DNA of 64,000 nt, taken from the NCBI GenBank assembly GCA_001648575.1, contig LQXN01000064.1, positions 1-64,000 on the forward strand. The letters run 5' to 3'. Both the position numbers and the translations under genes were made by a program. The notes beneath the pieces were generated by a model that had not been told where the DNA came from, searched no databases, and saw nothing but the letters and a program-made list of their open reading frames with translations. Numbering within the stretch: the stretch's first letter is position 1; each line of letters begins with the position of its first letter. Below, piece by piece: positions 1 to 64,000 of the stretch. Source of the DNA: Sutcliffiella horikoshii DSM 8719 (lineage in GTDB: Bacteria; Bacillota; Bacilli; Bacillales; Bacillaceae_I).

Positions 1-343
1 GTTGGATTCACTAATTATAGTAATCATTCTAGAAAAAGCAGCTTCAGAAGGTACCGAATCGGATACCAAAAAACCACAATCTAGACGAAAGATCATGTCA
101 TACTTTAATCTACGAACCAAGTCTTTAATAAATGGAATACGTTCAATGATCCTAGCCACTAATGAGTACACCATTGCAGCGTAATTTAGTTCAACTGGTC
201 TACCAAAAACGGGACTTCTTCGTTACCACAGCGAAGATCTGGTCCATATTAAAAGTAGAAAAAATAGCTTCGAATCGTTGGGTAGGTTGTAAATCATACA
301 ATTCTTGTATCCCGAAAAGGCTTCCTTGTCGTATAATAGTCAT
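1..343 (-). pseudogene. IS1182 transposase, N-terminal part, frameshifted
   Basis: The start ATG (341-343) and following codons match the transposase of the intact copy at 28430. At 205-209 this copy has five A where the intact copy has four, which shifts the frame after about 45 codons. Beyond the shift the nucleotide match resumes to the window edge. The transposase is therefore probably inactive, unless slippage in the homopolymer restores the frame. The C-terminal part is outside the window. Confidence 0.8.
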
Positions 344-479
344 AGGGAGTCTTCCTCCAGTCTTTAGTCTGTAGAGTTGTTGTGGTAACTACTCTTTTCG
401 ACAAGTTGGGGAGGTACTCCTTTTTTTGTTGTCCAGAAGCCCTGAGCCTGTAAGGCTCTTATTTATGAAATTCATTCAA
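1..479 (-). mobile_element. IS1182-family element, left end only (cut by window edge)
   Basis: This stretch is the reverse complement of the first ~478 bp of the intact element at 28294-29861, including the terminal sequence that reads TTGAATGAATTTCAT from the right end. The only difference I found is one extra base in an A run (205-209). The rest of the element lies outside the window, so its far end and target duplication cannot be checked. Its left end abuts the ECF sigma gene and faces the left end of the 28.3 kb copy, so the two copies form inverted repeats about 27.8 kb apart. Confidence 0.9.
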
Positions 480-520
480 CCTTTTTAAAATTGAAACGTT
501 TTAAAGGTGGGAGGTTTGAA

Positions 521-1033
521 ATGAATGATTCCATGTTGGGGGAAAAACTAAATGAGATACTAAAATTTGTTTACTCCTACCTAATAAAAATGGGTGCTTC
601 AAAGGAGGATGCAGAAGATATTATTCAAGATACAGCGTATAAGTTTTTACAATACATAGACTCATTACAGATTGATAATATCCAAGGTTGGCTATTTAGA
701 GTAGCAGTAAATCAATATTATGATATGTCTCGTAAGAAAACTAGACGAAAAGATATATTATTGAAATTCAATGTACAAGAAATATTTGAGGAAGAAACAC
801 CTGAAAAAGTCCTCATGCAAAGTGAACTAGAAAGAGATATTCATGAAATCTTAACTAAAATAGAACCGAAATACAGGCAATTGCTTCTTCTAAAATATAG
901 TACGGGATTAAAAATATATGAGATAGCAGAACTGTATAGCATGAAAGAAGGGTCTGTTAAGACTACTCTCTATAGGGCAAGAAAGGAATTTATAGAACAG
1001 TATAGGAGGTATGAAAATGAAAAAGGAAAATGA
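521..1033 (+). CDS. ECF-type RNA polymerase sigma factor
   Basis: A 170-residue sigma-70 family protein of the ECF type with regions 2 and 4 only. Region 2 includes the GASKEDAEDIIQDTAYKF segment and WLFRVAVNQYYD; region 4 has the helix-turn-helix around IYEIAELYSMKEGSVKTTLYRARK. The longer frame opens at 491, but ATG 521 is preferred because GGGAGG (about 509-514) lies at the right distance. The stop overlaps the start of the next gene, which is the expected anti-sigma partner. The IS1182 end lies only 41 bp upstream, so the native promoter is probably separated from the gene. The ECF subgroup and its stimulus cannot be told from sequence alone. Confidence 0.9.
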   Translation: MNDSMLGEKLNEILKFVYSYLIKMGASKEDAEDIIQDTAYKFLQYIDSLQIDNIQGWLFRVAVNQYYDMSRKKTRRKDILLKFNVQEIFEEETPEKVLMQSELERDIHEILTKIEPKYRQLLLLKYSTGLKIYEIAELYSMKEGSVKTTLYRARKEFIEQYRRYENEKGK

Positions 1034-1988
1034 GTTTTTTCCTAAAGATCTTGAATTTGAAGGATTGGTAAGAAAAGCGAAAAAACGTTCCATGATAAGA
1101 ATGGTGCTTATTTCATTAGTTATAAGTGTCATAGTATTATTTGGGCTATTTTTTATTGGCAATACGGTAATGAGAATAAAAATGGAAAAGGAGACCGACT
1201 TGGATTCGGCTTGGAACAATATTATGGGCGCCAACATCGAAGAGCGAGGTGGCATATTTAATTATTCTCTAACTTCTGCAACAGCAAAAACGAAGTTAGT
1301 AAAAGTGGTTGGAGGAGTACCAATTCCATGGGGGGAACAGGAAAAAGTTTTTACTATTTTGGGAACATCTCGAGTCATTTCAACTCATGGTCCTTCTGGC
1401 TCCGGCTACTCAGAAGATGAGCGAATTCCTATGTACTATGAAGGAGAAAGAGTCGTTGAATTTTTTCATCCACAAGTAAATTATAAACAAGTATTTGATG
1501 ATAGAAAGTTATTTAGTGTGATTGATGATAACACAGTTGTAGAAATGGCTTTTTCGTTTGATGATGGTTACTCCATTGAGGAAGTAAATGAGGTATTTAA
1601 AGAACAATTAGCATGGTATTGGGTAGATACGTTTAGTAAAGATAAAATAGAAAATGATAATAATTTTAACAAAGTTAAAATTTTCGGAGACTCTACTATC
1701 CATGGTTTTCAAGCATATGGCTTTTCATATAACCGAAATGCAGAAACCTATTCTGCCTCTAACTTTATATCAATTATAGAGAGAGTAAGGGAAGATGGTG
1801 GCGATTATCAAGAAGATGCAGAGAGAATTATTACTAACATAACTAATCAGGGCGAAATAAAACTAGAACCTCAGAACCTAAAAATCATTGGTGTGATAGT
1901 TACAGGAAAACCAAGTGACTTAATAAAGTTTAGTGATGAATCTATGATTCGCGGCGCTACATTAGGAGCAACAACAGACCAATATTAA
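1017..1988 (+). CDS. Anti-sigma factor with C-terminal sigma-regulator domain
   Basis: A 323-residue single-pass membrane protein. A short basic cytoplasmic N-terminus is followed by one strong hydrophobic helix (about residues 26-46, MVLISLVISVIVLFGLFFIG) and a long extracytoplasmic domain. The arrangement and the N- and C-terminal patterns fit the Bacillus 'sigma factor regulator' N/C families that sequester ECF sigma factors at the membrane. ATG 1017 is chosen over 1011 because AGGAGG at 1004-1009 leaves a 7-nt spacer to 1017 and only one base to 1011. It overlaps the sigma gene and is probably translationally coupled to it. The family assignment is from memory of the fold pattern. Confidence 0.78.
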   Translation: MKKENEFFPKDLEFEGLVRKAKKRSMIRMVLISLVISVIVLFGLFFIGNTVMRIKMEKETDLDSAWNNIMGANIEERGGIFNYSLTSATAKTKLVKVVGGVPIPWGEQEKVFTILGTSRVISTHGPSGSGYSEDERIPMYYEGERVVEFFHPQVNYKQVFDDRKLFSVIDDNTVVEMAFSFDDGYSIEEVNEVFKEQLAWYWVDTFSKDKIENDNNFNKVKIFGDSTIHGFQAYGFSYNRNAETYSASNFISIIERVREDGGDYQEDAERIITNITNQGEIKLEPQNLKIIGVIVTGKPSDLIKFSDESMIRGATLGATTDQY

Positions 1989-2031
1989 ACTGTTGTTGAA
2001 GTGCAATTTATTTTGAAAGGGGAATTTAGAA

Positions 2032-2403
2032 ATGATGAAAAAGGCTATAATTTCAGGAGTTGTATTTTGTTCAATCTTGTTAGTTGGATGTAATGCAACC
2101 GAGGTATTAGAAAGCGAGCAGGAAGTAGTAGTTTCTCAGGAAGCTTTATTTTCTGAATTACAAAATGAAATAATAGTATCTATTACAGAGCAAACGGAAC
2201 TTGAAAGTGATTCACTAGCAATAATGATTGATGGTGGTACTGATGAATTAACAGTATCAGTAGGTTTCCCGAAGGATGCAAAAATTGATGATACGTTGAT
2301 TCAACAAATAGTAGAAGATTCTATTAAGAATGTTTCTGAAATAGAAACAGTAACAACTAGCAAAGAAAAAATAAAAATAAAAATAAAGATCGAGAAATAC
2401 TAA
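2032..2403 (+). CDS. Small lipoprotein, third gene of the sigma operon
   Basis: A 123-residue protein with an N-terminal lipoprotein signal (hydrophobic stretch ending LLVGC, Cys at about residue 20), so it should be lipid-anchored outside the membrane. The mature part is acidic, then ends in a Lys/Ile-rich tail. It lies 43 bp after the anti-sigma gene with an AAAGGGGAA ribosome site, so it probably shares that operon. It may be a target or accessory of the ECF system. No family is recognised. Confidence 0.7.
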   Translation: MMKKAIISGVVFCSILLVGCNATEVLESEQEVVVSQEALFSELQNEIIVSITEQTELESDSLAIMIDGGTDELTVSVGFPKDAKIDDTLIQQIVEDSIKNVSEIETVTTSKEKIKIKIKIEKY

Positions 2404-2501
2404 CGGTGAAGTTCTTAAAGGATACAATCAACCTTATAAATACAGTTGTTTTATAAAATTTTGAAAAAATGTAAATAAGAATCAAGTGGGTTAATCCATT
2501 A

Positions 2502-2543
2502 AAGGGCGCTATCCTGTAACAATAAGGGATCAGCGCTCATTTG
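2502..2543 (+). repeat. Dispersed GCGC repeat, copy R1
   Basis: Imperfect inverted repeat with arms AAGGGCGCTATCC and GGATCAGCGCTCA around a short A/T-rich centre. It lies about 100 bp after the lipoprotein stop. The right arm runs straight into the reading frame of a truncated gene (2540-2773). Related sites are listed separately across 2.5-4.3 kb, 14.3 kb and 30-36.6 kb. Confidence 0.7.
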
Positions 2544-2773
2544 AACACCTTGACATTGTGATAGGTAAAGAGATTCCTAAAACAAAAGGGGAAAGTGAGA
2601 GGGTGGAGATAGGACAGGGGATAGAGGGACAATTCTTTTCTGACTACTCAGGAAAACGCAGCCTTGTCTAGCAAGAGAAAAACTTTAACTGCCAAATCAT
2701 CTATTTTTATAAATTCACGCCAAAAGAAGTGATTAAAAGTAAGGATTATACTTTTAATAATTGTTTTGGTTAA
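2540..2773 (+). pseudogene. C-terminal gene fragment, DUF4367-like, one internal stop
   Basis: One reading frame runs from the edge of repeat R1 to TAA 2771-2773 with a single TAG at about 2668. It reads GKEIPKTKGESERVEI, then GQGIEGQFFSDYSGKRSLV, stop, QEKNFNCQIIYFYKF. The pattern (an element around EVNG-EG-F, then SLxW, then Y-I) is like the C-terminal domain of DUF4367-type anti-sigma or lipoprotein-sorting-like proteins, where the stop would replace a Trp codon (TGG to TAG). No start codon or ribosome site precedes it. The family match is tentative. Confidence 0.5.
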
Positions 2774-2822
2774 AGCTTGTTCATCTTAATACATTATTGG
2801 ATACGATAGCAAAAATTTTAAA

Positions 2823-2905
2823 TCGGCTCTGTTATTCAAGAATCTAGGAGCGGTTCTGCAGTAAAGAATCGCGCTCAATTTTTATTTAGGAGCCAGATTG
2901 TTGAA
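2823..2905 (+). repeat. Dispersed GCGC repeat, copy R2 (composite)
   Basis: Contains CGGCTCTGTTATTCAAG, then TAGGAGCGGTTCTGCAG, then GAATCGCGCTCAATTTTT and GGAGCCAGATTG. It looks like a repeat arm with extra pieces of the same family joined. It lies 50 bp after the DUF4367-like fragment. The left part resembles, in inverted form, the site at 32748-32800. Confidence 0.55.
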
Positions 2906-3124
2906 CAATAATGGAATTTTAGTTAAAAATAGAGGGGGTGAATAGAGAAATATAGTATAATTGAAAAGTCTAAAAATTCATTAAAATGATTTATAGGCAA
3001 TATTTGTTAAGGGAGGCGTTCATTATGACAAACATAAGAATTTTTATTGTAATTAATTTTAAAGGGATAACGCCTAATTAACAATGTCGTTTAGCGTTCC
3101 CCGAAATATGAAAGGGGAAAACAC

Positions 3125-3580
3125 GTGAGTACAGATAATGTAAAACTTGTAGAATTAAATGCAGAAAACTGGTATGAATGCTGTGAATTAGAGGTTTCAA
3201 CAGAACAAGCTGAACACATTGAATCAAATGCTATATCCATAGCTCAATCAAAGTTTGAACCTACATTAAAACCATATGCGATTTATTTTGAAGAAAAAGT
3301 AGTTGGCTTTTTAATGTTCAATTCTGTTCAAGAAGAACTTGATGGATATTGGGTATATAGAATAATGGTGGATAAGGAATTCCAAGGCAAGGGTATAGGT
3401 AAAGCTGCAACTAATTTAATGATTTCAGAAATGGCTAAATTACCAAATGTGAAAAAAATTGTTGTAGGTTATCATCCGGAAAATTTAGAAGCACATAATT
3501 TATACTCAGGTTTGGGATTTATTGATAATGGTGATAGGTTCGGTAAGGAAATGGCAGTTACTAAATATATAAACCAGTGA
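3125..3580 (+). CDS. GNAT N-acetyltransferase, polyamine-type (Blt/Pai-like)
   Basis: A 151-residue GNAT protein. The acetyl-CoA binding loop is the motif RIMVDKEFQGKGIGKAATN (about residues 78-96, Q/R-x-x-G-x-G/A). The C-terminal half carries the usual NLEAHNLYSGLGF segment. The sequence resembles spermine/spermidine acetyltransferases of Bacillus (BltD/PaiA type), but the substrate is inferred only. GTG start with AAAGGGGAA upstream. It stands alone between repeats R2 and R3 with its own terminator, so it behaves as a single-gene unit. Confidence 0.85.
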   Translation: MSTDNVKLVELNAENWYECCELEVSTEQAEHIESNAISIAQSKFEPTLKPYAIYFEEKVVGFLMFNSVQEELDGYWVYRIMVDKEFQGKGIGKAATNLMISEMAKLPNVKKIVVGYHPENLEAHNLYSGLGFIDNGDRFGKEMAVTKYINQ

Positions 3581-3606
3581 TAAACCGATAGAAATAAATG
3601 AAAGCC

Positions 3607-3636
3607 AGAGGACCATTTTTGGTCCTCTTCTTATTG
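3607..3636 (+). terminator. Rho-independent terminator of the GNAT gene
   Basis: Stem AGAGGACC / GGTCCTCT with loop ATTTTT, followed by a T-rich stretch. It lies 27 bp after the GNAT stop codon. Confidence 0.8.
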
Positions 3637-3716
3637 CTAAACAGTGCAATACCTAAAAAAACCATAAAAACCCTCTGAAAAACTAGCTTATGAGAGCTTA
3701 GTGTTTATTCAAGAAA

Positions 3717-3752
3717 AGGGCGCTATTCTTTAAATCAAGGATTAGCGCTAAT
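3717..3752 (+). repeat. Dispersed GCGC repeat, copy R3
   Basis: AAGGGCGCTATTCTT and AAGGATTAGCGCTAAT form an imperfect hairpin. This is the cleanest copy together with R1. It separates the GNAT unit from the next gene. Confidence 0.7.
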
Positions 3753-3857
3753 TTCATTTTTGGAAGAATAAAGAATATCATATTGTAGGAATTTTTAGAT
3801 TATGAAATAATTGGAATTAAGCAATCCGGCAGGACTGTCGAGTAAGGGGATTATAAA

Positions 3858-4247
3858 ATGAGTAAGAAAAAGAGAGGGATTACTATCTTAATCGGTATTA
3901 TTGTTATTACAAGTTTTTTTATTTTTTTTGAAAATCGCCAAGATAATAACCAGCTAATAAATACTACCCATTCATTTGGAGATTTTTATGTGATGGAAAA
4001 AGAACATCATATTGAACCAGGTGATTATATGGAAATGTGGGTAGTTGGTTATAATGGAGCCGAAAAAGAAGAAAACAAAGAATATTATAAAGTTTATTTT
4101 AAAGATGCAAATGTCTATAACCTTATTGAAAAAGACCAAAGCTATATGACTTCCATTTCATCAATAAGTGAGGAAGGTAAAGAGAGATACTATTTAGACG
4201 TAATTTCGCCTCCAAATGGAACACAATTAAGGGGAGAAGGAAGATAA
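3858..4247 (+). CDS. Small membrane-anchored protein of unknown function
   Basis: A 129-residue protein with a Lys/Arg-rich start and one hydrophobic helix (about residues 8-24, ITILIGIIVITSFFIFF). A polar extracytoplasmic domain of about 100 residues follows, rich in Tyr and Glu. No Cys lipobox is seen, so it is either an uncleaved signal anchor or a secreted protein. ATG start with AAGGGGATT upstream. It is a single-gene unit between repeats R3 and R4. I do not recognise the family. Confidence 0.65.
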   Translation: MSKKKRGITILIGIIVITSFFIFFENRQDNNQLINTTHSFGDFYVMEKEHHIEPGDYMEMWVVGYNGAEKEENKEYYKVYFKDANVYNLIEKDQSYMTSISSISEEGKERYYLDVISPPNGTQLRGEGR

Positions 4248-4278
4248 TTTAACTGAGAGTTTGCTACTTCAATTAAAT

Positions 4279-4320
4279 AGGAGCGATTGCTGAATGGCGG
4301 TAACCCTTTATTCAAGTAAA
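4279..4320 (+). repeat. Dispersed GCGC repeat, copy R4
   Basis: AGGAGCGATTGCTGAATGG followed by GGTAACCCTTTATTCAAG. The AGGAGCGATTGCT arm matches, in inverted position, the copy at 30697-30745. It lies 32 bp after the stop of the preceding gene. Confidence 0.6.
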
Positions 4321-4389
4321 GGTAGGTTAATGTAAGAAGGATTCAACATTTAGAATAGAGAATAGGTTATTTATGTCATTACAAGGGCG

Positions 4390-4635
4390 GTGGAATTGTT
4401 GAAACTTAGACAAATCGCAGTCGCTTTCCTTTATAATGAGGAACAAGAAGTTTTATTTCTTCATAAAAAGCAAAAAGATACTTTCCTCGCAGGTTTTTTA
4501 GTTCCTATAGGTGGTCATATAGAAGGCGATGAAATAAATGAACCTCAAAAAGCGTGTTTTAGAGAGATTGAAGAAGAAACGGGTTTAAAGAAAGATAGCA
4601 TAGAAATCGTGAACACGTGGAACAGGCTCTTGTAA
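4390..4635 (+). pseudogene. NUDIX hydrolase, truncated after the Nudix box
   Basis: Eighty-one codons giving the first half of a NUDIX hydrolase. The Nudix box is readable as GGHIEGDE...REIEEETGL with two extra residues before the RE pair. A full enzyme is about 130-160 residues, so the C-terminal half is missing and the frame ends at TAA after NTWNRLL. GTG 4390 or TTG 4396/4399 could be the start. Shifting the frame near the end gives a different peptide (VEQALVKAGYKK) that joins the next fragment. This is a fusion scar rather than an intact gene. Confidence 0.65.
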
Positions 4636-4648
4636 AGGCTGGTTATAA

Positions 4649-5158
4649 AAAAATGTAGTAAGTGAGTTTCAAACTGATTTCCACAAGAACAATATCGATG
4701 TGAGTTATGTATTTGTTATGCTTTCCGATGAAGGAAAAATAGTCGCTAACGGTTTTCCCGACTGGATATGGAGGAAAGCTGCCTTAACTAAACCCTTTTC
4801 GGTAAAAGGATGGTTCAAACTATATCTTTATCAAGCAGATTTAGGTGACTTGAAATTTATCTCGCTACCTAATAACAGAAAGATAATCGATTCTACCACA
4901 TCCCCCGTCATTGAGTTTTTGAGAACCGTTATAAGAGAGATAGGAAAGAATAAGGAGATTAGTGGGGGAAGGTTTTGGGTGGAAATGAAATATTGGGATA
5001 TCGAAAATCAACTTGTTCAGAAATCACTAAAATTGGATGATTGGTATAAAACACTTTCAAAGTGGATTAAAAAGAATGTTCCAAAAGAAAAAGAAAGCAA
5101 TTCTTATGTAAGCCCAACAATAAAAGATTTAGTATCACAGGGGTTTAAATTAATGTAG
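4649..5158 (+). pseudogene. Fragment of an unknown protein joined to the NUDIX fragment
   Basis: An open frame of about 170 codons with no convincing start of its own (GTG 4700 has no ribosome site). It contains VSYVFVMLSDEGKIVANG, several Trp residues and a Lys-rich C-terminus ending KDLVSQGFKLM. The frame upstream of an A7 run (about 4645-4653) reads VEQALVKAGYKK and would continue into this frame after a one-base shift. It probably represents the C-terminal part of a gene fused to the NUDIX fragment and then frameshifted. The IS66 element begins 30 bp downstream. Family not recognised. Confidence 0.45.
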
Positions 5159-5269
5159 TTAGGCAGGATTGATTAACCTTTTTCTAAGTAAGCGTCAAAT
5201 AGCCCACACCTTCTCCACCAAATCGTGACATGCGATACTATGATTATGAAATTCGTAAGGAGTGTCGCT

Positions 5270-5590
5270 ATGGATCGAAAAGCAAAGCATCAAGTTTGGA
5301 GAAAACGAATGGAAGATTACGAATCTAGTGGTCAATCCGTACAAGAGTGGATATCCAGTTGCCAGGATGAGATCACCATCTACCAATTTCATTATTGGAG
5401 AAAAAAGCTTAAAGGTGAAAAAAATGAAGTGTGTCAAAACGAACAAAATGGTTGGACATCGTTTGATGTCCAGGGCTTTACTACTGCTCCAACGATAGAG
5501 GTAAGGATAAATGATTTATCAGTTTATATACCAGAAGACGTAAGTGATACTCATATGATTCGTTTATTAAGGGTGTTGAGACGTGTATGA
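5270..5590 (+). CDS. tnpA: IS66 accessory protein TnpA
   Basis: A 106-residue basic protein of the IS66 OrfA type, with an N-terminal helix-turn-helix-like segment (WRKRMEDYESSGQSVQEW) and a WRKKLK motif. The frame is open from 5225, but ATG 5270 has AAGGAGTG upstream and gives the usual length. Its stop overlaps the tnpB start (ATGA at 5587-5590). It is needed with TnpB for IS66 transposition. Confidence 0.85.
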   Translation: MDRKAKHQVWRKRMEDYESSGQSVQEWISSCQDEITIYQFHYWRKKLKGEKNEVCQNEQNGWTSFDVQGFTTAPTIEVRINDLSVYIPEDVSDTHMIRLLRVLRRV

Positions 5591-5946
5591 TCAACCCTCG
5601 CCAAGTTGATCGCGTTTATCTTGCCCAAGGGAGTACCGATTTAAGGAAATCCATTGATGGCCTCGCAGCCATCGTTCAGGAAACATTCCAATTGGACCCC
5701 TTTTCCTCTTGTCTGTATGTATTCTGTAATCGTCAAAGAGATAAAATTAAAATACTTCATTGGGAGCACAATGGATTTTGGCTCTATTACCGCCGATTAG
5801 AAAAAGGCACCTTCCCTTGGCCGGAATCCTCCTCTTCCACTTCTCCGCAAGCCATTACTCATCGACAGTTCCGTTGGTTACTTGATGGACTTTCAGTAGA
5901 CCAGCAATCCGCACATCCTAAAGTCCATGCAGATTATGTTGTTTAG
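5587..5946 (+). CDS. tnpB: IS66 accessory protein TnpB
   Basis: A 119-residue IS66 OrfB protein. Signature segments are GSTDLRKSIDGLAAIVQE and the central KIKILHWEHNGFWLYYRRLE. It overlaps tnpA by 4 bp and lies just before tnpC. Length and motifs agree with complete family members. Confidence 0.93.
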   Translation: MINPRQVDRVYLAQGSTDLRKSIDGLAAIVQETFQLDPFSSCLYVFCNRQRDKIKILHWEHNGFWLYYRRLEKGTFPWPESSSSTSPQAITHRQFRWLLDGLSVDQQSAHPKVHADYVV

Positions 5947-5975
5947 TAGAAAAAAAGAAGGCAAGTTAGTGTGGG

Positions 5976-7568
5976 GTGATATATAATAAAAGTATGAAAA
6001 CGTCGAATATCCCCCCACAACCTACAACTGAAAACTTAGAACAACGGGTTAACTCGCTTGAAAAACAAAATGCGGAGCTGGCGGCAAAAATCGCATGGTA
6101 TGAAGAACAATTCCGTCTTAGTAAGCAACGACAATTTGGAGTCTCTAGCGAGAAAACAGACGCGGATCAATTACAGCTACCGCTATTTAATGAGGCTGAG
6201 ATTACAGCTGATTCTGGTGTAGAAGAACCTACCGTTGAAACCATCGTGTACAACCGAAAAAAAGCCAAAGGGCAACGTGACTTAAAGCTTGAAAACCTGC
6301 CTACAGAAACAATCGAGTATCGATTATCTGAAGAAAAGCAGGTCTGTTCGTGTTGCCAAGGAAACCTGCATGAGATGAGTACGGAAGTACGCCGAGAACT
6401 AAAAGTCATCCCTGCAGAAGTAAAAGTCGTGGAACATATCCAATACATCTATGCTTGTCGCCATTGTGAGCGTGAAGACATTCAAACACCGATTCTCAAA
6501 GCATCTATGCCATCTTCTGTTTTTCCCAAGAGTTTGGCATCGCCTTCGGCCATGGCCTATATTATGAACCAGAAATACGTAGAGAGTATGCCCCTCTACC
6601 GTCAAGAACAGCAATTTGCCCGCCTTGGAGTCTTCCTATCTCGTCAAACCCTGGCCAATTGGGTACTCTATGGGGCAACGACCTGGTTGCAGCTCATCTA
6701 TGAACGGATGTACCTTCAACTTTTGTCAAAAGACATCCTTCACGCAGATGAAACGACCCTACAAGTCCTTCGAGAACCAGGACGAACAGCCACAGCTACT
6801 TCGTATCTTTGGCTTTATCGATCTGGACAAGAAGGTCCAGCCATTATCCTTTATGATTATCAGCAAACTCGTGCGAGTAAACACCCTCGCAAGTTTTTGT
6901 CTGACTTCAAAGGATATCTGCATGTAGATGGATATGCCGGATATCACGGAATACCACATGTCAAGCTGGTTGGTTGTTGGGCTCATGCCCGACGTAAGTT
7001 TGATGAAGCATTGAAAGCTTTGCCTGATCGTTCCGCAGATGTACCGGCCAAAGCTGGTCTCAATTTCTGTAACCAACTGTTTGCCATCGAACGAGAAATT
7101 AAGGACTTATCTTACGAAGAACGATATAATGCTCGACTAGAACGCAGTCGGCCTGTGCTGGATGCTTTTTCAGTATGGCTTCGTACACAGACACCGAAAG
7201 TCTTACCTAAAAGTGCGCTAGGACAAGCAATCAAGTACTGTCGTAATCAGTGGGAGAAATTAGAGGCATTCTTAGAAGATGGACGTTTAGAAATTGATAA
7301 CAATCGGAGCGAGCGTTCAATTAAACCGTTTGTTATAGGCAGGAAAAATTGGATTTTTGCCAATACGCCGAAAGGCGCAAAATCCAGCGCTATCATATAC
7401 AGTATAGTCGAAACAGCTAAAGAAAGTGGATTGAACCCATTACAGTATCTAACCTATCTATTTGAGGAACTCCCGAATATGGATATCACAGAAATGAATG
7501 CATTAGACCAGCTGCTTCCTTGGTCAAAAGATCTACCAGATCGATGCCGAGTCTTTAAAGATAAATAA
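5976..7568 (+). CDS. tnpC: IS66 DDE transposase TnpC
   Basis: A 530-residue IS66 transposase. An N-terminal coiled coil (about 15-45) is followed by a zinc-binding segment (CSCCQGN and CRHCE), then the DDE catalytic core ([39 protein letters not shown]) and the short IS66 C-terminal domain. Start is GTG 5976 or ATG 5994; neither has a strong ribosome site, so translation may be coupled to tnpB. The gene appears intact. Confidence 0.94.
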
Positions 7569-7621
7569 ACTATACATCAATCCCCGCCTAGTTTCATAGG
7601 TGGGGATTATTTTACGCTTAC

Positions 7622-8275
7622 GAAAAAGATTTAAGATATAAATTTCAAATACAAGCTATAGACAGCTTACCAAGATATCTAAACGAAGAGCAGTTGGATT
7701 TAGTATTAAAAGCAGCTCTTCAAAAAACTTACGGTTATCGAAAAAGGGCTATGTTAATTTTCCTTTTAGGAACAGGGTGTCGGGTAAGTGAATTGACGAA
7801 TATGAGAGTAAGTGACTTTAATGTTAAAGAGAATCTAATATTCGTCCGAAGGGGAAAACGGAATAAAGAAAGGTATATTCCCATGTTTAAGGAAGTAAAA
7901 AAATCTATTTTGGATTACTTGCAACTAAGTGGAGTGCCTGAATGGAAATCGGATATTGATGGTTATTTGTTTTCTAGGGATGATGGTCTAGTAAGGGAAA
8001 GGAAAATTCTTGATAGAAGTGTACAATATTTAGTAAGAGGATTATTTGATAATATTGGATTAGATAATAACTTTACTGTACACTCCTTCCGGCATACATT
8101 TGCCGTGAAATGTTTGAAGTCGGGAATGAAGCAACAGTATTTAATGCAAATACTCGGTCATGATGATCCTAAAACCACGGCAGTATACACAAAATTAATA
8201 CCACACGACCTAAAAGAAGAAGTTATGAAAAAATATCCTTTTCCTTTTGAAGATTTGTTAAAAGAATTGATTTAG
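7622..8275 (+). pseudogene. Tyrosine recombinase 1, N-terminus removed at the IS66 end
   Basis: The frame is open from the first base after the IS66 right end. It reads SLPRYLNEEQLDLVLKAAL before the catalytic domain, which is the usual linker into the catalytic part of XerC/D-type recombinases. Catalytic residues are present: R in GTGCRVSELTN, the K region in RRGKRNKERYIP, HSFRH, then LGHDDPKTTAVYTK with the Tyr. The N-terminal core-binding domain (about 100 or more residues) is missing, and no matching piece lies left of IS66. An internal TTG (7694) could start a catalytic-domain-only protein, but it has no clear ribosome site. The next recombinase starts 11 bp downstream. Confidence 0.85.
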
Positions 8276-8286
8276 GAGGACTTAAC

Positions 8287-9258
8287 TTGAAAAAATTATT
8301 AGAAGAGCTAATTTTATTTGATAAAAATAACTCCTATAGTGATTCAACAAAGAAAAATAACAATAGAAAGCTTAAGGAATTTTCTCATTACTTAGCTGTA
8401 ATTACTGAAACACCAATAGAAGAATTACATTTGGAAAAAATATATGAAACGGTAGATGTTTCAGGAAGATCATTATATTTTTCATCTTTAGATGTAAAGT
8501 TAGTTGAACAGTATTTTTTGGATAACTTAGATAAAAGCTATAGCTGGCTATACCAATCTAGGTGTGCATTACATAGCTTTTTTCGGTATCTATATAGAAA
8601 GTATGATTTTCCTTTGTTAACTGATGAGATGAATTTTGTATTGGAAGAATATAAAAGTAAGCCTGAAAAACGTGAAAAACATGTACTCTCTAGACATGAG
8701 CTCTTGAAATTCCTTCAAAGTTTATTAACAAATAGTATAAATTTAGAAAGAGATGCTCTTTTCTTTCTGCTAATGATAACAACGGGAAGTCGACCATCTG
8801 AAATAATAAATGTGAAAATAAGAGATATGGATTTATTAAATGAGACTATCTTTCTCAAAAAAACAAAAAATAAATCAAGTAAATTCATTGTGTTAAGGGA
8901 TGGATTTGGAGATGTATTAAAAAGGTATATAGAGAAGAATGAATTAAGTACCGACGACTACTTAATAAATAATAATGGAATAAGAATGTGTAAAACTGAA
9001 TTGCAGAGTCTGTTTAATTATTTTCTGAATTGCGCCAACTTACCACCGACTACTCTGCACAAACTTAGACATTCCTTTGCAACCATTATGGCCGAAAGTG
9101 GAAGTGAGATTATTATTATCCAACAACTATTAGGGCATAAAAGAATGCGTTCGACCCATGCCTATATTGATCCTAACGTAACAAGAAATACCGGAATGGA
9201 AATACAAGTAAATAAAGAGGTTTATAAGCATATAAAAAAGCTGGAAAAATTTTATTAA
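8287..9258 (+). CDS. Tyrosine recombinase 2 (integrase)
   Basis: A complete 323-residue tyrosine recombinase. The N-terminal SAM-like core-binding domain (about 1-135) contains SWLYQSRCALHSFFRYLYRK. The catalytic domain has R (TTGSRPSEI), K (TKNKSSKFI), HKLRHSFA and LLGHKRMRSTHAYI with the nucleophilic Tyr. It starts at TTG 8287 behind TAGGAGGA, 11 bp after recombinase 1, so the two were one operon. Tandem tyrosine recombinases occur in Tn554-like and RIT (recombinase-in-trio) elements. Only two are visible and the first is damaged, so the element type cannot be fixed. Confidence 0.9.
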   Translation: MKKLLEELILFDKNNSYSDSTKKNNNRKLKEFSHYLAVITETPIEELHLEKIYETVDVSGRSLYFSSLDVKLVEQYFLDNLDKSYSWLYQSRCALHSFFRYLYRKYDFPLLTDEMNFVLEEYKSKPEKREKHVLSRHELLKFLQSLLTNSINLERDALFFLLMITTGSRPSEIINVKIRDMDLLNETIFLKKTKNKSSKFIVLRDGFGDVLKRYIEKNELSTDDYLINNNGIRMCKTELQSLFNYFLNCANLPPTTLHKLRHSFATIMAESGSEIIIIQQLLGHKRMRSTHAYIDPNVTRNTGMEIQVNKEVYKHIKKLEKFY

Positions 9259-9299
9259 TACATAAATATATGAAGGGTTGCAATTCGTAAATGAATTCA

Positions 9300-9640
9300 T
9301 TACCTTCTAGGTCATTTCAAAATGAATCGTAAGTTCTACTTGGAGTCTTTGATTTCTCCTTAGATACTACAACCTTAAAAACAAATCTATATTATCGATA
9401 GGAATGCTCTCACCAAGTGAATCTGTTTATTAATTGGTTAAAAGTCATGCCCCGCATTCATGGTGTGATAATGAATAGAAGAAATAGGTAATCGTTCTAC
9501 GACTTCTATTAATAATAGAATAGTTGCTTCCTATCATTAAGATTTCCGGAAGAACGAATGGTTTGAAGAATACATTGGCTCTTAGCACCAACAGCTAAAT
9601 ACACTTTATATCCATACCTTAAAATTTATTGGGGAAATAT
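9300..9640 (-). pseudogene. Decayed IS1182-family transposase remnant
   Basis: On the minus strand several blocks match the transposase of the 28.4 kb copy: TATGGATATAAAG (near 9630), TTAGCTGTTGGTGCTAA (near 9590), CGATTACCTATTTC with TATCACACCATGAATGCGGG (about 9500 to 9440) and GAGAGCATTCCTATCGATA (near 9405). These lie in the same order as in the gene, with internal deletions and stops. It is a third, older copy of the same element type in the window. Confidence 0.8.
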
Positions 9641-10479
9641 TGAAGAAGCTGTAATAACTACTCATAATACCATTCTCGGTTATAAAATGGTCCACTTTGC
9701 TTAAAAGGAATATTTCAAGACATTTTTTAAGAATAATAATGAACAAAAATAGCAATTTATTTGTTCAGCTAGAAATAATCTTGTTGGGATATTAGAAAGC
9801 TTTTTTAATATACAGATGTTTTTTGAACGGTTTGTTTATTCTATGAGGACGGTACTCTAGATACGAGCTTCACTATGATTGGTGAGATAACTAAGCGCTT
9901 TTAAAGAAGCCTCAAAGGGATAAAATAAAAAAACTTTGCAATAATGTTTACATTATAACTGTTATTCAATAACAGACTAATTCGAAACTGAATTGGTCTA
10001 TTTTTTGTTGGATTTTTAGAACAAGACGAAGGTGATTTCATTCTAAGCTGCCGTCGTCTTTGTAGATTGACTGCAATAATTCGCCACATGGAGTGCTAAA
10101 TATCTGCATTTATAAATTTTGAAAATGAATGATAGAATGTTCAAAATTTAGGTCCAAGAATAGTGCTTTTACGTGTATTACTAGTAAAAGTATCAGTTTG
10201 CATAAAAATCAAAAACATTAATAAACAAACTGCCATAATATACATTAGTGAAATGCCAGATACACTTTATCCTGAAAGAGGAGATAGGTATAATGAAATC
10301 CTTTTGTATCAACGATGATATACTGACAACATTGTTTCACAAATTGCACAACAAATGCACATTTTTATTTTTCCTAGTTTAACTAAATTAACTGAAATGA
10401 TTAATGAACAATCAACACCTTTGATAGATCAACGTTTATTTAGCTGTATTTACTCAGTTATTCTACATTGAACATGAGT
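9641..10479. other. AT-rich degenerate region without an intact gene
   Basis: No frame with a ribosome site and recognisable product was found. Short readable pieces such as FERFVYSMRTVL (about 9820-9860) suggest old coding debris, possibly of another transposase, but I could not assign them. The stretch separates the accessory segment on the left from the SCP2 gene on the right. Confidence 0.5.
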
Positions 10480-10530
10480 GATGATTTTGACAGGGTAGGG
10501 GTCGGGGGTTCGAATCCCTCTCAAATCATC
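10480..10530 (+). other. tRNA-like hairpin remnant (acceptor stem and T-arm only)
   Basis: GATGATTTTGA (10480-10490) can pair with TCAAATCATC (10521-10530) with one bulged T. Between them is a T-arm-like GGGGG-TTCGAAT-CCCTC (10504-10520). The D-arm and anticodon arm are absent: only 13 nt lie between the 5' strand and the T-arm. It could be a deleted tRNA, the tRNA-derived end of an integration site, or a chance fold. A terminator follows directly, as after real stable-RNA genes. Low confidence in any RNA function. Confidence 0.35.
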
Positions 10531-10535
10531 TAAGA

Positions 10536-10572
10536 AAGCTCCATCCTTCAAATAAAGGGTGGGGCTTTTTCT
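10536..10572 (+). terminator. Rho-independent terminator after the tRNA-like remnant
   Basis: AGCTCCATCCTT pairs with AAGGGTGGGGCT (G-U pairs included) and is followed by TTTTT. No intact gene precedes it, so it presumably served the tRNA-like element or a lost gene. Confidence 0.65.
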
Positions 10573-10729
10573 TGTCTGAAATCATATTTTCAAATACTTT
10601 CATGCGCTTTTATAAAAGTGTTAATGAGTGGAGGTTATGCTTTTTTAATTCTTTAATAAAAGCATAAGGGAAATAAAGGATAATAGATAAGTTATAGCGA
10701 AATAAGATACGAGAAAGGCGGGGGGTTAA

Positions 10730-11053
10730 ATGGATGTTAAAAGTACTTTTCAGGAGCTTCAATCGAGAATGAATGAAAACCCTGAAGGAATCAAAGGTTT
10801 AAATGCAGTTTACCAATTTAATTTAAATGAGGACAAAATCTATCAAATCTCCTTTCATGAGGGGAATGTTGAAATGTACGAGCGAGAAGAAAAATCACCT
10901 GATTGCATTCTGGAATTATCAGACGAAAATGTATTGAAGATGATTGAAGGCAATTTTAATACGACAATGGCCTATATGACCGGAAAACTAAAGGTGAAAG
11001 GGGATCTTGGGTTGGCATTGAAGCTTCAATCTGCTTTGGAAAAGTATCAATAA
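10730..11053 (+). CDS. SCP2 sterol-binding domain protein
   Basis: A 107-residue single-domain protein of the SCP-2 fold. The middle reads ISFHEGNVEMYE and the C-terminal half has the family pattern with DCILELSDENVLKMIEG, then TTAYM-like AYMTGKLKVKGDLGLALKL. Small SCP2 proteins bind hydrophobic ligands; a sterol is unlikely in a bacterium and fatty-acyl or lipid ligands are more probable. ATG start after GAAAGGCGGGG. Monocistronic with its own terminator. Confidence 0.85.
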   Translation: MDVKSTFQELQSRMNENPEGIKGLNAVYQFNLNEDKIYQISFHEGNVEMYEREEKSPDCILELSDENVLKMIEGNFNTTMAYMTGKLKVKGDLGLALKLQSALEKYQ

Positions 11054-11066
11054 CCATAATAAAGGA

Positions 11067-11106
11067 AGACAGACGGGCAGTTTGCTCGCCTGTCTATTTT
11101 TTTTGT
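11067..11106 (+). terminator. Terminator of the SCP2 gene
   Basis: Stem AGACAGACGGGCAG / CTCGCCTGTCT with a short TTTG loop, followed by a T-rich tail. It begins 13 bp after the stop codon. Confidence 0.85.
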
Positions 11107-11180
11107 TTTGATGATAGCGTACAGGCATTCTCTGGCAATTTGAATATACTTTTAATAGATTGATAGAGGAGGTGAATATC

Positions 11181-11360
11181 TTGGGCTTATATGTAGAATG
11201 CAAAGTATGCTGCAAAAAAGTTTATAAATGTCATCGCCATTACCGACCTATTCCGCCAGCAGACGATGCGGTGGGTGGCGAAATGGGAGGCTGGTATCAT
11301 CGTGGTCGTGGTTGTGGATGTAGTAGAGGGGCTTCCCGCTATTACAGATACGCCGAGTAA
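11181..11360 (+). CDS. Cys/Gly/Tyr-rich small protein, first of a pair
   Basis: A 59-residue protein starting at TTG 11181 behind GAGGAGGTG. The N-terminus GLYVECKVCCKK parallels that of the next gene (GIVYVECCERRHCCC). A Gly/Arg/Tyr-rich tail (GRGCGCSRGASRYYRYAE) follows. No signal peptide or membrane segment. The composition recalls small spore-coat proteins of Bacillus, but this is inference only. It has its own terminator at 11370. Confidence 0.6.
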   Translation: MGLYVECKVCCKKVYKCHRHYRPIPPADDAVGGEMGGWYHRGRGCGCSRGASRYYRYAE

Positions 11361-11369
11361 TAACACTAA

Positions 11370-11402
11370 AATAGATGAGCGAAACTCGCTTGTCTATTTT
11401 TT
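11370..11402 (+). terminator. Terminator after the first Cys-rich gene
   Basis: AATAGATGAGCG pairs with CGCTTGTCTATT around AAACT and is followed by TTTTTTG. It separates the two Cys-rich genes into independent units. Confidence 0.8.
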
Positions 11403-11596
11403 GTTCTTTTCTCTAGCTTTTCAAAAATCTATTGACGAATTAATTATAAGGTTACTTCAGCTGGCATCAAGTGTCTCTAGGTGAAAAAATATAACTGAAA
11501 ATTACTAAAACATTCATAACTATCTTAGTAGAAAAGTACAAGCAACATCTATTGTTTTTCATATAATATAGTAGTTTCTTTTGGAGGTGATAAATA

Positions 11597-12058
11597 ATGG
11601 GAATAGTTTATGTGGAATGTTGCGAGAGAAGGCATTGCTGTTGTGATTGTTGCGATGATCGCAGAGAAAGATGTCCTTACCCGGTTAGAAGGAATGAATC
11701 AGTGACATGTGCGGGCTTTAGAACTGCGCTCGCTGCCCGAGGACCTGTATTAGTTCCGGCAGCAAATTTAACATTTATTTTTACCAATGCGGCCGTTCGT
11801 TATGATTCAAGCTTCTGTCCTACATTAGGAACAGGTTACAGAACACCTACTGTTGCTGAATTGCAATCAATTGCAACAAGCTTAATCACAGCTCCTATTG
11901 GTGGCACTCCGCTCTGTCCGATGGTTGTATGGGCATTGAGTGGATTAGAACCGGTGCTAGTGGAGGTTGTTCCAGCAACTGGTTCGGTGCAAATATTAAG
12001 AACGCCTTCTCAGCATTGTAGAGCTTTTCGTATTTGTGTGACCTCGACTAATGGTTAA
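11597..12058 (+). CDS. Protein with Cys-cluster N-terminus, second of the pair
   Basis: A 153-residue protein. Residues 1-27 hold a dense Cys/Arg cluster (VECCERRHCCCDCCDDRRERC). The rest is a hydrophobic, Ala/Pro/Thr-rich domain with three spaced Cys (CPTLG, PLCPM, QHCRAFRICV). No signal peptide. TTTTGGAGGTGATAAATA precedes ATG 11597. A CATATAATA box at about 11560 resembles the -10 of sporulation sigma E/K promoters, which would suit a spore-coat or exosporium protein; the -35 is unclear. Family not recognised. Confidence 0.65.
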   Translation: MGIVYVECCERRHCCCDCCDDRRERCPYPVRRNESVTCAGFRTALAARGPVLVPAANLTFIFTNAAVRYDSSFCPTLGTGYRTPTVAELQSIATSLITAPIGGTPLCPMVVWALSGLEPVLVEVVPATGSVQILRTPSQHCRAFRICVTSTNG

Positions 12059-12180
12059 CGATTTTGAAGGATGCCTCAATGTATCCTTCTCTATACATAA
12101 TTAATCATTAAATGCATAATTATCATCATTTGCCCCAAACTAACGTTAATTTACTGCATGGAAAGAAGGGCAACGATTCA

Positions 12181-13185
12181 ATGGAGAACTCCCACGAACA
12201 CATTCGACTCACATCAGCTGAAATAGGTCATCTTTGGAGCAGCTATTTGTTTGAAACGTCCGTCCATCACATGTTCCGATATTTTTCAGTCCATGTGGAT
12301 GATCCGGATATTGCAGCATATGTCGAGTATTGCTTGAATACCTCCAAACGTCATGTTCACCGATACATGGAAGTTTTTAAAAAGGAACAATTCCCCATTC
12401 CAAGGGGAATCACATCCAAAGATATCAATACTAAAGCGCCGCGTCTTTTTTCGGATGTCTTTTATCTTCATTACATAGATGGGATGGCTAAATTTGCGTT
12501 GAATGGCTTTGCTTTAGCGGTGGCCGAAGTTACGAGGAAGGATATAAGGGGATTGTTCCATCTCCATATAGATGCCCTTCAAAAAGTGACGGAAATGGGG
12601 AAGAGATTGCTGTTAGAGAAGGGGGTTTATTCAAGACCTCCATATATTTCCACGCCTGAAGGCATTGAATTTGTAAAAAGTGGTCATTTCTTTGACGGGT
12701 TTACAAACGAAAAAAGACCTTTGACCGTTATGGAGATGAATCAGCTATTTCAGAATGTACGCTCCAATGCATTGGGTAAAGCTTTGTTGAAAGGATTTAT
12801 GCAGGTAACTCATGATAAAAAATTGTGTTCTTATTTTGAAAAAGGGAAACTCCTTGCCAATAAATACGTAACGATGTTTTCTACTATCCTCCTGAAGGAA
12901 GATTGCAATGTTCCCTCCACATATGCAAGTGAAGTGATGGATACAACCATATCGCCATTTTCAGAACGTTTTATGCTAAACCATGTGGCCCATTTAATTA
13001 CATACGGGACCGCGAACTATGGGTTATCTTTAGCGTTAAGCCCCCGGAAGGATCTTGCTCTGATGTATGTAAGATTGATGGGGGAAGTGATGACATATGC
13101 AGGCGATGGGGCGAAATTATTAGTAAAGCATGGTTGGTTGGAGCAACCACCTACCAAAATTGACCATAAGCTTTGTGACGATTAA
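12181..13185 (+). CDS. DUF3231 family protein
   Basis: A 334-residue protein matching the two-repeat helical architecture of DUF3231: LTSAEIGHLWSSYLFETSVHHMFRYF near the N-terminus and a second related half from about LTVMEMNQLFQNVRSNALGK. Each half looks like a ferritin-like four-helix bundle rich in His and Glu. ATG 12181 follows GGAAAGAAGGG and is preferred to 12112, which has no ribosome site. Function is unknown. A shared terminator separates it from the convergent CHY gene. Confidence 0.85.
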   Translation: MENSHEHIRLTSAEIGHLWSSYLFETSVHHMFRYFSVHVDDPDIAAYVEYCLNTSKRHVHRYMEVFKKEQFPIPRGITSKDINTKAPRLFSDVFYLHYIDGMAKFALNGFALAVAEVTRKDIRGLFHLHIDALQKVTEMGKRLLLEKGVYSRPPYISTPEGIEFVKSGHFFDGFTNEKRPLTVMEMNQLFQNVRSNALGKALLKGFMQVTHDKKLCSYFEKGKLLANKYVTMFSTILLKEDCNVPSTYASEVMDTTISPFSERFMLNHVAHLITYGTANYGLSLALSPRKDLALMYVRLMGEVMTYAGDGAKLLVKHGWLEQPPTKIDHKLCDD

Positions 13186-13187
13186 AA

Positions 13188-13221
13188 AATAGAGGCTCCG
13201 GTGTAGGATTCGCCTCTATTT
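13188..13221. terminator. Bidirectional terminator between DUF3231 and CHY genes
   Basis: AAATAGAGGC pairs with GCCTCTATTT. A and T runs on the two sides let it work in both directions. The stem overlaps the stop codon of the CHY zinc-finger gene. Confidence 0.85.
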
Positions 13222-13536
13222 CTCAAAATATAGGTGATAATGTAGTTGGCACCCTGGATTGAATGAAGAATGGCATTCCGGGCATATCGAATGGCTGTGT
13301 AAATACTCGTCAATCGTCAGTTCGGTTTTACATTTCCCACAAAGAATCGCCTTGGTTTGAAAATCCTTTTTCGGCCATACGCTGATAGGATGTCCTGCGT
13401 GTTCGTTGTGACATTGATAGCAAGGGTAATATTTACCGCAACAATGAAATTTGATTGCTATAATATCTATGTCTGAATGGTAGTGAACACAGCGTGTATA
13501 TTTGTCCACTGTGGAACCGAGTACTTTAACAGTCAT
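13216..13536 (-). CDS. CHY zinc-finger protein
   Basis: A 106-residue protein with the CHY-type zinc-finger pattern: CVHYHSDIDIIAIKFHCCGKYYPCYQCHNEHAGH, then CGKCKTELTIDEYLHSHSICPECHSSFNPGCQLHYHLYF. All the Cys and His pairs needed for three zinc sites are present. The family is related to eukaryotic Hot13/Pirh2 CHY domains. In bacilli the role is unknown. ATG start behind AGAGAGGTG. Confidence 0.9.
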   Translation of the reverse strand: MTVKVLGSTVDKYTRCVHYHSDIDIIAIKFHCCGKYYPCYQCHNEHAGHPISVWPKKDFQTKAILCGKCKTELTIDEYLHSHSICPECHSSFNPGCQLHYHLYFEK

Positions 13537-13566
13537 TCCATCTACACCTCTCTTCTGAAATTAATA

Positions 13567-14088
13567 TTAATAAGGTTGCCAAATAATTTCACCAGACTTC
13601 GTTTCTTCATCAATATCCACAAAGAAGTTATGCTTTTCATAAAAGTGAACAAGGCGGTCCACATGGTCCCAGTCACGTTTAGCTATATCTCCAGTGATAT
13701 ATTGGATGTTCTGGTCTTTGGCTACTTCTTTTAAATAATTCATACAGATAGATCCATAGCCTTTGTTTTCGGGGCCTTTAATATCTCCTATGAAGATGGT
13801 GTCGTCTTCTTTATATGTGGCCTGAATGGAAAAGTCCCATTGTCCGCGATAGGCTGTTTCACAATCGTTCAGCATAATTTTACACGAATTAGTATCGTTA
13901 TTGGTATAAACGACAACCCAATTATCATCCTTTGTTTGATCGATGCCTATAACTTGCCACTTTTTGGCAATTATCTTCATGTTTTCTTTCATGCGGAACA
14001 TTTGAAATTCAACTTTATCTAGTTCCTGTTTGATTTCTTCTTTATCTCTTGTCTCTTCTTCGGCCATGAATAAGCTTGCAAAAGACAT
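13567..14088 (-). CDS. GNAT-family acetyltransferase
   Basis: A 173-residue protein. The first ~45 residues form a helical, charged segment (ETRDKEEIKQELDKVEFQMFRMKENM). The rest has GNAT features: IFIGDIKGPENKGYGSICMNYL for acetyl-CoA binding and LVHFYEKHNFFVD near the C-terminus. ATG 14088 follows AGGGGGG; the longer frame from 14220 has no ribosome site. Substrate unknown. A minus-strand promoter and small ORF (14453-14630) lie upstream on the same strand and could form its leader. Confidence 0.75.
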   Translation of the reverse strand: MSFASLFMAEEETRDKEEIKQELDKVEFQMFRMKENMKIIAKKWQVIGIDQTKDDNWVVVYTNNDTNSCKIMLNDCETAYRGQWDFSIQATYKEDDTIFIGDIKGPENKGYGSICMNYLKEVAKDQNIQYITGDIAKRDWDHVDRLVHFYEKHNFFVDIDEETKSGEIIWQPY

Positions 14089-14257
14089 CCAATCCCCCCT
14101 AAACATAAGAAAATCTACAAAATTAGTTATTTTCCGAGTATAATCGACAACCAGCATAATATTATACATGGATTTTATAACAGTTTCAAATTGTTGAATA
14201 TCAAAATAAAAACAAGTCATCTCAATGGACGACTTGCTTTTATTTTTATTATTCGAA

Positions 14258-14291
14258 TAAAGGCGCTAATTAATGATGTATAGCGCAATTA
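14258..14291 (+). repeat. Dispersed GCGC repeat, copy R5
   Basis: AATAAAGGCGCTAATTAATG followed by ATGTATAGCGCAATTAG gives an inverted repeat with GGCGCT/AGCGC arms like R1 and R3. It lies between the GNAT gene and the minus-strand leader-like unit. Confidence 0.55.
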
Positions 14292-14371
14292 GTAACTTGC
14301 TTCATCACAAGCATTATAAGTTTTGTCCACCTATATGGACATGATTTATAAATGACATAAAAGTATTATAT

Positions 14372-14452
14372 TCGTTTGCCGCGGTATAATTCCATGGTAG
14401 TTTCCCTTACTTAAACAACGTAAGCCCTACCTCTCATACGTCCTTACGGCTC
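14372..14452 (-). ncRNA. Candidate structured RNA downstream of a 30-codon ORF
   Basis: On the minus strand, after the small ORF, the RNA can form a nested hairpin: GGTAG pairs with CTACC (14427-14431 with 14396-14400) and inside it CTTAC pairs with GTAAG. Upstream a second option pairs CGTAAG with CTTACG. Alternative pairing of the same strands is the pattern of an attenuator. The region is richer in G+C than its surroundings. It matches no riboswitch family that I can name. Confidence 0.4.
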
Positions 14453-14545
14453 CTAGGCCGTGCCAGATCGATTAAGCTTCTGTGAAAAAACTATATGGAA
14501 CGCCAGTGCATCCTTGTGATACGTGGTATTGCTTAAGAATGTCAT
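14453..14545 (-). CDS. Short ORF, possible leader peptide
   Basis: Thirty codons starting ATG 14545 behind AAAGGAAG. It reads MTFLSNTTYHKDALAFHI, then VFSQKLNRSGTA, stop. A strong sigma-A promoter lies 58 bp upstream. The ORF is followed by a foldable G+C-richer segment and, 365 bp downstream of its stop, by the GNAT gene on the same strand. A regulatory leader peptide is one reading; a free small protein is another. No homology recognised. Confidence 0.45.
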   Translation of the reverse strand: MTFLSNTTYHKDALAFHIVFSQKLNRSGTA

Positions 14546-14602
14546 AACGTTCTTCCTTTCTATATCAAGTTACTAATAGGATGGGTTAACACCCAAACAC
14601 TT

Positions 14603-14630
14603 ATTATACACCATCTGAGAGAAAAGTCAA
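14603..14630 (-). promoter_or_regulatory. Strong sigma-A-type promoter (minus strand)
   Basis: TTGACT (14625-14630) and TATAAT (14603-14608) on the minus strand are separated by 16 bp. It would start transcription near 14597, ahead of the 30-codon ORF. Confidence 0.75.
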
Positions 14631-14744
14631 CTTCACAAAATAAAACTCGATTTTTGTAGGAAATTTTTTGCCAGCAATCATAAGAAATTTGTTAGAATAA
14701 AAAAAGACAGAGAGCAAAATGAACAATTTATAGGGAGACAAGAT

Positions 14745-15731
14745 ATGGGAAGTCAAAAAATAAATGAGTGGAATCAACCATCCAGCAGTGCAGAAGAATT
14801 TCTTAGAAATAATAAATTGTCTGATTATATACAAAATGAAGTATTTGCCGCCATTGTGAAAAAAAAGAAGGAATTGCAGGAAAGTGAAATACGAATATGG
14901 ATTGCCGGTTGTTCTACTGGACAGGAAGTATATTCACTGGCGATTCTTTTGAAAGAGTATATAGAATCCATGGACCTGCAACAAGAAATGAACTTCAAGA
15001 TTTATGCCACCGATCTAGATCATGATTCTATAAAGATTGCTGGAGCAGGCGTTTATCCTGACTATTCATTAAATAATGTGTTACCAACCATTTTGGACAA
15101 ATATTTTGAGAGAAGACAGGATTTCTTTGTGGTGAAAAAACAAATAAGAGAGCACATCATTTTTGCGCCACATAATATTGCAAAAGATCCAGGATTTCAT
15201 CACCTTGATTTTATCAGTTGCAGGAATGTACTGAACTATTTTCAGCCAACTCAACAGCAAGCAATGATTTCATCCTTCCATCACTCTTTAAATGAAGATG
15301 GATATTTGTTTCTTGGACAATCCGAAACGGTGGGAGAATTCAATGAGCTTTTCCTGACAATTAATAAAAGATGGAAACTATTCAAAAAGCAAGAAGTAAC
15401 AGAACGTAATCGCAGCCTGGATGCAGGTCTTCATGCCATTCAGGACAAAAGCGCCGAAGAGATCGAGAAGCAGCAGTTAACGGAGCAGTTAAATGAAGCA
15501 AATCAACTCATAAACCGCCTGCAAGCTAAATTGGATAAACTCCATCTTGATCATGAAGCGAAATATGAATCATTCAAGGTTGATTCCTACCATCCAATTC
15601 TCTTTGTTAAAGGATTACTGCAAATCATTAAAAAACAAGAGTACTATAAAGAGGAATATGCAGGTGCCATGCTAAAGGAAATGCAGAAGCTGGAACTTGC
15701 CATTGAAGAATTTATAGTGGAAGACCAATAA
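14745..15731 (+). CDS. Orphan CheR-like methyltransferase with degenerate DHp-like tail
   Basis: A 328-residue protein. Residues 15-215 form the CheR catalytic domain: SAM motif IWIAGCSTGQEVYS (51-64), the YATDLDHDSIKIA strand and DFISCRNVLNYF. The N-terminal helical subdomain of classical CheR is nearly absent. Residues about 230-285 are a coiled coil. The end (ILFVKGLLQIIKK...EMQKLELAIEEFI) resembles the dimerisation helices of Bacillus histidine kinases, but the phospho-acceptor His is not in place. CheR enzymes methylate Glu side chains of chemoreceptors; no receptor gene is near, so the target is unknown. It faces the PAS/B12 pair. ATG start behind AGGGAGAC. Confidence 0.82.
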   Translation: MGSQKINEWNQPSSSAEEFLRNNKLSDYIQNEVFAAIVKKKKELQESEIRIWIAGCSTGQEVYSLAILLKEYIESMDLQQEMNFKIYATDLDHDSIKIAGAGVYPDYSLNNVLPTILDKYFERRQDFFVVKKQIREHIIFAPHNIAKDPGFHHLDFISCRNVLNYFQPTQQQAMISSFHHSLNEDGYLFLGQSETVGEFNELFLTINKRWKLFKKQEVTERNRSLDAGLHAIQDKSAEEIEKQQLTEQLNEANQLINRLQAKLDKLHLDHEAKYESFKVDSYHPILFVKGLLQIIKKQEYYKEEYAGAMLKEMQKLELAIEEFIVEDQ

Positions 15732-15745
15732 GATATGCTCACGAT

Positions 15746-15772
15746 ACGTTTGGAGGTCATTCCTCCAAACGT
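15746..15772 (+). terminator. Terminator hairpin, proximal duplicate without T-tract
   Basis: ACGTTTGGAGG / CCTCCAAACGT hairpin directly after the CheR-like gene. It is followed by CAGACTG instead of a T run, so alone it should not terminate. An identical 27-bp copy lies beyond the inserted element at 15994. Confidence 0.85.
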
Positions 15773-15993
15773 CAGACTGTTGACAAAGCCCTAAATATTT
15801 TAAAATTTGCATCCAGCTGTTGATCTTCGTTCCAGGTGCTTCGCTTTTCGCGGGCGGTCCGGAAGCCTCCTCGGGCTTACGCCCTGCGGGGTCTTCCCTG
15901 TCCCTTCCTCCCGCAGAAGTCTGCGCGCCTTCCACTACGATCAACACAGGTTATTGCATATTTCAAAGATAAAATAACTTTGTCTACACACTG
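15773..15993 (+). mobile_element. MITE-like element 1, inserted at a terminator
   Basis: A 221-bp non-coding, G+C-rich element. Its ends are inverted repeats: left CAGACTGTTGACAAAG, right (inverted) CAGTGTGTAGACAAAG. It is flanked by perfect 27-bp direct repeats that are the terminator hairpin of the CheR-like gene. The core contains GCGGGCGGTCCGGAAGCC and GGGGTCTTCC, and inner inverted pieces AGCTGTTGATC / GATCAACAC. A related element lies at 18593-18801. It encodes nothing and must be mobilised in trans. Confidence 0.8.
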
Positions 15994-16026
15994 ACGTTTG
16001 GAGGTCATTCCTCCAAACGTTTTTTA
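15994..16026 (+). terminator. Terminator hairpin, distal duplicate with T-tract
   Basis: The same 27-bp hairpin as at 15746, here followed by TTTTT. It keeps the T-tract and is the working terminator, so transcripts of the CheR-like gene should run through the MITE to this point. It also faces the end of the convergent PAS gene. Confidence 0.8.
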
Positions 16027-16065
16027 ATGCTTTAAATAAAAAAAACCGTCCTTAGACGGGTTTTC

Positions 16066-16614
16066 TTAGTTTGAAGGTCGGAGTATGCCTTTAATATCAT
16101 TTAGCTCTGATTGTATTAATTTGATGTATTCAAGTTTACCGACTTCTGTGAGGTCTTCTTGTATGATGCCGAGTAGGTCATTGATGGTAGTGATTTTACG
16201 TTCCGCCTGTTTTCTGTTGAATTCATTTGGTCCGTTTTCGGTTTCAACTGGAGTCGGTACCACTTCACTCCAGTCACGAGTACGGATTTGCTCTTTCCAT
16301 TGCTTGTATTCGTTCTCTACATTATTATAAGAGGAACTCTCATCCATACATACTAGATGGATGAGTTTTTCTTTGCTTTGATAAGTGAAATACACCGTAA
16401 ATAGTGTGGTGGGAGAATCCACCGTTTTTAAATTCAACTCCATCTTTCCAGGTGATGGTGTAGTGAAAATTTGTTTCATCTTTGCCTTGCTATCTAAATC
16501 CACCAAATCCAAAAATGAAGAAACTGGATGAAAAAGGTGGGTAACCGGTTTAGAAACATTCACAATTTTAAATTCCTCGGTCAGCTTTAGATATGGAACG
16601 GGAATCCTGTACAT
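16066..16614 (-). CDS. PAS-like sensory protein with helical tail
   Basis: A 182-residue protein. Residues about 8-100 have the size and strand pattern of a PAS domain (LTEEFKIVNVSKPVTHLF; then LFTVYFTYQSKEKLIHLVCMDES). Residues about 135-180 form two helices (KITTINDLLGIIQEDL; EYIKLIQSELNDIKGIL) like the dimerisation region of histidine kinases but with no phospho-acceptor His and no ATPase domain. The start ATG overlaps the stop of the cobalamin-binding gene (TAATG), so the two are translationally coupled and probably work together. PAS assignment is by pattern only. Confidence 0.6.
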   Translation of the reverse strand: MYRIPVPYLKLTEEFKIVNVSKPVTHLFHPVSSFLDLVDLDSKAKMKQIFTTPSPGKMELNLKTVDSPTTLFTVYFTYQSKEKLIHLVCMDESSSYNNVENEYKQWKEQIRTRDWSEVVPTPVETENGPNEFNRKQAERKITTINDLLGIIQEDLTEVGKLEYIKLIQSELNDIKGILRPSN

Positions 16615-17294
16615 TAAAGAAGCACTCCTTTATCGACGGCTCGGGCTTCCTTCTGATAATCTTCCAGCCATTGAAAAAGAAAGGATGAATCCTTAGCAAT
16701 GATTGTGTCCGCTGTGCAGCATGATTGAAAAGCAGTTTCGCCATGCAAGCGGCTTCCAACTATAAAAGTAGTGCCAGGACGTTTTTGCTGTAGTTTTTGA
16801 ATTGTCTCTTTTAACTTAGGGAGATGGTGCCTTATAGAGATGGAGATACACACCACTTCAGGCTTCCATTTATTTAAGCTGTATTCCGCATAATCCAGTG
16901 GAAGATTGGAACCCAGATCATATACATCCCAACCATATTCCTCAAATAGGGATGATGCCATCTTCAATCCCAGGTCATGCTCCTCCCCTTCCACACAAAA
17001 GAACATTGCGCGCGGAGCAGACAAGTTATTATCTATCAAACTATTACTTAACTTTTCTATATGATATTTAGATAAAATCAATTCACAAGTGCCAGTGGCA
17101 AGATGTTCATGGGCAACAGTAATTTGATTTTGTTCCCACATTTCGCCAATTCTGTGCATGGCATCACGAACAATAAAATCATATATAAAGGCACTGTTGT
17201 ACCCTTGATCAAGTGCTTCTTTGACACTTCCCCATCCTTTTAATAATTCTTTCTCAAGCAAGTATTCAGATAGTTTCTTGGAGATTTCATTCAT
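16614..17294 (-). CDS. Cobalamin-binding protein of the photosensor type, no DNA-binding domain
   Basis: A 226-residue protein with a four-helix cap (about 1-90) and a B12-binding Rossmann domain (about 93-215). The lower-ligand motif E-x-H-x-x-G is seen as EEHDLG (His 106). The cap carries W53-x9-E63-H64, the arrangement that in CarH/LitR photoreceptors contacts the upper face of adenosylcobalamin. The MerR-type DNA-binding domain of CarH is absent, so it probably acts through a partner, most simply the coupled PAS protein. ATG start behind GGAGGGATC. The upstream region holds AT-rich TACAATTGTAATTGTATAC (about 17314-17332), a possible operator. Light sensing is inferred from motifs. Confidence 0.85.
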   Translation of the reverse strand: MNEISKKLSEYLLEKELLKGWGSVKEALDQGYNSAFIYDFIVRDAMHRIGEMWEQNQITVAHEHLATGTCELILSKYHIEKLSNSLIDNNLSAPRAMFFCVEGEEHDLGLKMASSLFEEYGWDVYDLGSNLPLDYAEYSLNKWKPEVVCISISIRHHLPKLKETIQKLQQKRPGTTFIVGSRLHGETAFQSCCTADTIIAKDSSFLFQWLEDYQKEARAVDKGVLL

Positions 17295-17497
17295 TTGATC
17301 CCTCCTTCAACAATTGTAATTGTATACATTATACTATATTTTCCTATATAGCAAATGCTTCGGTTTTGAAAAGACCTTATTTAAATCTGATATGGAAGAA
17401 TGGTGAGTGCCTAACACCTTGACAACGGGCTATACAAGACCAGCTTTTTCTTTTATGCTTAAGAGAGGTAAATATTAGTAGCAAAGGAAGTGTCCTT

Positions 17498-18553
17498 ATG
17501 AATTATCAATCAAATGTACAAGAAACCTTTACATTAATCAAAGAACTTGTGTCAATTCCTAGCCCATCCGGTAACACGGAAAAAGTAATCGGTTTTGTAG
17601 AAAAATACTTAACGGAATGTGGTGTTGAGACGTACCGGAATAGAAAAGGCGGATTGATTGCTACCTTGAAAGGGAGCAATGACAAAGAGCACCGAATGTT
17701 GACAGCACATGTTGATACACTTGGTGCCATGGTGAAAGAAGTAAAGTCCAATGGGAGATTAAAGCTTACTACCATTGGAGGTTTTCGTTGGAATTCTGTA
17801 GAAGGGGAGTATTGCCAAATTGAAACCTCTTCAGGAAAAAACTATACCGGTACGATCCTGATGCATCAGACTTCTGTCCATGTATATAAAAATGCAGGAG
17901 ATGCCCCTCGAAACGATGAAAACATTGAAGTGCGTATTGACGAAAAAGTGACTAATGCCGAAGAAGTGAGGGCCCTTGGAATTGAAGTCGGGGATTTTGT
18001 TTCCTTCGATCCACGCGTGCAAATAACAGATAGCGGCTACATAAAATCAAGACACCTTGACGACAAAGCGAGCGTCGCTATTTTACTTAAACTGATTAAG
18101 TTTATGCAATCAGAGAAAATAACCCTTCCGTACACTACACATTTCTTGATTTCCAATAATGAAGAAATAGGGTACGGTGGCAATTCCAATATTACGCCTG
18201 AAACGGTGGAATATCTGGCTGTTGATATGGGGGCACTTGGTGATGGGCAATCCTCAGATGAATACACGGTATCCATCTGTGTGAAAGATTCAAGCGGACC
18301 ATACCATTATGGTTTAAGAAAACATTTAGTGGACCTTGCGAAGAAAAATGATGTGGACTATAAGGTGGATATCTATCCATTTTACGGCTCAGACGCTTCC
18401 GCTGCCATCCGTTCAGGACACGATATCATCCATGGGTTGATTGGCCCTGGCATCGAATCTTCCCATGCATTTGAACGAACACATGAGAGTTCGATTGCGA
18501 ATACGGAGAAGCTGATCTACCATTATTTATTGTCGGATATGGTTAAGTACTAA
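17498..18553 (+). CDS. M42-family metallo-aminopeptidase
   Basis: A 351-residue peptidase. Metal and catalytic motifs are in order: AHVDTLGAMV (first metal His and Asp), RHLDDKASVA (bridging Asp), NNEEIGYGGNSN (catalytic Glu pair), AVDMGALG (metal Asp) and a late ESSHAFERTHESS (metal His). The family includes glutamyl and other aminopeptidases that work as large cytoplasmic complexes and trim peptides. ATG start; the nearest purine-rich site is AAAGGAAGTG. Monocistronic, with a MITE-split terminator. Confidence 0.92.
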   Translation: MNYQSNVQETFTLIKELVSIPSPSGNTEKVIGFVEKYLTECGVETYRNRKGGLIATLKGSNDKEHRMLTAHVDTLGAMVKEVKSNGRLKLTTIGGFRWNSVEGEYCQIETSSGKNYTGTILMHQTSVHVYKNAGDAPRNDENIEVRIDEKVTNAEEVRALGIEVGDFVSFDPRVQITDSGYIKSRHLDDKASVAILLKLIKFMQSEKITLPYTTHFLISNNEEIGYGGNSNITPETVEYLAVDMGALGDGQSSDEYTVSICVKDSSGPYHYGLRKHLVDLAKKNDVDYKVDIYPFYGSDASAAIRSGHDIIHGLIGPGIESSHAFERTHESSIANTEKLIYHYLLSDMVKY

Positions 18554-18562
18554 ACGTGTAAA

Positions 18563-18592
18563 AGAGCATTCCCGCTTCATATGGGAATGCTC
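18563..18592 (+). terminator. Terminator hairpin of the M42 gene, proximal duplicate
   Basis: GAGCATTCCC / GGGAATGCTC hairpin followed by AGCTTGTAG rather than T residues. The same 30 bp recur at 18802-18831 on the far side of the inserted element. Confidence 0.85.
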
Positions 18593-18801
18593 AGCTTGTA
18601 GACTAACTATAAATAAATTAAGTTAACTGTTGGTACAGTTGATCTCCGTTGCAGGAGCTACGCTTTCCTGCGGGCGGTCCGTAAGCCTCCTCGGCTTCGC
18701 CTGCGGGGTCTTACATGTCCCTTCCTCCCGCGGGAGTCTTCGCTCCTTCCACTGCGATCAACTAGGAAATTTCATTATTCTATAGCTTTGTCTACACACT
18801 G
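18593..18801 (+). mobile_element. MITE-like element 2, inserted at a terminator
   Basis: A 209-bp relative of the element at 15773. The right end is identical over CTTTGTCTACACACTG; the left end (CAGCTTGTAGACTAAC, counting the shared C) is a weaker inverted copy. The core has GCGGGCGGTCCGTAAGCC, CTCCTCGGCTTCGCC and CCTTCCTCCCGCGGGAG. Flanks are perfect 29-30 bp direct repeats formed by the terminator hairpin of the M42 peptidase gene. Confidence 0.8.
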
Positions 18802-18837
18802 AGAGCATTCCCGCTTCATATGGGAATGCTCTTTTTA
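18802..18837 (+). terminator. Terminator hairpin, distal duplicate with T-tract
   Basis: Identical hairpin to 18563-18592, followed by TTTTTAG. It retains termination capacity and also lies at the end of the convergent splB gene. Confidence 0.8.
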
Positions 18838-18848
18838 GATTACTTTCA

Positions 18849-19874
18849 TTAGGTGAAATACTCGATCCTAGCCTGTGGAAAATATGAATGGATATATTCA
18901 GATAGAGTTTCCTTGATTTCGGTCGCTTCATCTTTTGTATAGACATATTTTCCGATTCCATAACGCCCCCATTTATACTGACGTTTTGCTTCATCAAGCT
19001 CAAGCTTTGTCATAGGATAGTTCTGTTGGATGACCCTTTTGGCAGGCTTTGTGAATCTGTGCTGGATCAATTCAAATGTCAGATCCTCGGTTGCCTTGGC
19101 AGGAAGCTTATCATATAGCTTTTGGAACAAGGTCTTGTACCCTTCCTCCCAGCCCTCATGCAGATAGATGGGAGCTACGATAAATCCAAGCGGGTAATCT
19201 GCACCTGCCACTTTGGCGGCTGCTTCAATCCTTAGATCAAGCGAAGATGTACCCGGTTCAAAATTTTTGATGACATAATCGGCATTGACACTGAAACGAA
19301 ACCTTGTCTTTCCGCGATGGTCGGCATCTAAAAGATGGTCAACATGATGAAATTTCGTGACAAAGCGCAAAAGTCCATGTTCTGATTTTCCAAAGTATTC
19401 GATCGCTCTTTTTAAGGAATGAGTAAGATGGTCAATCCCAACGATATCCGAAGTACAAGATGCTTCAAACCGTGTTATTTCCGGAGCACGCTCTTGCATA
19501 TATTTATCGGCTGCATCAAAAATCTCATCCAAGTTAACATACGTCCTGATATATGGTTTGCTGCCCATTGTCGTCTGCAAGTAACAATAATGACAATGTC
19601 CCATACAGCCTGTAGCAAATGGGATAGCATATTCGGCTGAAGGTTTTGAAGTGTCAAATTTTAAAGTTTTCCTTACCCCGACAACAAGAGTTGATTTGGC
19701 AGTTCTGTATTTTTGAAAATCATTGTCACCAGGTAGGTTTCTAATCTGATTGTGTGAAGTGGTTTCCCGGATTTCCAAACCCATTGCTTCAAACTTTTCC
19801 TTCAATTCCCTCCCGAGGGGGTAATCGAGAGCCCTTGGTTCTATGTAAACAAGCTGTGGTACAAACGGCTTCAA
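18849..19874 (-). CDS. splB: Spore photoproduct lyase
   Basis: A 341-residue radical-SAM enzyme that reverts the thymine dimer 'spore photoproduct' in germinating spores. The 4Fe-4S motif is C90-x3-C94-x2-C97 in ATGCMGHCHYCYLQT, the SplB spacing. Conserved segments include IEPRALDYPLGREL and RFSVNADYVIKNFEPG. TTG start at 19874 behind AAAGGAGGG. It follows splA after 14 bp, the same order as in B. subtilis, where the pair is made in the forespore. Confidence 0.97.
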   Translation of the reverse strand: MKPFVPQLVYIEPRALDYPLGRELKEKFEAMGLEIRETTSHNQIRNLPGDNDFQKYRTAKSTLVVGVRKTLKFDTSKPSAEYAIPFATGCMGHCHYCYLQTTMGSKPYIRTYVNLDEIFDAADKYMQERAPEITRFEASCTSDIVGIDHLTHSLKRAIEYFGKSEHGLLRFVTKFHHVDHLLDADHRGKTRFRFSVNADYVIKNFEPGTSSLDLRIEAAAKVAGADYPLGFIVAPIYLHEGWEEGYKTLFQKLYDKLPAKATEDLTFELIQHRFTKPAKRVIQQNYPMTKLELDEAKRQYKWGRYGIGKYVYTKDEATEIKETLSEYIHSYFPQARIEYFT

Positions 19875-19888
19875 GTCAATCCCTCCTT

Positions 19889-20146
19889 TTATTCGTAAGT
19901 TGGTCCGAAATAGTCATTGTAGAGAGCTTCCGCTTCTTCCAATGAAGTGAAAAAAACAAATTCATCGGATAACGGATAGTAGGTGTCATATAAGAAAATG
20001 GATAACTTACCTTCCTCATAAGGATTAACCACAATGCTTGCCTGTTGGATTGTGGCGACATTCTGGGTGTGGGGGTTTCGATAAAATAGATAGACTACAT
20101 CCCCCTCATTAAGGGAGGATGACTGTGCCTGTTCATATAGATCCAT
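19889..20146 (-). CDS. splA: SplA transcriptional regulator of splB
   Basis: An 85-residue protein matching SplA: GDVVYLFYRNPHTQNVA near the N-terminus, YDTYYPLSDEFVFFTSLEEAE near the end. SplA is a TRAP-like regulator that controls splAB expression. ATG 20146 has AGGTG 7 bp upstream and is preferred to GTG 20155. Forms an operon with splB. Confidence 0.92.
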   Translation of the reverse strand: MDLYEQAQSSSLNEGDVVYLFYRNPHTQNVATIQQASIVVNPYEEGKLSIFLYDTYYPLSDEFVFFTSLEEAEALYNDYFGPTYE

Positions 20147-20323
20147 AAGGTTCACCTGCTTTGGTTTCTTTATTTTCCCATATTAGTTTTGGATTAATGG
20201 TAAAAATTATCCGTGAGAAAAAATGTAAATGTAAAATGAAAATGGAAAATTTTTAAAATTATGAAACCTTAGCCTTTATCGAACGTCTAATTAATAGGGC
20301 GATTATGGGAGGGGGATCAGCTG

Positions 20324-21151
20324 GTGAATCATGTGGATTTGAGGCCGAAAAAAAGGTCCGCATTACGTATATGGATTGGAACGCAATTTTACATACTGAA
20401 GCGCTGGTTAGAATGGAAAACAGGAAGTAAAATATACGCTACAGAGTTAACGAACGAAATGCTCCCATATAAAGCAATCACTCACAGTACCCCGACATTG
20501 AGGAAGTTGAAATCTGTGGATATGTGGTATCAGCATAACAAAGTAATCAATTTGAGAATCGCAGTAGAAAAGCTGAACGGCCTTGTCTTAAGGCCAGGGG
20601 AGACTTTTTCTTATTGGAAATTGATAGGGAAACCGACCAAGAAAAAGGGGTATGTGGATGGTATGGTGCTCTTTTATGGTAGTTTCAAGCCTGGACTTGG
20701 AGGGGGATTATGTCAGCTTTCCAATTTGATTTACTGGTTGGCATTGCATACTCCTTTAACTGTTACAGAACGCTATCGTCACAGCTTTGACGTGTTTCCC
20801 GACAGCAGAAGGACGCAACCATTTGGTAGTGGGGCGACCTGTTCGTATAACTATCTGGACCTCCAGCTTAGAAATGACACCGACCAGGCCTTACAGTTAT
20901 GTGTCAGGCTGGAAGGGGACAATTTGGTGGGGGAGTGGAGATTGGAAAAGCCGCCACTTCATCAGTATAAGGTGTACGAAAAAGAACATAGTATCACTCC
21001 GGCCTATTGGGGAGGCTATCTCCGCCACAACCTTATCCACCGTAAAGTGATCAATTTGAAAGGTGAAGAGGTTGATGACCAATACGTAACGGAAAATCAT
21101 GCTATTATGATGTATGAGCCACTATTGCCTGCATCGGAGCAAAGTGGTTAA
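20324..21151 (+). CDS. VanW family protein
   Basis: A 275-residue protein. The VanW domain is seen as LNGLVLRPGETFSYWKLIG, GYVDGMVLFYGSFKPGLGGGLCQLSNLIYWLAL and RYRHSFDVFPDSRRTQPFGSGAT. The family is named from a vancomycin-resistance cluster but its biochemical role is not established, and no van genes are near. GTG start at 20324 behind GGGAGGGGG. The DUF2164 gene follows after 25 bp. Confidence 0.9.
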   Translation: MNHVDLRPKKRSALRIWIGTQFYILKRWLEWKTGSKIYATELTNEMLPYKAITHSTPTLRKLKSVDMWYQHNKVINLRIAVEKLNGLVLRPGETFSYWKLIGKPTKKKGYVDGMVLFYGSFKPGLGGGLCQLSNLIYWLALHTPLTVTERYRHSFDVFPDSRRTQPFGSGATCSYNYLDLQLRNDTDQALQLCVRLEGDNLVGEWRLEKPPLHQYKVYEKEHSITPAYWGGYLRHNLIHRKVINLKGEEVDDQYVTENHAIMMYEPLLPASEQSG

Positions 21152-21176
21152 TCCATTACATAAAGGTGTGTGCGCA

Positions 21177-21431
21177 ATGATATCCATCCCGAAAGAAATG
21201 AAAGACCAGATGATCGGTAAAATTCAAGCTTATTTTGAAGAAGAACGTGACGAAGAGATAGGTGAGCTTGGTGCTGACCTGTTGCTTGATGTCTTTATGA
21301 AGGAACTTGGACCATACTATTACAATCAAGGAATTGCGGACGCAAAGGCATTAATGGAAGAACGCTGGGGTGCGGTGGAAGAGGACCTTGAAGCTCTGAA
21401 ACGTTCCACCGCAGGCGGCAGATACAGGTAG
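21177..21431 (+). CDS. DUF2164 family protein
   Basis: An 84-residue acidic protein. ISIPKEMKDQMIGKIQAYFEEERDEEIGELGADLLLD and ELGPYYYNQGIADAK are the hallmark segments of DUF2164. ATG 21177 has AAAGGTGTG upstream; the frame open from 21114 lies inside vanW. Function unknown. Confidence 0.88.
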   Translation: MISIPKEMKDQMIGKIQAYFEEERDEEIGELGADLLLDVFMKELGPYYYNQGIADAKALMEERWGAVEEDLEALKRSTAGGRYR

Positions 21432-21476
21432 GATGTTTGACGAGTTCCTTCTATATTAAATATAGCTTCCTTAAAA

Positions 21477-21516
21477 AACAACTTTTTTGGCATTTGCGCC
21501 GGAAAAGTTGTTTTTT
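21477..21516 (+). terminator. Terminator after DUF2164
   Basis: AACAACTTTTTTGGC pairs with GCCGGAAAAGTTGTT, followed by TTTTTG. It ends the vanW-DUF2164 unit. Confidence 0.85.
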
Positions 21517-21629
21517 GTTTCTACTTAAGGCCACTTCGACATGAATGTGGAAAATCCTTCTGGGGTCTGACCCCAGAAGAGAGTTTTTAAGTTTTGCTTT
21601 TGCAGTTTAGTGGAATGAAATGAGTAGAG

Positions 21630-22958
21630 GTGGTGGTGTTGTTGAAGGCGAATGTGTTGGTGATTGGGGGCGGTGTTGGCGGATTGACGGTTGCGCTGAA
21701 GTTGGCGAAGTGCGGTATTGGGGTGACGGTTGTCGAGCAGGTCAAAGGGAGTCCACATATGTACAAGGGTGAGCTTGTGCAGCCAAAGACGTTGCAAATA
21801 TTTGAGAAGAATGGAATTCTCGATAATGTATTGGCCCAAGGTCACAAGATAAACCATATAAATCTTATAGAGAAGAATAAGATCGACAAAAAGCCCGACT
21901 TACCGATTCAATCCATGAGCTATAACATATTACCAAAGCCATATAACTATGCACTGATGATCCCCCATGAAACATTGAAACAAATTCTGTTGGAGGAAGC
22001 GGAAAAATCCCCTTCTTTCAAGTATATACAGCCTGGCCGGTTTATTGGTTTCGAAGGTAAAAAGGCCAAGGTTAAAGTAGGAAAGGAAGAAGTATTGCTT
22101 GAGGCTGATTATTACATCAGTGCAGAAGGGCGCAAATCGAAAGTCAGAGAAACAATGGGAGTGCCTAAAAAGGAAAAAAAGTATGATCATCATTTTCTGA
22201 CAGTCACATTTCCAAGGCCTGAGTGGTTGACGGAAGGTAAAATCATCTCAACAGATGACACTTTCCTTGGACTTTTCCCACTTCCGGATAATCTTGTGCG
22301 GACGGTGTACCTCATCCCTAAAGGGACTTACAAAGAGATTATTGAAGAGGGACTTGAAGCTTTCTATGAAAGGTATTTGGAGCTTTATCCTGAGTTGGAT
22401 GGGTATGTACAGCAGATAGACAGCTGGAAAAAAATCCAGCTGATGATTCCTGTGCATTATCATGTTTCTGACTATGTAAAGGGGAATGTGGCATTACTTG
22501 GGGATGCTGCCCACAGTGTCCATCCTATGGCTGGCGAAGGAATGAATCTTGCCATTCAGGATGGGGATATATTGGGAGAACTTTTATGCTGGATGTATGA
22601 CAAGGACCCTCAAGGGGTGGAAGCTCTCTCCATATATGAAAAAGTAAGAAAGCCGAGGGTTCAACATGTTTTGAAATTAAGCCATCTGTCGGCACTTGCA
22701 TATTCCAAGCCGTTGAAATCATTGGTGTCTTGGAGAAGCAAAGTGATGGAGCAGCTCACTAATGATCCTGTCCTTCATATGAAACATATGCTGAATATTT
22801 CAGGACTCGGCATTTGGAAGGAGTCGCTTGTTGACCGTGTTATCCAGACAGGGGTTGCACCGAAAAGGAAAGAGCGAGAAAAGCTTCTTATAGATCGGCG
22901 TCACCTTTTTACAGAAGAAGAAGATTACCCATGGAGGGACCATAAGGAGGAAGCATAG
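21630..22958 (+). CDS. FAD-dependent monooxygenase (UbiH/PHBH-type)
   Basis: A flavoprotein of up to 442 residues. The N-terminal Rossmann motif is VIGGGVGGLTVALKLAKCG, the mid segment is YISAEGRKSKVRE (DG-type motif) and the second FAD motif is ALLGDAAHSVHPMAGEGMNLAIQDG. The start is uncertain: GTG 21630 or TTG 21639/21642 behind AGAGGTGG. The methyltransferase gene follows after 2 bp, so the pair probably hydroxylates and then methylates one substrate, perhaps a quinone or polyketide. No other biosynthetic gene is visible next to them. Confidence 0.88.
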   Translation: MVVLLKANVLVIGGGVGGLTVALKLAKCGIGVTVVEQVKGSPHMYKGELVQPKTLQIFEKNGILDNVLAQGHKINHINLIEKNKIDKKPDLPIQSMSYNILPKPYNYALMIPHETLKQILLEEAEKSPSFKYIQPGRFIGFEGKKAKVKVGKEEVLLEADYYISAEGRKSKVRETMGVPKKEKKYDHHFLTVTFPRPEWLTEGKIISTDDTFLGLFPLPDNLVRTVYLIPKGTYKEIIEEGLEAFYERYLELYPELDGYVQQIDSWKKIQLMIPVHYHVSDYVKGNVALLGDAAHSVHPMAGEGMNLAIQDGDILGELLCWMYDKDPQGVEALSIYEKVRKPRVQHVLKLSHLSALAYSKPLKSLVSWRSKVMEQLTNDPVLHMKHMLNISGLGIWKESLVDRVIQTGVAPKRKEREKLLIDRRHLFTEEEDYPWRDHKEEA

Positions 22959-22960
22959 GG

Positions 22961-23953
22961 ATGATTAGCGAATACGTAAGACTTTTTAAGGCGCGGGGGT
23001 ATATGAAAAGAAATTTGCCCTTTTTATATAGTTGGCATGCCTATGTAGGGTATGAGTTAGATTTGTATGAAGCTTTTAAGAAACCAAGGACTATCATGGA
23101 AGTTGCCGAAGAACAAGAGTTGAAGGAGGACCTGTTGAAAAGGTGGGTCGAAGTCGGAGGCGTCATCGGGTACTTAAAGAAGAAATCTAAAGAGCGCTAC
23201 CAGACGGTTAAAAAGTTTATGGTGCCATCAAGCAAACATAACCCCAGGTCTACCGGAGTTCTGTTGAAAGAAATGATGGAGCTTCACATACCCACACTGA
23301 TAAAATACCCTAAAATGATGAAGGCAGAAAAGAAAGAGCAGTTCAATCAAAAAGACCATGGAATGGTTGTGGCTCAGACTTCTTCCCTTTTGGAGCAGTT
23401 GGCAATTCCGAGAGTGATGAAAGTAATGAAGAAAGCCAAACCCAAAAAAGTGGTGGACGTAGGGTGCGGGAGCGGAGGCTACTTGTTAAAGCTTTCACAG
23501 AAGTTCCCGAAGGCAAAGATGCTTGGAATAGAGTTGAATGAAGATGTGGCAGAAGAAGCGAGCAAGAATTGTAATAGACAAGATCAAGTAGAAATAGTAT
23601 GTGAGGATGTTCATCAATGGGCACCAGAAGAGCAAGTGGATTTTGTTATGTTGAATAACATCCTGCATTATATCTCACCGGAAGACCGCATTGAATTGTT
23701 CAAGAAAATAAGCGGATGGCTTCCACCAAAAGGAACATTATCAGTGGTATCACCGATTCATAATTCAAAGCACGGGGGCCAATTTTCAAGTGTATTCAAT
23801 AGCTTCTTTACCGCATTTGATAATTTGTACCCTCTCCCTTCTGAGAAGGATCTCAAGTATTTGGCGGAAGAAGCAGAGTTGAAGGTTGAAAAAATGCAAC
23901 CAGTCATTAGAGAAGGTGGCTGGTATCAGATTACCTTTACAAAATTGAAATAA
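22961..23953 (+). CDS. Class I SAM-dependent methyltransferase
   Basis: A 330-residue protein. The SAM site is KVVDVGCGSGGYLLKLSQKFP (about residues 164-184), followed by LGIELNEDV (acidic loop) and VDFVMLNNILHYI. The N-terminal ~140 residues form a helical, winged-helix-like dimerisation part as in small-molecule O-methyltransferases. ATG start behind AAGGAGGAAG within the end of the monooxygenase gene, so the two are co-translated. Substrate unknown. Confidence 0.88.
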   Translation: MISEYVRLFKARGYMKRNLPFLYSWHAYVGYELDLYEAFKKPRTIMEVAEEQELKEDLLKRWVEVGGVIGYLKKKSKERYQTVKKFMVPSSKHNPRSTGVLLKEMMELHIPTLIKYPKMMKAEKKEQFNQKDHGMVVAQTSSLLEQLAIPRVMKVMKKAKPKKVVDVGCGSGGYLLKLSQKFPKAKMLGIELNEDVAEEASKNCNRQDQVEIVCEDVHQWAPEEQVDFVMLNNILHYISPEDRIELFKKISGWLPPKGTLSVVSPIHNSKHGGQFSSVFNSFFTAFDNLYPLPSEKDLKYLAEEAELKVEKMQPVIREGGWYQITFTKLK

Positions 23954-23964
23954 CAAAGAATAAT

Positions 23965-24007
23965 AGGGCTCAACTATGGTGAGATTCCATGTTGAGCTCT
24001 ATTTTTA
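23965..24007 (+). terminator. Terminator of the monooxygenase-methyltransferase operon
   Basis: AGGGCTCAAC pairs with GTTGAGCTCT, with an inner ATGG/CCAT pair, followed by ATTTTT. Confidence 0.8.
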
Positions 24008-24187
24008 TGGTGTAATAATCCTCTATTAGAATAGTTTTCCTTATCCTTCTATTATAAGGAAAGTTCGTAATAATCCCTTAATATAGGCGTTATGTACGTA
24101 ACCGAAATGTTATTCTACTGTTCTTTGAAACTCTTAGAACCATGTTATGATGGTAACACTGAGTCAAATACATAGGAGGTATTTAGT

Positions 24188-25144
24188 ATGAAAAAAACCA
24201 TGGTATCCTTGGTAACGGCAGCGGCCCTCGCAGGCACGTTTAGTTTAGGTGCGAATGCCTCTGCTGCAGAAGTAACCGTAAAAAAGGGCGACACGCTTTG
24301 GGACATCGCTAAAGCAAATAACATATCAGTTGAAGAAATCAAAGAATGGAATAGCCTATCAAGTGATATAATCCACCCGCAAGATCAATTGAAAGTGGCT
24401 TTATCCGAACGCTACCATATTGAAAAGGGAGATACGCTTTGGGGAATCTCTCAAAACTATGAGGGCGTAACTTATCAAAAACTCGCAGAATGGAACTCCA
24501 TTGCAAACCCTGATCTAATTTATGCAGGGGACGAGCTTATCATTTATGTAGATGGAAATCCTGTCCCTGTTGAAGTTCCAAAAAAGGAAGCCCCAGCTGA
24601 AGAGCCTGTAACAGAGGCACCAGCAGAGGAAGCCCCAGCTGAAGAGCCTGTAACAGAGGCACCAGCAGAGGAAGCTCCCGCTGAAGAGCCTGTAACAGAG
24701 GCACCAGCAGAGGAAGCCCCGGCTGAAGAGCCTGTAACAGAAGCACCGGCAGAGGAAGCTCCCGCTGAAGAGCCTGTAACAGAGGCACCAGCAGAGGAAA
24801 CTCCAGCTGAAGAACCTGCTCAAGAAGAAGAAACAGCAGCTGACCAGGAAGTGGCGCAAGAATTAACCATGACAGCGACTGCTTACACTGCAACTTGTGA
24901 AGGTTGCTCTGGTATTACTGCAACAGGTATCAATCTTCTTGAAAATCCAGATATGAAAGTAATCTCTGTGGATCCAGATGTTATCCCATTAGGATCTAAA
25001 GTTTGGGTTGAAGGTTATGGTGAAGCAATTGCTGGAGATACTGGAGGAGCTATCGTAGGTAACAAAATTGATATCTTCATTCCAGATTATGACGATGCTG
25101 TAAACTATGGTGTACAAGAAGTCCAAGTAAAAGTTTATAAGTAA
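24188..25144 (+). CDS. LysM-3D domain cell-wall protein (YocH-like)
   Basis: A 318-residue exported protein. A signal peptide (1-26, cleavage after ASA) is followed by two LysM domains (VKKGDTLWDIAKANNI; IEKGDTLWGISQNYEG), an acidic Pro/Glu/Ala repeat linker (about 134-218), and a C-terminal 3D domain (TATAYTATCEGCSGITATG...GDTGGAIVGNKIDIF) with the three Asp. The 3D domain resembles lytic transglycosylase MltA-type folds, so a peptidoglycan hydrolase role is likely. B. subtilis YocH is the closest relative I recall. ATG start behind TAGGAGGTA. Monocistronic. Confidence 0.92.
   Translation: MKKTMVSLVTAAALAGTFSLGANASAAEVTVKKGDTLWDIAKANNISVEEIKEWNSLSSDIIHPQDQLKVALSERYHIEKGDTLWGISQNYEGVTYQKLAEWNSIANPDLIYAGDELIIYVDGNPVPVEVPKKEAPAEEPVTEAPAEEAPAEEPVTEAPAEEAPAEEPVTEAPAEEAPAEEPVTEAPAEEAPAEEPVTEAPAEETPAEEPAQEEETAADQEVAQELTMTATAYTATCEGCSGITATGINLLENPDMKVISVDPDVIPLGSKVWVEGYGEAIAGDTGGAIVGNKIDIFIPDYDDAVNYGVQEVQVKVYK
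24587..24796 (+). repeat. Five in-frame copies of a 42-bp tandem repeat
   Basis: The unit encodes EAPAEEPVTEAPAE and occurs five times with only silent or single-base changes, followed by one altered partial unit. It makes the flexible linker between the LysM and 3D domains. Near identity of units suggests recent expansion, and copy number is likely to vary between strains. Confidence 0.95.
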
Positions 25145-25154
25145 TATACTGAGG

Positions 25155-25182
25155 CCACCCGATTTGATCGGGTGGTTTTTTT
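25155..25182 (+). terminator. Terminator of the LysM-3D gene
   Basis: CCACCCGAT / ATCGGGTGG with loop TTG, followed by TTTTTTT. Confidence 0.9.
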
Positions 25183-25317
25183 CGTATAAGTCATCAATCC
25201 CTGGAGATTGCGGAAAAAACTAGGAAAATCATTCGGAAAATTTAGCTTCCCTATTTTTAGTTTTTTCGTTAAAATATGAGAATATTTCCAACTATCAATT
25301 AGGGAGAAGTGAATTTT

Positions 25318-26118
25318 ATGATTAGAAGACTGTCAGAAAAGGACCACGAAATTTGTTTTAATTTTTTGGGTGAACAACCGGCCGAAAATTTGTTCATCAT
25401 AGGGGACGTTGAGGCTTATGGTTACGAAAAGGATTTTCAGAAGCTGTGGGGTGAATTTAACTCAGATGGTCAACTTATCGCCGTACTGCTTAAATATGAA
25501 GAAAATTATATTCCTTATGCTAAAGGAAACTTTGACGCTGAGGGGTTTGCTACCATCATGCTTGAAGACCCCAACTTCAATATGATGTCAGGATTGAAAG
25601 AAGTTACGGCTTTGATCGAACCTTTTGTCATACATCGGTTAAAAAGAAAAAGACAGACCTATTATGCAAAATGTTCGGTGCTTACAAAGGATTCATTAAC
25701 TTCAGTGGATACTTCGAATGTTTTACAGGCCACTCCGCAGGATGCTGAAAGGCTTATCGGGTTATTAAATTCCATTCCTGAGTTCAGCGACTCCAACATT
25801 ACAGTGGAAAGAAAGAGACGTGGACTTGAGGAAGGTGTCTCCCGCTCCTTTTTTGTAGAGGAAGATGGGCAAATGGTCTCTACTGCTTCCACTACTGCCG
25901 AAAACACGCTATCTGCCATGATAGTAGGTGTAGCAACCTTAGAGGATTACAAGAAGAAGGGGTATGCAACACAATGTATGATCAAACTTTGTGACCAGCT
26001 TCTTGGAGAGGGAAAAGAATTGTGCCTTTTCTATGATAACCCAAGTGCAGGAGTTATCTATAAGCGAATAGGCTTTCAAGATATCGGATTTTGGATGATG
26101 TATTCTTTTAGCTCATAA
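25318..26118 (+). CDS. GNAT-family acetyltransferase, two-domain
   Basis: A 266-residue protein. The C-terminal half is a GNAT domain: MIVGVATLEDYKKKGYATQCM for acetyl-CoA binding and NPSAGVIYKRIGFQDIG at the end. The N-terminal half is a related domain that starts IRRLSEKDHEICFNFL and lacks the signature loop. ATG 25318 follows AGGGAGAAG; GTG 25309 is less likely. Substrate unknown. Confidence 0.85.
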   Translation: MIRRLSEKDHEICFNFLGEQPAENLFIIGDVEAYGYEKDFQKLWGEFNSDGQLIAVLLKYEENYIPYAKGNFDAEGFATIMLEDPNFNMMSGLKEVTALIEPFVIHRLKRKRQTYYAKCSVLTKDSLTSVDTSNVLQATPQDAERLIGLLNSIPEFSDSNITVERKRRGLEEGVSRSFFVEEDGQMVSTASTTAENTLSAMIVGVATLEDYKKKGYATQCMIKLCDQLLGEGKELCLFYDNPSAGVIYKRIGFQDIGFWMMYSFSS

Positions 26119-26235
26119 TATATCGGACCAGTAAGCGGCATAACACTTGTAACTCACATTTAACATCAACGTTTTATCTAGTTGCTTTAGTGGAATAAGG
26201 TAATAGCAACTTATAAAATAAAACGAGGCGATAGA

Positions 26236-26976
26236 ATGAATCTGAAAGAGGAAGCACGCTACTGGAAAAAGCAGATAGATATCAGTAAAATTTGGGCACC
26301 GGGGCTGCTTATCCTCGCCGGTATTGGATTAATGATCACCGCCACTGTTTTATTTCTAGAACTGGCTGAAGATGTGTGGGAACAGGAGAAATTCACATTC
26401 GACTCTGTCATCATGGACTATTTACAATCCATTGAAAATGGTACTTTAACTAATGTGTTCAAGATAATAACGGAAACTGGTTCCGTGTGGTGGATAACGG
26501 CTGCCAGCTGTTTTACGGTGTTATTCCTGTGGCTGAAAAAGTGGGATGTGCTTGGAGTTCTTTTTTTCACTTTGGCCATTGCTGGGGGTGGTATTTTCAT
26601 CTTTGTATTGAAATACTTCTTTCAGCGGGAGCGGCCGTCTTTGGCTCCGGAATATGATGGGAGTGGCTATAGCTTTCCAAGCGGGCATGCCTTGGGGAGT
26701 TTTATCTTGTATGGATTTATCATTTATCTAATCGCAAGAGAGAAACGCTTTTTAAAATGGAGGCTGTTCACAGTCAGTCTGCTGGCCTTACTAATCATCA
26801 GCGTGGGACTAAGCAGGGTTTACCTCCAAGTGCATTTTCCAAGTGACATATTGGCTGGCTATGCGGTCGGGTCGATATGGCTGATATGCTGTATATTTTC
26901 GATGGAAATGATGAAAGTATATCGGGATAAGGACAAGCGTGCGTATCTTTCAGACCTTATCCATCATAGGAAATAA
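26236..26976 (+). CDS. PAP2-family membrane phosphatase
   Basis: A 246-residue membrane protein with about six helices. The three phosphatase motifs are present: KYFFQRERPSL, YSFPSGHALGS (catalytic His) and SRVYLQVHFPSDILAG (nucleophile His). Likely substrates are undecaprenyl pyrophosphate or phosphatidate-type lipids at the outer face. ATG start behind CGAGGCGAT. Shares a bidirectional terminator with the next, convergent gene. Confidence 0.92.
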   Translation: MNLKEEARYWKKQIDISKIWAPGLLILAGIGLMITATVLFLELAEDVWEQEKFTFDSVIMDYLQSIENGTLTNVFKIITETGSVWWITAASCFTVLFLWLKKWDVLGVLFFTLAIAGGGIFIFVLKYFFQRERPSLAPEYDGSGYSFPSGHALGSFILYGFIIYLIAREKRFLKWRLFTVSLLALLIISVGLSRVYLQVHFPSDILAGYAVGSIWLICCIFSMEMMKVYRDKDKRAYLSDLIHHRK

Positions 26977-27007
26977 AATAAGAACGGTCCCAATGGGCCG
27001 TTCTATT
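26977..27007. terminator. Bidirectional terminator
   Basis: AGAACGG and CCGTTCT arms around TCCCAATGGG, with A and T runs on the sides. It serves the PAP2 gene and the convergent lipoprotein gene, whose stop it overlaps. Confidence 0.8.
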
Positions 27008-27602
27008 TCATTTGATCCACAACTTCCTCGTTGAATCTATCTCTAACTTCTTCCACGTCGGTTGTATCATACTCATCGTGCAATACGAGTAGGAGCTTCT
27101 CCATCACCATTGTTTGTTTATATAAGTCTCTATCATGCTCATGATTTAATTCTTTCATTGTCAAACCAAGTGCTTCAGCGTACGCTTTTTGCTGAGGAAA
27201 CTCACTTTGATCTGGCCCTTCTTCAATCCAAGCATCTAGTTCCTCTTCTGTAACACTAATATGGTATTTGTTTTCTGCTAAATTCATAAATGCTTCATAA
27301 TGCTTGAGGTTATACTCTGCTTTCTCAAGCGCTTCCTCTTTGGTCAGGTCTCTTTTATTCATAAGTCTTTCATCACCGACTGCGCGGACCACCCATTTCT
27401 CCAAAAGTGAATCGTCAATGTTCATCTTTTTCACGCGATCTACGATGTGTTCCATTATGAATTTGTATTCTTCGTAGGAAAGCTCCGTTCCCGCAAATAA
27501 TCCATCCAAGGGTCCAGGCTCATTTGTCTCTTTTTGTTCTGCGCAAGCTGTTAACATTATGAGGGAACAGACGATAAAAGAGATAACTATTTGTTTTTTC
27601 AT
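27003..27602 (-). CDS. Lipoprotein, helical, possible SurA/PrsA-like N-domain
   Basis: A 199-residue protein with a lipoprotein signal (IMLTAC, Cys at about residue 20). The mature part is helical and acidic (EEALEKAEYNLKHYEAFMN...ISVTEEELDAWIEEG), a pattern also seen in SurA/trigger-factor-like chaperone helices. No peptidyl-prolyl isomerase domain is present. ATG start behind AGGTGAG. Function inferred weakly. Confidence 0.65.
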   Translation of the reverse strand: MKKQIVISFIVCSLIMLTACAEQKETNEPGPLDGLFAGTELSYEEYKFIMEHIVDRVKKMNIDDSLLEKWVVRAVGDERLMNKRDLTKEEALEKAEYNLKHYEAFMNLAENKYHISVTEEELDAWIEEGPDQSEFPQQKAYAEALGLTMKELNHEHDRDLYKQTMVMEKLLLVLHDEYDTTDVEEVRDRFNEEVVDQMK

Positions 27603-27701
27603 GATTTCTCACCTATTGCTTTTTCTTTTTATCCTACCAATAAACAAGGTAGAGGGTCAAAGCTTATGGTAGGTAGGCATGACATATTGGGAGTGAGGAC
27701 T

Positions 27702-28268
27702 TTGTTGAAATTTATCTCTGGATTTATGATTGTTTCTATAATTGGTGTCATAGGATATCATTTTTATGATTATGTGGATGGGGGATCCCTATTTTCCTCG
27801 ACCACACTTGCAAGTGTTCAGGAAATAGATCATCAAGAGTATGAAGAAGATATTATATATCAGGAAAACAGGGAAAAGACTACATTAGAAGTATTATCTG
27901 TACAGCATAAATATTTGAACAATGTGACCGGTTGGGGAGGAGCTGACACTGTAAATCTCCGCAATTTGAAAACGTCCGATGAATGGAAAGAGTTGAAATC
28001 TGCAGTGAACTGGCTGAAAGCGGAAGGGTTTGGCCCTTCCAAAGTGTGGAATGACATGGAAAATGCAAATGGCCTCATCACCCTAGTGGAAAGAAAGGAT
28101 GACAGAACGGCACTCAAATACTTACATCGTATCTTTCATGACTTGGATGTATCACTTAATGAAATCACTGAAGAGCAAGGGGAAACAAACATCTGGGGCG
28201 TAACCCATGCATTAGGCAATAATCGTGAGATCAGAAGAGTCAATAACTACCTGAAACAAAACTTTTAG
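27702..28268 (+). CDS. Membrane-anchored protein of unknown function
   Basis: A 188-residue protein with one N-terminal helix (FISGFMIVSIIGVIGYHF) and a polar extracytoplasmic domain containing VTGWGGADTVNLRNLKTSDEW and LHRIFHDLDV. TTG 27702 is preceded by GGGAGTGAGG; ATG 27666 is an alternative without a clear ribosome site. It is transcribed divergently from the lipoprotein gene. The IS1182 copy is inserted 25 bp after its stop and may have removed its terminator. Family not recognised. Confidence 0.6.
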   Translation: MLKFISGFMIVSIIGVIGYHFYDYVDGGSLFSSTTLASVQEIDHQEYEEDIIYQENREKTTLEVLSVQHKYLNNVTGWGGADTVNLRNLKTSDEWKELKSAVNWLKAEGFGPSKVWNDMENANGLITLVERKDDRTALKYLHRIFHDLDVSLNEITEEQGETNIWGVTHALGNNREIRRVNNYLKQNF

Positions 28269-28293
28269 GTGATAATGCAAAAAATTCAATTAA

Positions 28294-29861
28294 TTGAATG
28301 AATTTCATAAATAAGAGCCTTACAGGCTCAGGGCTTCTGGACAACAAAAAAAGGAGTACCTCCCCAACTTGTCGAAAAGAGTAGTTACCACAACAACTCT
28401 ACAGACTAAAGACTGGAGGAAGACTCCCTATGACTATTATACGACAAGGAAGCCTTTTCGGGATACAAGAATTGTATGATTTACAACCTACCCAACGATT
28501 CGAAGCTATTTTTTCTACTTTTAATATGGACCAGATCTTCGCTGTGGTAACGAAGAAGTCCCGTTTTGGTAGACCAGTTGAACTAAATTACGCTGCAATG
28601 GTGTACTCATTAGTGGCTAGGATCATTGAACGTATTCCATTTATTAAAGACTTGGTTCGTAGATTAAAGTATGACATGATCTTTCGTCTAGATTGTGGTT
28701 TTTTGGTATCCGATTCGGTACCTTCTGAAGCTGCTTTTTCTAGAATGATTACTATAATTAGTGAATCCAACGTTCTTGAAAGTGTTCAAGATGCTCTACT
28801 GATACGAGCGATCAATGAAGGATATATCAACGATGATACAGTGGCTACAGATGCTTGCCATTTTGAATCACGTGATCAAGCACCTCCAAAGGAAGAAAAG
28901 CCTGAGACTGAACCTAAAAAACGAGGTCGCAAAACAAAAGCAGCACGGGAACAGTGGCTCATTGAACAAGCAGAGCTTGAGGCGAACCTACCTCTATTCG
29001 AAAAGAAAATTGAAGCACAACTTGATGTTCCTTTGGAACAACTGCGGGTTGAAATTCCGCAAGAGCCCCGTTGGGGCGTGAAAAAGAATAGTGAAGGAAA
29101 AAACGTTTTCTGGTATGGATATAAAGCGCATTTAGCTGTTGGTGCTAAAAGCCAATATATTCTTCAATCCATTCTTTCTTCCGGAAATCTTAATGATGGA
29201 AAGGCAGCGATTCCTTTATTAAAAGGGATTCAAGAACGATTACCTATCTCTACTATTCGTTATCACACCATGGATGCAGGGTATGACTTTGAACCGATTT
29301 ATAAGCAGATTCATCAGATAGGGCATCAAGCTGTTATTCCTTATAATAGGCGAAATGAGCCTGAATTAATTGGCTTTGATAAACACTTCGCACCCACATG
29401 TGTGCGGGAGCATTCTTATCGATATGATAGCTTTGATCGAAAGTATGAAACCCTTAAATATTCGAGGCCTAAGGAATGTCAAACCTGTCCTCTAGCTAAT
29501 GATGAGCTTTGCCAAAAAGTATTTAAAGTAAGGATAACCACAGACCTTAGAAAATACACCGCACCTGCGCGTGGGTCGAAGACCTGGAAGAACATCTTTA
29601 AACGGCGAACTGCAGTGGAACGGGTTAATGCATACCTAAAAGAATTTTATCAGCTAAACAATGTTCGTTATCGCACCGGAAAGCGTGCCAAAGTTCATTT
29701 TGATCTCGTAACGTTAGTTTATAACGCTACAAAATTAGCGGCCGATCGTATTAATGCCTTATTAAATAGCCAGCAAGCTGTATAAAACCAAAAAAGTATA
29801 AGGAATCATAATTCTGTATGTCTATGATTTTTTTAAAAGAGCAATTATGAAATTGATTCGG
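28294..29861 (+). mobile_element. Intact IS1182-family insertion sequence
   Basis: A 1568-bp element. Terminal inverted repeats are imperfect: left TTGAATGAATTTCATAAA, right (inverted) CCGAATCAATTTCATAAT. It is flanked by TTAA on both sides (28290-28293 and 29862-29865), a 4-bp target duplication. It carries one intact transposase gene. A second copy (window start, frameshifted) and a decayed third (9300-9640) are present. Confidence 0.92.
28430..29785 (+). CDS. IS1182-family transposase
   Basis: A 451-residue DDE transposase. The N-terminal IS5/IS1182-type domain contains FVEL-like RPVELNYAAMVYSLVARII and DCGFLVSDSVPSEAAFSRM. The catalytic Asp/Glu residues lie in VATDACHFES, HTMDAGYDFEPIY and RRTAVERVNAYLKEF. 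A central Lys/Arg-rich segment (PKKRGRKTKAAREQW) interrupts the core. ATG start behind CTGGAGGAAG. The reading frame is complete. Confidence 0.95.
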   Translation: MTIIRQGSLFGIQELYDLQPTQRFEAIFSTFNMDQIFAVVTKKSRFGRPVELNYAAMVYSLVARIIERIPFIKDLVRRLKYDMIFRLDCGFLVSDSVPSEAAFSRMITIISESNVLESVQDALLIRAINEGYINDDTVATDACHFESRDQAPPKEEKPETEPKKRGRKTKAAREQWLIEQAELEANLPLFEKKIEAQLDVPLEQLRVEIPQEPRWGVKKNSEGKNVFWYGYKAHLAVGAKSQYILQSILSSGNLNDGKAAIPLLKGIQERLPISTIRYHTMDAGYDFEPIYKQIHQIGHQAVIPYNRRNEPELIGFDKHFAPTCVREHSYRYDSFDRKYETLKYSRPKECQTCPLANDELCQKVFKVRITTDLRKYTAPARGSKTWKNIFKRRTAVERVNAYLKEFYQLNNVRYRTGKRAKVHFDLVTLVYNATKLAADRINALLNSQQAV

Positions 29862-29933
29862 TTAACAAAAAAATACAAATTTTGTTTATTTCATTCTCTT
29901 TAACATATTTTTCTTTAATTAAAAAATAAAAAA

Positions 29934-29970
29934 GAACTTGGCAAGAAAGTTTTTGCTTCTCGCCAAATTC
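29934..29970. terminator. Hairpin terminator beyond the IS
   Basis: AACTTGGCAAGAA pairs with TTCTCGCCAAATT around a T-rich loop, with A/T runs on both sides. It lies between the IS and the DHFR remnant. It may be the displaced terminator of the 27.7 kb gene, now separated from it by the IS. Confidence 0.6.
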
Positions 29971-30122
29971 AGAAAATATAAATTAGAAATATATAATCAA
30001 TCTTCAACAGCCAATGGCTATTAATAGTTAGTTCAACCTTTGTTTTACCATCATTTATGATACGGTTCACTCCAATTAATCATAAACACCCTTTATATGA
30101 ATTACCAATATATCTCTTGAAC

Positions 30123-30616
30123 TTACCCTCCACTATCTGGACCTAAAATGAAAAGTGAGCGCCAATTCTTGTTCCCGGATGGCGCCCTCCCTTTTTCAAC
30201 AGATACTTCTTTCCACTCATCGATATTAACTTCAGGAAAAAATGTATCTCCTTCGAATTCATGATGAATTTTTGTAATGTACATTTTCTCAACATAAGGC
30301 AAGAACATATTATAAATCTGTTCTCCCCCGAAAATGAAAATCTCTTCTTCATTTTCACATAACATAAAAACATCTTCGATTGAATGGACAATTTCACAAC
30401 CATCAAAGTTAAAATCCTTATCTCTGGTTAGAATAATATTCCTTCTTTCAGGTAAAGCCCTTCCGATGACTCGAGGTTCTTTCTACCAAGTATGATTGGA
30501 TACCCCTTTGTAGTATTTTTAACATACTCCCAATCTTTCGGGATTCTCCAGGGGATGTCATTCTCTTTTCCAATTACTCTATTTTTATCCATTGCAACAA
30601 TTAAAGAAACTTTCAT
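30123..30616 (-). pseudogene. Dihydrofolate reductase, frameshifted and with altered C-terminus
   Basis: DHFR reduces dihydrofolate to tetrahydrofolate. The N-terminal part reads KVSLIVAMDKNRVIGKENDIPWRIPKDW with the substrate-binding region intact. After GRKN the frame breaks; one frame over, the expected VIGRALPERRNIILTRDKDF follows. A one-base deletion near 30475 explains this. The rest (EEIFIFGGEQIYNMFLPYVEKMYITKIH) is in frame with the downstream stop. The last ~20 codons do not resemble DHFR: they are read from the dispersed GCGC repeat at 30153-30191, so the native 3' end has been replaced. Confidence 0.85.
30153..30191 (-). repeat. Dispersed GCGC repeat, copy R0, inside the DHFR 3' end
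   Basis: On the minus strand it reads GGAGGGCGCCATCCGGG, then AACAAGAATTGGCGCTCAC. It aligns with R1 (AAGGGCGCTATCCTGTAAC then AATAAGGGATCAGCGCTCA). It forms the last codons of the DHFR frame. Confidence 0.65.
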
Positions 30617-30696
30617 ATATAACACAGCCTTTTTTTGACTATATTTTTTATTTCAATTGAAATTCCTTGTAAAACTAAACTCCATGCTTGCACAAA

Positions 30697-30745
30697 AAGC
30701 AACTGCCCTTATTGAGCAATCGCTCCCAGATAGTTGAATATACAA
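30697..30745 (-). repeat. Dispersed GCGC repeat, copy R6
   Basis: On the minus strand it contains CTGGGAGCGATTGCTCAAT followed by AAGGGCAGTTGC. The GGAGCGATTGCT arm is shared with R4. It lies between the DHFR remnant and the next small gene. Confidence 0.6.
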
Positions 30746-30814
30746 TAGTTTAGTTTTTGGTGATTATATTTTTACCATTTATCATTTCAATGATATAAAA
30801 GTTAATAAAGGTGA

Positions 30815-31075
30815 TTACTGGAATGAAAAAACAAATACAAGAATACCTAAACTTGAGAAAAGTCCTTCTAATTGTTTAACATTAAATATTTGGTAAAAAA
30901 CAAATGTAGCGATTGATAAAAGAAGCGTATTAATCAAAAATCCTGCTAATACTCCTAACCTTTTATTGGCTTTTTGTGAGGATGTCCAAATGGAAAATGA
31001 AGTAGATACTAAATAGAAAATATTAAAGTAAGATATACCGCAATATCCACAAAAATCCCGCTTATTTACGTTCAC
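30815..31075 (-). CDS. Small membrane protein of unknown function
   Basis: Up to 86 residues with two or three hydrophobic helices (ISYFNIFYLVSTSFSIW; LGVLAGFLINTLLLSIATFVFY; LFSSLGILVFVF). GTG 31075 is the only upstream start and its ribosome site is weak (AAAGAG), so it may be a remnant. It is a single unit between repeats R6 and R7. Not recognised. Confidence 0.4.
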   Translation of the reverse strand: MNVNKRDFCGYCGISYFNIFYLVSTSFSIWTSSQKANKRLGVLAGFLINTLLLSIATFVFYQIFNVKQLEGLFSSLGILVFVFSFQ

Positions 31076-31100
31076 TCTTTATGAGAAGAGATAAGCTTTG

Positions 31101-31131
31101 CTACAATCGCTCCATTCGATCGAAGAAATCA
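31101..31131 (-). repeat. Dispersed GCGC repeat, copy R7
   Basis: On the minus strand it reads CGATCGAATGGAGCGATTG then TAGCAAAGC. It shares the GGAGCGATTG arm with R4, R6 and R12. Weaker match than R1 or R3. Confidence 0.45.
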
Positions 31132-31283
31132 CTTATTCAAACACCAGTTCCGATACCAAAAAAAGGAGGATAGTCACTACAATAATTAAACCTTACAGTA
31201 TTGTTCCACCTTCAAAAGATAAACAAGAACAATGGGTATCCCCCATAGTTAGCTCAAAAAATGAACTGATGCTCTCCGTTAGT

Positions 31284-31544
31284 TCATTCTTGAGTATAAT
31301 GTTTTACCATTTCCCACGATGATTCCGCATCATCTACTTTTCTCCAAACCTGTCCATTAGTAGTGTCGTATAAATAAAGCCATCCTTCATTTACGATTAA
31401 TTCATATTGACTATTAATTGACTGGTCAACTAATATTGAACTCGGAAAATGAGGTTGTGATTTAGTAATGGCATTGGAAACAAGCCAAGCAGCAATCATC
31501 AAAAAAACACCCAGTAAAATTATCGAAGTTGACAAACTCTTCAT
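31284..31544 (-). CDS. Small membrane-anchored protein of unknown function
   Basis: An 86-residue protein with one N-terminal helix (STSIILLGVFLMIAAWLVSN) and a short outer domain with a C-terminal motif YELIVNEGWLYLYDTTNGQVWRK. That motif resembles short 'W-x-Y-D-T-x-T-G-x-x-W' segments of small bacterial proteins. ATG 31544 follows GGGGGATTT; the frame open from 31601 lacks a ribosome site. Single-gene unit. Confidence 0.6.
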   Translation of the reverse strand: MKSLSTSIILLGVFLMIAAWLVSNAITKSQPHFPSSILVDQSINSQYELIVNEGWLYLYDTTNGQVWRKVDDAESSWEMVKHYTQE

Positions 31545-31700
31545 ATAAATCCCCCAATTGAATGATTTAATTTTTTTAGGAAACTGAAGGCAATAATGCA
31601 TTAATAAATAGACAAACTGTTAAAGGAATGCCGCCCTATAATGTAATAGCTGCAAAGTATACATTAAAATTAGATTTTTCTAATATCCCATATTCAATTT

Positions 31701-32636
31701 TCACGTAAAAAAATTCACTTTCTTTTTAATAAGTACTTTAAAAAAGTCATTATCATTAATTATGTTTTCCAGTCTTTTATAACCACACCACTTGTTAAAG
31801 TACCATTCGTATAAAAGTAACCATCTTTCACTTCTCAAATTATAGTGAGTGAGATCATCAAGTAAACTTTCTAACGTTGTTCTAATTCTTTTAGAAGTAG
31901 ATTTATTAAGGCTATATGTATAGCTTATTAACATTATTATTAATAAATCATCTTGAGATTTTTTGATTAGATCGTTTATTTCTAGAGCAGAAAATTTCAC
32001 TTCAAGAATACTCAATATCCAAAATATCCATTGTGCCTCGTTATCTAGTCCATCTTCAATACTTACATGTAAATTTATTTTTAATTCTTCTAAGAGATTT
32101 TCACTTACTAAACTCTTATGATTTATTATTAATTTAATTATAAATTGTGCCAGAGAAGGTGCTATCAACAGATGACCAATAAGAAAAGGCTCTATTTCAG
32201 TCCAAACACTGGATAAATCTTGTTTTTCCAAGTAACTCTTCAAGGGCTTGGCAATGCTGTAAAGAGTCCAACTGTTTAATCTCTTGAAATCTTCAAGGGA
32301 CAAAGTCTTTAGATTAATATTTTTAGTTAAATCCCACAACTTGGTCGCTTTTGTATTCCAACATAAATATAATGTTTCAGTACCTGAAAGAAGCTCCAGT
32401 GAAGATAGATCTTCTACCCTCATTTCGTAAACATAAAGTGTTTTGGGCCTTACAGATCGAAGAATTAAATCAAATTCTTCTTGATTTACACTGAACAACC
32501 ATAACTTTTCAATACCAGACAAATCCTTCAGTCGTTCAAGATTTTTGGTTTTTCCTTGTATAGCAATCTCTCTTGGAACCTCCTCAAATTGATTTAGATC
32601 TTTAATAAACTCTGGTTGTTCTCCAATAGGAAACAT
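31701..32636 (-). CDS. LRR-like protein with RT-associated-type C-terminal region
   Basis: A 311-residue protein with two unlike parts. Residues about 25-120 have leucine-rich-repeat spacing (LERLKDLSGIEKLWLF; LSSLELLSGTETLYLCW; LKTLSLEDFKRL). Residues about 125-311 are helical and end in SERWLLLYEWYFNKWCGY then FFKVLIKKKVNFF. From memory, this type of ending occurs at the C-terminus of some defence-associated reverse transcriptases. No reverse-transcriptase core (YxDD) is present. It may be a recombinant of two genes, or an unknown family. ATG start; AGGGGGAAGAG-like site upstream. Confidence 0.5.
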   Translation of the reverse strand: MFPIGEQPEFIKDLNQFEEVPREIAIQGKTKNLERLKDLSGIEKLWLFSVNQEEFDLILRSVRPKTLYVYEMRVEDLSSLELLSGTETLYLCWNTKATKLWDLTKNINLKTLSLEDFKRLNSWTLYSIAKPLKSYLEKQDLSSVWTEIEPFLIGHLLIAPSLAQFIIKLIINHKSLVSENLLEELKINLHVSIEDGLDNEAQWIFWILSILEVKFSALEINDLIKKSQDDLLIIMLISYTYSLNKSTSKRIRTTLESLLDDLTHYNLRSERWLLLYEWYFNKWCGYKRLENIINDNDFFKVLIKKKVNFFT

Positions 32637-32747
32637 TACTCTTCCCCCAGTAAATTAGATTCGTATCGATTATAATCCTATCTTTTGTTTATGTATAACT
32701 ATTTTCAATAAATATTTTTTCCTTTATAAAATCCTCTTGCTTCTTCA

Positions 32748-32800
32748 ACTAATCGGCTCTAAAATACAAAAACAGCACTCCTAGATTGCTTAATATCAAT
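32748..32800 (-). repeat. Dispersed GCGC repeat, copy R9 (diverged)
   Basis: On the minus strand it contains GCAATCTAGGAGTGCTG and TTAGAGCCGATTAG. Pieces match R2 (AATCTAGGAGCGG; AATCGGCTCT) in changed order. Low individual confidence. Confidence 0.4.
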
Positions 32801-32981
32801 TACTGTCTAATTTATGAAAAGCCCCAATTTAATTTTAAAAAAGCATCAGCAAATCGCTGATGTTATTATTATTTATCTCCAACAAGGAAATCAGTATAAA
32901 ACTTGTATAATTTATAATTATAGCTTTAATGAAACTTATTCCAGCTATAATCGTCTAAAAGTAGAAGGGGGAGTGGTTGTT

Positions 32982-33458
32982 TTGCAAAAGTTTATTAGTC
33001 TATTTATCATTTTGGTTTTTCTTTTGATTGGTTGTAGTTCTAAAAGTTCTTTAGCAATTGAAGGTGCTGCCGAAAACTATCTAAAAGAAAAAGGATACAA
33101 AATTGTTTCAAAGGAAGACGCAATTCCAATGAAGTTTTCAAAAGAAGATTTATCCCAAGTTTCTTCCATTCAAATCTGGTCTGTTCAAAACAAAGAAGTC
33201 GAAGAATATCTTGACAAAATCATTCAAACAGTTGGTTTCGTGGTTAAAAATCATCCACTTGAAATAGCATATAATACAAAGGAAACAAAAGTTACTGTAT
33301 TTCTTTTTGAAGGTAAAGTTATAGGTGGGACTTCATCCCCTTCCACAGAGGAACCATTAAGAGGTGGACCACACTCACTTGAAGGTTTGACAGCAGAAAA
33401 AATAAAAGAAGACTTTACAAAATGGGAAGCCGAATGGAACAAAAATTACGGAAATTAA
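32982..33458 (+). CDS. Lipoprotein of unknown function
   Basis: A 158-residue protein with a lipoprotein signal (ISLFIILVFLLIGC, Cys at about residue 18). The mature domain has alternating strands and helices and a late segment VTVFLFEGKVIGGTSSP. TTG 32982 follows GGGGGAGTGG; the frame is open from 32814 but without a ribosome site. Unlike its neighbours it lies on the plus strand. Single-gene unit with repeat R10 downstream. Confidence 0.65.
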   Translation: MQKFISLFIILVFLLIGCSSKSSLAIEGAAENYLKEKGYKIVSKEDAIPMKFSKEDLSQVSSIQIWSVQNKEVEEYLDKIIQTVGFVVKNHPLEIAYNTKETKVTVFLFEGKVIGGTSSPSTEEPLRGGPHSLEGLTAEKIKEDFTKWEAEWNKNYGN

Positions 33459-33537
33459 TTAGTAATTCTCAAAATAGTACTAGGAGGGTTATACTATTTT
33501 ATACATAGGTAAATAACTTCTTTTTAACGATTCCATT

Positions 33538-33566
33538 ATGCTGCAACCGCGCCCGATAATTGAATA
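33538..33566 (-). repeat. Dispersed GCGC repeat, copy R10
   Basis: On the minus strand it reads CAATTATCGGGCGCGG then TTGCAGCAT. The GGGCGC arm is shared. It lies between the convergent ends of the lipoprotein and P-loop kinase genes. Confidence 0.5.
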
Positions 33567-33621
33567 AAGTCCTATTTAGTGAAGAAAAACGCTAAATTCT
33601 ACTACTTGAAATAAATTATTT

Positions 33622-34266
33622 TTACTGGACATCTGTCTTTTCTACGATCCTATAGATGTAATCCGCATTCTCTATAGGGTTTTCTTTATTAAGGTAGTAA
33701 TCTTCAGCTAACCAATATCTTTTTTGATATTTTTCCATTCTAGTTTGATAAGCACCAAGATAAACATCTCTGCCCAATACTCTCTTGGATCTTAACTCAT
33801 GGCTACATTCAAGAAAAACACTAAAATCAAAGAAACTACGCCATTCTTTTCTTAGTAAGAAAACCCCTTCAATAATAATGATTGCATTAGATGGTATGTT
33901 TACATTTTTATTCCGTATAGCGTTTATTGAATGATCATAAAAAGGTAGAGTAATAGGACTATTGTTTCTATTCAACTTTCTAAACAATTCTCCCTGAATT
34001 AGTTCGACATCCCATTGCAGATAGTAATATTCGTACCATTCAGCATTACCTGTTTGGTAACGTTTCTCCCTTTCAACAATGTAATCATCAATATGTAAAA
34101 TAACAGTTTCGTAACTAGCTGCTATTAACTCACGTTTAAGTTTGCAAGCAAGTGTGGTTTTACCAGATCCACCTAATCCATCAATTCCAATGATAAATGG
34201 TCTGCCTCGTGAATATTCACACTTATACTGAGCTAACAGTGTTTCTGTCAACTTCCCTATTTCCAT
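33622..34266 (-). CDS. Uridine-kinase-like P-loop kinase
   Basis: A 214-residue kinase. The Walker A motif is GIDGLGGSGKTT (about residues 27-38), followed by HIDDYIVEREKRY with the acidic pair, and IIIEGVFLLRKEW. The layout matches the uridine kinase/phosphoribulokinase-like family. Bacillus members of this small group are of unknown substrate and sometimes lie near resistance genes. ATG 34266 follows GGGAGGAG. Single-gene unit between R10 and R11. Confidence 0.82.
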   Translation of the reverse strand: MEIGKLTETLLAQYKCEYSRGRPFIIGIDGLGGSGKTTLACKLKRELIAASYETVILHIDDYIVEREKRYQTGNAEWYEYYYLQWDVELIQGELFRKLNRNNSPITLPFYDHSINAIRNKNVNIPSNAIIIIEGVFLLRKEWRSFFDFSVFLECSHELRSKRVLGRDVYLGAYQTRMEKYQKRYWLAEDYYLNKENPIENADYIYRIVEKTDVQ

Positions 34267-34525
34267 ATATACTCCTCCCACAATCCGTAAGTTACGACTC
34301 ATAAATACAAGTCCAACTTATTTTTTGTGTATTCTTCTCACGATATCAATATTTAATATATTTAATTACTTTCCACCTTAACTAACTAGCCCAAAATTAT
34401 ACTCATTTTGGATTAGGCTGGTTACAAAACATCTTTGCTCTAGATTCTAACTACCTGGTACTTTATACCAATTATTTCATAATTTCCTTCAATAAGGTAT
34501 TTTTCTATGGCCTATAAAATAAATG

Positions 34526-34570
34526 AGCCCTCCTTGTTACAGTATCGCGCCCAATTGTTGAGTAAGAGCA
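34526..34570 (-). repeat. Dispersed GCGC repeat, copy R11
   Basis: On the minus strand it reads CAATTGGGCGCGATACTGTA then ACAAGGAGGGCTCAT. It aligns with R1 (AAGGGCGCTATCCTGTAAC... GCGCTCAT). It lies 20-60 bp after the stop of the oxidoreductase gene. Confidence 0.6.
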
Positions 34571-34588
34571 ATTTATTGACCTTCCACT

Positions 34589-35554
34589 CTAAACCCTAAC
34601 CAAAATCTTTCCTTCATAGTTACGACTCTCGATTAGTTTATGTGCTAGTGCAACATCAACTAAATTAAATACGTGTGCAATTGGAAGTGTGATTTTTTTT
34701 GCTACAAAGAGTTCTAAGACTTTCTCTGCTATATCTGCTAATCTTGCTGGATTATGTTTTCTTGTAGTTCCTAAGCTAAACCCTTTAATATTTCTGCAAC
34801 TACTATGAACATCACTTGTTTTAAAGTTGCCTGGTTTACCGCTGCTATTGCCAAATTGTACAAGAGTGCCATATAAGGATAAACACTCTAAACTCATACT
34901 TGTAACTTCGCCAGCAACAGAGTCAAAGATAATATTTGCTCCTAAATTATTTGTTTGTTTTAATACTTCCTTTGTAAACGATTCGTAAGTACATACTATA
35001 TCCGCTCCCAAATCCTTCACATATTTTTCTTTATTAAGATTTCCAACGGTTGCAATGATTTTATTAACACCTGCTAGTTTGGCTAATTGTACGAGCATGG
35101 AACCTACCCCACCAGCAGCACTATGTATAACAATGGTATCTGTTTTTTTTACTTGCCCAATTTCATGGATTAGAATATAAGCTAAAATAGATACGGTTGG
35201 TACTGTAGCAGCTTGTTTAAAGGAAAGACTATCTGGAATTTTAAAAACTAGTTGTTCATTTGCTACGACATACTCTGCGTATGAACCGTCTTTAGGAAAA
35301 GCTATTACCCGCTCTCCCTTTGTAAATGATGAATTACCAGAAACCTCTTCAATTGTTCCTGCAACATCTAATCCAAGTATTAATGGGAAATTACCTCTCC
35401 CTTTATTTCCTTTGCGTTTTTTTACATCAGCATAATTCACACTGGTATATTCTGTTTTAATTAAAATCTCATTTTCGCTCATTTTAGGTAATTCTACCTC
35501 AGTATATGAGAGTACATTCGCATCACCGAATTCATTTTGGATGACCGCTTTCAT
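34589..35554 (-). CDS. NADP-dependent quinone oxidoreductase (MDR family)
   Basis: A 321-residue zinc-independent medium-chain reductase. The N-terminal catalytic domain has YTSVNYADVKKRKG and LILGLDVAGTIEEVSG; the cofactor domain has VIHSAAGGVGSMLVQLAKLAG. No zinc-ligand Cys/His set is seen, as expected for quinone reductases. It would reduce quinones or enones with NADPH. ATG 35554 follows AAAGGGGGTAT. Single-gene unit with repeats on both sides. Confidence 0.9.
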   Translation of the reverse strand: MKAVIQNEFGDANVLSYTEVELPKMSENEILIKTEYTSVNYADVKKRKGNKGRGNFPLILGLDVAGTIEEVSGNSSFTKGERVIAFPKDGSYAEYVVANEQLVFKIPDSLSFKQAATVPTVSILAYILIHEIGQVKKTDTIVIHSAAGGVGSMLVQLAKLAGVNKIIATVGNLNKEKYVKDLGADIVCTYESFTKEVLKQTNNLGANIIFDSVAGEVTSMSLECLSLYGTLVQFGNSSGKPGNFKTSDVHSSCRNIKGFSLGTTRKHNPARLADIAEKVLELFVAKKITLPIAHVFNLVDVALAHKLIESRNYEGKILVRV

Positions 35555-35687
35555 CTCTATACCCCCTTTCAAATTTTATTAAAATGTTATCATATTGCCA
35601 CTGATAAGAAAATTTGAAGAATTTTATCTTATTCTATAAGTTTATCTTATCTTATGTTTTTTAATTAAGCTCTTGAATTCTTAAGTA

Positions 35688-35735
35688 TGGAAGGAGCGAT
35701 TACCTATGCAACTATTGCGCCCTTTTGCTGAAGTA
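35688..35735 (-). repeat. Dispersed GCGC repeat, copy R12
   Basis: On the minus strand it reads AAAAGGGCGCAATAG, then TTGCATAGGTAATCGCTCCTT, so both arms are present. It lies about 115 bp after the stop of the isochorismatase gene. Confidence 0.6.
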
Positions 35736-35849
35736 TGCTGAAGATCATATTTAGACCGATCACAATTACCTTTATTGCAGAAAATCCCTCTTTTATTGAA
35801 GATTATTAATGTTTATCAGAGCTTCTGAATTAACCAGGGCAAATGCAAT

Positions 35850-36407
35850 TTATCGGTAATTGTCATGGATTGGTTGAAACAAATCTTCTTTAGTAGTTCG
35901 AACAACAGAAAAATGGTCAACATTGTAGTGGCCATGCAGAATCTTATTATGATGATTTACGATTTGTTCTGCGGTCAGAACATCAGAATCTGTTGTAGAA
36001 TGTCCGTCTCCAAGTAATGTTACATCCAAACCATTAACGGTTCCCATTCTTACAGCTGTATCAATACAATGTTCTGTTTTGCACCCTATTATTACGATAT
36101 GCATAATCTCATTTTCTTTTAATTTGTTTAAGAGCGGTGTTCCAAAAAAGGCATTGGTAGCACTTTTATCAAAGATCTTGGCAGATGGTGGAACTTGAAT
36201 CTCTGAATGAATCTCAAATCCAATCCCTTTCCCTTCAGCAACATCCAAATCTCTAATAAAGATAAGCTCTATTCCTAGCGCTTTTGCTTTTTCAACGACC
36301 AGATTAATGTTATTCAATAATGCATCTTTGTTACGGACTGGATTTTCTTTTACGCTACCCTCTATTAGTTCTTGTTGAGCATCAATAATGATCAAGGCTT
36401 GTTTCAA
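35850..36407 (-). CDS. Isochorismatase-family cysteine hydrolase
   Basis: A 185-residue hydrolase. The catalytic triad is visible as Asp in ALIIIDAQQEL (9), Lys in FDKSATNAFFGT and Cys in IIGCKTEHCIDTAVR. The cis-peptide region between Lys and Cys is normal. Substrates in this family include nicotinamide, isochorismate and carbamoyl compounds; none can be chosen here. ATG start behind AAGGAGTTTTT. Single-gene unit. Confidence 0.88.
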   Translation of the reverse strand: MKQALIIIDAQQELIEGSVKENPVRNKDALLNNINLVVEKAKALGIELIFIRDLDVAEGKGIGFEIHSEIQVPPSAKIFDKSATNAFFGTPLLNKLKENEIMHIVIIGCKTEHCIDTAVRMGTVNGLDVTLLGDGHSTTDSDVLTAEQIVNHHNKILHGHYNVDHFSVVRTTKEDLFQPIHDNYR

Positions 36408-36558
36408 TAGAAAAACTCCTTTTCATATAAAATTTACCCTGTTCTCCAAACTTTTCTTCAATTGTATTCTTCATAATATCGCCCCCTTTAACTATCTACA
36501 TTATTTCTTAATAAAACCGTAAAACCCTCTTTTTAATCTGATATTATTTGTAGCTTTT

Positions 36559-36592
36559 CTCCCTTTGTTATCCGGCCCTTTAATGGAATACA
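36559..36592 (-). repeat. Dispersed GCGC repeat, copy R13 (partial)
   Basis: On the minus strand it reads TCCATTAAAGGGCCGGATAA, close to the left arm of R1 (TCCATTAAAGGGCGCTATCC). The right arm is not clear. The rest of 36408-36841 shows no gene or other clear signal. This marks the end of the repeat-associated segment before the ger operon. Confidence 0.45.
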
Positions 36593-36841
36593 GAAGAAAT
36601 CAATCGGCATTTATGATGACGAGCGAAATGAAATGTGATACAAATATTTCCTTCATAGTATAAATAACTTATTATGTACTTTTGTATCTTTATTTTTGCT
36701 TTGCTTTTTACGTTGATAATATCATTTATATTGGTGTTCTATACAGTTCTATTTGATTTCGACTCCAATCCAATTTTGTCTCTCTCGTAATCCTTATAAG
36801 TTCGCTTGGTCTTTTTTGCACTAATTGTACTTAAATAAACT

Positions 36842-36872
36842 AAACTGCCCAATCATGAGCAGTTTAGTTATA
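36842..36872 (-). terminator. Terminator of germinant receptor operon 1
   Basis: AAACTGC pairs with GCAGTTT around a short loop, with AGTTTATTT following on the minus strand. It lies just past the gerC stop. Confidence 0.75.
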
Positions 36873-36880
36873 TAGATTTC

Positions 36881-37957
36881 CTATTCTGCAATTCCTGATT
36901 GCACTACATGAACCTGGGTTTCGATGGTTACCGGTAAATTGGGATACTGCTCCTCCCACTCCGTTTTTTTAAAAACCCCTTTTTGTCTTGCTTTATCACC
37001 AAGTCCCAAAGGATCTACTTTCAAGGTTTTGAAATTTTCTACTAAAGCGAGCGCTCTTGCACTTATCTCTTCTTCCAGTGCTTTTTCTACCTTTTTTATA
37101 TTTTTCTCATCTGTTAAATCAAGCCCGCCGCTTTCTGAGACTTTCCCATCAAAGTGAATAGTAAAATGAGCCTTGTATTCACCTCTCTTTTTCTCAATTT
37201 TATATTTTGTATATGAAACAATATTTTGTATACTAATACTTTTTCCTTCTTCAATTTCCATCTCAAATTGTCCTTTACTTGACTTTTCATATAGTATTTA
37301 AAATATATAAGATTCATCAAAAGGAATCATCTCAATGTACTTATCTTCATTGAAAAGTGCAACTCCGATTACTTCTATTTGATTCCCCCTTTTTGAAATC
37401 ATGGGCATGAAAGGATCATATCCCTCAGCATAGTATTGGAAAAGGTAGTGATGTAAGTTCATTTTTGGTAATGTCCGATCAATATTCTGGCTAATTACGT
37501 CTATTATGTATTGGGACACATCTTCACTTTCAATATAATTTGATTGGAAAATTTCTGAGGCTTTATTTTGCGAAACAACTAAATGAATATCTCTCCCAAT
37601 ATGGGGGTCTCTTTGATAATTATCAACAATAGTTTCAATCCCCGCTTCTGCGACCTCTTGGCTGAAAATAATAACCCCAAGGCGCCCGATCTCTATTGGT
37701 TTTGCAGAAATTGCTTGCATTCTTTGTCTGATTTGCTTGACGGTTTTACCATCTGCAGTCAAAGTGACATCTGTTGGAGATGCATTTTCACCAGGTGGTA
37801 CAAAGGAAGAGCCTGCAGTTCCAATATATTCATCTTCTTCTTTTAAATCGTACCCTACTGATTGCACGAGCTGAATATCTTCTAATATTTTTGGTTCAGG
37901 AGTGCAACCAACTAAAGATAAAAAAATCATCGGGAAAATTATTTTGTTTTTTTTCAT
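36881..37957 (-). pseudogene. GerC-type germinant receptor lipoprotein with in-frame stop
   Basis: GerC proteins are lipoproteins at the inner spore membrane that complete the nutrient germinant receptor. The first part (MIFLSLVGC lipobox, then VQSVGYDLKEED) ends at TAA 37298-37300 after DESYIF. The same frame continues without a break as ILYEKSSKGQFEMEIEEGKS to 36881. Restoring one sense codon (AAA, Lys, would fit) gives about 358 residues, the normal length. The stop is therefore a single nonsense change, not a frameshift. The start overlaps gerB by 4 bp. Confidence 0.88.
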
Positions 37958-39042
37958 TTTTTTCTCACCTTCATGCTAAAGTATTGAAAGAGGAATAAAA
38001 AAGGAATATATAAATAGATGGTGTAAAATCCAATTTGTGAAACGATATTATTTAGTGTATCTATGTCGTTTCGATCGCGTAAAATGAAAGCTGCAATAAG
38101 AACCAATACGCAAATTGCTCTTAAACTTGTTTTTTGTTTGATAGAAAATAAACGATGCATCCCTCTGCTGGCACTCCAAAGACCTAAGCAAATATTCGGG
38201 AGGACGACAAAAAACCAAATACAAATACCGATATATTCAAATCTTTCAATAATTGCAAGGTCCACTATTTTCCACAATGTTAAGGTCGCCCAAACTGTTG
38301 TCTTTAATTGTTCTTGACTGAAATACATCAAGGAAATGAGCATGGTAACCAGGTAAATAAAAATACTGAACGACACTCCTAAAATTGCCCATTTCTCAGA
38401 CTTTGGGGCGTTTTTAATAAATGGATAAAACATGAAGAGGACTTCGAATCCTAAGAAGTTCAATGTCATCCCTTTTGTAGACTCTAATAAGTCAGTAAAA
38501 GATATATCAAATAATGGAAGCAGATTCCCAACTTGACTTTCTTTTAAGGGAAAATACTTAATAAGCAGCAATGGAAGTCCATAAATGATTCCGAGAAAGC
38601 TTATAGCTGTTATAACTCTAAAGCCACCAATCACATAATAGTATGCAATGAGCATAATTATTAATAAAAATATCCAAGGGGGAACCCCAGGAAAAATCCA
38701 GACTCCAATTACCTCCACATAAGTTCTTAATAGAACTAAAACGAACAATGTGAAATAGAGGATAAAATAAAAACTTAAGAATCCGCCTAACCATTTACCG
38801 AATACTTCATGCTGTATTGCCACAATATCATTCTTACCTCTATTTAAAATGCGATAAGATAACCAGATCAAAATAAGTATGGAGCCGCCGGATGTTATTA
38901 CAGGTATCCAGGCATTGTTTCCTGCTGAAGCTGTGATATAACGCTCAAAACCTAATATCCCTACTCCGATTTGCATAGAATGAATTAAATAAAAGACTAA
39001 ATAAGGGGATACCTGTTTAGTAACTTTAGGCAACGGATACAT
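37954..39042 (-). CDS. Germinant receptor permease-like subunit GerB (operon 1)
   Basis: A 362-residue integral membrane protein with about ten helices, of the amino-acid-permease-like endospore germination family. SPYLVFYLIHSMQIGVGILGFERY at the N-terminus and PFIKNAPKSEKWAILGV in the middle are typical. It lies 12 bp after gerA and overlaps gerC (ATGA). It probably contributes the germinant-binding pocket. Confidence 0.93.
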   Translation of the reverse strand: MYPLPKVTKQVSPYLVFYLIHSMQIGVGILGFERYITASAGNNAWIPVITSGGSILILIWLSYRILNRGKNDIVAIQHEVFGKWLGGFLSFYFILYFTLFVLVLLRTYVEVIGVWIFPGVPPWIFLLIIMLIAYYYVIGGFRVITAISFLGIIYGLPLLLIKYFPLKESQVGNLLPLFDISFTDLLESTKGMTLNFLGFEVLFMFYPFIKNAPKSEKWAILGVSFSIFIYLVTMLISLMYFSQEQLKTTVWATLTLWKIVDLAIIERFEYIGICIWFFVVLPNICLGLWSASRGMHRLFSIKQKTSLRAICVLVLIAAFILRDRNDIDTLNNIVSQIGFYTIYLYIPFLFLFQYFSMKVRKK

Positions 39043-39053
39043 ATAAGAACTCC

Positions 39054-40577
39054 TTACTCTTCTATGTCAAGATTTTTATTTACATTATGCTTCTTGGGTA
39101 TAAAGCGCTGAGGAATATTCGATTTCAGCTGTGAAGGGCGTGTTTTTTGAAAACTCATTGGCAAGCGAAATAATGAATCTTTCATATCCACCAACCTTAA
39201 GGGATAGACTGGAGCTAAATAAGGTCTTCCCAGTGATGTTAATTTGATTAAATGCCCAAGAAATAAAGCAAAGGTAAAGGTAACCCCCAGCAGCCCCCAC
39301 AGTTGAGCGGAAATGATGAAAGGGAAGCGAATTAACCGGATGACATTACCCATTTGATAAACAGGGGTTGTAAAGGAAGCTAATGCAGCTAAAGCAACAA
39401 TTATTAATAGTACATTGCTTGTCAAACCAGCCTGCACTGCAGCTGTTCCAATTACTATCCCGCCTACGATACCGATGGTTTGACCGATTTTCGTAGGAAG
39501 CCTTGCTCCCGCTTCCCTTAACAACTCAATTGTCAACTCCAATATAATTGCCTCCAAGATAGGAGGGAAAGGAATTCCGCTTCTAGAGGCGATCAAAGGA
39601 TTAAGTAAATCTTGAGGAATCATTTCATAATGATATGTCATGACAGCCACATAAAGAGGTGTAGAGACAACGGAAAAAAAAACAGCAAATAATCTAATTA
39701 AACGGAATGCTGAGGCAAGATGCCATGATAAAAAATAATCTTCGAATGCTGAGAAAAACTCGATCAGAGAAGTTGGACCAGTTAATGCATGTGGAGAACC
39801 ATCCACCAATATGGCTATTTTTCCTTCTGTCAAAACACCAACTACACGGTCTGGGCGTTCAGTATCAATCAGCTGAGGAAATGGGGAATTGCTATTGTCG
39901 GAAATGATTTGCCCAATGAACGAACTGTCAATTATGTTATCAAAATCAATATCTTCTACTCTCTTCCGTAACGTATTAACATTCTCCTGGTTTGCTACTT
40001 CCTTGATATAAATGACAGCAACCCTAGATTTTGATAATCTCCCTACCCTTATTTCTTCCACAACCAGTTCTGGTATTGGTAATCGTTTTCTTATTAGATT
40101 TAAATTGGCGTCTAAAGATTCAACAAAAGCCTCTTTCGGGCCCACCACACTGTATTCCACTTCAGGTAAGCTTACAGATCTCTTTTCAATGGCAACAGCA
40201 GGAACCATTAATGCTTCTCCAATGTTCCCCTTACTTTGAATCAAGATATGTCCTGTTAATAATAAGTCTCTCACCGTTCTCATATCAGATACTATCTGCG
40301 TGCTATCAATTGGTAAGTCTTTTTGCAGATTTAAAAGCGTTTCATCCGAAGCGCTATCTCGTAATAAGGGCAAAATATGTTCTTGTAAAATATCTGGATT
40401 GATAATGCTCTTAAAGTAATGAAGATAAAAAGTATTGTTTTCTGAATATCTAAAGGATGTAAAATCAGCAGATTGTTTGCATTGATGTAAAAGATCGTCT
40501 ATTTCTATCTCAACAGGATTATTGAGTTCATTATGGGATGTATTTTCCTTTTTACATTCCTTTTTTTTCTTAAACAA
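39054..40577 (-). CDS. Germinant receptor subunit GerA (operon 1)
   Basis: A 507-residue protein. A hydrophilic N-terminal domain (about 1-280) contains VEYSVVGPKEAFVESLDANLNLIRKRL and RPDRVVGVLTEGKIAILVDGSPHALT. A C-terminal domain with four to six helices follows, with GARLPTKIGQTIGIVGGIVIG. TTG 40577 follows AAAGGGGGG and is preferred to ATG 40619. First gene of an A-B-C operon made in the forespore in Bacillus; a nutrient germinant is the ligand, identity unknown. Confidence 0.93.
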   Translation of the reverse strand: MFKKKKECKKENTSHNELNNPVEIEIDDLLHQCKQSADFTSFRYSENNTFYLHYFKSIINPDILQEHILPLLRDSASDETLLNLQKDLPIDSTQIVSDMRTVRDLLLTGHILIQSKGNIGEALMVPAVAIEKRSVSLPEVEYSVVGPKEAFVESLDANLNLIRKRLPIPELVVEEIRVGRLSKSRVAVIYIKEVANQENVNTLRKRVEDIDFDNIIDSSFIGQIISDNSNSPFPQLIDTERPDRVVGVLTEGKIAILVDGSPHALTGPTSLIEFFSAFEDYFLSWHLASAFRLIRLFAVFFSVVSTPLYVAVMTYHYEMIPQDLLNPLIASRSGIPFPPILEAIILELTIELLREAGARLPTKIGQTIGIVGGIVIGTAAVQAGLTSNVLLIIVALAALASFTTPVYQMGNVIRLIRFPFIISAQLWGLLGVTFTFALFLGHLIKLTSLGRPYLAPVYPLRLVDMKDSLFRLPMSFQKTRPSQLKSNIPQRFIPKKHNVNKNLDIEE

Positions 40578-40696
40578 AATAACCCCCCCTTTTATATAGT
40601 TAAGCATTATCATTTCCAAACTGTAGAAAAATACCCTCTCTTATCACAGTAATACACACATACACGTACATGTGTTCCGTGGTGCGAAATATGGCG

Positions 40697-40735
40697 CTTT
40701 AAACTAAAAAACTGCCCAACATTGAGCAGTTTTTA
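40697..40735. terminator. Bidirectional hairpin terminator upstream of gerA
   Basis: AAAAACTGC pairs with GCAGTTTTT around CCAACATTGA. T and A runs flank it on both strands. It may serve the remnant at 40771. Confidence 0.65.
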
Positions 40736-40770
40736 TAAATCTAACTATTTTTTCCAACACACCATTTTAA

Positions 40771-40896
40771 CCGTCAATAATACTGTTAGGATTAACACAT
40801 ATAGGTTCAGTGGGTATAGGAGAATGGGAAAACGATAATTACGAATTTAGTAGTAATACAAAGGTAGAGGGTGATGATATCTTCACGATACCTTAG
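40771..40896 (+). pseudogene. Short gene remnant of unknown family
   Basis: An open frame without a start, reading LGLTHIGSVGIGEWENDNYEF then SSNTKVEGDDIFTIP, stop at 40894. A codon-like composition suggests a C-terminal fragment. No family recognised. It lies between the tyrS terminator and gerA. Confidence 0.3.
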
Positions 40897-40948
40897 ACCA
40901 GTCAACAATTATTTTAAAAAGTGCTTAAATATACTTTAATTAAATTTA

Positions 40949-40982
40949 GAAAAACGTTAACTCATAAACTGAATTAACGTTC
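40949..40982 (-). terminator. Terminator of tyrS
   Basis: AACGTTAA pairs with TTAACGTT, followed on the minus strand by TTTTC. It starts 18 bp after the tyrS stop. Confidence 0.75.
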
Positions 40983-40999
40983 TCAAAGAAATTCAATAA

Positions 41000-42214
41000 T
41001 TATTTTATTAACCGTAAAAATCGCTTTTTGCCAATTTGCAATACCTCATCGTTCATTAATACGCGGTCTAATTCATCTAAGCTTAGTTTTTCTTTGTTAA
41101 GCCGGACTCCGTTTTGTTTGATTAAGCGCAGAAATTCGCTTTTGCTTTTCACAAAGCCTTGCTCGACTAGTTGTGGAATAATGGCTAGGACTGTTTCGGC
41201 TCCTATCACTATTAACAACTCTGGGATGTCATCTGGTATTTCCTTTTTGCTAAATGCCGTTTCGTAGAATGTGATTGCTCTTTTCGTTTCTTCTTCTCCG
41301 CAGTATAGATTCGTAATGATTCTAGCCAATTCAAGTTTGATATCTCTAGGATTTGCTCCTTGTTTTAACTGTTGGTTCCATTTGTGTATATCGTCCGGGT
41401 GTTCATCCGTTGCCAGTTCAAAGTATTTGATAATGAGCTCGTCTGGTACTTCCATTACTTTTTTAAACATTACTTCTGTTGGTTCATTGACACCGATGTA
41501 ATTACCAAGGCTTTTACTCATTTTTTCTACTCCATCAAGACCTTCAAGCAGTGGCATGAATATGGCAACTTGCTTTTCTAATCCCCATTGTTTTTGGAGG
41601 GTGCGTCCCATGAGAATATTAAATGTTTGATCTGTGCCACCTAGTTCAATGTCTGCTTGAATTTCGACAGAATCGTAAGCTTGCATTAATGGGTAGAAGA
41701 ACTCGTGAATGCCGATCGGCACTTGGTTATTGTATCTTTTTTGAAAATCGTCACGCTCTAGTATTCTTGCTACGGATGTGGTGGCCGCTAGTTTGATGAC
41801 TTCTTCAAAGGTTAATTTAAATAGCCACTCACTATTGAATCGCACCGTCGTTCTTTCTGCATCTAAGACTTTGAATATTTGTTCGCAGTATGTTTGTGCA
41901 TTGAGTTTTACCTGCTCATCACTTAAAGCTTTCCGTCCTTTAGCTTTTCCAGTCGGATCCCCGATACGTCCAGTGAAGTCCCCAATGATTATGACGATTT
42001 TATGGCCGAGATCTTGCATTTGTTTCATTTTTCTTAGTACCACTGCATGACCCAAATGAATATCAGGGGCTGATGGGTCTAGCCCTAATTTAACTGTTAG
42101 AGGCATCTGGGATTCATAGGACTTCTCCAATTTTGCCAATAACTCTTCTTTGTTTACTATCTCTTGTGCACCCTTCATGATGATGATCAATTGGTCTTCT
42201 GGTTTTAGCAACAT
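41000..42214 (-). CDS. tyrS: Tyrosyl-tRNA synthetase (TyrZ-type)
   Basis: A 404-residue class I synthetase charging tRNA-Tyr. The HIGH-type motif is PDIHLGH and the KMSKS motif is literal (EKMSKSLGNYIG). This marks the TyrZ group rather than the KFGKT group of the housekeeping B. subtilis TyrS. A C-terminal S4 RNA-binding domain (EFLRLIKQNGVRLNKEKL) is present. ATG 42214 follows AAGGAGATG. Regulated by the T-box leader upstream. Whether it is the only tyrosyl synthetase of the genome cannot be seen here. Confidence 0.95.
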   Translation of the reverse strand: MLLKPEDQLIIIMKGAQEIVNKEELLAKLEKSYESQMPLTVKLGLDPSAPDIHLGHAVVLRKMKQMQDLGHKIVIIIGDFTGRIGDPTGKAKGRKALSDEQVKLNAQTYCEQIFKVLDAERTTVRFNSEWLFKLTFEEVIKLAATTSVARILERDDFQKRYNNQVPIGIHEFFYPLMQAYDSVEIQADIELGGTDQTFNILMGRTLQKQWGLEKQVAIFMPLLEGLDGVEKMSKSLGNYIGVNEPTEVMFKKVMEVPDELIIKYFELATDEHPDDIHKWNQQLKQGANPRDIKLELARIITNLYCGEEETKRAITFYETAFSKKEIPDDIPELLIVIGAETVLAIIPQLVEQGFVKSKSEFLRLIKQNGVRLNKEKLSLDELDRVLMNDEVLQIGKKRFLRLIK

Positions 42215-42264
42215 ACTAACATCTCCTTGGAATATTATTTCTAATATTGCAAGCTCTATAAGAA

Positions 42265-42580
42265 CCAAAGGAATAAAAAAACGCCCTTTTGGATTACCCA
42301 AAAGGACGATTCATCTCGTGTTACCACCTTTAATTCATAAGCAATTCACATTGCCTACCTTTGAAAGTACAGTCATATAAAATGACGATACTCCAGCACA
42401 TGATTACGGGTGCTTCACCGGTGTAGCCTACTCAGTCTCAGTCATGACTTTTCGGTACACAGCTCCAAGATGTATTCACAATCGTTCAACATGCACCTCT
42501 CATCAGCCGGTAACTTTCTGTTTGTTTACGTGATTGCTACTCTTTCTTATCATAGCCTTTGTTCTTATACTCCGAAATGT
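42265..42580 (-). promoter_or_regulatory. T-box riboswitch, tyrosine-specific
   Basis: A leader of about 300 nt before tyrS. The T-box is AAGGTGGTAACACG (42317-42330) and is followed by a terminator, GTCCTTTTGGG / CCAAAAGGGC plus T run (42273-42312). In stem I the specifier loop reads GAATACATC, with a TAC tyrosine codon at 42472-42474. Uncharged tRNA-Tyr would pair there and with the T-box bulge to prevent termination. Confidence 0.93.
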
Positions 42581-42649
42581 TTATAACAAATCTTCGTTTT
42601 GCAGATATTACTAGTTATTTTACTGATTTCCTTTCAAATGTCAATCGTT

Positions 42650-43651
42650 TTATTTTTGTTTATAATACGTGATTCCGAGTGCAAAGGCGAGCACAAGGCC
42701 TTTGACGATGTCCATTGCATAGTAAGGGACAGACATCATGACAAGGCCATTTTGCAGGATTCCGATCAATACCGCACCGATGAATGTACCGAATGCATTT
42801 GGCTTTCCTGCTCCAAGGACGGCAAATCCGATGAATGCCGCTGCAACAGAATCCATTAAATAAGGGGTGCCGGCATTGATTTCTGCTGTCATGATCCTCG
42901 AAGCAAGGACCATCCCGCCGATTGCTGCCAATAAGGCTGATAATAAATATGCCGCTACCTTGTATTTATTCACAGCTATCCCCGAAAGCTTGGCTGCTTC
43001 CGCATTCCCCCCAATGATATACATGAATCGTCCGTGCTTTGTATAGGTGAGGAAAATGTGTACCACGATTACTATCGCTAGCATGATGACGATGATCCAA
43101 GGGACCTGGCCGAATTTTTGGAATAGTGGACTGATGATTCCCGTTGCAAATGATCCGTCAGGCATGACCATGTTTTGCGAAATCGTGGAGCCTTTTGTAT
43201 AGGTCAACGCGATGCCTTGGATGATGAACATGGTGGCGAGGGTCAGTAGCATATCAGGAATTTTCAGCTTTACTATCATGAAGGAATTGAAAGCCCCTAC
43301 TAGAAGCGCTGCCGCAATTGCTGAAAAGATTGCCACTGCCGTATTTTGTGAAAACCAGACAAACATGGAAATCACAATGGCATTGGACAGGGAAGCGACG
43401 GATCCTACAGATAAGTCAAAGCCGTTAACCGTCAGGGAGATGGTAATGCCGATCGCGATAATCGTAACTATCGAGATGGACCTTAAGATATTGATGACAT
43501 TATTGGTCTGGATGAATGCTGGGTTCGCAAGGGCAAACACGGCAATCAAAACAAAGATGGTTATGATGGTCCCATATTTATATAGAAAATTGAACAAGTC
43601 TAAGCGGAACTCAGGTTTCGCTTTTTCTTGGACTGGTATTTCAGTTTTCAT
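42650..43651 (-). CDS. ABC transporter permease, RbsC-type
   Basis: A 333-residue membrane protein with eight to ten helices of the ribose/galactose permease family: GITISLTVNGFDLSVGSVASL, GAFNSFMIVKLKIPDMLLTLATMF and VAAAFIGFAVLGAGKPNAFGTFIGA are family marks. It overlaps the ATPase gene by 11 bp and is the last gene of the operon. With the binding protein and ATPase it forms an importer. The SAM-I riboswitch upstream suggests a methionine-cycle substrate such as methylthioribose (inference). Confidence 0.92.
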   Translation of the reverse strand: MKTEIPVQEKAKPEFRLDLFNFLYKYGTIITIFVLIAVFALANPAFIQTNNVINILRSISIVTIIAIGITISLTVNGFDLSVGSVASLSNAIVISMFVWFSQNTAVAIFSAIAAALLVGAFNSFMIVKLKIPDMLLTLATMFIIQGIALTYTKGSTISQNMVMPDGSFATGIISPLFQKFGQVPWIIVIMLAIVIVVHIFLTYTKHGRFMYIIGGNAEAAKLSGIAVNKYKVAAYLLSALLAAIGGMVLASRIMTAEINAGTPYLMDSVAAAFIGFAVLGAGKPNAFGTFIGAVLIGILQNGLVMMSVPYYAMDIVKGLVLAFALGITYYKQK

Positions 43652-45158
43652 TTATTTTTCCCCCTGTTGAGAAATATAGAAGCTCTTGTTCGTCTGTTTC
43701 TGCGGTGGAAAGCTCTTTGGTAACCGTACCGTCGTAAAGGACGTACACCCTATTGGTCAGTCCAACTATCTCTGAGAGCTCAGATGATGCGTAAAGGATG
43801 GCCTTTCCGCGTTTTGCAAGTGCGGAAATCAGTTCGAAAATGTCTCGTTTCGCTCCTACATCGACCCCTTTAGTCGGCTCATCAAAAATATAGATATCAG
43901 CTTCTGAGACAAGCCATTTACCGATGGCAATCTTTTGCTGATTTCCACCTGAAAGGGTGTGTACGCTTGTTTTGGGGGATGGTGTCTTTATTCCTAATGC
44001 TTGGATGATCTCTTGGGATTTACTTTTCTCCGCTTTTTTATCAAGAAAATGAAAGGCCTTTGTGAATGAATGGAGATTTGCAGAAATCAAATTAGTTTGT
44101 ACTGATTCGTATAGGTTGAGACCTTCCTTCCTCCGCTCCTCTGGGACAAATGCCATTCCATTCTGAACAGCTACATGGGGACTTTTCACTTTGACTGTTT
44201 TCCCTTTGATTTTAATGATACCCCTAATCTTTGATGTATCTCCAAACAGCGCCTTGCAAAGCTCCGTTTTTCCTGCTCCTACAAGCCCGGCTATCCCCAC
44301 TACTTCTCCTGCTTTTACCTGGAGGCTTACATTTTTCACTATATTAGAGTCGCTGAGTCCTTCTACTTCTAACAGTGCCGCACCAATAGTTGGATTATGC
44401 TCCGGAAATTGTTGCTCCAGCTTCTGTCCTAGCATCCACTCCACTATCTTTTCCTGTGAAAAGTTTGTCACCATATCACGCTTAACTACTTTTCCATTTC
44501 TCATAATCGTTATCTCATCACAGATCTCGACGATTTCAGGGATGCGGTGTGAGATGAAAATAACCCCTACTCCCTCCTCTTTCAATCCATTGATGACGGA
44601 AAATAGCTTTTCTGTCTCCCTGGTGCTAAGTGGCGCTGTTGGTTCATCCAATATCAAAAACCTGCAATCAGTTGAAATGGCTCTTGCCAGCAGGACCATC
44701 TGCTTCTCTGCCAAAGTCAGCGAGCTTACTAGACGCTTAGTGGAGATAGTGCTATTCAACTTCTTTAATTGTGTGGCTGCTTCCTTATGTAGATTTCTCC
44801 ACCTGATCCACTGCTTGCTTTCTGAGTGTTGGACCGTTTCTTGCAGCATGATATTCTCTGCAACGGTCAGAGTTGGTATCAGTGCCGCATCCACTTCCTG
44901 ATAGACAATTTGCACGCCTGCTTTTTGGGAGTCAGTTGGATTAGCAATAAAAAGTTGTTTTCCTCCGAGTTTAATTTCCCCGCTGAAATGATCGTACGCA
45001 CCTGCCAGCACTTTCATCAACGTCGATTTTCCGGCACCATTAGCGCCGATCAATGCATGTACACTTCCGGCTTTCGCGGTAAATGTCACCTGGTCAAGAG
45101 CCTTCACTCCAGGAAATTCGATGGAGATACCTTTCATTTCAAGTGTTGTGTTTGTCAT
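43641..45158 (-). CDS. ABC transporter ATP-binding protein, RbsA-type (two domains)
   Basis: A 505-residue protein with two ABC domains, as in RbsA/MglA. The first has Walker A GANGAGKST, signature region SSLTLAEKQMVLLARAI and Walker B LILDEPTAPLS. The second has the degenerate GLVGAGKTE, LSGGNQQKIAIGKWL and IFDEPTKGVDVGAK. ATG 45158 follows GGAAGGGGGAG; the frame open from 45191 has no site. Second gene of the SAM-riboswitch operon. Confidence 0.95.
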   Translation of the reverse strand: MTNTTLEMKGISIEFPGVKALDQVTFTAKAGSVHALIGANGAGKSTLMKVLAGAYDHFSGEIKLGGKQLFIANPTDSQKAGVQIVYQEVDAALIPTLTVAENIMLQETVQHSESKQWIRWRNLHKEAATQLKKLNSTISTKRLVSSLTLAEKQMVLLARAISTDCRFLILDEPTAPLSTRETEKLFSVINGLKEEGVGVIFISHRIPEIVEICDEITIMRNGKVVKRDMVTNFSQEKIVEWMLGQKLEQQFPEHNPTIGAALLEVEGLSDSNIVKNVSLQVKAGEVVGIAGLVGAGKTELCKALFGDTSKIRGIIKIKGKTVKVKSPHVAVQNGMAFVPEERRKEGLNLYESVQTNLISANLHSFTKAFHFLDKKAEKSKSQEIIQALGIKTPSPKTSVHTLSGGNQQKIAIGKWLVSEADIYIFDEPTKGVDVGAKRDIFELISALAKRGKAILYASSELSEIVGLTNRVYVLYDGTVTKELSTAETDEQELLYFSTGGKINEN

Positions 45159-45186
45159 TCTGCTCCCCCTTCCTAAAAAACATACA

Positions 45187-45213
45187 AACACTCTCTCCTC
45201 ATGAAGAGAGTGC
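45187..45213 (-). terminator. Intercistronic stem-loop between binding protein and ATPase genes
   Basis: CACTCTCTTCATGAGGAGAG and GTG form a strong stem (ACTCTCT / AGAGAGT) with only a short T-containing tail on the minus strand. It probably reduces read-through and protects the upstream message, giving more binding protein than membrane parts. Confidence 0.6.
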
Positions 45214-45218
45214 TTCTA

Positions 45219-46331
45219 TTATTTTTTGTAATGTTCCTTCAACGTGTTCATCCAATCTTCTATAAAGGCATCCGACTCGCCCCAACCTTCCACAACTGTT
45301 GAAAGATTGCCCATGTTTACTGCTTCACTTGATTGTTGCAATTCTTCCTGAGAGATTAAGGAAGCTTCCAAGTCATAAGTTTGCGGTGTTTCTTCCCCTG
45401 CAAGCTTTTTAGCAAGTAAACGCAGGTTTACCGCACCGATCAATTTCGGATCTACAGCTGCTGTATATTGCCATGGACTTCCTTCCGTACTGATTTCCTG
45501 AAGATCAGCATTCGAAACATCAATTCCGTAAATCTTGATTTCTTCACGTCCTGCCTCTTTCAACGCACGTGCCGCTCCGACAGCGAATGCATCCCAAGTA
45601 GCAAAAATGGCATCAATGCTTCCTTTTGGATGTTTATTCAACATTGCCGCAACCGCGTTCTGTGTTTGAACGGAAGTGTCAGCCGCTGCAACTCCAAAAC
45701 GTTCCACTTCATTCAAACCAGGATTGTTTTCCAATGTTTCTTTATACACATTGTTACGTCGAACCATCGGAGGGAAACCGTCAACCCATAGATACACCAC
45801 ATTTGCTTCCCCGTTGAAATCGTTGACCAGTTGATCAAGTGCCAATTTTGCCAACTCCTCATCATCTTGTGAAGTTAACGTCACTCCATCAATATTTGCA
45901 AGGTCGCCATTAGAATCGAATGTCACCACCTCTTTGCCACTGTCGATAAGCTGCTGAACACCTTCCACAGTTGCCGCATCGTCACCATGAGAAATGATGA
46001 CCCCGTCATAATCTTGGTTAACGGTTTGATTGATAGCATCATGGAATTTAGCACTGTCACCATTTGCAGTGAACACATCCACAGTAAATCCAAGGGATTC
46101 CCCCTCCTCTTTTGCTCCAGCTAAAAATTGTGCCGTATGATCATCCCCGCCAATCTTTCGGATTACCTTAATTTTCGCACCTTCCCCATCAGCAAACTTC
46201 TCTGGAACATTCTCAATCGGCCCTGCCGGCTTACTGCTCGCAGCAGAGTCGCCTCCTCCACTACAACCTGTTAATAATAATGTTGCTGTAGTTAGTGCCA
46301 CAATTCCCTTTTTGAAAAAGTTTCTGTTCAT
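45219..46331 (-). CDS. ABC transporter sugar-type substrate-binding lipoprotein
   Basis: A 370-residue periplasmic-binding-protein-like lipoprotein (signal ending LLLTGC). Two-lobed type I fold: KVIRKIGGDDHTAQFLAGAKEEG at the start, DGVIISHGDDAATVEGVQQLIDSGKEVVTFDSN in the middle, and IDAIFATWDAFAVGAARALKEAG. Close to ribose/galactose-type binding proteins. ATG 46331 follows AAAAGGGGAG. First gene of an operon whose leader holds a SAM-I riboswitch, pointing to a sulfur-containing sugar such as methylthioribose. Confidence 0.92.
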   Translation of the reverse strand: MNRNFFKKGIVALTTATLLLTGCSGGGDSAASSKPAGPIENVPEKFADGEGAKIKVIRKIGGDDHTAQFLAGAKEEGESLGFTVDVFTANGDSAKFHDAINQTVNQDYDGVIISHGDDAATVEGVQQLIDSGKEVVTFDSNGDLANIDGVTLTSQDDEELAKLALDQLVNDFNGEANVVYLWVDGFPPMVRRNNVYKETLENNPGLNEVERFGVAAADTSVQTQNAVAAMLNKHPKGSIDAIFATWDAFAVGAARALKEAGREEIKIYGIDVSNADLQEISTEGSPWQYTAAVDPKLIGAVNLRLLAKKLAGEETPQTYDLEASLISQEELQQSSEAVNMGNLSTVVEGWGESDAFIEDWMNTLKEHYKK

Positions 46332-46370
46332 TCTTTTTACTCCCCTTTTGTGTAATTTGTCTTTTGTTAA

Positions 46371-46532
46371 TTTGGGATAACCCAGCTGTTGATTGGAGCA
46401 CAGAGCGAAGACTCCTGAGGGAGATAGCGCTAGGTGGAGACCCCGCAGGCAAAGCCGAGGAGGCTCCACCGGCGCCCCTAGGAAAGCGAAGCTCAGTGCG
46501 GAAATCAACAGCAGTGTTTATTCGAACCCAAA
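46371..46532 (-). repeat. GC-rich imperfect palindrome related to the MITE cores
   Basis: Outer arms TTTGGG and CCCAAA, then AGCTGTTGATT / AATCAACAGC, enclosing a G+C-rich core with CTCCTGAGGGAG, GGAGACCCCGCAGGC and GAGGAGGCTCC. The core words match, inverted, those of the elements at 15773 and 18593, but the CAGTGTGTAGACAAAG ends and the long target duplication are missing. It sits between the SAM-riboswitch terminator and the binding-protein gene, lengthening the leader by about 160 nt. Confidence 0.7.
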
Positions 46533-46534
46533 AT

Positions 46535-46563
46535 AAAAAACCTCTCCAAGAAAAGAGAGGTTT
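46535..46563 (-). terminator. Expression-platform terminator of the SAM riboswitch
   Basis: AAACCTCTC pairs with GAGAGGTTT, followed by TTTTATT on the minus strand. It lies 34 nt after the aptamer and would stop transcription when SAM is bound. Confidence 0.85.
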
Positions 46564-46596
46564 GAGCGCTAAATGAAAACAAATAGACGTGTCCCT

Positions 46597-46702
46597 CTCT
46601 TATCTTTCAAAACATCACTGTTTTGCAGGATTTAGCACCAATTCCAAACGGAACGGTTGCTGGGCGTCATAGGGCCAGTCCCTCTGCCACTCTTGATAAG
46701 AG
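46597..46702 (-). promoter_or_regulatory. SAM-I (S-box) riboswitch
   Basis: The minus strand reads CTCTTATCAAGAGTGGCAGA, GGGACTGGCCCTATGACGCC, CAGCAACC, then GGTGCTAAATCCTGC and closes with GATAAGAG. These are the conserved S-box blocks, including the outer stem P1 (CTCTTATC / GATAAGAG). It controls the RbsABC-type operon downstream, which should therefore be on when SAM is low. Confidence 0.97.
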
Positions 46703-46738
46703 ATCGAAATATTTAGTTTATTAAAAGAATTAAGTATT

Positions 46739-46767
46739 ACTTTACCGCCTTAAAGGAGAAGTGTCAA
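46739..46767 (-). promoter_or_regulatory. Sigma-A promoter of the SAM-riboswitch operon
   Basis: TTGACA (46762-46767) and TAAAGT (46739-46744) with a 17-bp spacer on the minus strand, about 35 bp ahead of the aptamer. Confidence 0.75.
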
Positions 46768-46818
46768 TGGTTTATTTATTTTTTTTAATGGATATTAAAA
46801 GTAGCAGGAACTTGTAAA

Positions 46819-47088
46819 TTAATGTCCACCATCTTCCCCTCCGTCTTCACTGTCTTCTCCACTATCACTATCTGCTTCCTCAGCATTCTCAAATAAATCA
46901 TTAATCTTCTCAACTATGCCTTGCTTTTGAGGATTGTCTGTATTCATATGGTGAGCATGGATAAAATTCTCTATAGTAAAAATTTGTATCGCCTCTTGTT
47001 TACTCCTACCAATAAAGAAAAAATAAATACTAATGATCATTAATACTAACAATACAAATATGATTGAAAGCCATACAATTGCACTCAA
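46819..47088 (-). CDS. Small membrane protein with acidic tail
   Basis: An 89-residue protein with one strong N-terminal helix (IIFVLLVLMIISIYFFFIG) and a C-terminal acidic, Gly/Asp/Glu-rich tail (DSGEDSEDGGEDGGH). TTG 47088 is chosen because GGAGGG lies 8 bp upstream; the frame open from 47103 would place that site inside the gene. Function unknown. Confidence 0.6.
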   Translation of the reverse strand: MSAIVWLSIIFVLLVLMIISIYFFFIGRSKQEAIQIFTIENFIHAHHMNTDNPQKQGIVEKINDLFENAEEADSDSGEDSEDGGEDGGH

Positions 47089-47271
47089 TGTTTTGCCCTC
47101 CAATTAAGAGAAATGCAATACCAAAGGGAGGTAATTACGATACTATATGTGCCAGGCTGTCATTACAGTAAATAAAATAATAATTTAATGTTGAAGAAGA
47201 CGCATTGGTCTTTATTTGGATGAGGAACTCTTCGTTCCAATATCTATGAAATAGACGTCCTCAAAAGGACG

Positions 47272-47526
47272 ACCATACGACCTTTATGACACGCGTTTTA
47301 TCCTCTCTCTTCCTTTTTCGCGTTTCATACGACCTCTATGACACGCGTTTTTCCCTCTCTCTTCTTTTTCGCGTTCCATACGACCTCTATGACACGCGTT
47401 TTTCCCTCTCTCTTCTTTTTCGCGTTCCATACGACCTCTATGACACGCGTTTTATCCTCTCTCTTTCTTCTTTGCGTTTCATACGACCTTCATGACACGC
47501 GTTTTATCCTCTCTCTTCATTTATTG
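47272..47526. repeat. Tandem array of a 51-bp unit, about five copies
   Basis: The unit begins CATACGACCTCTATGACACG, continues CGTTTTTCCCTCTCTCTTC and ends TTTTTCGCGTT. Units differ by a few bases, outer ones more than inner ones. No ribosome site or coding bias supports the frames that run through it. Flanking DNA also holds GATGAAGATCTC / GAGGTCTTCATC as an inverted pair. The region 47104-47660 has no gene. Confidence 0.9.
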
Positions 47527-47659
47527 CGATGAGGACCTCTCTCCTCCCTTTGTCCCCAAACTGGCGTCATCATAAAGCCGATGAAGATCTCTTTCCTAAG
47601 ATTTTATCTTATTAGAGGTCTTCATCTAGCTGCGTAGAAAATTAGTTACCTTCCCCAAA

Positions 47660-47694
47660 AAAAGAAAGCCCCACCCAAAATGGTGAGGCTTTCC
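47660..47694 (-). terminator. Terminator of the alpha-glucosidase gene
   Basis: GAAAGCCTCACC pairs with GGTGGGGCTTTC, followed by TTTTTTT on the minus strand. Confidence 0.9.
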
Positions 47695-47703
47695 CAGCAT
47701 ATA

Positions 47704-49374
47704 TTATTTCGCTACTACATAAACACGAGTTTCATAAGGCTTCAATGTCAGCTCAGACACACCTTCCTGCGCAGCAACCTCATAGTTTTGAAGACGAAGG
47801 TCTGCAGAAGCTACCTCAAGGTCATCAAGTTCTACTGTTACTTCCTCTTCACTCAGGTTACATAGTACAACTGCCACTTTGTTATCAAGTGTTCTTGTGT
47901 AACCGTAAACTTGTGTATCATCTTCAAGAATCAGATTGTATTCGCCGTAAACAAATACTTCCTCTTCTTTGCGGATTTTGATCATATCGCGATAGAAGCT
48001 CAATACGGAATTCGGGTCATTCCATTGCTTTTCCACATTGATGGTTTTGTAGTTTTCATTTACGCCCATCCATGGAGTACCAGTGGTGAACCCTCCGTTC
48101 GGCTCATCGTTCCACTGCATCGGAGTACGGGAGTTGTCACGGCCTTTAGCCCAAATGATTTCCATCACTTTTTGAGCATGCTCCTCGCCCTTGGCACTCT
48201 CAATATCATAAAGATTTTTCATGCCAACATCATCGTAATCGTTAATGCTGTCAAACTTCACATTCGTCATACCAAGCTCTTGACCTTGATAGATGAAAGG
48301 AGTTCCCTGCATCAAGAAATACAACGCGCCTAGTGATTTCGCACTTTCCACTAAGTACTCTTTATCATTTCCCCACGTAGAAACAGAACGAGCCTGGTCA
48401 TGGTTTTCAAGGAATAATGCATTCCAGCCGTTCCCTTCCAACCCTTTTTGCCATTTCGTCAATGTTTTCTTCAGTTGAAGAAGGTCTACGCCTCCTTCTG
48501 TTCCTTTTTCCCAAAGGCCAAGGTGCTCAAATTGAAAGATCATGTTGAACTTCCCGTTCTCTTCGCCGACCCACTCATCTGCTTGGTTCAATTTAACACC
48601 ATTTGCTTCCCCGACAGTCATGATATCGTAACGCGCAAACGTTTGCTCTTTCAGTTCCTCAAGATGCTTTTGAATTCCTTCCACATTCATCATGTAGTCA
48701 AAAGATGGAACATAATCTAAACCTTTTGGATTTGGCAGGTCTGGGAATCCAGGCTCTTTTTTAATATGAGAAATAGCATCCACACGGAATCCGTCAATTC
48801 CTTTATCCAACCACCAGTTGATCATGTCATACAATGCAAAGCGGACATCTTTATTTTCCCAGTTCAAGTCGGGCTGTTCCGTTGCAAAGATGTGCATGTA
48901 ATACTGACCAGTCTTCTCGTCCAACTTCCAAGCTGGACCATTGAAAATACTTTCCCAGTTGTTTGGCTCTTTGCCGTCTTTACCGTCTTTCCAAATGTAC
49001 CAGTCACGTTTTGGATTGTCTTTAGAAGATGCAGATTCAATGAACCACTCATGCTGATCCGAAGTATGATTGATGACCAAATCAATGATAAGCTTCATAT
49101 CGCGGTTATGCACTTCTTCCAGTAGCTCATCAAAATCCGCCATGTTTCCGAAGTCTTCCATGATGTCCTGATAATCACTGATGTCATATCCATTATCTAC
49201 ATTCGGAGACTTATACATCGGACAGATCCAAATAACATCTATACCCATATCTTTTAAATAATCTAATTTAGTAATAACACCTCGTAAATCACCAATACCG
49301 TCCCCATTGGAATCCATGAAACTTCTAGGATATACCTGATAGGCAACAGCTTCTTTCCACCATATCTTTTTCAA
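47704..49374 (-). CDS. GH13 alpha-glucosidase (oligo-1,6-glucosidase type)
   Basis: A 556-residue cytoplasmic GH13 hydrolase. Conserved regions: DLVINHTSDQHEWF (I), GFRVDAISHIKK (II, nucleophile Asp), VGEANG (III, acid/base Glu) and FLENHDQARS (IV). The QVYPRSFMDSNGDGIGDLRG start is typical of oligo-1,6-glucosidase/sucrase-isomaltase-type enzymes; the exact linkage is not settled. TTG 49374 follows AAAGGGAGTG. A cre/LacI-like operator lies just upstream, so carbon control is likely. No sugar transporter is adjacent. Confidence 0.93.
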   Translation of the reverse strand: MKKIWWKEAVAYQVYPRSFMDSNGDGIGDLRGVITKLDYLKDMGIDVIWICPMYKSPNVDNGYDISDYQDIMEDFGNMADFDELLEEVHNRDMKLIIDLVINHTSDQHEWFIESASSKDNPKRDWYIWKDGKDGKEPNNWESIFNGPAWKLDEKTGQYYMHIFATEQPDLNWENKDVRFALYDMINWWLDKGIDGFRVDAISHIKKEPGFPDLPNPKGLDYVPSFDYMMNVEGIQKHLEELKEQTFARYDIMTVGEANGVKLNQADEWVGEENGKFNMIFQFEHLGLWEKGTEGGVDLLQLKKTLTKWQKGLEGNGWNALFLENHDQARSVSTWGNDKEYLVESAKSLGALYFLMQGTPFIYQGQELGMTNVKFDSINDYDDVGMKNLYDIESAKGEEHAQKVMEIIWAKGRDNSRTPMQWNDEPNGGFTTGTPWMGVNENYKTINVEKQWNDPNSVLSFYRDMIKIRKEEEVFVYGEYNLILEDDTQVYGYTRTLDNKVAVVLCNLSEEEVTVELDDLEVASADLRLQNYEVAAQEGVSELTLKPYETRVYVVAK

Positions 49375-49430
49375 TCTAGATACACTCCCTTTAATAACAA
49401 CGGTCTTTACTATGATAGCGGTTGCATGAC

Positions 49431-49447
49431 TGCGTAACCGTTTGCAC
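49431..49447 (-). promoter_or_regulatory. cre-like or LacI-family operator
   Basis: The minus strand reads TGTGCAAACGGTTACGCA, close to the catabolite-responsive element consensus and to LacI-family operators, 57-73 bp before the alpha-glucosidase start. Two positions at the 3' side differ from consensus. Confidence 0.5.
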
Positions 49448-49599
49448 AAATATACAAAAAAATATAACTTGGAATAATCCACTACTTTACTATACCATCT
49501 TTTTCACTAATTTCAACTCCATTTTGATTTAGTTTTATTCATGAAATGAACGGAGATGGTAACACTAACTGTTAGGAATATTTTAGGAGGTTTCAAACC

Positions 49600-50832
49600 A
49601 TGAGATATTTATGGATTTTTCTACTGGTCTTCACGTTTGTATTCACCCCCTACTCTAGTCATGCCCTAGCAAATGACCAACCAAAAGCAGCTTTTACTAG
49701 ATATCACTCGTTATGGCTTTTTGATGGCAAAGAGGAGCTACCGATTCACGAAAACATTGATGTAGGAAAATTCAGCTGGTCCTTCGATGGAAAATGGCTT
49801 GTTTATGAAGGAAGACAAATAGATTCAAATCAGGAAGAACCAGAGATTTGGTTATATAATACAGCTACCAAAAGTTCCACTAAGCTCAAAATCGCTGGCC
49901 ATGATCCACTATGGAATCCCAATGACCACTCTTTTGCATTTTTGACTGGATCCATTTTATGTGTAGTTGAGCTCTCCTCCGATACACCAATCATTCATCA
50001 ACTTACTGGAGGTGTATCTAATTTCACGTGGGACGGGAATGGAGTCAATCTTATTGCGTCAGCAAGTGCAGCATTATTTCCTGACGGATGGAGCCACCCC
50101 AGGCTTTACGAAGTTCATTGGGGTATAGAAAAAGAAGAGCATGAGATGGATGTAAAAGTTACCCCTCTTCACACCATCGGATCTCCGTTGAAGTATGAAG
50201 ACACTTCCATACTAGCGGTGGATGTGGAGAATTTCTCTTGGTCAGATGACGGTAAAAGCTTAGCGATGGTGGTGGCGCCGACTGCTTCATGGTCTGCAGA
50301 CAGCAACATGCTCAGTGTATATGTGAAAGAAAACAAACTCTTCATCCCGCTCGGAGAGATCTTGCTTGACCCCAACTGGATTAAATGGGCGCCAACCAAA
50401 CCGCTTCTTGCTTCTATTCAGGGAGCTGGCCGTATGACTGGCGGCGTCAAAAACAAAACCCTGACAACAAGCACTATAATACCAAATTATAAAAAAACCC
50501 ACACACCAAAAGGGTTTGCCGATGTAGACTTTGACTGGGTGGATGATGAAAGGATAGTGGTCGCACGAGGAAAAGAAACAAAGGACAGCACGGAAAAATT
50601 TAAGTCCTCGTTATATTTGGTAGATCTGAAGGAAAAAGAAGCTCTGAAGATTTCTGAAACACCAGAAGGTTTATCTGATAGTGAGCCTGTAGCATTGAGA
50701 GCTGGTTCATTGTTGGCTTGGGTCCGGGAAGATACGGATGGCAGAAGACATATTTGGATGAGTAAGGCTGACGGATCTGAAGGTCGGATGGTTGTGGAGA
50801 ATGTGTTTGAGGTGATTTGGTTCGGGGAGTAG
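49600..50832 (+). CDS. Secreted TolB-like beta-propeller protein
   Basis: A 410-residue protein with a signal peptide (1-24, ending SHALA). Repeated segments of the type F-S-W-S-x-D-G-K-x-L (FSWSFDGKWLVYEG; FSWSDDGKSLAMVV) and a final WMSKADGSEGRMV mark a six- or seven-bladed WD/TolB-like propeller. No catalytic residues recognised; a binding or structural role outside the cell is likely. ATG start behind TTAGGAGGTTTC. Divergent from the alpha-glucosidase gene. Confidence 0.8.
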   Translation: MRYLWIFLLVFTFVFTPYSSHALANDQPKAAFTRYHSLWLFDGKEELPIHENIDVGKFSWSFDGKWLVYEGRQIDSNQEEPEIWLYNTATKSSTKLKIAGHDPLWNPNDHSFAFLTGSILCVVELSSDTPIIHQLTGGVSNFTWDGNGVNLIASASAALFPDGWSHPRLYEVHWGIEKEEHEMDVKVTPLHTIGSPLKYEDTSILAVDVENFSWSDDGKSLAMVVAPTASWSADSNMLSVYVKENKLFIPLGEILLDPNWIKWAPTKPLLASIQGAGRMTGGVKNKTLTTSTIIPNYKKTHTPKGFADVDFDWVDDERIVVARGKETKDSTEKFKSSLYLVDLKEKEALKISETPEGLSDSEPVALRAGSLLAWVREDTDGRRHIWMSKADGSEGRMVVENVFEVIWFGE

Positions 50833-51044
50833 GGATGTTGGGCGGGATTTAGTATGCTGCTTGCATGTTATGACTCAATTATTGTGAAAAGCTGTGGCAA
50901 AATGGGGCTTTATATGGTTGTACAGTAGGGTTCGGACTAAAAATCGGTAGGACACTTACGACAATACTTTGGACAACTTTAGTTAAACTTCGGACATTTG
51001 CTTATATTCAGCCTGAACGATACCACTATTCTTATTTTTTAAAC

Positions 51045-51080
51045 ATAAGAAAAATCCCGCCACCAAAGCGGGATTTTCAC
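51045..51080 (-). terminator. Terminator of efp
   Basis: AAAATCCCGC pairs with GCGGGATTTT, followed by TCTTATG on the minus strand. It ends the yqhR-efp gene string on this strand. Confidence 0.85.
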
Positions 51081-51091
51081 TTTATCTCATA

Positions 51092-51649
51092 TTAAGCTCT
51101 TGAAACGTAAGAAGAATCAGTTGTGTTGATGATCAACACGTCTCCTTCATTCACGAAGAACGGTACGTTAACTGTTACGCCTGTTTCCATTACTGCTGGC
51201 TTAGATCCGCCGGAAGCTGTGTCGCCTTTGATGCCTGGCTCTGTTTCAGCTACTTTTAGTTCTACTGTATTTGGAAGCTCGACTCCAAGTGTCTCGCTAT
51301 GGTACATCATGATGGCAACTTCCATGTTTTCTTTCAAGAACTTCAATTCGTATTCAATTTGAGCAGATGGAAGTTCCAACTGGTCATAGGACTCGTTGTC
51401 CATGAATACGTGCATGTCGCCGTTTGCGTAAAGATACTGCATTTTGCGGTTGTCTATCTGTGCTTTTGCTACTTTTTCACCGGCACGGAAAGTTTTTTCT
51501 TGGATGGCACCATTACGTAGGTTACGTAATTTAGAACGTACGAATGCAGCTCCTTTTCCTGGCTTAACGTGTTGGAAATCCATTACACGCCAAATGCCGT
51601 TGTCTACTTCAATTGTTAAACCTGTACGGAAATCGTTTACTGAAATCAT
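51092..51649 (-). CDS. efp: Translation elongation factor P
   Basis: A 185-residue protein with the three beta-barrel domains of [24 protein letters not shown] starts the KOW-like domain; the tip loop GKGAAF holds the Lys that can be modified; [23 protein letters not shown] is the OB-domain mark. It relieves ribosomes stalled at polyproline. Last gene of the yqhT-aroQ-efp string. ATG start behind TAGGAGGAA. Confidence 0.98.
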
Positions 51650-51743
51650 TTATTAGTTCCTCCTAAAGCTATGTAAAATAATGCCCTACACGTATTGTAT
51701 CCTTGAGACCTATACTCTAGTCTACACTACGAAAGATACATTT

Positions 51744-52805
51744 TTACAGTATAATAAGTTCTTTTGTAGAGAAGGAAAGTGTTTCGTTACCTGTTTCTGT
51801 AACGATTGTATCGTCTTCGATACGCACTCCGCCTAATCCAGCAACATAAATACCAGGTTCCACTGTTACAATCATTCCCGGCTCTAAGACTGTGTCTGAT
51901 TTCACAGACAGAGATGGACCTTCATGGACTTCCATTCCAAGTCCATGACCTGTGGAGTGCCCGAAGTACTCTCCATAGCCTTTTTCTGTAATGTAATCAC
52001 GTGTCAGTGCATCCGCTTCGCGGCCGGTAATCCCTGCCTTGATGCCTCTCATGCCTCGCAACTGTGCTTCCAATACAGTATCATAGATCGTTTTCAACTC
52101 ATCGCTTGGCTCACCCACAGCAAGTGTTCTTGTGATGTCAGAGTTGTAGCCTTTATAGTATGCTCCAAAATCAAGGGTTACGAACTCGCCTTTCTCAATC
52201 ACTTTGTCTGAAGCGACACCATGAGGCAGGGCTGAGCGGTAACCAGAAGCGACAATAATATCAAAGGATGAGGAAACTGCCCCTTGCTTTCTCATGAAGA
52301 ATTCCAACTCATTGGACACATCCAATTCTGTCAGACCTGGTTTGATGTATGTAATAATATGTTCAAAAGCTGCGTCAGCAATCTGTGTAGCTTCCTTTAA
52401 TATCTTAATCTCTTGTTCACTCTTAATCAAGCGTAACTTTTCAATAACGCCAGAAACAGGGACAAGATCCGTTTTAATGGTTGTTTTGTAGTTTAAATAT
52501 GCAGAAAATGTCACATGGTCTTGTTCAAACCCAAGCTTCTCGATACCAAGGTCTTTCACCACGTTTGCGATTTCATCTACTAATCCACCTTTGTGCTGGA
52601 CGATATCAAAGCCTTCACACTGTTTTGCTGCTTGTTCGGTGTAACGGAAGTCAGTGATGAATACGGCTTTATTTTCTGTAACTACTGCAACTCCTGCTGA
52701 TCCGCTGAAACCTGTGATGTATTGGCGGTTCTTTCCGCTTGTAATGAGTAGTGCATCAATACCTGAAGCTTGAAAGCTCTCTCTAAGTTTTGTTAATTTT
52801 GTCAT
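51744..52805 (-). CDS. yqhT: M24-family Xaa-Pro peptidase (YqhT)
   Basis: A 353-residue pita-bread-fold metallopeptidase. Metal ligands are in LDFGAYYKGYNSDITRT (two Asp), GHSTGHGLGMEVHEGP (His), VTVEPGIYV (Glu) and VRIEDDTIV (Glu). The N-terminal domain is the creatinase-type one. It cleaves X-Pro bonds in small peptides. Lies 5 bp after aroQ and 94 bp before efp, as in B. subtilis. Confidence 0.95.
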   Translation of the reverse strand: MTKLTKLRESFQASGIDALLITSGKNRQYITGFSGSAGVAVVTENKAVFITDFRYTEQAAKQCEGFDIVQHKGGLVDEIANVVKDLGIEKLGFEQDHVTFSAYLNYKTTIKTDLVPVSGVIEKLRLIKSEQEIKILKEATQIADAAFEHIITYIKPGLTELDVSNELEFFMRKQGAVSSSFDIIVASGYRSALPHGVASDKVIEKGEFVTLDFGAYYKGYNSDITRTLAVGEPSDELKTIYDTVLEAQLRGMRGIKAGITGREADALTRDYITEKGYGEYFGHSTGHGLGMEVHEGPSLSVKSDTVLEPGMIVTVEPGIYVAGLGGVRIEDDTIVTETGNETLSFSTKELIIL

Positions 52806-52810
52806 CTTGC

Positions 52811-53248
52811 CTATTCCCCCTTGTTCTGATTCAATAAAGCCATTAATGCCAGTTCATAGCCGTATAAACCAAGACCGACAATCTGGCCTGCTGTTACAGG
52901 TGCGGTGACGGATGTATGCCTGAATTCTTCCCGCTTATGTATGTTGGAAATGTGCACTTCCATTACCGGTACTGATATGCTTGCGATGGCATCACGTATC
53001 GCATAACTGTAATGGGTGAAGGCGCCTGGATTGAAGACGATCCCGTCGTATTGACCTTCCGCATCGTGGAGCTTATCGATAAGCTCCCCTTCGTGATTAC
53101 TTTGAAAGCATGTAAGTTTACAGGAATGTTTGTCTGCAAATTCCTGAAGTTGCGCTTCAAGATCCTGCAATGTTTGACTGCCATATACTGCGGGCTCCCT
53201 TAGTCCCAGTCGGTTTAAGTTGGGACCGTTTAGAACAAGTAAGCGCAT
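52811..53248 (-). CDS. aroQ: 3-Dehydroquinate dehydratase, type II
   Basis: A 145-residue enzyme of the shikimate pathway (dehydroquinate to dehydroshikimate). LLVLNGPNLNRLGLREP and the catalytic Tyr (VYGSQT), SNHEGELIDKLHDA, NPGAFTHYSYAIRDA and VEVHISNIHKREEFR (catalytic His) are all present. ATG start behind AAAAGGAGATTG. First of three closely spaced genes. Confidence 0.97.
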   Translation of the reverse strand: MRLLVLNGPNLNRLGLREPAVYGSQTLQDLEAQLQEFADKHSCKLTCFQSNHEGELIDKLHDAEGQYDGIVFNPGAFTHYSYAIRDAIASISVPVMEVHISNIHKREEFRHTSVTAPVTAGQIVGLGLYGYELALMALLNQNKGE

Positions 53249-53304
53249 TCTTCAATCTCCTTTTCAAAACAAATAACTTAAATCAACACCCTTAATCCAT
53301 ATAA

Positions 53305-53335
53305 AAAAGAATGTCCAATTACTGAACATTCTATC
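53305..53335 (-). terminator. Terminator of yqhR
   Basis: AGAATGTTCAG pairs with TGGACATTCT, followed by TTTTTATA on the minus strand. Confidence 0.8.
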
Positions 53336-53353
53336 ACATTCTGCTATCCCCTA

Positions 53354-53881
53354 CTACTCATTAGATGAGGAATGTGTTTGTTGTTTGGAATGCTGATTTT
53401 GGTTTTGCATTTCATTGTATTCAAATGAAATGGAGTATCCCACGAAAACCCCGAATAAAATGTATAAGCACACATTTGTAACATTCGTATCAAGGGTAAG
53501 TTCCATCACCGTTTTAATGGAAGGAAACATAGGGTTCAATAAAAAGAAAACAAGTCCCCATAGCGCCAGTCCATAGACAATCCCTATCCAAAAATGCTGG
53601 AACTTCTTGAATATTGCTGCATATATGAGAGCTGCCCCGATGCCGAACAATCCCAGCAGGATGACACTGATGATGTGCCCGAGCCACCCTTTCTTCCAGT
53701 CTCCCAACGCCCAAGGCTGTAGCACCACATTCGGGCTGATTTCGGTGAAGCTGAAAATGTATGCAAAATATCCAATCAGGCTCCAAAACACACCTCCAAT
53801 GAACCCTGTAATGATGACTTTTGTCATAAAGCTCATCGGCTCTTCTCTTTGATTCTGTTCCAACTTCTTGTTTTCACTCAT
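53354..53881 (-). CDS. yqhR: YqhR family membrane protein
   Basis: A 175-residue protein with four helices: FMTKVIITGFIGGVFWSLIGYFAY, GHIISVILLGLFGIGAALIYAAIF, FWIGIVYGLALWGLVFFLLNP and NVCLYILFGVFVGYSISFEY. Matches YqhR in sequence style and position. ATG 53881 follows AGAGAGGAAG; the longer frame to 53905 has no site. Function unknown. Confidence 0.9.
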   Translation of the reverse strand: MSENKKLEQNQREEPMSFMTKVIITGFIGGVFWSLIGYFAYIFSFTEISPNVVLQPWALGDWKKGWLGHIISVILLGLFGIGAALIYAAIFKKFQHFWIGIVYGLALWGLVFFLLNPMFPSIKTVMELTLDTNVTNVCLYILFGVFVGYSISFEYNEMQNQNQHSKQQTHSSSNE

Positions 53882-54062
53882 TGTATGTCTTCCTCTCTTC
53901 GGCATGTATACACATATCTTTCCATAAGAAAAGCAGAACCATACAAAATCACCACATATTTTCCAATAAAGAATCGCAGGGAGTAGAGGTTTTTTGAAGA
54001 TTCGGGTAGAATATAAAGTAATAGAAATTTTTTCTTCTTAGAAAAGTTAGGTTGGTGCTATT

Positions 54063-55010
54063 ATGTCCAAAGATTCAAAACCTGTTTATGGAGGACAGGC
54101 TGTGGTGGAAGGCGTGATGTTTGGTGGCAAACGTCATTACGTGACGGCGATTCGCAGAAAAGATGATTCCATCGAATACCTTCATGTGCCAAGAAAAACA
54201 AATCCTACATTACAGGCTTTAAAGAAGATACCTTTTTTACGTGGTATCGTTGCCATTGTGGAAGCCGCAGGCAACGGATCAAAGCATCTGAATTTCTCCA
54301 CCGAGCGCTATGATGTAGACCCGAGTCAAGACGAGGAAGAGATTCATAATAAGAAAGAGCCTTCCAAACTTGAAATGATTTTAAGTGTCGCGGCAGTCGG
54401 CATATTATCTTTTATTTTTGGTAAGTTCATCTTTACCCTTGTCCCTGTTTTTTTGGCAGAATTGACAAAACCGGTCTTCCCTGGGGATTTTGCTCAAGTT
54501 TTGATAGAAACGATTTTTAAATTGATGCTTTTGTTAGCATACATATACTTTATATCCTTTACCCCGATCATAAAAAGGGTATTTCAATATCATGGTGCGG
54601 AACACAAAGTGATTAATGCTTACGAAAACGGGAAAGAATTAACTGTAAGCAATATCCAAGCACAATCTAGATTGCATTACCGATGCGGGAGCAGTTTCAT
54701 CCTGTTTACGGTTGTTGTGGGCTTCTTCGTGTATCTGCTAGTTCCGACAGATCCTTTGTGGGTCCGTGTATTGAATCGATTAGCACTCATTCCTGTCGTT
54801 CTTGGAATCTCATTTGAAGTTTTGCAGCTTACTAATAAAGTTCGTGAAATTCCTGTTTTAAAAGTTTTAGGTTACCCTGGTCTTTGGTTACAACTATTGA
54901 CGACGAAAGAACCAACTGACGACCAGGTGGAAGTAGCCATCCATTCCTTCAACAGACTCTTGGAGCTAGAACAAGATTCGGAAAAAAAGATTACCGAAGA
55001 AATAGTATAA
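54063..55010 (+). CDS. yqhQ: DUF1385 membrane protein (YqhQ)
   Basis: A 315-residue protein. VYGGQAVVEGVMFGGKRHYVTAIR at the start and QYHGAEHKVINAYENGKELTV with SRLHYRCGSSFI are DUF1385 marks. Three or four membrane helices. In B. subtilis the family is linked to Spo0A activation, but the mechanism is unknown. ATG start behind GTTAGGTTGG. yqhP follows. Confidence 0.93.
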   Translation: MSKDSKPVYGGQAVVEGVMFGGKRHYVTAIRRKDDSIEYLHVPRKTNPTLQALKKIPFLRGIVAIVEAAGNGSKHLNFSTERYDVDPSQDEEEIHNKKEPSKLEMILSVAAVGILSFIFGKFIFTLVPVFLAELTKPVFPGDFAQVLIETIFKLMLLLAYIYFISFTPIIKRVFQYHGAEHKVINAYENGKELTVSNIQAQSRLHYRCGSSFILFTVVVGFFVYLLVPTDPLWVRVLNRLALIPVVLGISFEVLQLTNKVREIPVLKVLGYPGLWLQLLTTKEPTDDQVEVAIHSFNRLLELEQDSEKKITEEIV

Positions 55011-55107
55011 AAATCCGCAACAAGCCTTATCCTAGAAAATATACTATTAAAACAATCAGTGGTGGTAACCGTTGAATAAGTAACTGGTTACCTGGGAGGT
55101 GGCGAAA

Positions 55108-55491
55108 ATGAAAAGAAGCTATCGAAAACCGATATTCTATACCCTCGTTTCCTTAGCAGCTTTTTATTTAATCATTCAGTTGTTCAGTAATCCAGGAGGG
55201 TTATTTACTAATCTCCTTTTAATAATAGGGGGAGCAACCGTTTTTTATCTGATCTTCCGTTATTTTATCCAAGGAAGACTTGGAGGCAAAACGGATGCCA
55301 GATATAGTAAAGCTGTCAAGCAATCGAAAAAGAGATATGCGGCCACATCAAATGCAAAACCAAATGTCAGTCCCATTACAAGCAGAGACCGCGCAAGCAC
55401 CAAGCCAGCCGTACCTAAACGAAAAGCCCCTTCCCATCTGACCGTGATCGACGGGAAAAAGGGCAAAAAGAAAAACCGGGCTTTCTTCTAA
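55108..55491 (+). CDS. yqhP: SA1362/YqhP-type small membrane protein
   Basis: A 127-residue protein with two helices (PIFYTLVSLAAFYLIIQLF; GLFTNLLLIIGGATVFYLIFRYF) and a long basic, Lys/Arg/Ser-rich C-terminal tail ending KGKKKNRAFF. Same position as B. subtilis yqhP. ATG 55108 follows GGGAGGTGG; GTG 55099 is part of that site. Function unknown. Confidence 0.85.
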   Translation: MKRSYRKPIFYTLVSLAAFYLIIQLFSNPGGLFTNLLLIIGGATVFYLIFRYFIQGRLGGKTDARYSKAVKQSKKRYAATSNAKPNVSPITSRDRASTKPAVPKRKAPSHLTVIDGKKGKKKNRAFF

Positions 55492-55516
55492 AAGAAAGTT
55501 CGGTTTTTCCTTTTTC
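55467..55516. terminator. Bidirectional terminator between yqhP and yqhO
   Basis: AAAAACCGGGCTTTCTT pairs with AAGAAAGTTCGGTTTTT around CTAA. It overlaps the last codons of yqhP and lies just past the yqhO stop on the other strand. Confidence 0.88.
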
Positions 55517-56399
55517 AGTAGCTCCATTTCATCAAAAATGCCTCTGCCCTTTTCTTTCCGATCTCTAAAAGACCCCTTTTCCTTTCCTCTGTCAATGCAA
55601 ATTCCGTTATTGCGATATGGTCCATCGGGATGAATATGACATCTTTCTCATGCCGGCTCGATATATGCTTGGCATCATGGGCATCCTTCATCGTTTCAAA
55701 TAGAGCCCCGAACATAGTGATGGCATTATTTATCCTATTAACCGGGCGATCCTCTTGTTTAGCACTTAGCTGGATGCCAAGCACCGGCCTGACTTTTGGT
55801 ATCCGGTCATTATCGAAAAGCCAGATTGGAAAATTGCTTAACACCCCTCCATCCACAAAAAGATATGTCACTCCTTTCCCCTTTATTCTGACAGGTTCAA
55901 AAAAATATGGGATACTGCAGCTCATCCTCACCGCCTTTGCTACTGAAAACCTCTTGGGGTCAAGATGATATTTGGGAAGGTCATCTGGAAGAATTGCTAT
56001 TGTTCCGCTCGTCAAGTCAGAGGCAATAATTCGGAGATAGTCTTTAGGAAGGTCTCCAAAAGTCCTCACACCTTTTGCAGCTAGCTTCTGTTCCAGCCAT
56101 TTTTCTAAGAGATCTCCTTTATATAGACCAAGTCTCCAATATAAAAGGAACCATTTTGTGATTGGAGATGGCAAAAGTGTTCTTCTCTGATCCAAGAAAT
56201 TCATTATATCCGTTTCATCAAGCATATCGGAAATTTCATGTGCGGTATAACCTGCTGCTGTAAATGCAGCAACAATGGAGCCTGCACTTGTACCCGCCAA
56301 ACGCTGGAACTTCAATCCCCTTTCCTCTACAGCCTGGAGTGCCCCAATGAGAGCAAATCCTTTTATTCCGCCGCCTGAAAAAACCCCATCTATCTTCAA
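55515..56399 (-). CDS. yqhO: Patatin-like phospholipase (YqhO)
   Basis: A 294-residue lipid acyl hydrolase. The oxyanion motif is FSGGGIKGFALIGA, the nucleophile is in GTSAGSIVAAF, and the catalytic Asp is in FVDGGVLSNFP. TTG 56399 follows GGAGGGGG and gives the family's usual start (KIDGVFSGGG); the frame open from 56429 has a second possible ATG start. Substrate and role in Bacillus are not known. Same position as in B. subtilis. Confidence 0.93.
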   Translation of the reverse strand: MKIDGVFSGGGIKGFALIGALQAVEERGLKFQRLAGTSAGSIVAAFTAAGYTAHEISDMLDETDIMNFLDQRRTLLPSPITKWFLLYWRLGLYKGDLLEKWLEQKLAAKGVRTFGDLPKDYLRIIASDLTSGTIAILPDDLPKYHLDPKRFSVAKAVRMSCSIPYFFEPVRIKGKGVTYLFVDGGVLSNFPIWLFDNDRIPKVRPVLGIQLSAKQEDRPVNRINNAITMFGALFETMKDAHDAKHISSRHEKDVIFIPMDHIAITEFALTEERKRGLLEIGKKRAEAFLMKWSY

Positions 56400-56482
56400 T
56401 GGAACCCCCTCCATGACATACAACCGCATATCTTCCTTCTACATCTTTAATAAGGATTTGGAGGAATTATGCCGGAAAACAA

Positions 56483-56519
56483 AAAAAGGACAGACCACTC
56501 TGCCTCAAAGGCCGGTCCA
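56483..56519 (-). terminator. Terminator of mntR
   Basis: GGACCGGCC pairs with GGTCTGTCC (bulged), followed by TTTTTTT on the minus strand. Confidence 0.75.
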
Positions 56520-56558
56520 TCCAATCATTTATGACATTACATACAGGAAGGGGATTTT

Positions 56559-56984
56559 CTATTGATTCTCCTCATTCTGCTTTTGGATGGCCTGCAACAC
56601 TTCCACCCGATTCTTCTCTTCTTCAAAGTATTGAACAAGATCCCCAATGCGGTCTATCGCATTCCAACTAAGATGATGCTCAATGCCTTCCACATCTTCA
56701 TAAATATTTTCTTCATCCACGCCAATAACTCGCAAGAACTGCTCAAGTAACTCATGACGATATACCAACCGCTTCCCAATCTTCTTCCCCTTGGAGGTAA
56801 GAACCAGTCCACGATATTTTTCATAGATTAAGTATTGGTCTTTATCAAGTTTCTGGACCATTTTTGTTACAGAAGAGGGATGTACAGCCAATGCTTCGGC
56901 GATATCTGATACTCTCGCATAACCTTTATCTTCAATCAACATATAAATTTGTTCTATGTAGTCTTCCATACTTGGGGTAGGCAT
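56559..56984 (-). CDS. mntR: Manganese-responsive transcriptional regulator MntR
   Basis: A 141-residue DtxR-family repressor, very close to B. subtilis MntR. The winged helix reads [27 protein letters not shown]. Metal ligands are present: D8, E11, H77 and the GIEHHLSW cluster (E99, E102, H103 by family numbering). It represses manganese uptake genes when Mn2+ is high. ATG 56984 behind GGAGGGATATT; the longer frame to 57008 is not supported. Confidence 0.98.
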
Positions 56985-57084
56985 AATATCCCTCCATTTC
57001 CAATCCACGTACTAAGCCGTCATTTAAAATGATACCCCAACTCTCATGGGATGACAAGTTAGGGTTTGGTAGTATGGAGAGATT

Positions 57085-58233
57085 CTAAGAATGCTTTTCA
57101 TATTCATACGAATTAAAGTTGAGAATTTGAACATCCACTTCCACTTTTTGCAAAGAATCTTCAGTTAAATAAAATTCGTTGTTATTTTTTAGTTTCTTGA
57201 ACTGCTTAGGATACTTCCTGAACCAACCTTCACCGAAATTAAAGATATCTATTTGTTCCTCCACACCGTTTAAATAGATTCTTTCCACTCTTTCTTGAAT
57301 ATTCTTTTCCATTATTTTTTTCAACTTATTTATTTTAATATCGGTCATTTTACCAACCACATCTGCATTGACCGAGATTTTTAGAGTCATTTTAGGCTGG
57401 GATGTATTTTTATCATATTTAATTTTCATTTTTGGACGGTCAATATTAAGAACGGCAGCGATTTTTCCGTCTTCCTCCACTTTCTCGTTTAAAGAAATCC
57501 TTTCTTCTTGCAGCCATTCAATGAAGATGGAATCTTCTATCGGGATATTCGTTATGAATTTTTGTTTAGAGAAAACGGAATAGCCATCAAAAAAAAGAAT
57601 CGGATAGTCTTCGTCCGCAAACCAAGTAGCCTTATCAATTTTCACTATCGGTATTTTCGCTACCCCCATAGGCTCATAATAATCGCGCAGAAAATAGAGA
57701 AGTGAGGTTGGGTTTAATTCTTCTTGTGCCAGCCCCTTCACTTTTTCTCTGTACAACACGGTATAGACAGCAGGGTAATCAAAGAGTGCCTTGATATTTA
57801 ACACCTCTTCAATACTTTCTTCAGTCGTGACTAATCTTAGGCGATGCCTCACAGAACGATTTCTTGCTATCTCTTCCAAAACTTGATCGGCCTTTTCATT
57901 GATCAGTTTTTGACTCATTACGAGCGTCCTTACATGACCAAAAAAGAGGGGTGGTTCAGATTTCTTATATAAGTTGCTGATTGCAAGGTTAATGGATTCC
58001 CCTCTTGCGCTTGCAATATAAATCGGGACGGGACCTACTGGTTTTCCGCCTTCCTGTTTGGCGATATTGGCAAAATTCAGCCCTTGCAAGAAGACGATAT
58101 ATTCCTCAGTTTCATCATCATAATCCATTCCAATTGCCACAATATAGGTCAAGTCCTGAATATTCTTTATCCCTGCACAACCTGTTAAAGTTACTGAGAA
58201 TACCAACCAAATCACAATAGAAATTTTCCTCAT
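57085..58233 (-). CDS. Germinant receptor lipoprotein GerC (operon 2)
   Basis: A 382-residue lipoprotein (signal ending VTLTGC) of the Ger(x)C family: IVAIGMDYDDETEEYIVFLQGL, GHVRTLVMSQKLI and a C-terminal Ger domain with LKISVNADVVGKMTDIKI. It is intact, in contrast to the gerC of operon 1. Overlaps gerA by 4 bp and is the last gene of a B-A-C operon. Confidence 0.93.
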   Translation of the reverse strand: MRKISIVIWLVFSVTLTGCAGIKNIQDLTYIVAIGMDYDDETEEYIVFLQGLNFANIAKQEGGKPVGPVPIYIASARGESINLAISNLYKKSEPPLFFGHVRTLVMSQKLINEKADQVLEEIARNRSVRHRLRLVTTEESIEEVLNIKALFDYPAVYTVLYREKVKGLAQEELNPTSLLYFLRDYYEPMGVAKIPIVKIDKATWFADEDYPILFFDGYSVFSKQKFITNIPIEDSIFIEWLQEERISLNEKVEEDGKIAAVLNIDRPKMKIKYDKNTSQPKMTLKISVNADVVGKMTDIKINKLKKIMEKNIQERVERIYLNGVEEQIDIFNFGEGWFRKYPKQFKKLKNNNEFYLTEDSLQKVEVDVQILNFNSYEYEKHS

Positions 58234-59702
58234 GCTTGCCCCCCTCTATCAGGATTATCTGTATCGGTCGAGGTGGTGCGTGAACGATATAATTGCAATG
58301 GGAGCTTCAAAAAAGACTTGGATATTTCTGAAATACTTACAGGTGCTAGCGAGCCCAAATACGGCTCACCAAATGAAGTTAAAGTGGAAAAGTAAAAGAC
58401 GGTCAGGATAAACCCCAACACCACTCCAAACAGACCAAAAATTGTACTAAGGATGATGATAGCAAACCTTATGATAGTAACGGCCGAGCTGAGTGATTGA
58501 TTCACCAGCGTAAAAGAAGCGATATAGGTGATTGCTGCGACGACGAGCATTGTCGGTGAAGTCAAGCCTGCTCTTATCGCTGCGTCCCCGACAATCAATC
58601 CTCCAAGTACCGCTACCGTCTGTCCTATTGCCTGAGGAAGGCGGACCCCTGCTTCATTAAAAAGTTCAAATAAAAATAAAATGATGAACATCTCCACTGC
58701 AGCTGATAGTGGAAGACCAAAGCGCGACACCGAAATGGTAGCCACTAATAAGTACGGAATTTGCTCAATATTAAAGGACGAAAATGCAATCCACATCCCT
58801 GGCAAAAAACCAGATATTATGATGCCAAGCATACGGATGATACGTTCTAATGATACATAGGCATAATTGATATAATTATCTTCTGGAGATTTTGTTTGAA
58901 CTAATAAACTAATTGGAGCATATGTAACGGTAGGATTGCCATCTATAATTATTGCAAACCGGCCCTGATTCAAGGTTTGCACAATAAAGTCAGGTCGTCC
59001 GGTAAAATCCATTGACGGAAAGACGGAGTACGGTTTATCTCTGACTAATGACTCTAATTCATATGTGGAGGTCAACACATCCGTCTCCACTTTATGGAGC
59101 CTGCTTTGTATTTCCTTCAATACTTCTTTATTGATGACGTCATCTAAATATAGAAGAGCCACTTTTGTTTTACTCCTCTTCCCAATCGTGTATCGTTCCA
59201 GGCACAAGGTTGAGCTGTTCAACCTTCTTCTCACCAAGGATATATTCGTTTTAATATCCTCTACAAACCCGTCTTTAGGTCCTCTGATGGAAGTCTCAAG
59301 TGCAGACTCTTCCGGTTCTCGCTTAGGAAGATTGACCGCTTCAAGTCCAAAAAGACCATCACTAATTTTAAAGAGAATATTCCCCTGAAGGAGAAAAGTA
59401 GCTATGTCTTCTACTTCTTTCTCCTTTAAATCCTTCACTTGAAAGGTGGTGACTAGATGTTCCATTAAAGGTAGACCCTTATTATCATTTAACCGCGGCA
59501 AGATAAATTGATTTAAATACTGGAAGTCTGCCATTGTATCAAAATAGATTAGTTCATATTTTTCTGATTCTGTGTGAAGTACTTCCCACACCAAATCCTC
59601 ACTTTTAGAAAATTGTGTTTTAAGTTGATCTGCTTTCGTTTGTATTGTTTCTTCATTAGATTCAGCTGGATTTTTGTTTTCCGGTTTCACCATTCTTTTC
59701 AT
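58230..59702 (-). CDS. Germinant receptor subunit GerA (operon 2)
   Basis: A 490-residue protein. The N-terminal domain has SIRGPKDGFVEDIKTNISLVRRRL and GRPDFIVQTLNQGRFAIIIDGNPTVTYAP; the C-terminal membrane domain has AGVRLPQAIGQTVAVLGGLIVGDAAI. The GPKDGFVE and GNP motifs are typical of GerAA-type proteins. ATG start behind AAAGAGGGATG. Middle gene of the operon; ligand unknown. Confidence 0.94.
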   Translation of the reverse strand: MKRMVKPENKNPAESNEETIQTKADQLKTQFSKSEDLVWEVLHTESEKYELIYFDTMADFQYLNQFILPRLNDNKGLPLMEHLVTTFQVKDLKEKEVEDIATFLLQGNILFKISDGLFGLEAVNLPKREPEESALETSIRGPKDGFVEDIKTNISLVRRRLNSSTLCLERYTIGKRSKTKVALLYLDDVINKEVLKEIQSRLHKVETDVLTSTYELESLVRDKPYSVFPSMDFTGRPDFIVQTLNQGRFAIIIDGNPTVTYAPISLLVQTKSPEDNYINYAYVSLERIIRMLGIIISGFLPGMWIAFSSFNIEQIPYLLVATISVSRFGLPLSAAVEMFIILFLFELFNEAGVRLPQAIGQTVAVLGGLIVGDAAIRAGLTSPTMLVVAAITYIASFTLVNQSLSSAVTIIRFAIIILSTIFGLFGVVLGFILTVFYFSTLTSFGEPYLGSLAPVSISEISKSFLKLPLQLYRSRTTSTDTDNPDRGGQA

Positions 59703-59805
59703 CCCTCTTTTTAAATACTATTAGAAGAAAAGCTGATATTAGTGTTTGGAAAACAAGGAAAACCATACACCCTGGTAAAAAATAACGATAAATGGATTCA
59801 TAGAA

Positions 59806-60786
59806 TCAATAAGTATCTATTCTTGCATAAACAAGCAAAAATAGAAGGAGATAAACTACCCCCGCTACTATTCGATTTGGCTTATAATGCTTGTTCCTTT
59901 TTGAAAAGAAACGGGATAGCAGATAAATGAAAAGCCCTACCCTGATCACCGCACCGCTCAACCATTGAAAAAGCGCAAAAAAATCCAAGTGAGAAATATA
60001 ATCCCCGATATTCAAGACGCGCCACTGCTCATAAGCAGGATAACGTAAATGGGTTGCCTCTTCTGGACCAAATTCCATGATGGATGCTGTAAGCGGACCA
60101 AGCATAAGGACCGTCAACAGGACCAACAGTATAAATAACTGATGAAATTTCACCTTCTCCTGGGCAAATGGTTGTAACAGCACCACTATATACACTTCAA
60201 GAAGACCAGCAAGGGCATATATCATCCCTTTCCATACCGGTGTAAAACCCTCACTTAATAACGGAAACAAAAGACTCGGATCTTTAATAGAGGTGTTCGT
60301 GATGGCGATGAAAATGCCGAATATCATTACGATGGGCAACAAGACTCCGCTTGAGATAGCCATGTATTTGACCCCACCTACCGTGATGATCAAGCAAACC
60401 ACAATCAAAATGAAGTTTATCAACGTAACTGAAGCATCAGAAAGGAAATAGGAGTTTAACCATATCAATAAATCCCGAATGGTTATAAATGCACTAGTGA
60501 ATAAAAAGACGACAACAGGAAGGGATAAAAGGAATGACACCACTTTTCCAGCCCGTTTCTCCACAAAAGCAAAAAAACCCTCTTGAGGACTATTATTCAC
60601 AATGAAATATATCAGCCATAGGAAAAATAAGGCTATGGGAAAGGAAAGCAGGACACTTAGCCAGCTATCCCTTCCACCCGCATTTAACAAATTCGGGATC
60701 AATATAACGTGATTAAGCAGCCCCGTGGATAAAAGGAGCATCATGAATAACTGTCTGGGTATCAATACTTTAATCAAATTTTGCAT
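59806..60786 (-). CDS. Germinant receptor permease-like subunit GerB (operon 2)
   Basis: A 326-residue membrane protein with about nine to ten helices, starting LIPRQLFMMLLLSTGLLNHVILIP and containing GGRDSWLSVLLSFPIALFFLWLIYF. It belongs to the endospore germination permease family but is shorter than the usual 360-370 residues. ATG 60786 follows TTTGGAGAGAG. It is the first gene (order B-A-C) rather than second, and 103 bp separate it from gerA. Confidence 0.9.
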   Translation of the reverse strand: MQNLIKVLIPRQLFMMLLLSTGLLNHVILIPNLLNAGGRDSWLSVLLSFPIALFFLWLIYFIVNNSPQEGFFAFVEKRAGKVVSFLLSLPVVVFLFTSAFITIRDLLIWLNSYFLSDASVTLINFILIVVCLIITVGGVKYMAISSGVLLPIVMIFGIFIAITNTSIKDPSLLFPLLSEGFTPVWKGMIYALAGLLEVYIVVLLQPFAQEKVKFHQLFILLVLLTVLMLGPLTASIMEFGPEEATHLRYPAYEQWRVLNIGDYISHLDFFALFQWLSGAVIRVGLFIYLLSRFFSKRNKHYKPNRIVAGVVYLLLFLLVYARIDTY

Positions 60787-60882
60787 AAGCTCTCTCCAAA
60801 TCATATGGTAATCTTACTTTTTCCATTTGTTGTTAAACTATGTGTAACTTTCGAAGGGAGAGGAGTAATGGTTTTGCTCATA

Positions 60883-60915
60883 GAAAAAAGAGCACACGAT
60901 TGTGTACTCTTTTTA
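60883..60915 (-). terminator. Terminator of the ribonucleotide reductase gene
   Basis: AAAAGAGTACACA pairs with TGTGTGCTCTTTT, followed by TTC on the minus strand. It lies 12 bp past the nrdJ stop. Confidence 0.8.
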
Positions 60916-60926
60916 AACTTACATTT

Positions 60927-62711
60927 TTATAAGCCGCACTTCAATTGAGCGCCGCAATCCGTACATGTATTGCATCCGCCGATTTCCTTTACCGTTCCGA
61001 TTCGGCAGACTGGGCAGGTGTTCCCTACTTCTGATCCATATTGGACATTTGTGGAGCGTAGATCGTTGATTGTTTCAACAAGGACCACCGGCTTTTTAAC
61101 CACATCTTCCATTTGGATCTGTTCGCCTTCATCCATCGTGTTCTCTTCCGCTTTAAGCGTCAGGACCTGGGAGTCACGGCTTCCATCCACATAGACCGTA
61201 CCACCTTTTGCTCCACCTTTGTAAAGGCGTTCGTACACTTTTTTGACCTGGTCCACTGTATACCCTTTCGGCGCGTTAACCGTTTTGGAAATGGAGCTGT
61301 CAATCCAGTTTTGAATGATGCACTGTACATCGGCATGTGCTTGTGGAGCCAGTTCCATCGCGGAAATAAACCAGTTTGGCAGATTTTCAGCATCTGCTTC
61401 CGGGTTTGCATCCAAGTACTCTTGTACGATGTCTGCTTTCACTTCAATGAACTTTCCTAGACGTCCGCTGCGGAAGTATGAGAAGGAGAAGTATGGCTCA
61501 AGCCCTGTTGATACCCCTACCATTGTTCCGGTTGATCCAGTTGGAGCAACTGTTAACAAATGAGAGTTACGAATACCTGAATTCATGATGCCTTCTTTAA
61601 TATCTTCCGGCATTTTACTCATGAAGCCTGTTTTCGTGAATGCATCACGAAGGCGATTTGTTTCTTCTGCTGTTGCACCCTCTAAGAACGGGAAGCTCCC
61701 TTTTTCTTTTCCAAGTTCAACAGAAGCACGATATGCGGTTACCGCAATCGTTTCAAATACTTTATCTACAAGCTCGTTTCCTTTCTCAGAGCCGTATTCT
61801 GTTTCACAATAGATCAGAAGATCGTGAAGGCCCATTACTCCCAGTCCAACACGGCGCTCTCCCAATGCTTGCTTTTTATTTTCTTCCAAGAAGTAAGGAG
61901 TCGCATCGATAACGTTATCTTGCATTCTTACGCCGACTTCCACTGTTTGCTTCAGTTTTTCAAAGTTTACTGTTTTTGTTTCCTTGTCCGCAAATTGAGC
62001 CAGGTTGACGGCTGCCAAGTTACAGACAGAGAATGGAGCGAGGGGTTGTTCCCCACATGGGTTGGTTGCTACAACCTTTTGTCCGTATGCTTTTGCATTT
62101 GTCATATCGTTGGCATTGTCGATAAAGAAGATTCCCGGCTCAGCTGAGTAAGTTGCACAAATATTGACCAGATTCCAAAGTTCTTTTGCCTTAATCTTTC
62201 TGTATACTCTCACCTTGTGACCGAGTTTCTCCCACTCTCGTACGTCTCCAACTTCTGACCATTGTTCATTATAGATAGCCATTTCGTCTTTATCGTATGC
62301 TTCCACATCTGGAAAACGAAGATCAAAGTCAGAGTCGTTCTCAACAGCTTCCATAAATTCTTTGGTAAGAGTAATGGAAATGTTGGCACCTGTCAGGAAC
62401 TCAGAGTTATGAACCGTGTAAGTTCCGCCTACTTTTAACTTCTGCTCCGCATCCTTGATGATGGCTTCTGTAAATCCGCCGTATCCTGGGATGTGTTTGA
62501 AGTTTGTAACAGATTGGTACATCGTGATTTCTTGGTCTGTTAGCGGAGTGAACTTCAGCTTATCCTCTGCCGCTTTTTTGATACTTTCGTCATTTGTATT
62601 TTCAATCAGGTAACGTAGAATTCTAGGGTTTTGCATTTTGGAGATGATGAATTCTACGATATCCGGGTGCCAGTCTGCTAGCATGATCATTTGAGCCATT
62701 TCGTTACGCCG
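60927..62711 (-). CDS. nrdJ: Class II (B12-dependent) ribonucleotide reductase, exon 2
   Basis: About 595 codons of the C-terminal part of adenosylcobalamin-dependent ribonucleotide reductase, which makes deoxynucleotides without oxygen. NPCGEQPLAPFSVCNLAAVNLAQ carries an active-site Cys; SHLLTVAPTGSTGTMVGVSTGLEPYF is the phosphate-binding region; the C-terminal CPVCRIGTVKEIGGCNTCTDC has the Cys pairs of the NrdJ tail. ATG 62699 is not a real start: the frame continues upstream as RRNE to the intron boundary near 62712. The first part of the gene (exon 1) is at the window edge. Confidence 0.93.
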   Translation of the reverse strand, partial: RRNEMAQMIMLADWHPDIVEFIISKMQNPRILRYLIENTNDESIKKAAEDKLKFTPLTDQEITMYQSVTNFKHIPGYGGFTEAIIKDAEQKLKVGGTYTVHNSEFLTGANISITLTKEFMEAVENDSDFDLRFPDVEAYDKDEMAIYNEQWSEVGDVREWEKLGHKVRVYRKIKAKELWNLVNICATYSAEPGIFFIDNANDMTNAKAYGQKVVATNPCGEQPLAPFSVCNLAAVNLAQFADKETKTVNFEKLKQTVEVGVRMQDNVIDATPYFLEENKKQALGERRVGLGVMGLHDLLIYCETEYGSEKGNELVDKVFETIAVTAYRASVELGKEKGSFPFLEGATAEETNRLRDAFTKTGFMSKMPEDIKEGIMNSGIRNSHLLTVAPTGSTGTMVGVSTGLEPYFSFSYFRSGRLGKFIEVKADIVQEYLDANPEADAENLPNWFISAMELAPQAHADVQCIIQNWIDSSISKTVNAPKGYTVDQVKKVYERLYKGGAKGGTVYVDGSRDSQVLTLKAEENTMDEGEQIQMEDVVKKPVVLVETINDLRSTNVQYGSEVGNTCPVCRIGTVKEIGGCNTCTDCGAQLKCGL

Positions 62712-63936
62712 ATTCGCTTAATCGACTCTCTATGTCACCATAGAGTTCAGACCATATCTTACACTTTTTAAAGTGTCCTCGCACTTCGAATTCGCTTGAA
62801 TCCTACTCTACTCACTTCTGCCATACTTCGGCATGTTTTCGATGGTCGTTGAACCTTCACCATTTGACAGGCGCTTGGCTGCTGATTATCTTTAACCGCT
62901 TGTTGTTTTTAAGCATTCACGCTCACCGTTTCCAGTCACGTTGTAGCCAACAAGTCATTAATGACGCAATGTACTTTATTAAAGTTATTAAGAATGTCAT
63001 CTTCCCAGAATCTCACAATCCTATAACCGTTTTTGATGGCAATATTATTTTTGTTTTTGTCTATTTTAATTCTTCGAAGTTGCCATTCTTCAGGTTTAGG
63101 ATAAAACTTTGGGTTAGCATGCCAATAGTCTCCATCACATTCAATGATTAATCCATAGTCTTTTAAAAGAAAATCAAATTGTCTTTTTTCTAGAATAAAG
63201 GAGTATTGATAGTCAATATGTTGGTCCTGTAGAAACTTCTCCATTATTTTTTCTATTTTTGTCTTTTTAAAGACCTGATCTTCCATTTGTCTTAATGTAG
63301 CAGCCCTAATCTTTTCAATAGTTTCTCTACTATAAACACCTGTTTTACCACTGTTCCATGAAGGAGTATTATTCTGTCTTCTGGTGGCAGATGTTTTTTT
63401 GATTATTGAATTAAAATGTTCATTTTTTATATCAATTGGCATTTTCTTATGCCACTCTGCAACCTTTTGGGATTTGAGTGTTTTAGCACACTTCTTACTG
63501 CATGTCTTAGTCTGCCTATTGGAAGCTTCAAATTTGCTTGAACATACTAAGCACTCAAGTGGTTTTCCTTTTGTAGAACAACTTCTACTACAATGTAACT
63601 TTGGGATTCCTCTTCTCAACCCAACTTTGTTATTACAGAGTTCATATGAACAAATTAGTTCCTTTTCTTTATAGTAGAACTCGATTAGGTAACTCTCTAG
63701 ATTTAGACTATGATTTTTTAAAAGGTGTGATGTAAATCGGCCTTGCTTATTATGGGAAAATGAATATCCACATATTTTACATTCTTGGTTAGATTTTTTG
63801 CGTCATACGGTTTCTTCATGGCTAATCTCCTTTAAAATTATCAGATAATCAGGATGTATTTCACCATAAAAGCCCGTTAAAAGACTTTCCAGCAATTCAC
63901 GAGGTTTGTTTAGAGACGAGGCACTTAAGCTGATTT
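62712..63936 (-). other. Group I intron in nrdJ
   Basis: On the minus strand near the 3' end are typical core elements: AATCAGCAGCCAAGC (P4-P6 region), GGTTCAACGACCATCGAAA and AAGATATGGTCTGAACT (P7/P3 strands). They lie between a codon frame ending GGSRRG (exon 1) and one starting RRNEMAQM (exon 2). The intron is about 1.2 kb and holds a homing endonuclease gene in its 5' part. Exact splice sites are uncertain by a few bases because GTAA/CGTAA occurs at both junctions. Confidence 0.85.
62936..63819 (-). pseudogene. Intron-encoded homing endonuclease (EDxHD/Vsr-like), frameshifted near the start
   Basis: The protein has Cys/His fingers at the N-terminus (CKICGYSFSHN...HLLKNH; CSRSCS; CLVCSSKF; CSKKCAK), a NUMOD3-like segment (NTPSWNSGKTGVYSRETIEKIR) and a Vsr/PD-(D/E)xK-like nuclease end (FDFLLKDYGLIIECDGDYWHANP...IVRFWEDDI). 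ATG 63819 behind AAAGGAG opens the frame MKKPYDAK, but the A6 run at 63794-63799 leaves it in the wrong frame. One more A would join it to SNQECKICGYSF. The gene is therefore broken by one base, or starts internally without a ribosome site. Confidence 0.8.
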
Positions 63937-64000
63937 ACCACGTCTTGATCCACCTTGTTCCACAAGATGCGTCAATTTTGCAATGTCATCCAACCAGGAG
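63937..64000 (-). CDS. nrdJ: nrdJ exon 1, 3' end only
   Basis: The frame reads LDDIAKLTHLVEQGGSRRG to the intron and then stops within it (KSA, TAA). QGGSRRG followed after splicing by NEMAQMIMLADWHPDI fits the class II reductase sequence. The rest of exon 1 is outside the window. Confidence 0.75.

Follow-up and report, generated by a model that had tools for sequence, protein, structure and literature searches.

Miniature elements flanked by duplicated hairpins in Sutcliffiella horikoshii and their likeness to IS1182-family insertion sequences

Direct repeats recorded in ISfinder for the IS1182 family range from 0 to 60 bp. In the accessible parts of the papers that describe them, IS1272 and TnSha1 of this family target hairpins regardless of sequence, where the hairpin sequence is deleted or replaced and no target duplication arises (PMC5678879; PMC4923244). 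Several of the TnSha1 targets have been identified as terminators by RNA-seq, and insertion in both orientations has been reported, according to the same parts of the two papers (PMC4923244; PMC5678879). Two hypothetical pathways drawn by Wan et al. (2017), as set out in the available text, would give other outcomes: in pathway b, a cruciform attacked at its 5' feet would yield a duplication of the whole stem-loop, and in pathway c, attack at the loop would lead to duplication of the loop (PMC5678879). For ISPse1 of Paracoccus, the available text gives a 4-bp repeat (PMC3281130).

Here we describe a small element that lies between two copies of one hairpin in Sutcliffiella horikoshii DSM 8719, together with its genomic copies and its larger relatives. 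The window is the whole stretch of DNA that was analysed, 64,000 nucleotides of contig LQXN01000064.1; its genome is referred to as G000, and the genomes searched were taken one per species.

The element, its hairpins and the orthologous sites

The features at 18,563-18,830 and the genes on either side are as follows.

17498..18553, + strand: M42 glutamyl aminopeptidase gene, upstream (ORF; PF05343, E 2.9e-91)
18563..18591, + strand: left hairpin copy, a 29-bp target-site duplication with no T-tract after it (identical to 18802-18830; folds as a hairpin)
18592..18801, + strand: the element, a 210-bp IS1182-type MITE with imperfect terminal inverted repeats of about 15 bp, CAG...CTG (ends common to other genomic copies; left end identical in 14 of 15 letters to that of an intact IS, L083)
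18640..18765, + strand: internal core repeat, GTTGATC...GATCAAC (predicted fold, a single long irregular hairpin; found in some autonomous IS1182 elements as well)
18802..18830, + strand: right hairpin copy, 29 bp, followed by a T-tract (fold, terminator call, identity to the left copy)
18849..19874, - strand: spore photoproduct lyase gene, downstream and convergent (ORF; PF20903, E 1.6e-198)

The two 29-bp copies are identical, and one more C is common to both, so that a repeat of 30 bp is equally valid. The first-pass annotation had given a 209-bp element with repeats of 29-30 bp; the repeats stand at that length, but the element measures 210 bp. As DNA, the copies at 18,563 and 18,802 each fold into one hairpin (-10.8 kcal/mol with z -5.70, and -11.7 kcal/mol with z -6.46, respectively). 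The element between them is without a transposase gene, its longest internal ORF being 51 aa, and an Rfam scan of the window returned no family at gathering score over it. The flanks had been read as the terminator of the M42 gene. That gene does lie upstream and the hairpins are real, but the M42 and lyase genes are convergent, and the original terminator may therefore have acted for both and not for M42 alone; the T-tract and the terminator-like call (18801-18833) belong to the right copy only. The left copy, 18563-18591, has no terminator call on either strand, and termination of the lyase gene may therefore not be kept at this site.

A second case within 3 kb, also claimed in the first reading of this DNA, is real, and consists of a related element between identical hairpins.

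15746..15772, + strand: left copy, 27 bp, of another terminator hairpin (sequence comparison)
15773..15993, + strand: sister element, 221 bp, of a second subtype (comparison with genomic copies)
15994..16020, + strand: right hairpin copy, 27 bp, followed by a T-tract (identity, fold, terminator call)

This sister element follows a CheR-domain gene, and its right hairpin copy is the terminator-like one. By eye, the hairpins of the two cases have nothing in common beyond a six-letter word, and the first reading had likewise seen no shared sequence. Upstream of the CheR-domain gene there is also an Rfam match to the BsrC sRNA (14406-14492, + strand; 76 bits against a cut-off of 38).

The same gene ends were compared in same-genus relatives. 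Between the M42 and lyase genes, where G000 has a gap of 302 bp with two hairpins, seven of 15 relatives have a gap of 47-63 bp with one hairpin, whose sequence varies between species; in the remaining eight the lyase gene lies outside the stretch (five) or further away (three). The gene at the cheR site is present in 11 relatives, 10 of which show there a gap of 58-91 bp from which the element is absent. Genome G014 has its own insertion there, with two hairpin copies that are nearly the same as the one hairpin at the empty site in G008.

Genomic copies and autonomous IS1182 relatives

The 15-letter right end of the element occurs 150 times (61 + 89) in G000 with at most one mismatch, as opposed to once for the reversed pattern, and 99 of these sites are exact. 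It had been argued that two cases so close together speak against chance, and an alignment of all genomic copies had been named as the check; the 99 exact sites, taken regardless of hairpins, support the argument. A hairpin lies 0-3 nt from the right end at 94 of them, against 13, 27 and 12 of 99 at control positions 20, 40 and 60 nt further out, and 329 of 2000 positions drawn at random from the window. At 79 of the 99 sites there is an anchored direct repeat, mostly palindromic and 20-39 bp in length (median 26), whereas flanks paired at random across sites gave one in 6 of 3000 trials. Outer stems of 5 pairs or more were found in 57 of these 79 repeats and in 295 of 7900 shuffled ones, and moving the repeat unit by one base lowers the 57 to 4 and 13. 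The other 20 sites comprise nine without a recognisable left end and 11 (among 90 two-ended sites) with low scores; inspected by eye, eight of the 11 have diverged or indel-bearing repeats and three have a different or no matching left hairpin.

G014 behaves likewise, with repeats of 15-33 bp (21 of them perfect) at 33 of the 35 right ends found at no more than one mismatch in the stretches examined, and with outer stems of at least 5 pairs in 27 of the 33, against 132 of 3300 shuffled repeats. One G014 copy, L238, is an exception to the rule, in that its 15-bp repeat spans only part of the target hairpin. Two G000 loci, L044 and L032, are tandem arrangements of two elements and three near-identical hairpins, as if a duplicated hairpin had been struck again. 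For 114 elements of G000 and G014, the neighbouring genes (taken from ORFs only, both neighbours required, four elements at stretch ends excluded) are convergent in 57 cases, tandem in 54 and divergent in 3; intergenic gaps of more than 60 bp in the window are convergent in 5 cases, tandem in 27 and divergent in 6. Between tandem genes, 27 elements point with the genes and 27 against them, so there is no preference of orientation.

Larger elements with transposase genes are found between duplicated hairpins as well. One such example is L083 (G007, same genus), a 1513-bp IS on plasmid NZ_CP082921.1 of Sutcliffiella horikoshii with perfect 30-bp hairpins on both sides, whose left and right ends agree with those of the element in 14 and 12 of 15 letters, respectively. 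Its transposase is intact (448 aa; 477.4 bits against the NF033551 cut-off of 270) and has the DDE domains PF13751, PF05598 and PF01609; D150, D277 and E404 are invariant in 22 rows and were assigned as the candidate DDE triad. The AlphaFold model of this protein has a mean pLDDT of 65, with 139 of 448 residues below 50; its best fold matches are Tn5 transposase (TM 0.34-0.35), and the model gives no indication of how a junction would be bound. Sequence comparison with solved structures returned only two chance-level matches (E 0.18 and 0.27).

To widen the comparison, the best 80 of 461 relatives from genome contigs were taken, of which nine lack an end, and ends were assigned without regard to the repeat. 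Among the resulting 71 loci, 61 carry direct repeats (59 of them perfect; 19-42 bp), and outer stems of 5 pairs or more occur in 56 of the 61 as opposed to 75 of 12200 shuffled repeats; the first letter is A in 49 and the last letter T in 54. The ten low-scoring loci comprise five with almost no flank at a contig end, one with an N and four with unmatched flanks (L130, L182, L183 and L186). In Bacillus sp. OV166, all 12 IS copies have perfect and mutually different hairpin repeats of 19-33 bp. Four 1563-bp copies of another IS1182 element in G011 have hairpin repeats of 24, 20, 22 and 27 bp and, in the stretches matched, stops in their transposase frames. That structure and not base sequence is the target, as first proposed from the two window cases, is thus upheld by the genome-wide survey and by these autonomous relatives. 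The accompanying idea that the 3' side always keeps the T-tract holds for most sites but not for all: four or more T follow the right copy within 8 nt at 59 of 79 MITE and 57 of 61 IS sites. Four or more A stand within the 8 nt that precede the left copy at 62 of 79 and 54 of 61 sites, respectively.

The core of the element, about 130 bp, lies inside 18 of the 71 IS elements, 12 of the 18 being the OV166 copies. It is upstream of the transposase gene in 16 (the 12 OV166 copies among them) and inverted and downstream in two, L158 and L171, an arrangement that suggests repeated capture of the core by IS elements. Because the core lies inside IS1182 elements, the MITE is, from its sequence, most simply seen as a core-bearing IS minus its transposase, which would make it a non-autonomous derivative of the IS1182 family. 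For the core, a single irregular hairpin is predicted, with two-sided changes at 13 of 33 pairs in at least one of 18 sequences and a small covariation term (-1.18). No match to the core was found in phages. Core-only matches are present in eight plasmid records, three of which by their coordinates adjoin IS1182 transposases, and many among the matches listed for same-genus relatives span only the core. The window itself has a lone diverged core at 46403-46494 (- strand; 79.6% identity) without element ends; a SAM riboswitch (46597-46702) lies about 100 bp away.

For G000, the search for an intact IS1182 partner gave nothing but fragments and stop-containing copies of the L083 kind. The window does carry a distant IS1182-type transposase (28430-29785, + strand; 451 aa; 262.8 bits, just below the cut-off of 270); it was considered as a partner and rejected, there being no element ends nearby at up to two mismatches, and it is remote in the transposase tree. 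A truncated copy of it occupies positions 1-470 at the contig end, and the hairpin GAGCCTTACAGGCTC adjoins the left end of both copies. G014 is rich in near-identical MITEs and has only two weak IS1182 matches; the mobilising transposase there has therefore been lost or is a different one.

Target outcomes, symmetry and mechanism

The outcome at the target differs between groups of IS1182 elements. A wider set of 166 loci was assembled, of which two were dropped for short frames and 27 of the remaining 164 had ends that were not found. Hairpin repeats accompany type-b ends in 102 of 108 loci (79 of 85 without the 12 OV166 and 11 G084 copies), ends of the GAGGCCACTGAAAAA type go with 8-9 bp repeats in 13 of 13 loci, and all 16 loci with ends of the GAGGCTGGGACA type lack a repeat; type-b and 8-9 bp ends were picked partly by repeat score, which favours repeats in this wider set, unlike the 71-locus set. 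The six type-b loci without a repeat were inspected by eye: L182, L186, L319 and L335 have different hairpins on their two sides, L321 has an indel-bearing repeat, and in L183 the right side is unmatched. At 4 of 13 sites of the 8-9 bp group, the whole repeat is unpaired in a predicted hairpin loop, and at the others part of it is, and the fold is no stronger than its surroundings at 3 of 13; a loop duplication, on these predicted folds, is suggestive only. In the no-repeat group, the left flanks are rich in A and the right flanks in T (5.4 of 8 letters each, as opposed to 2.8 and 2.3 further out), which on the sequence would fit the replacement of a terminator. In G005, five IS1182 copies with GAGGCCACTGAAAAA ends (L087, L094, L099, L104 and L108) lie inside core repeats with 8-9 bp repeats of their own, a case in which one member of the family takes the core of another as its target. 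On a transposase tree with one row per near-identical transposase (27 unlabelled rows excluded), the three outcome labels (60, 13 and 5 rows) need two changes, which is the minimum; the branch of the hairpin-duplicating group has 60% support, and the program flags long branches.

The duplications are symmetric. When perfect repeats only were taken (95 IS and 30 MITE), the centre of the repeat fell on the best dyad axis, within a search range of 6 nt, in 90 of 95 and 25 of 30, respectively. The repeats stop a median of 3-4 bp short of the limits of the maximal predicted hairpin, so that "whole hairpin" here means a symmetric part of the hairpin. Repeat length follows the length of the maximal predicted hairpin weakly (r 0.26 for IS and 0.58 for MITE repeats), and on these values the duplication was judged not to equal that hairpin. 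DDE transposases normally cut at a near-fixed stagger. In G084, all 11 copies of one 1709-bp IS have hairpin repeats, and four copies in one hairpin sequence have produced repeats of 18, 22, 22 and 34 bp, all symmetric; one of the four is opposite in orientation, and the surrounding A/T runs differ slightly. A fixed stagger is thereby excluded, and symmetric joins around a branch-migrating junction would account for the four lengths. Together, the 17-42 bp span of the perfect IS repeats and their centring on the palindrome axis point to recognition of DNA structure.

The reading we favour, and hold to be very probable from the sequences at hand, is that an IS1182 DDE transposase acting in trans joins the MITE ends symmetrically at an extruded cruciform, where gap filling duplicates the hairpin. 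The transposase would pick a palindrome able to extrude as a cruciform, mostly one of the terminator-like hairpins just 3' of genes, and its substrate would thus be a four-way junction. Each of the two 3' ends of the element would be joined to one strand, on the 5' side of its extruded hairpin, with the two joins placed symmetrically, and filling-in of the single-stranded hairpins by gap repair would leave the hairpin duplicated. Since the duplication is centred on the dyad axis and elements between tandem genes are oriented 27:27, a folded hairpin in the DNA fits the data better than terminator function as such. The T-rich tail is usually kept by the right copy, and termination of the upstream gene is therefore probably preserved, with the element joining its 3' untranslated RNA; terminators would in this way serve as a safe haven.

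The most serious alternative keeps the hairpin as target but places it on one strand, in a lagging-strand gap, an R-loop or the transcription bubble at a terminator, instead of in a double-stranded cruciform. Such structures may form 3' of genes, where most sites are (57 convergent, 54 tandem, 3 divergent); yet a single-stranded target should bias orientation, as the 27 against 27 elements between tandem genes do not, and repeat ends symmetric about a dyad are more simply explained by a two-strand structure, so we consider this unlikely. Selection is another matter: insertions into terminators should be near harmless, and selection probably shapes where copies survive. That it alone has retained terminator insertions from ordinary long-stagger transposition is highly improbable, however, as selection cannot centre repeats of 17-42 bp on an axis (90 of 95), and all 12 OV166 and 11 G084 copies have hairpin repeats.

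Two further readings concern the origin of the hairpins and the identity of the enzyme. Different hairpins on the two sides of L071, L182 and L186 are as expected after recombination, but that the hairpins in general are part of the element, or are products of recombination or slippage among its copies, is scarcely credible, given that the hairpin varies by site and yet matches across each element, that orthologous sites hold one hairpin, and that the cheR site is empty in G008 and filled in G014. A transposase from outside IS1182 could have moved the MITE, with the similar ends due to convergence, and the lack of an intact IS1182 partner in G000 and G014 is in its favour; the similar terminal sequence, the common core and the same unusual target behaviour make this improbable. 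Beyond the cruciform reading, one transposase family may act with three geometries on a folded target, namely replacement, 8-9 bp loop duplication, and whole-hairpin duplication on an extruded four-way junction that slides symmetrically by branch migration, a scheme that we regard as evenly poised between right and wrong. If true, it would be a DDE strand transfer whose stagger is set by the shape of the DNA and not by the enzyme.

Comparison with described systems

With many natural insertions at hand, a published and previously untested drawing, pathway b, is now strongly supported and directly testable. The insertions could also record which palindromes fold in living cells, and they show a parasite that has reached about 150 places in one genome by landing at gene ends, probably at little cost. 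REP/IS110-IS1111 elements and group IIC introns are associated with palindromes or terminators as well, via other enzymes, and we know of no hairpin duplication for either.

No report of a whole-hairpin duplication was found in the open literature searched, including the accessible parts of PMC5678879, PMC4923244, PMC3852290, PMC10969869 and PMC3281130, and earlier notice elsewhere is possible. Like the bacterial MITEs described in the available text of PMC10969869, the present elements are small, have terminal inverted repeats and no transposase gene, and occur in many copies; they differ from those in their long, variable and palindromic target duplication and in a target choice by structure only. 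The other IS1182 groups (NF033551) in our set, with no repeat in 16 of 16 loci or 8-9 bp in 13 of 13, are unlike the hairpin duplicators. With IS1272 and TnSha1, as far as the accessible parts of their descriptions go, the hairpin duplicators share a transposase family and inverted-repeat targets without sequence preference, and they differ in that the hairpin, deleted or replaced by IS1272 and TnSha1, is duplicated here (61 of 71 and 102 of 108 loci). As read from their sequences, the present insertions match in detail the hypothetical pathway b of Wan et al. (2017), as it appears in the available text (PMC5678879).
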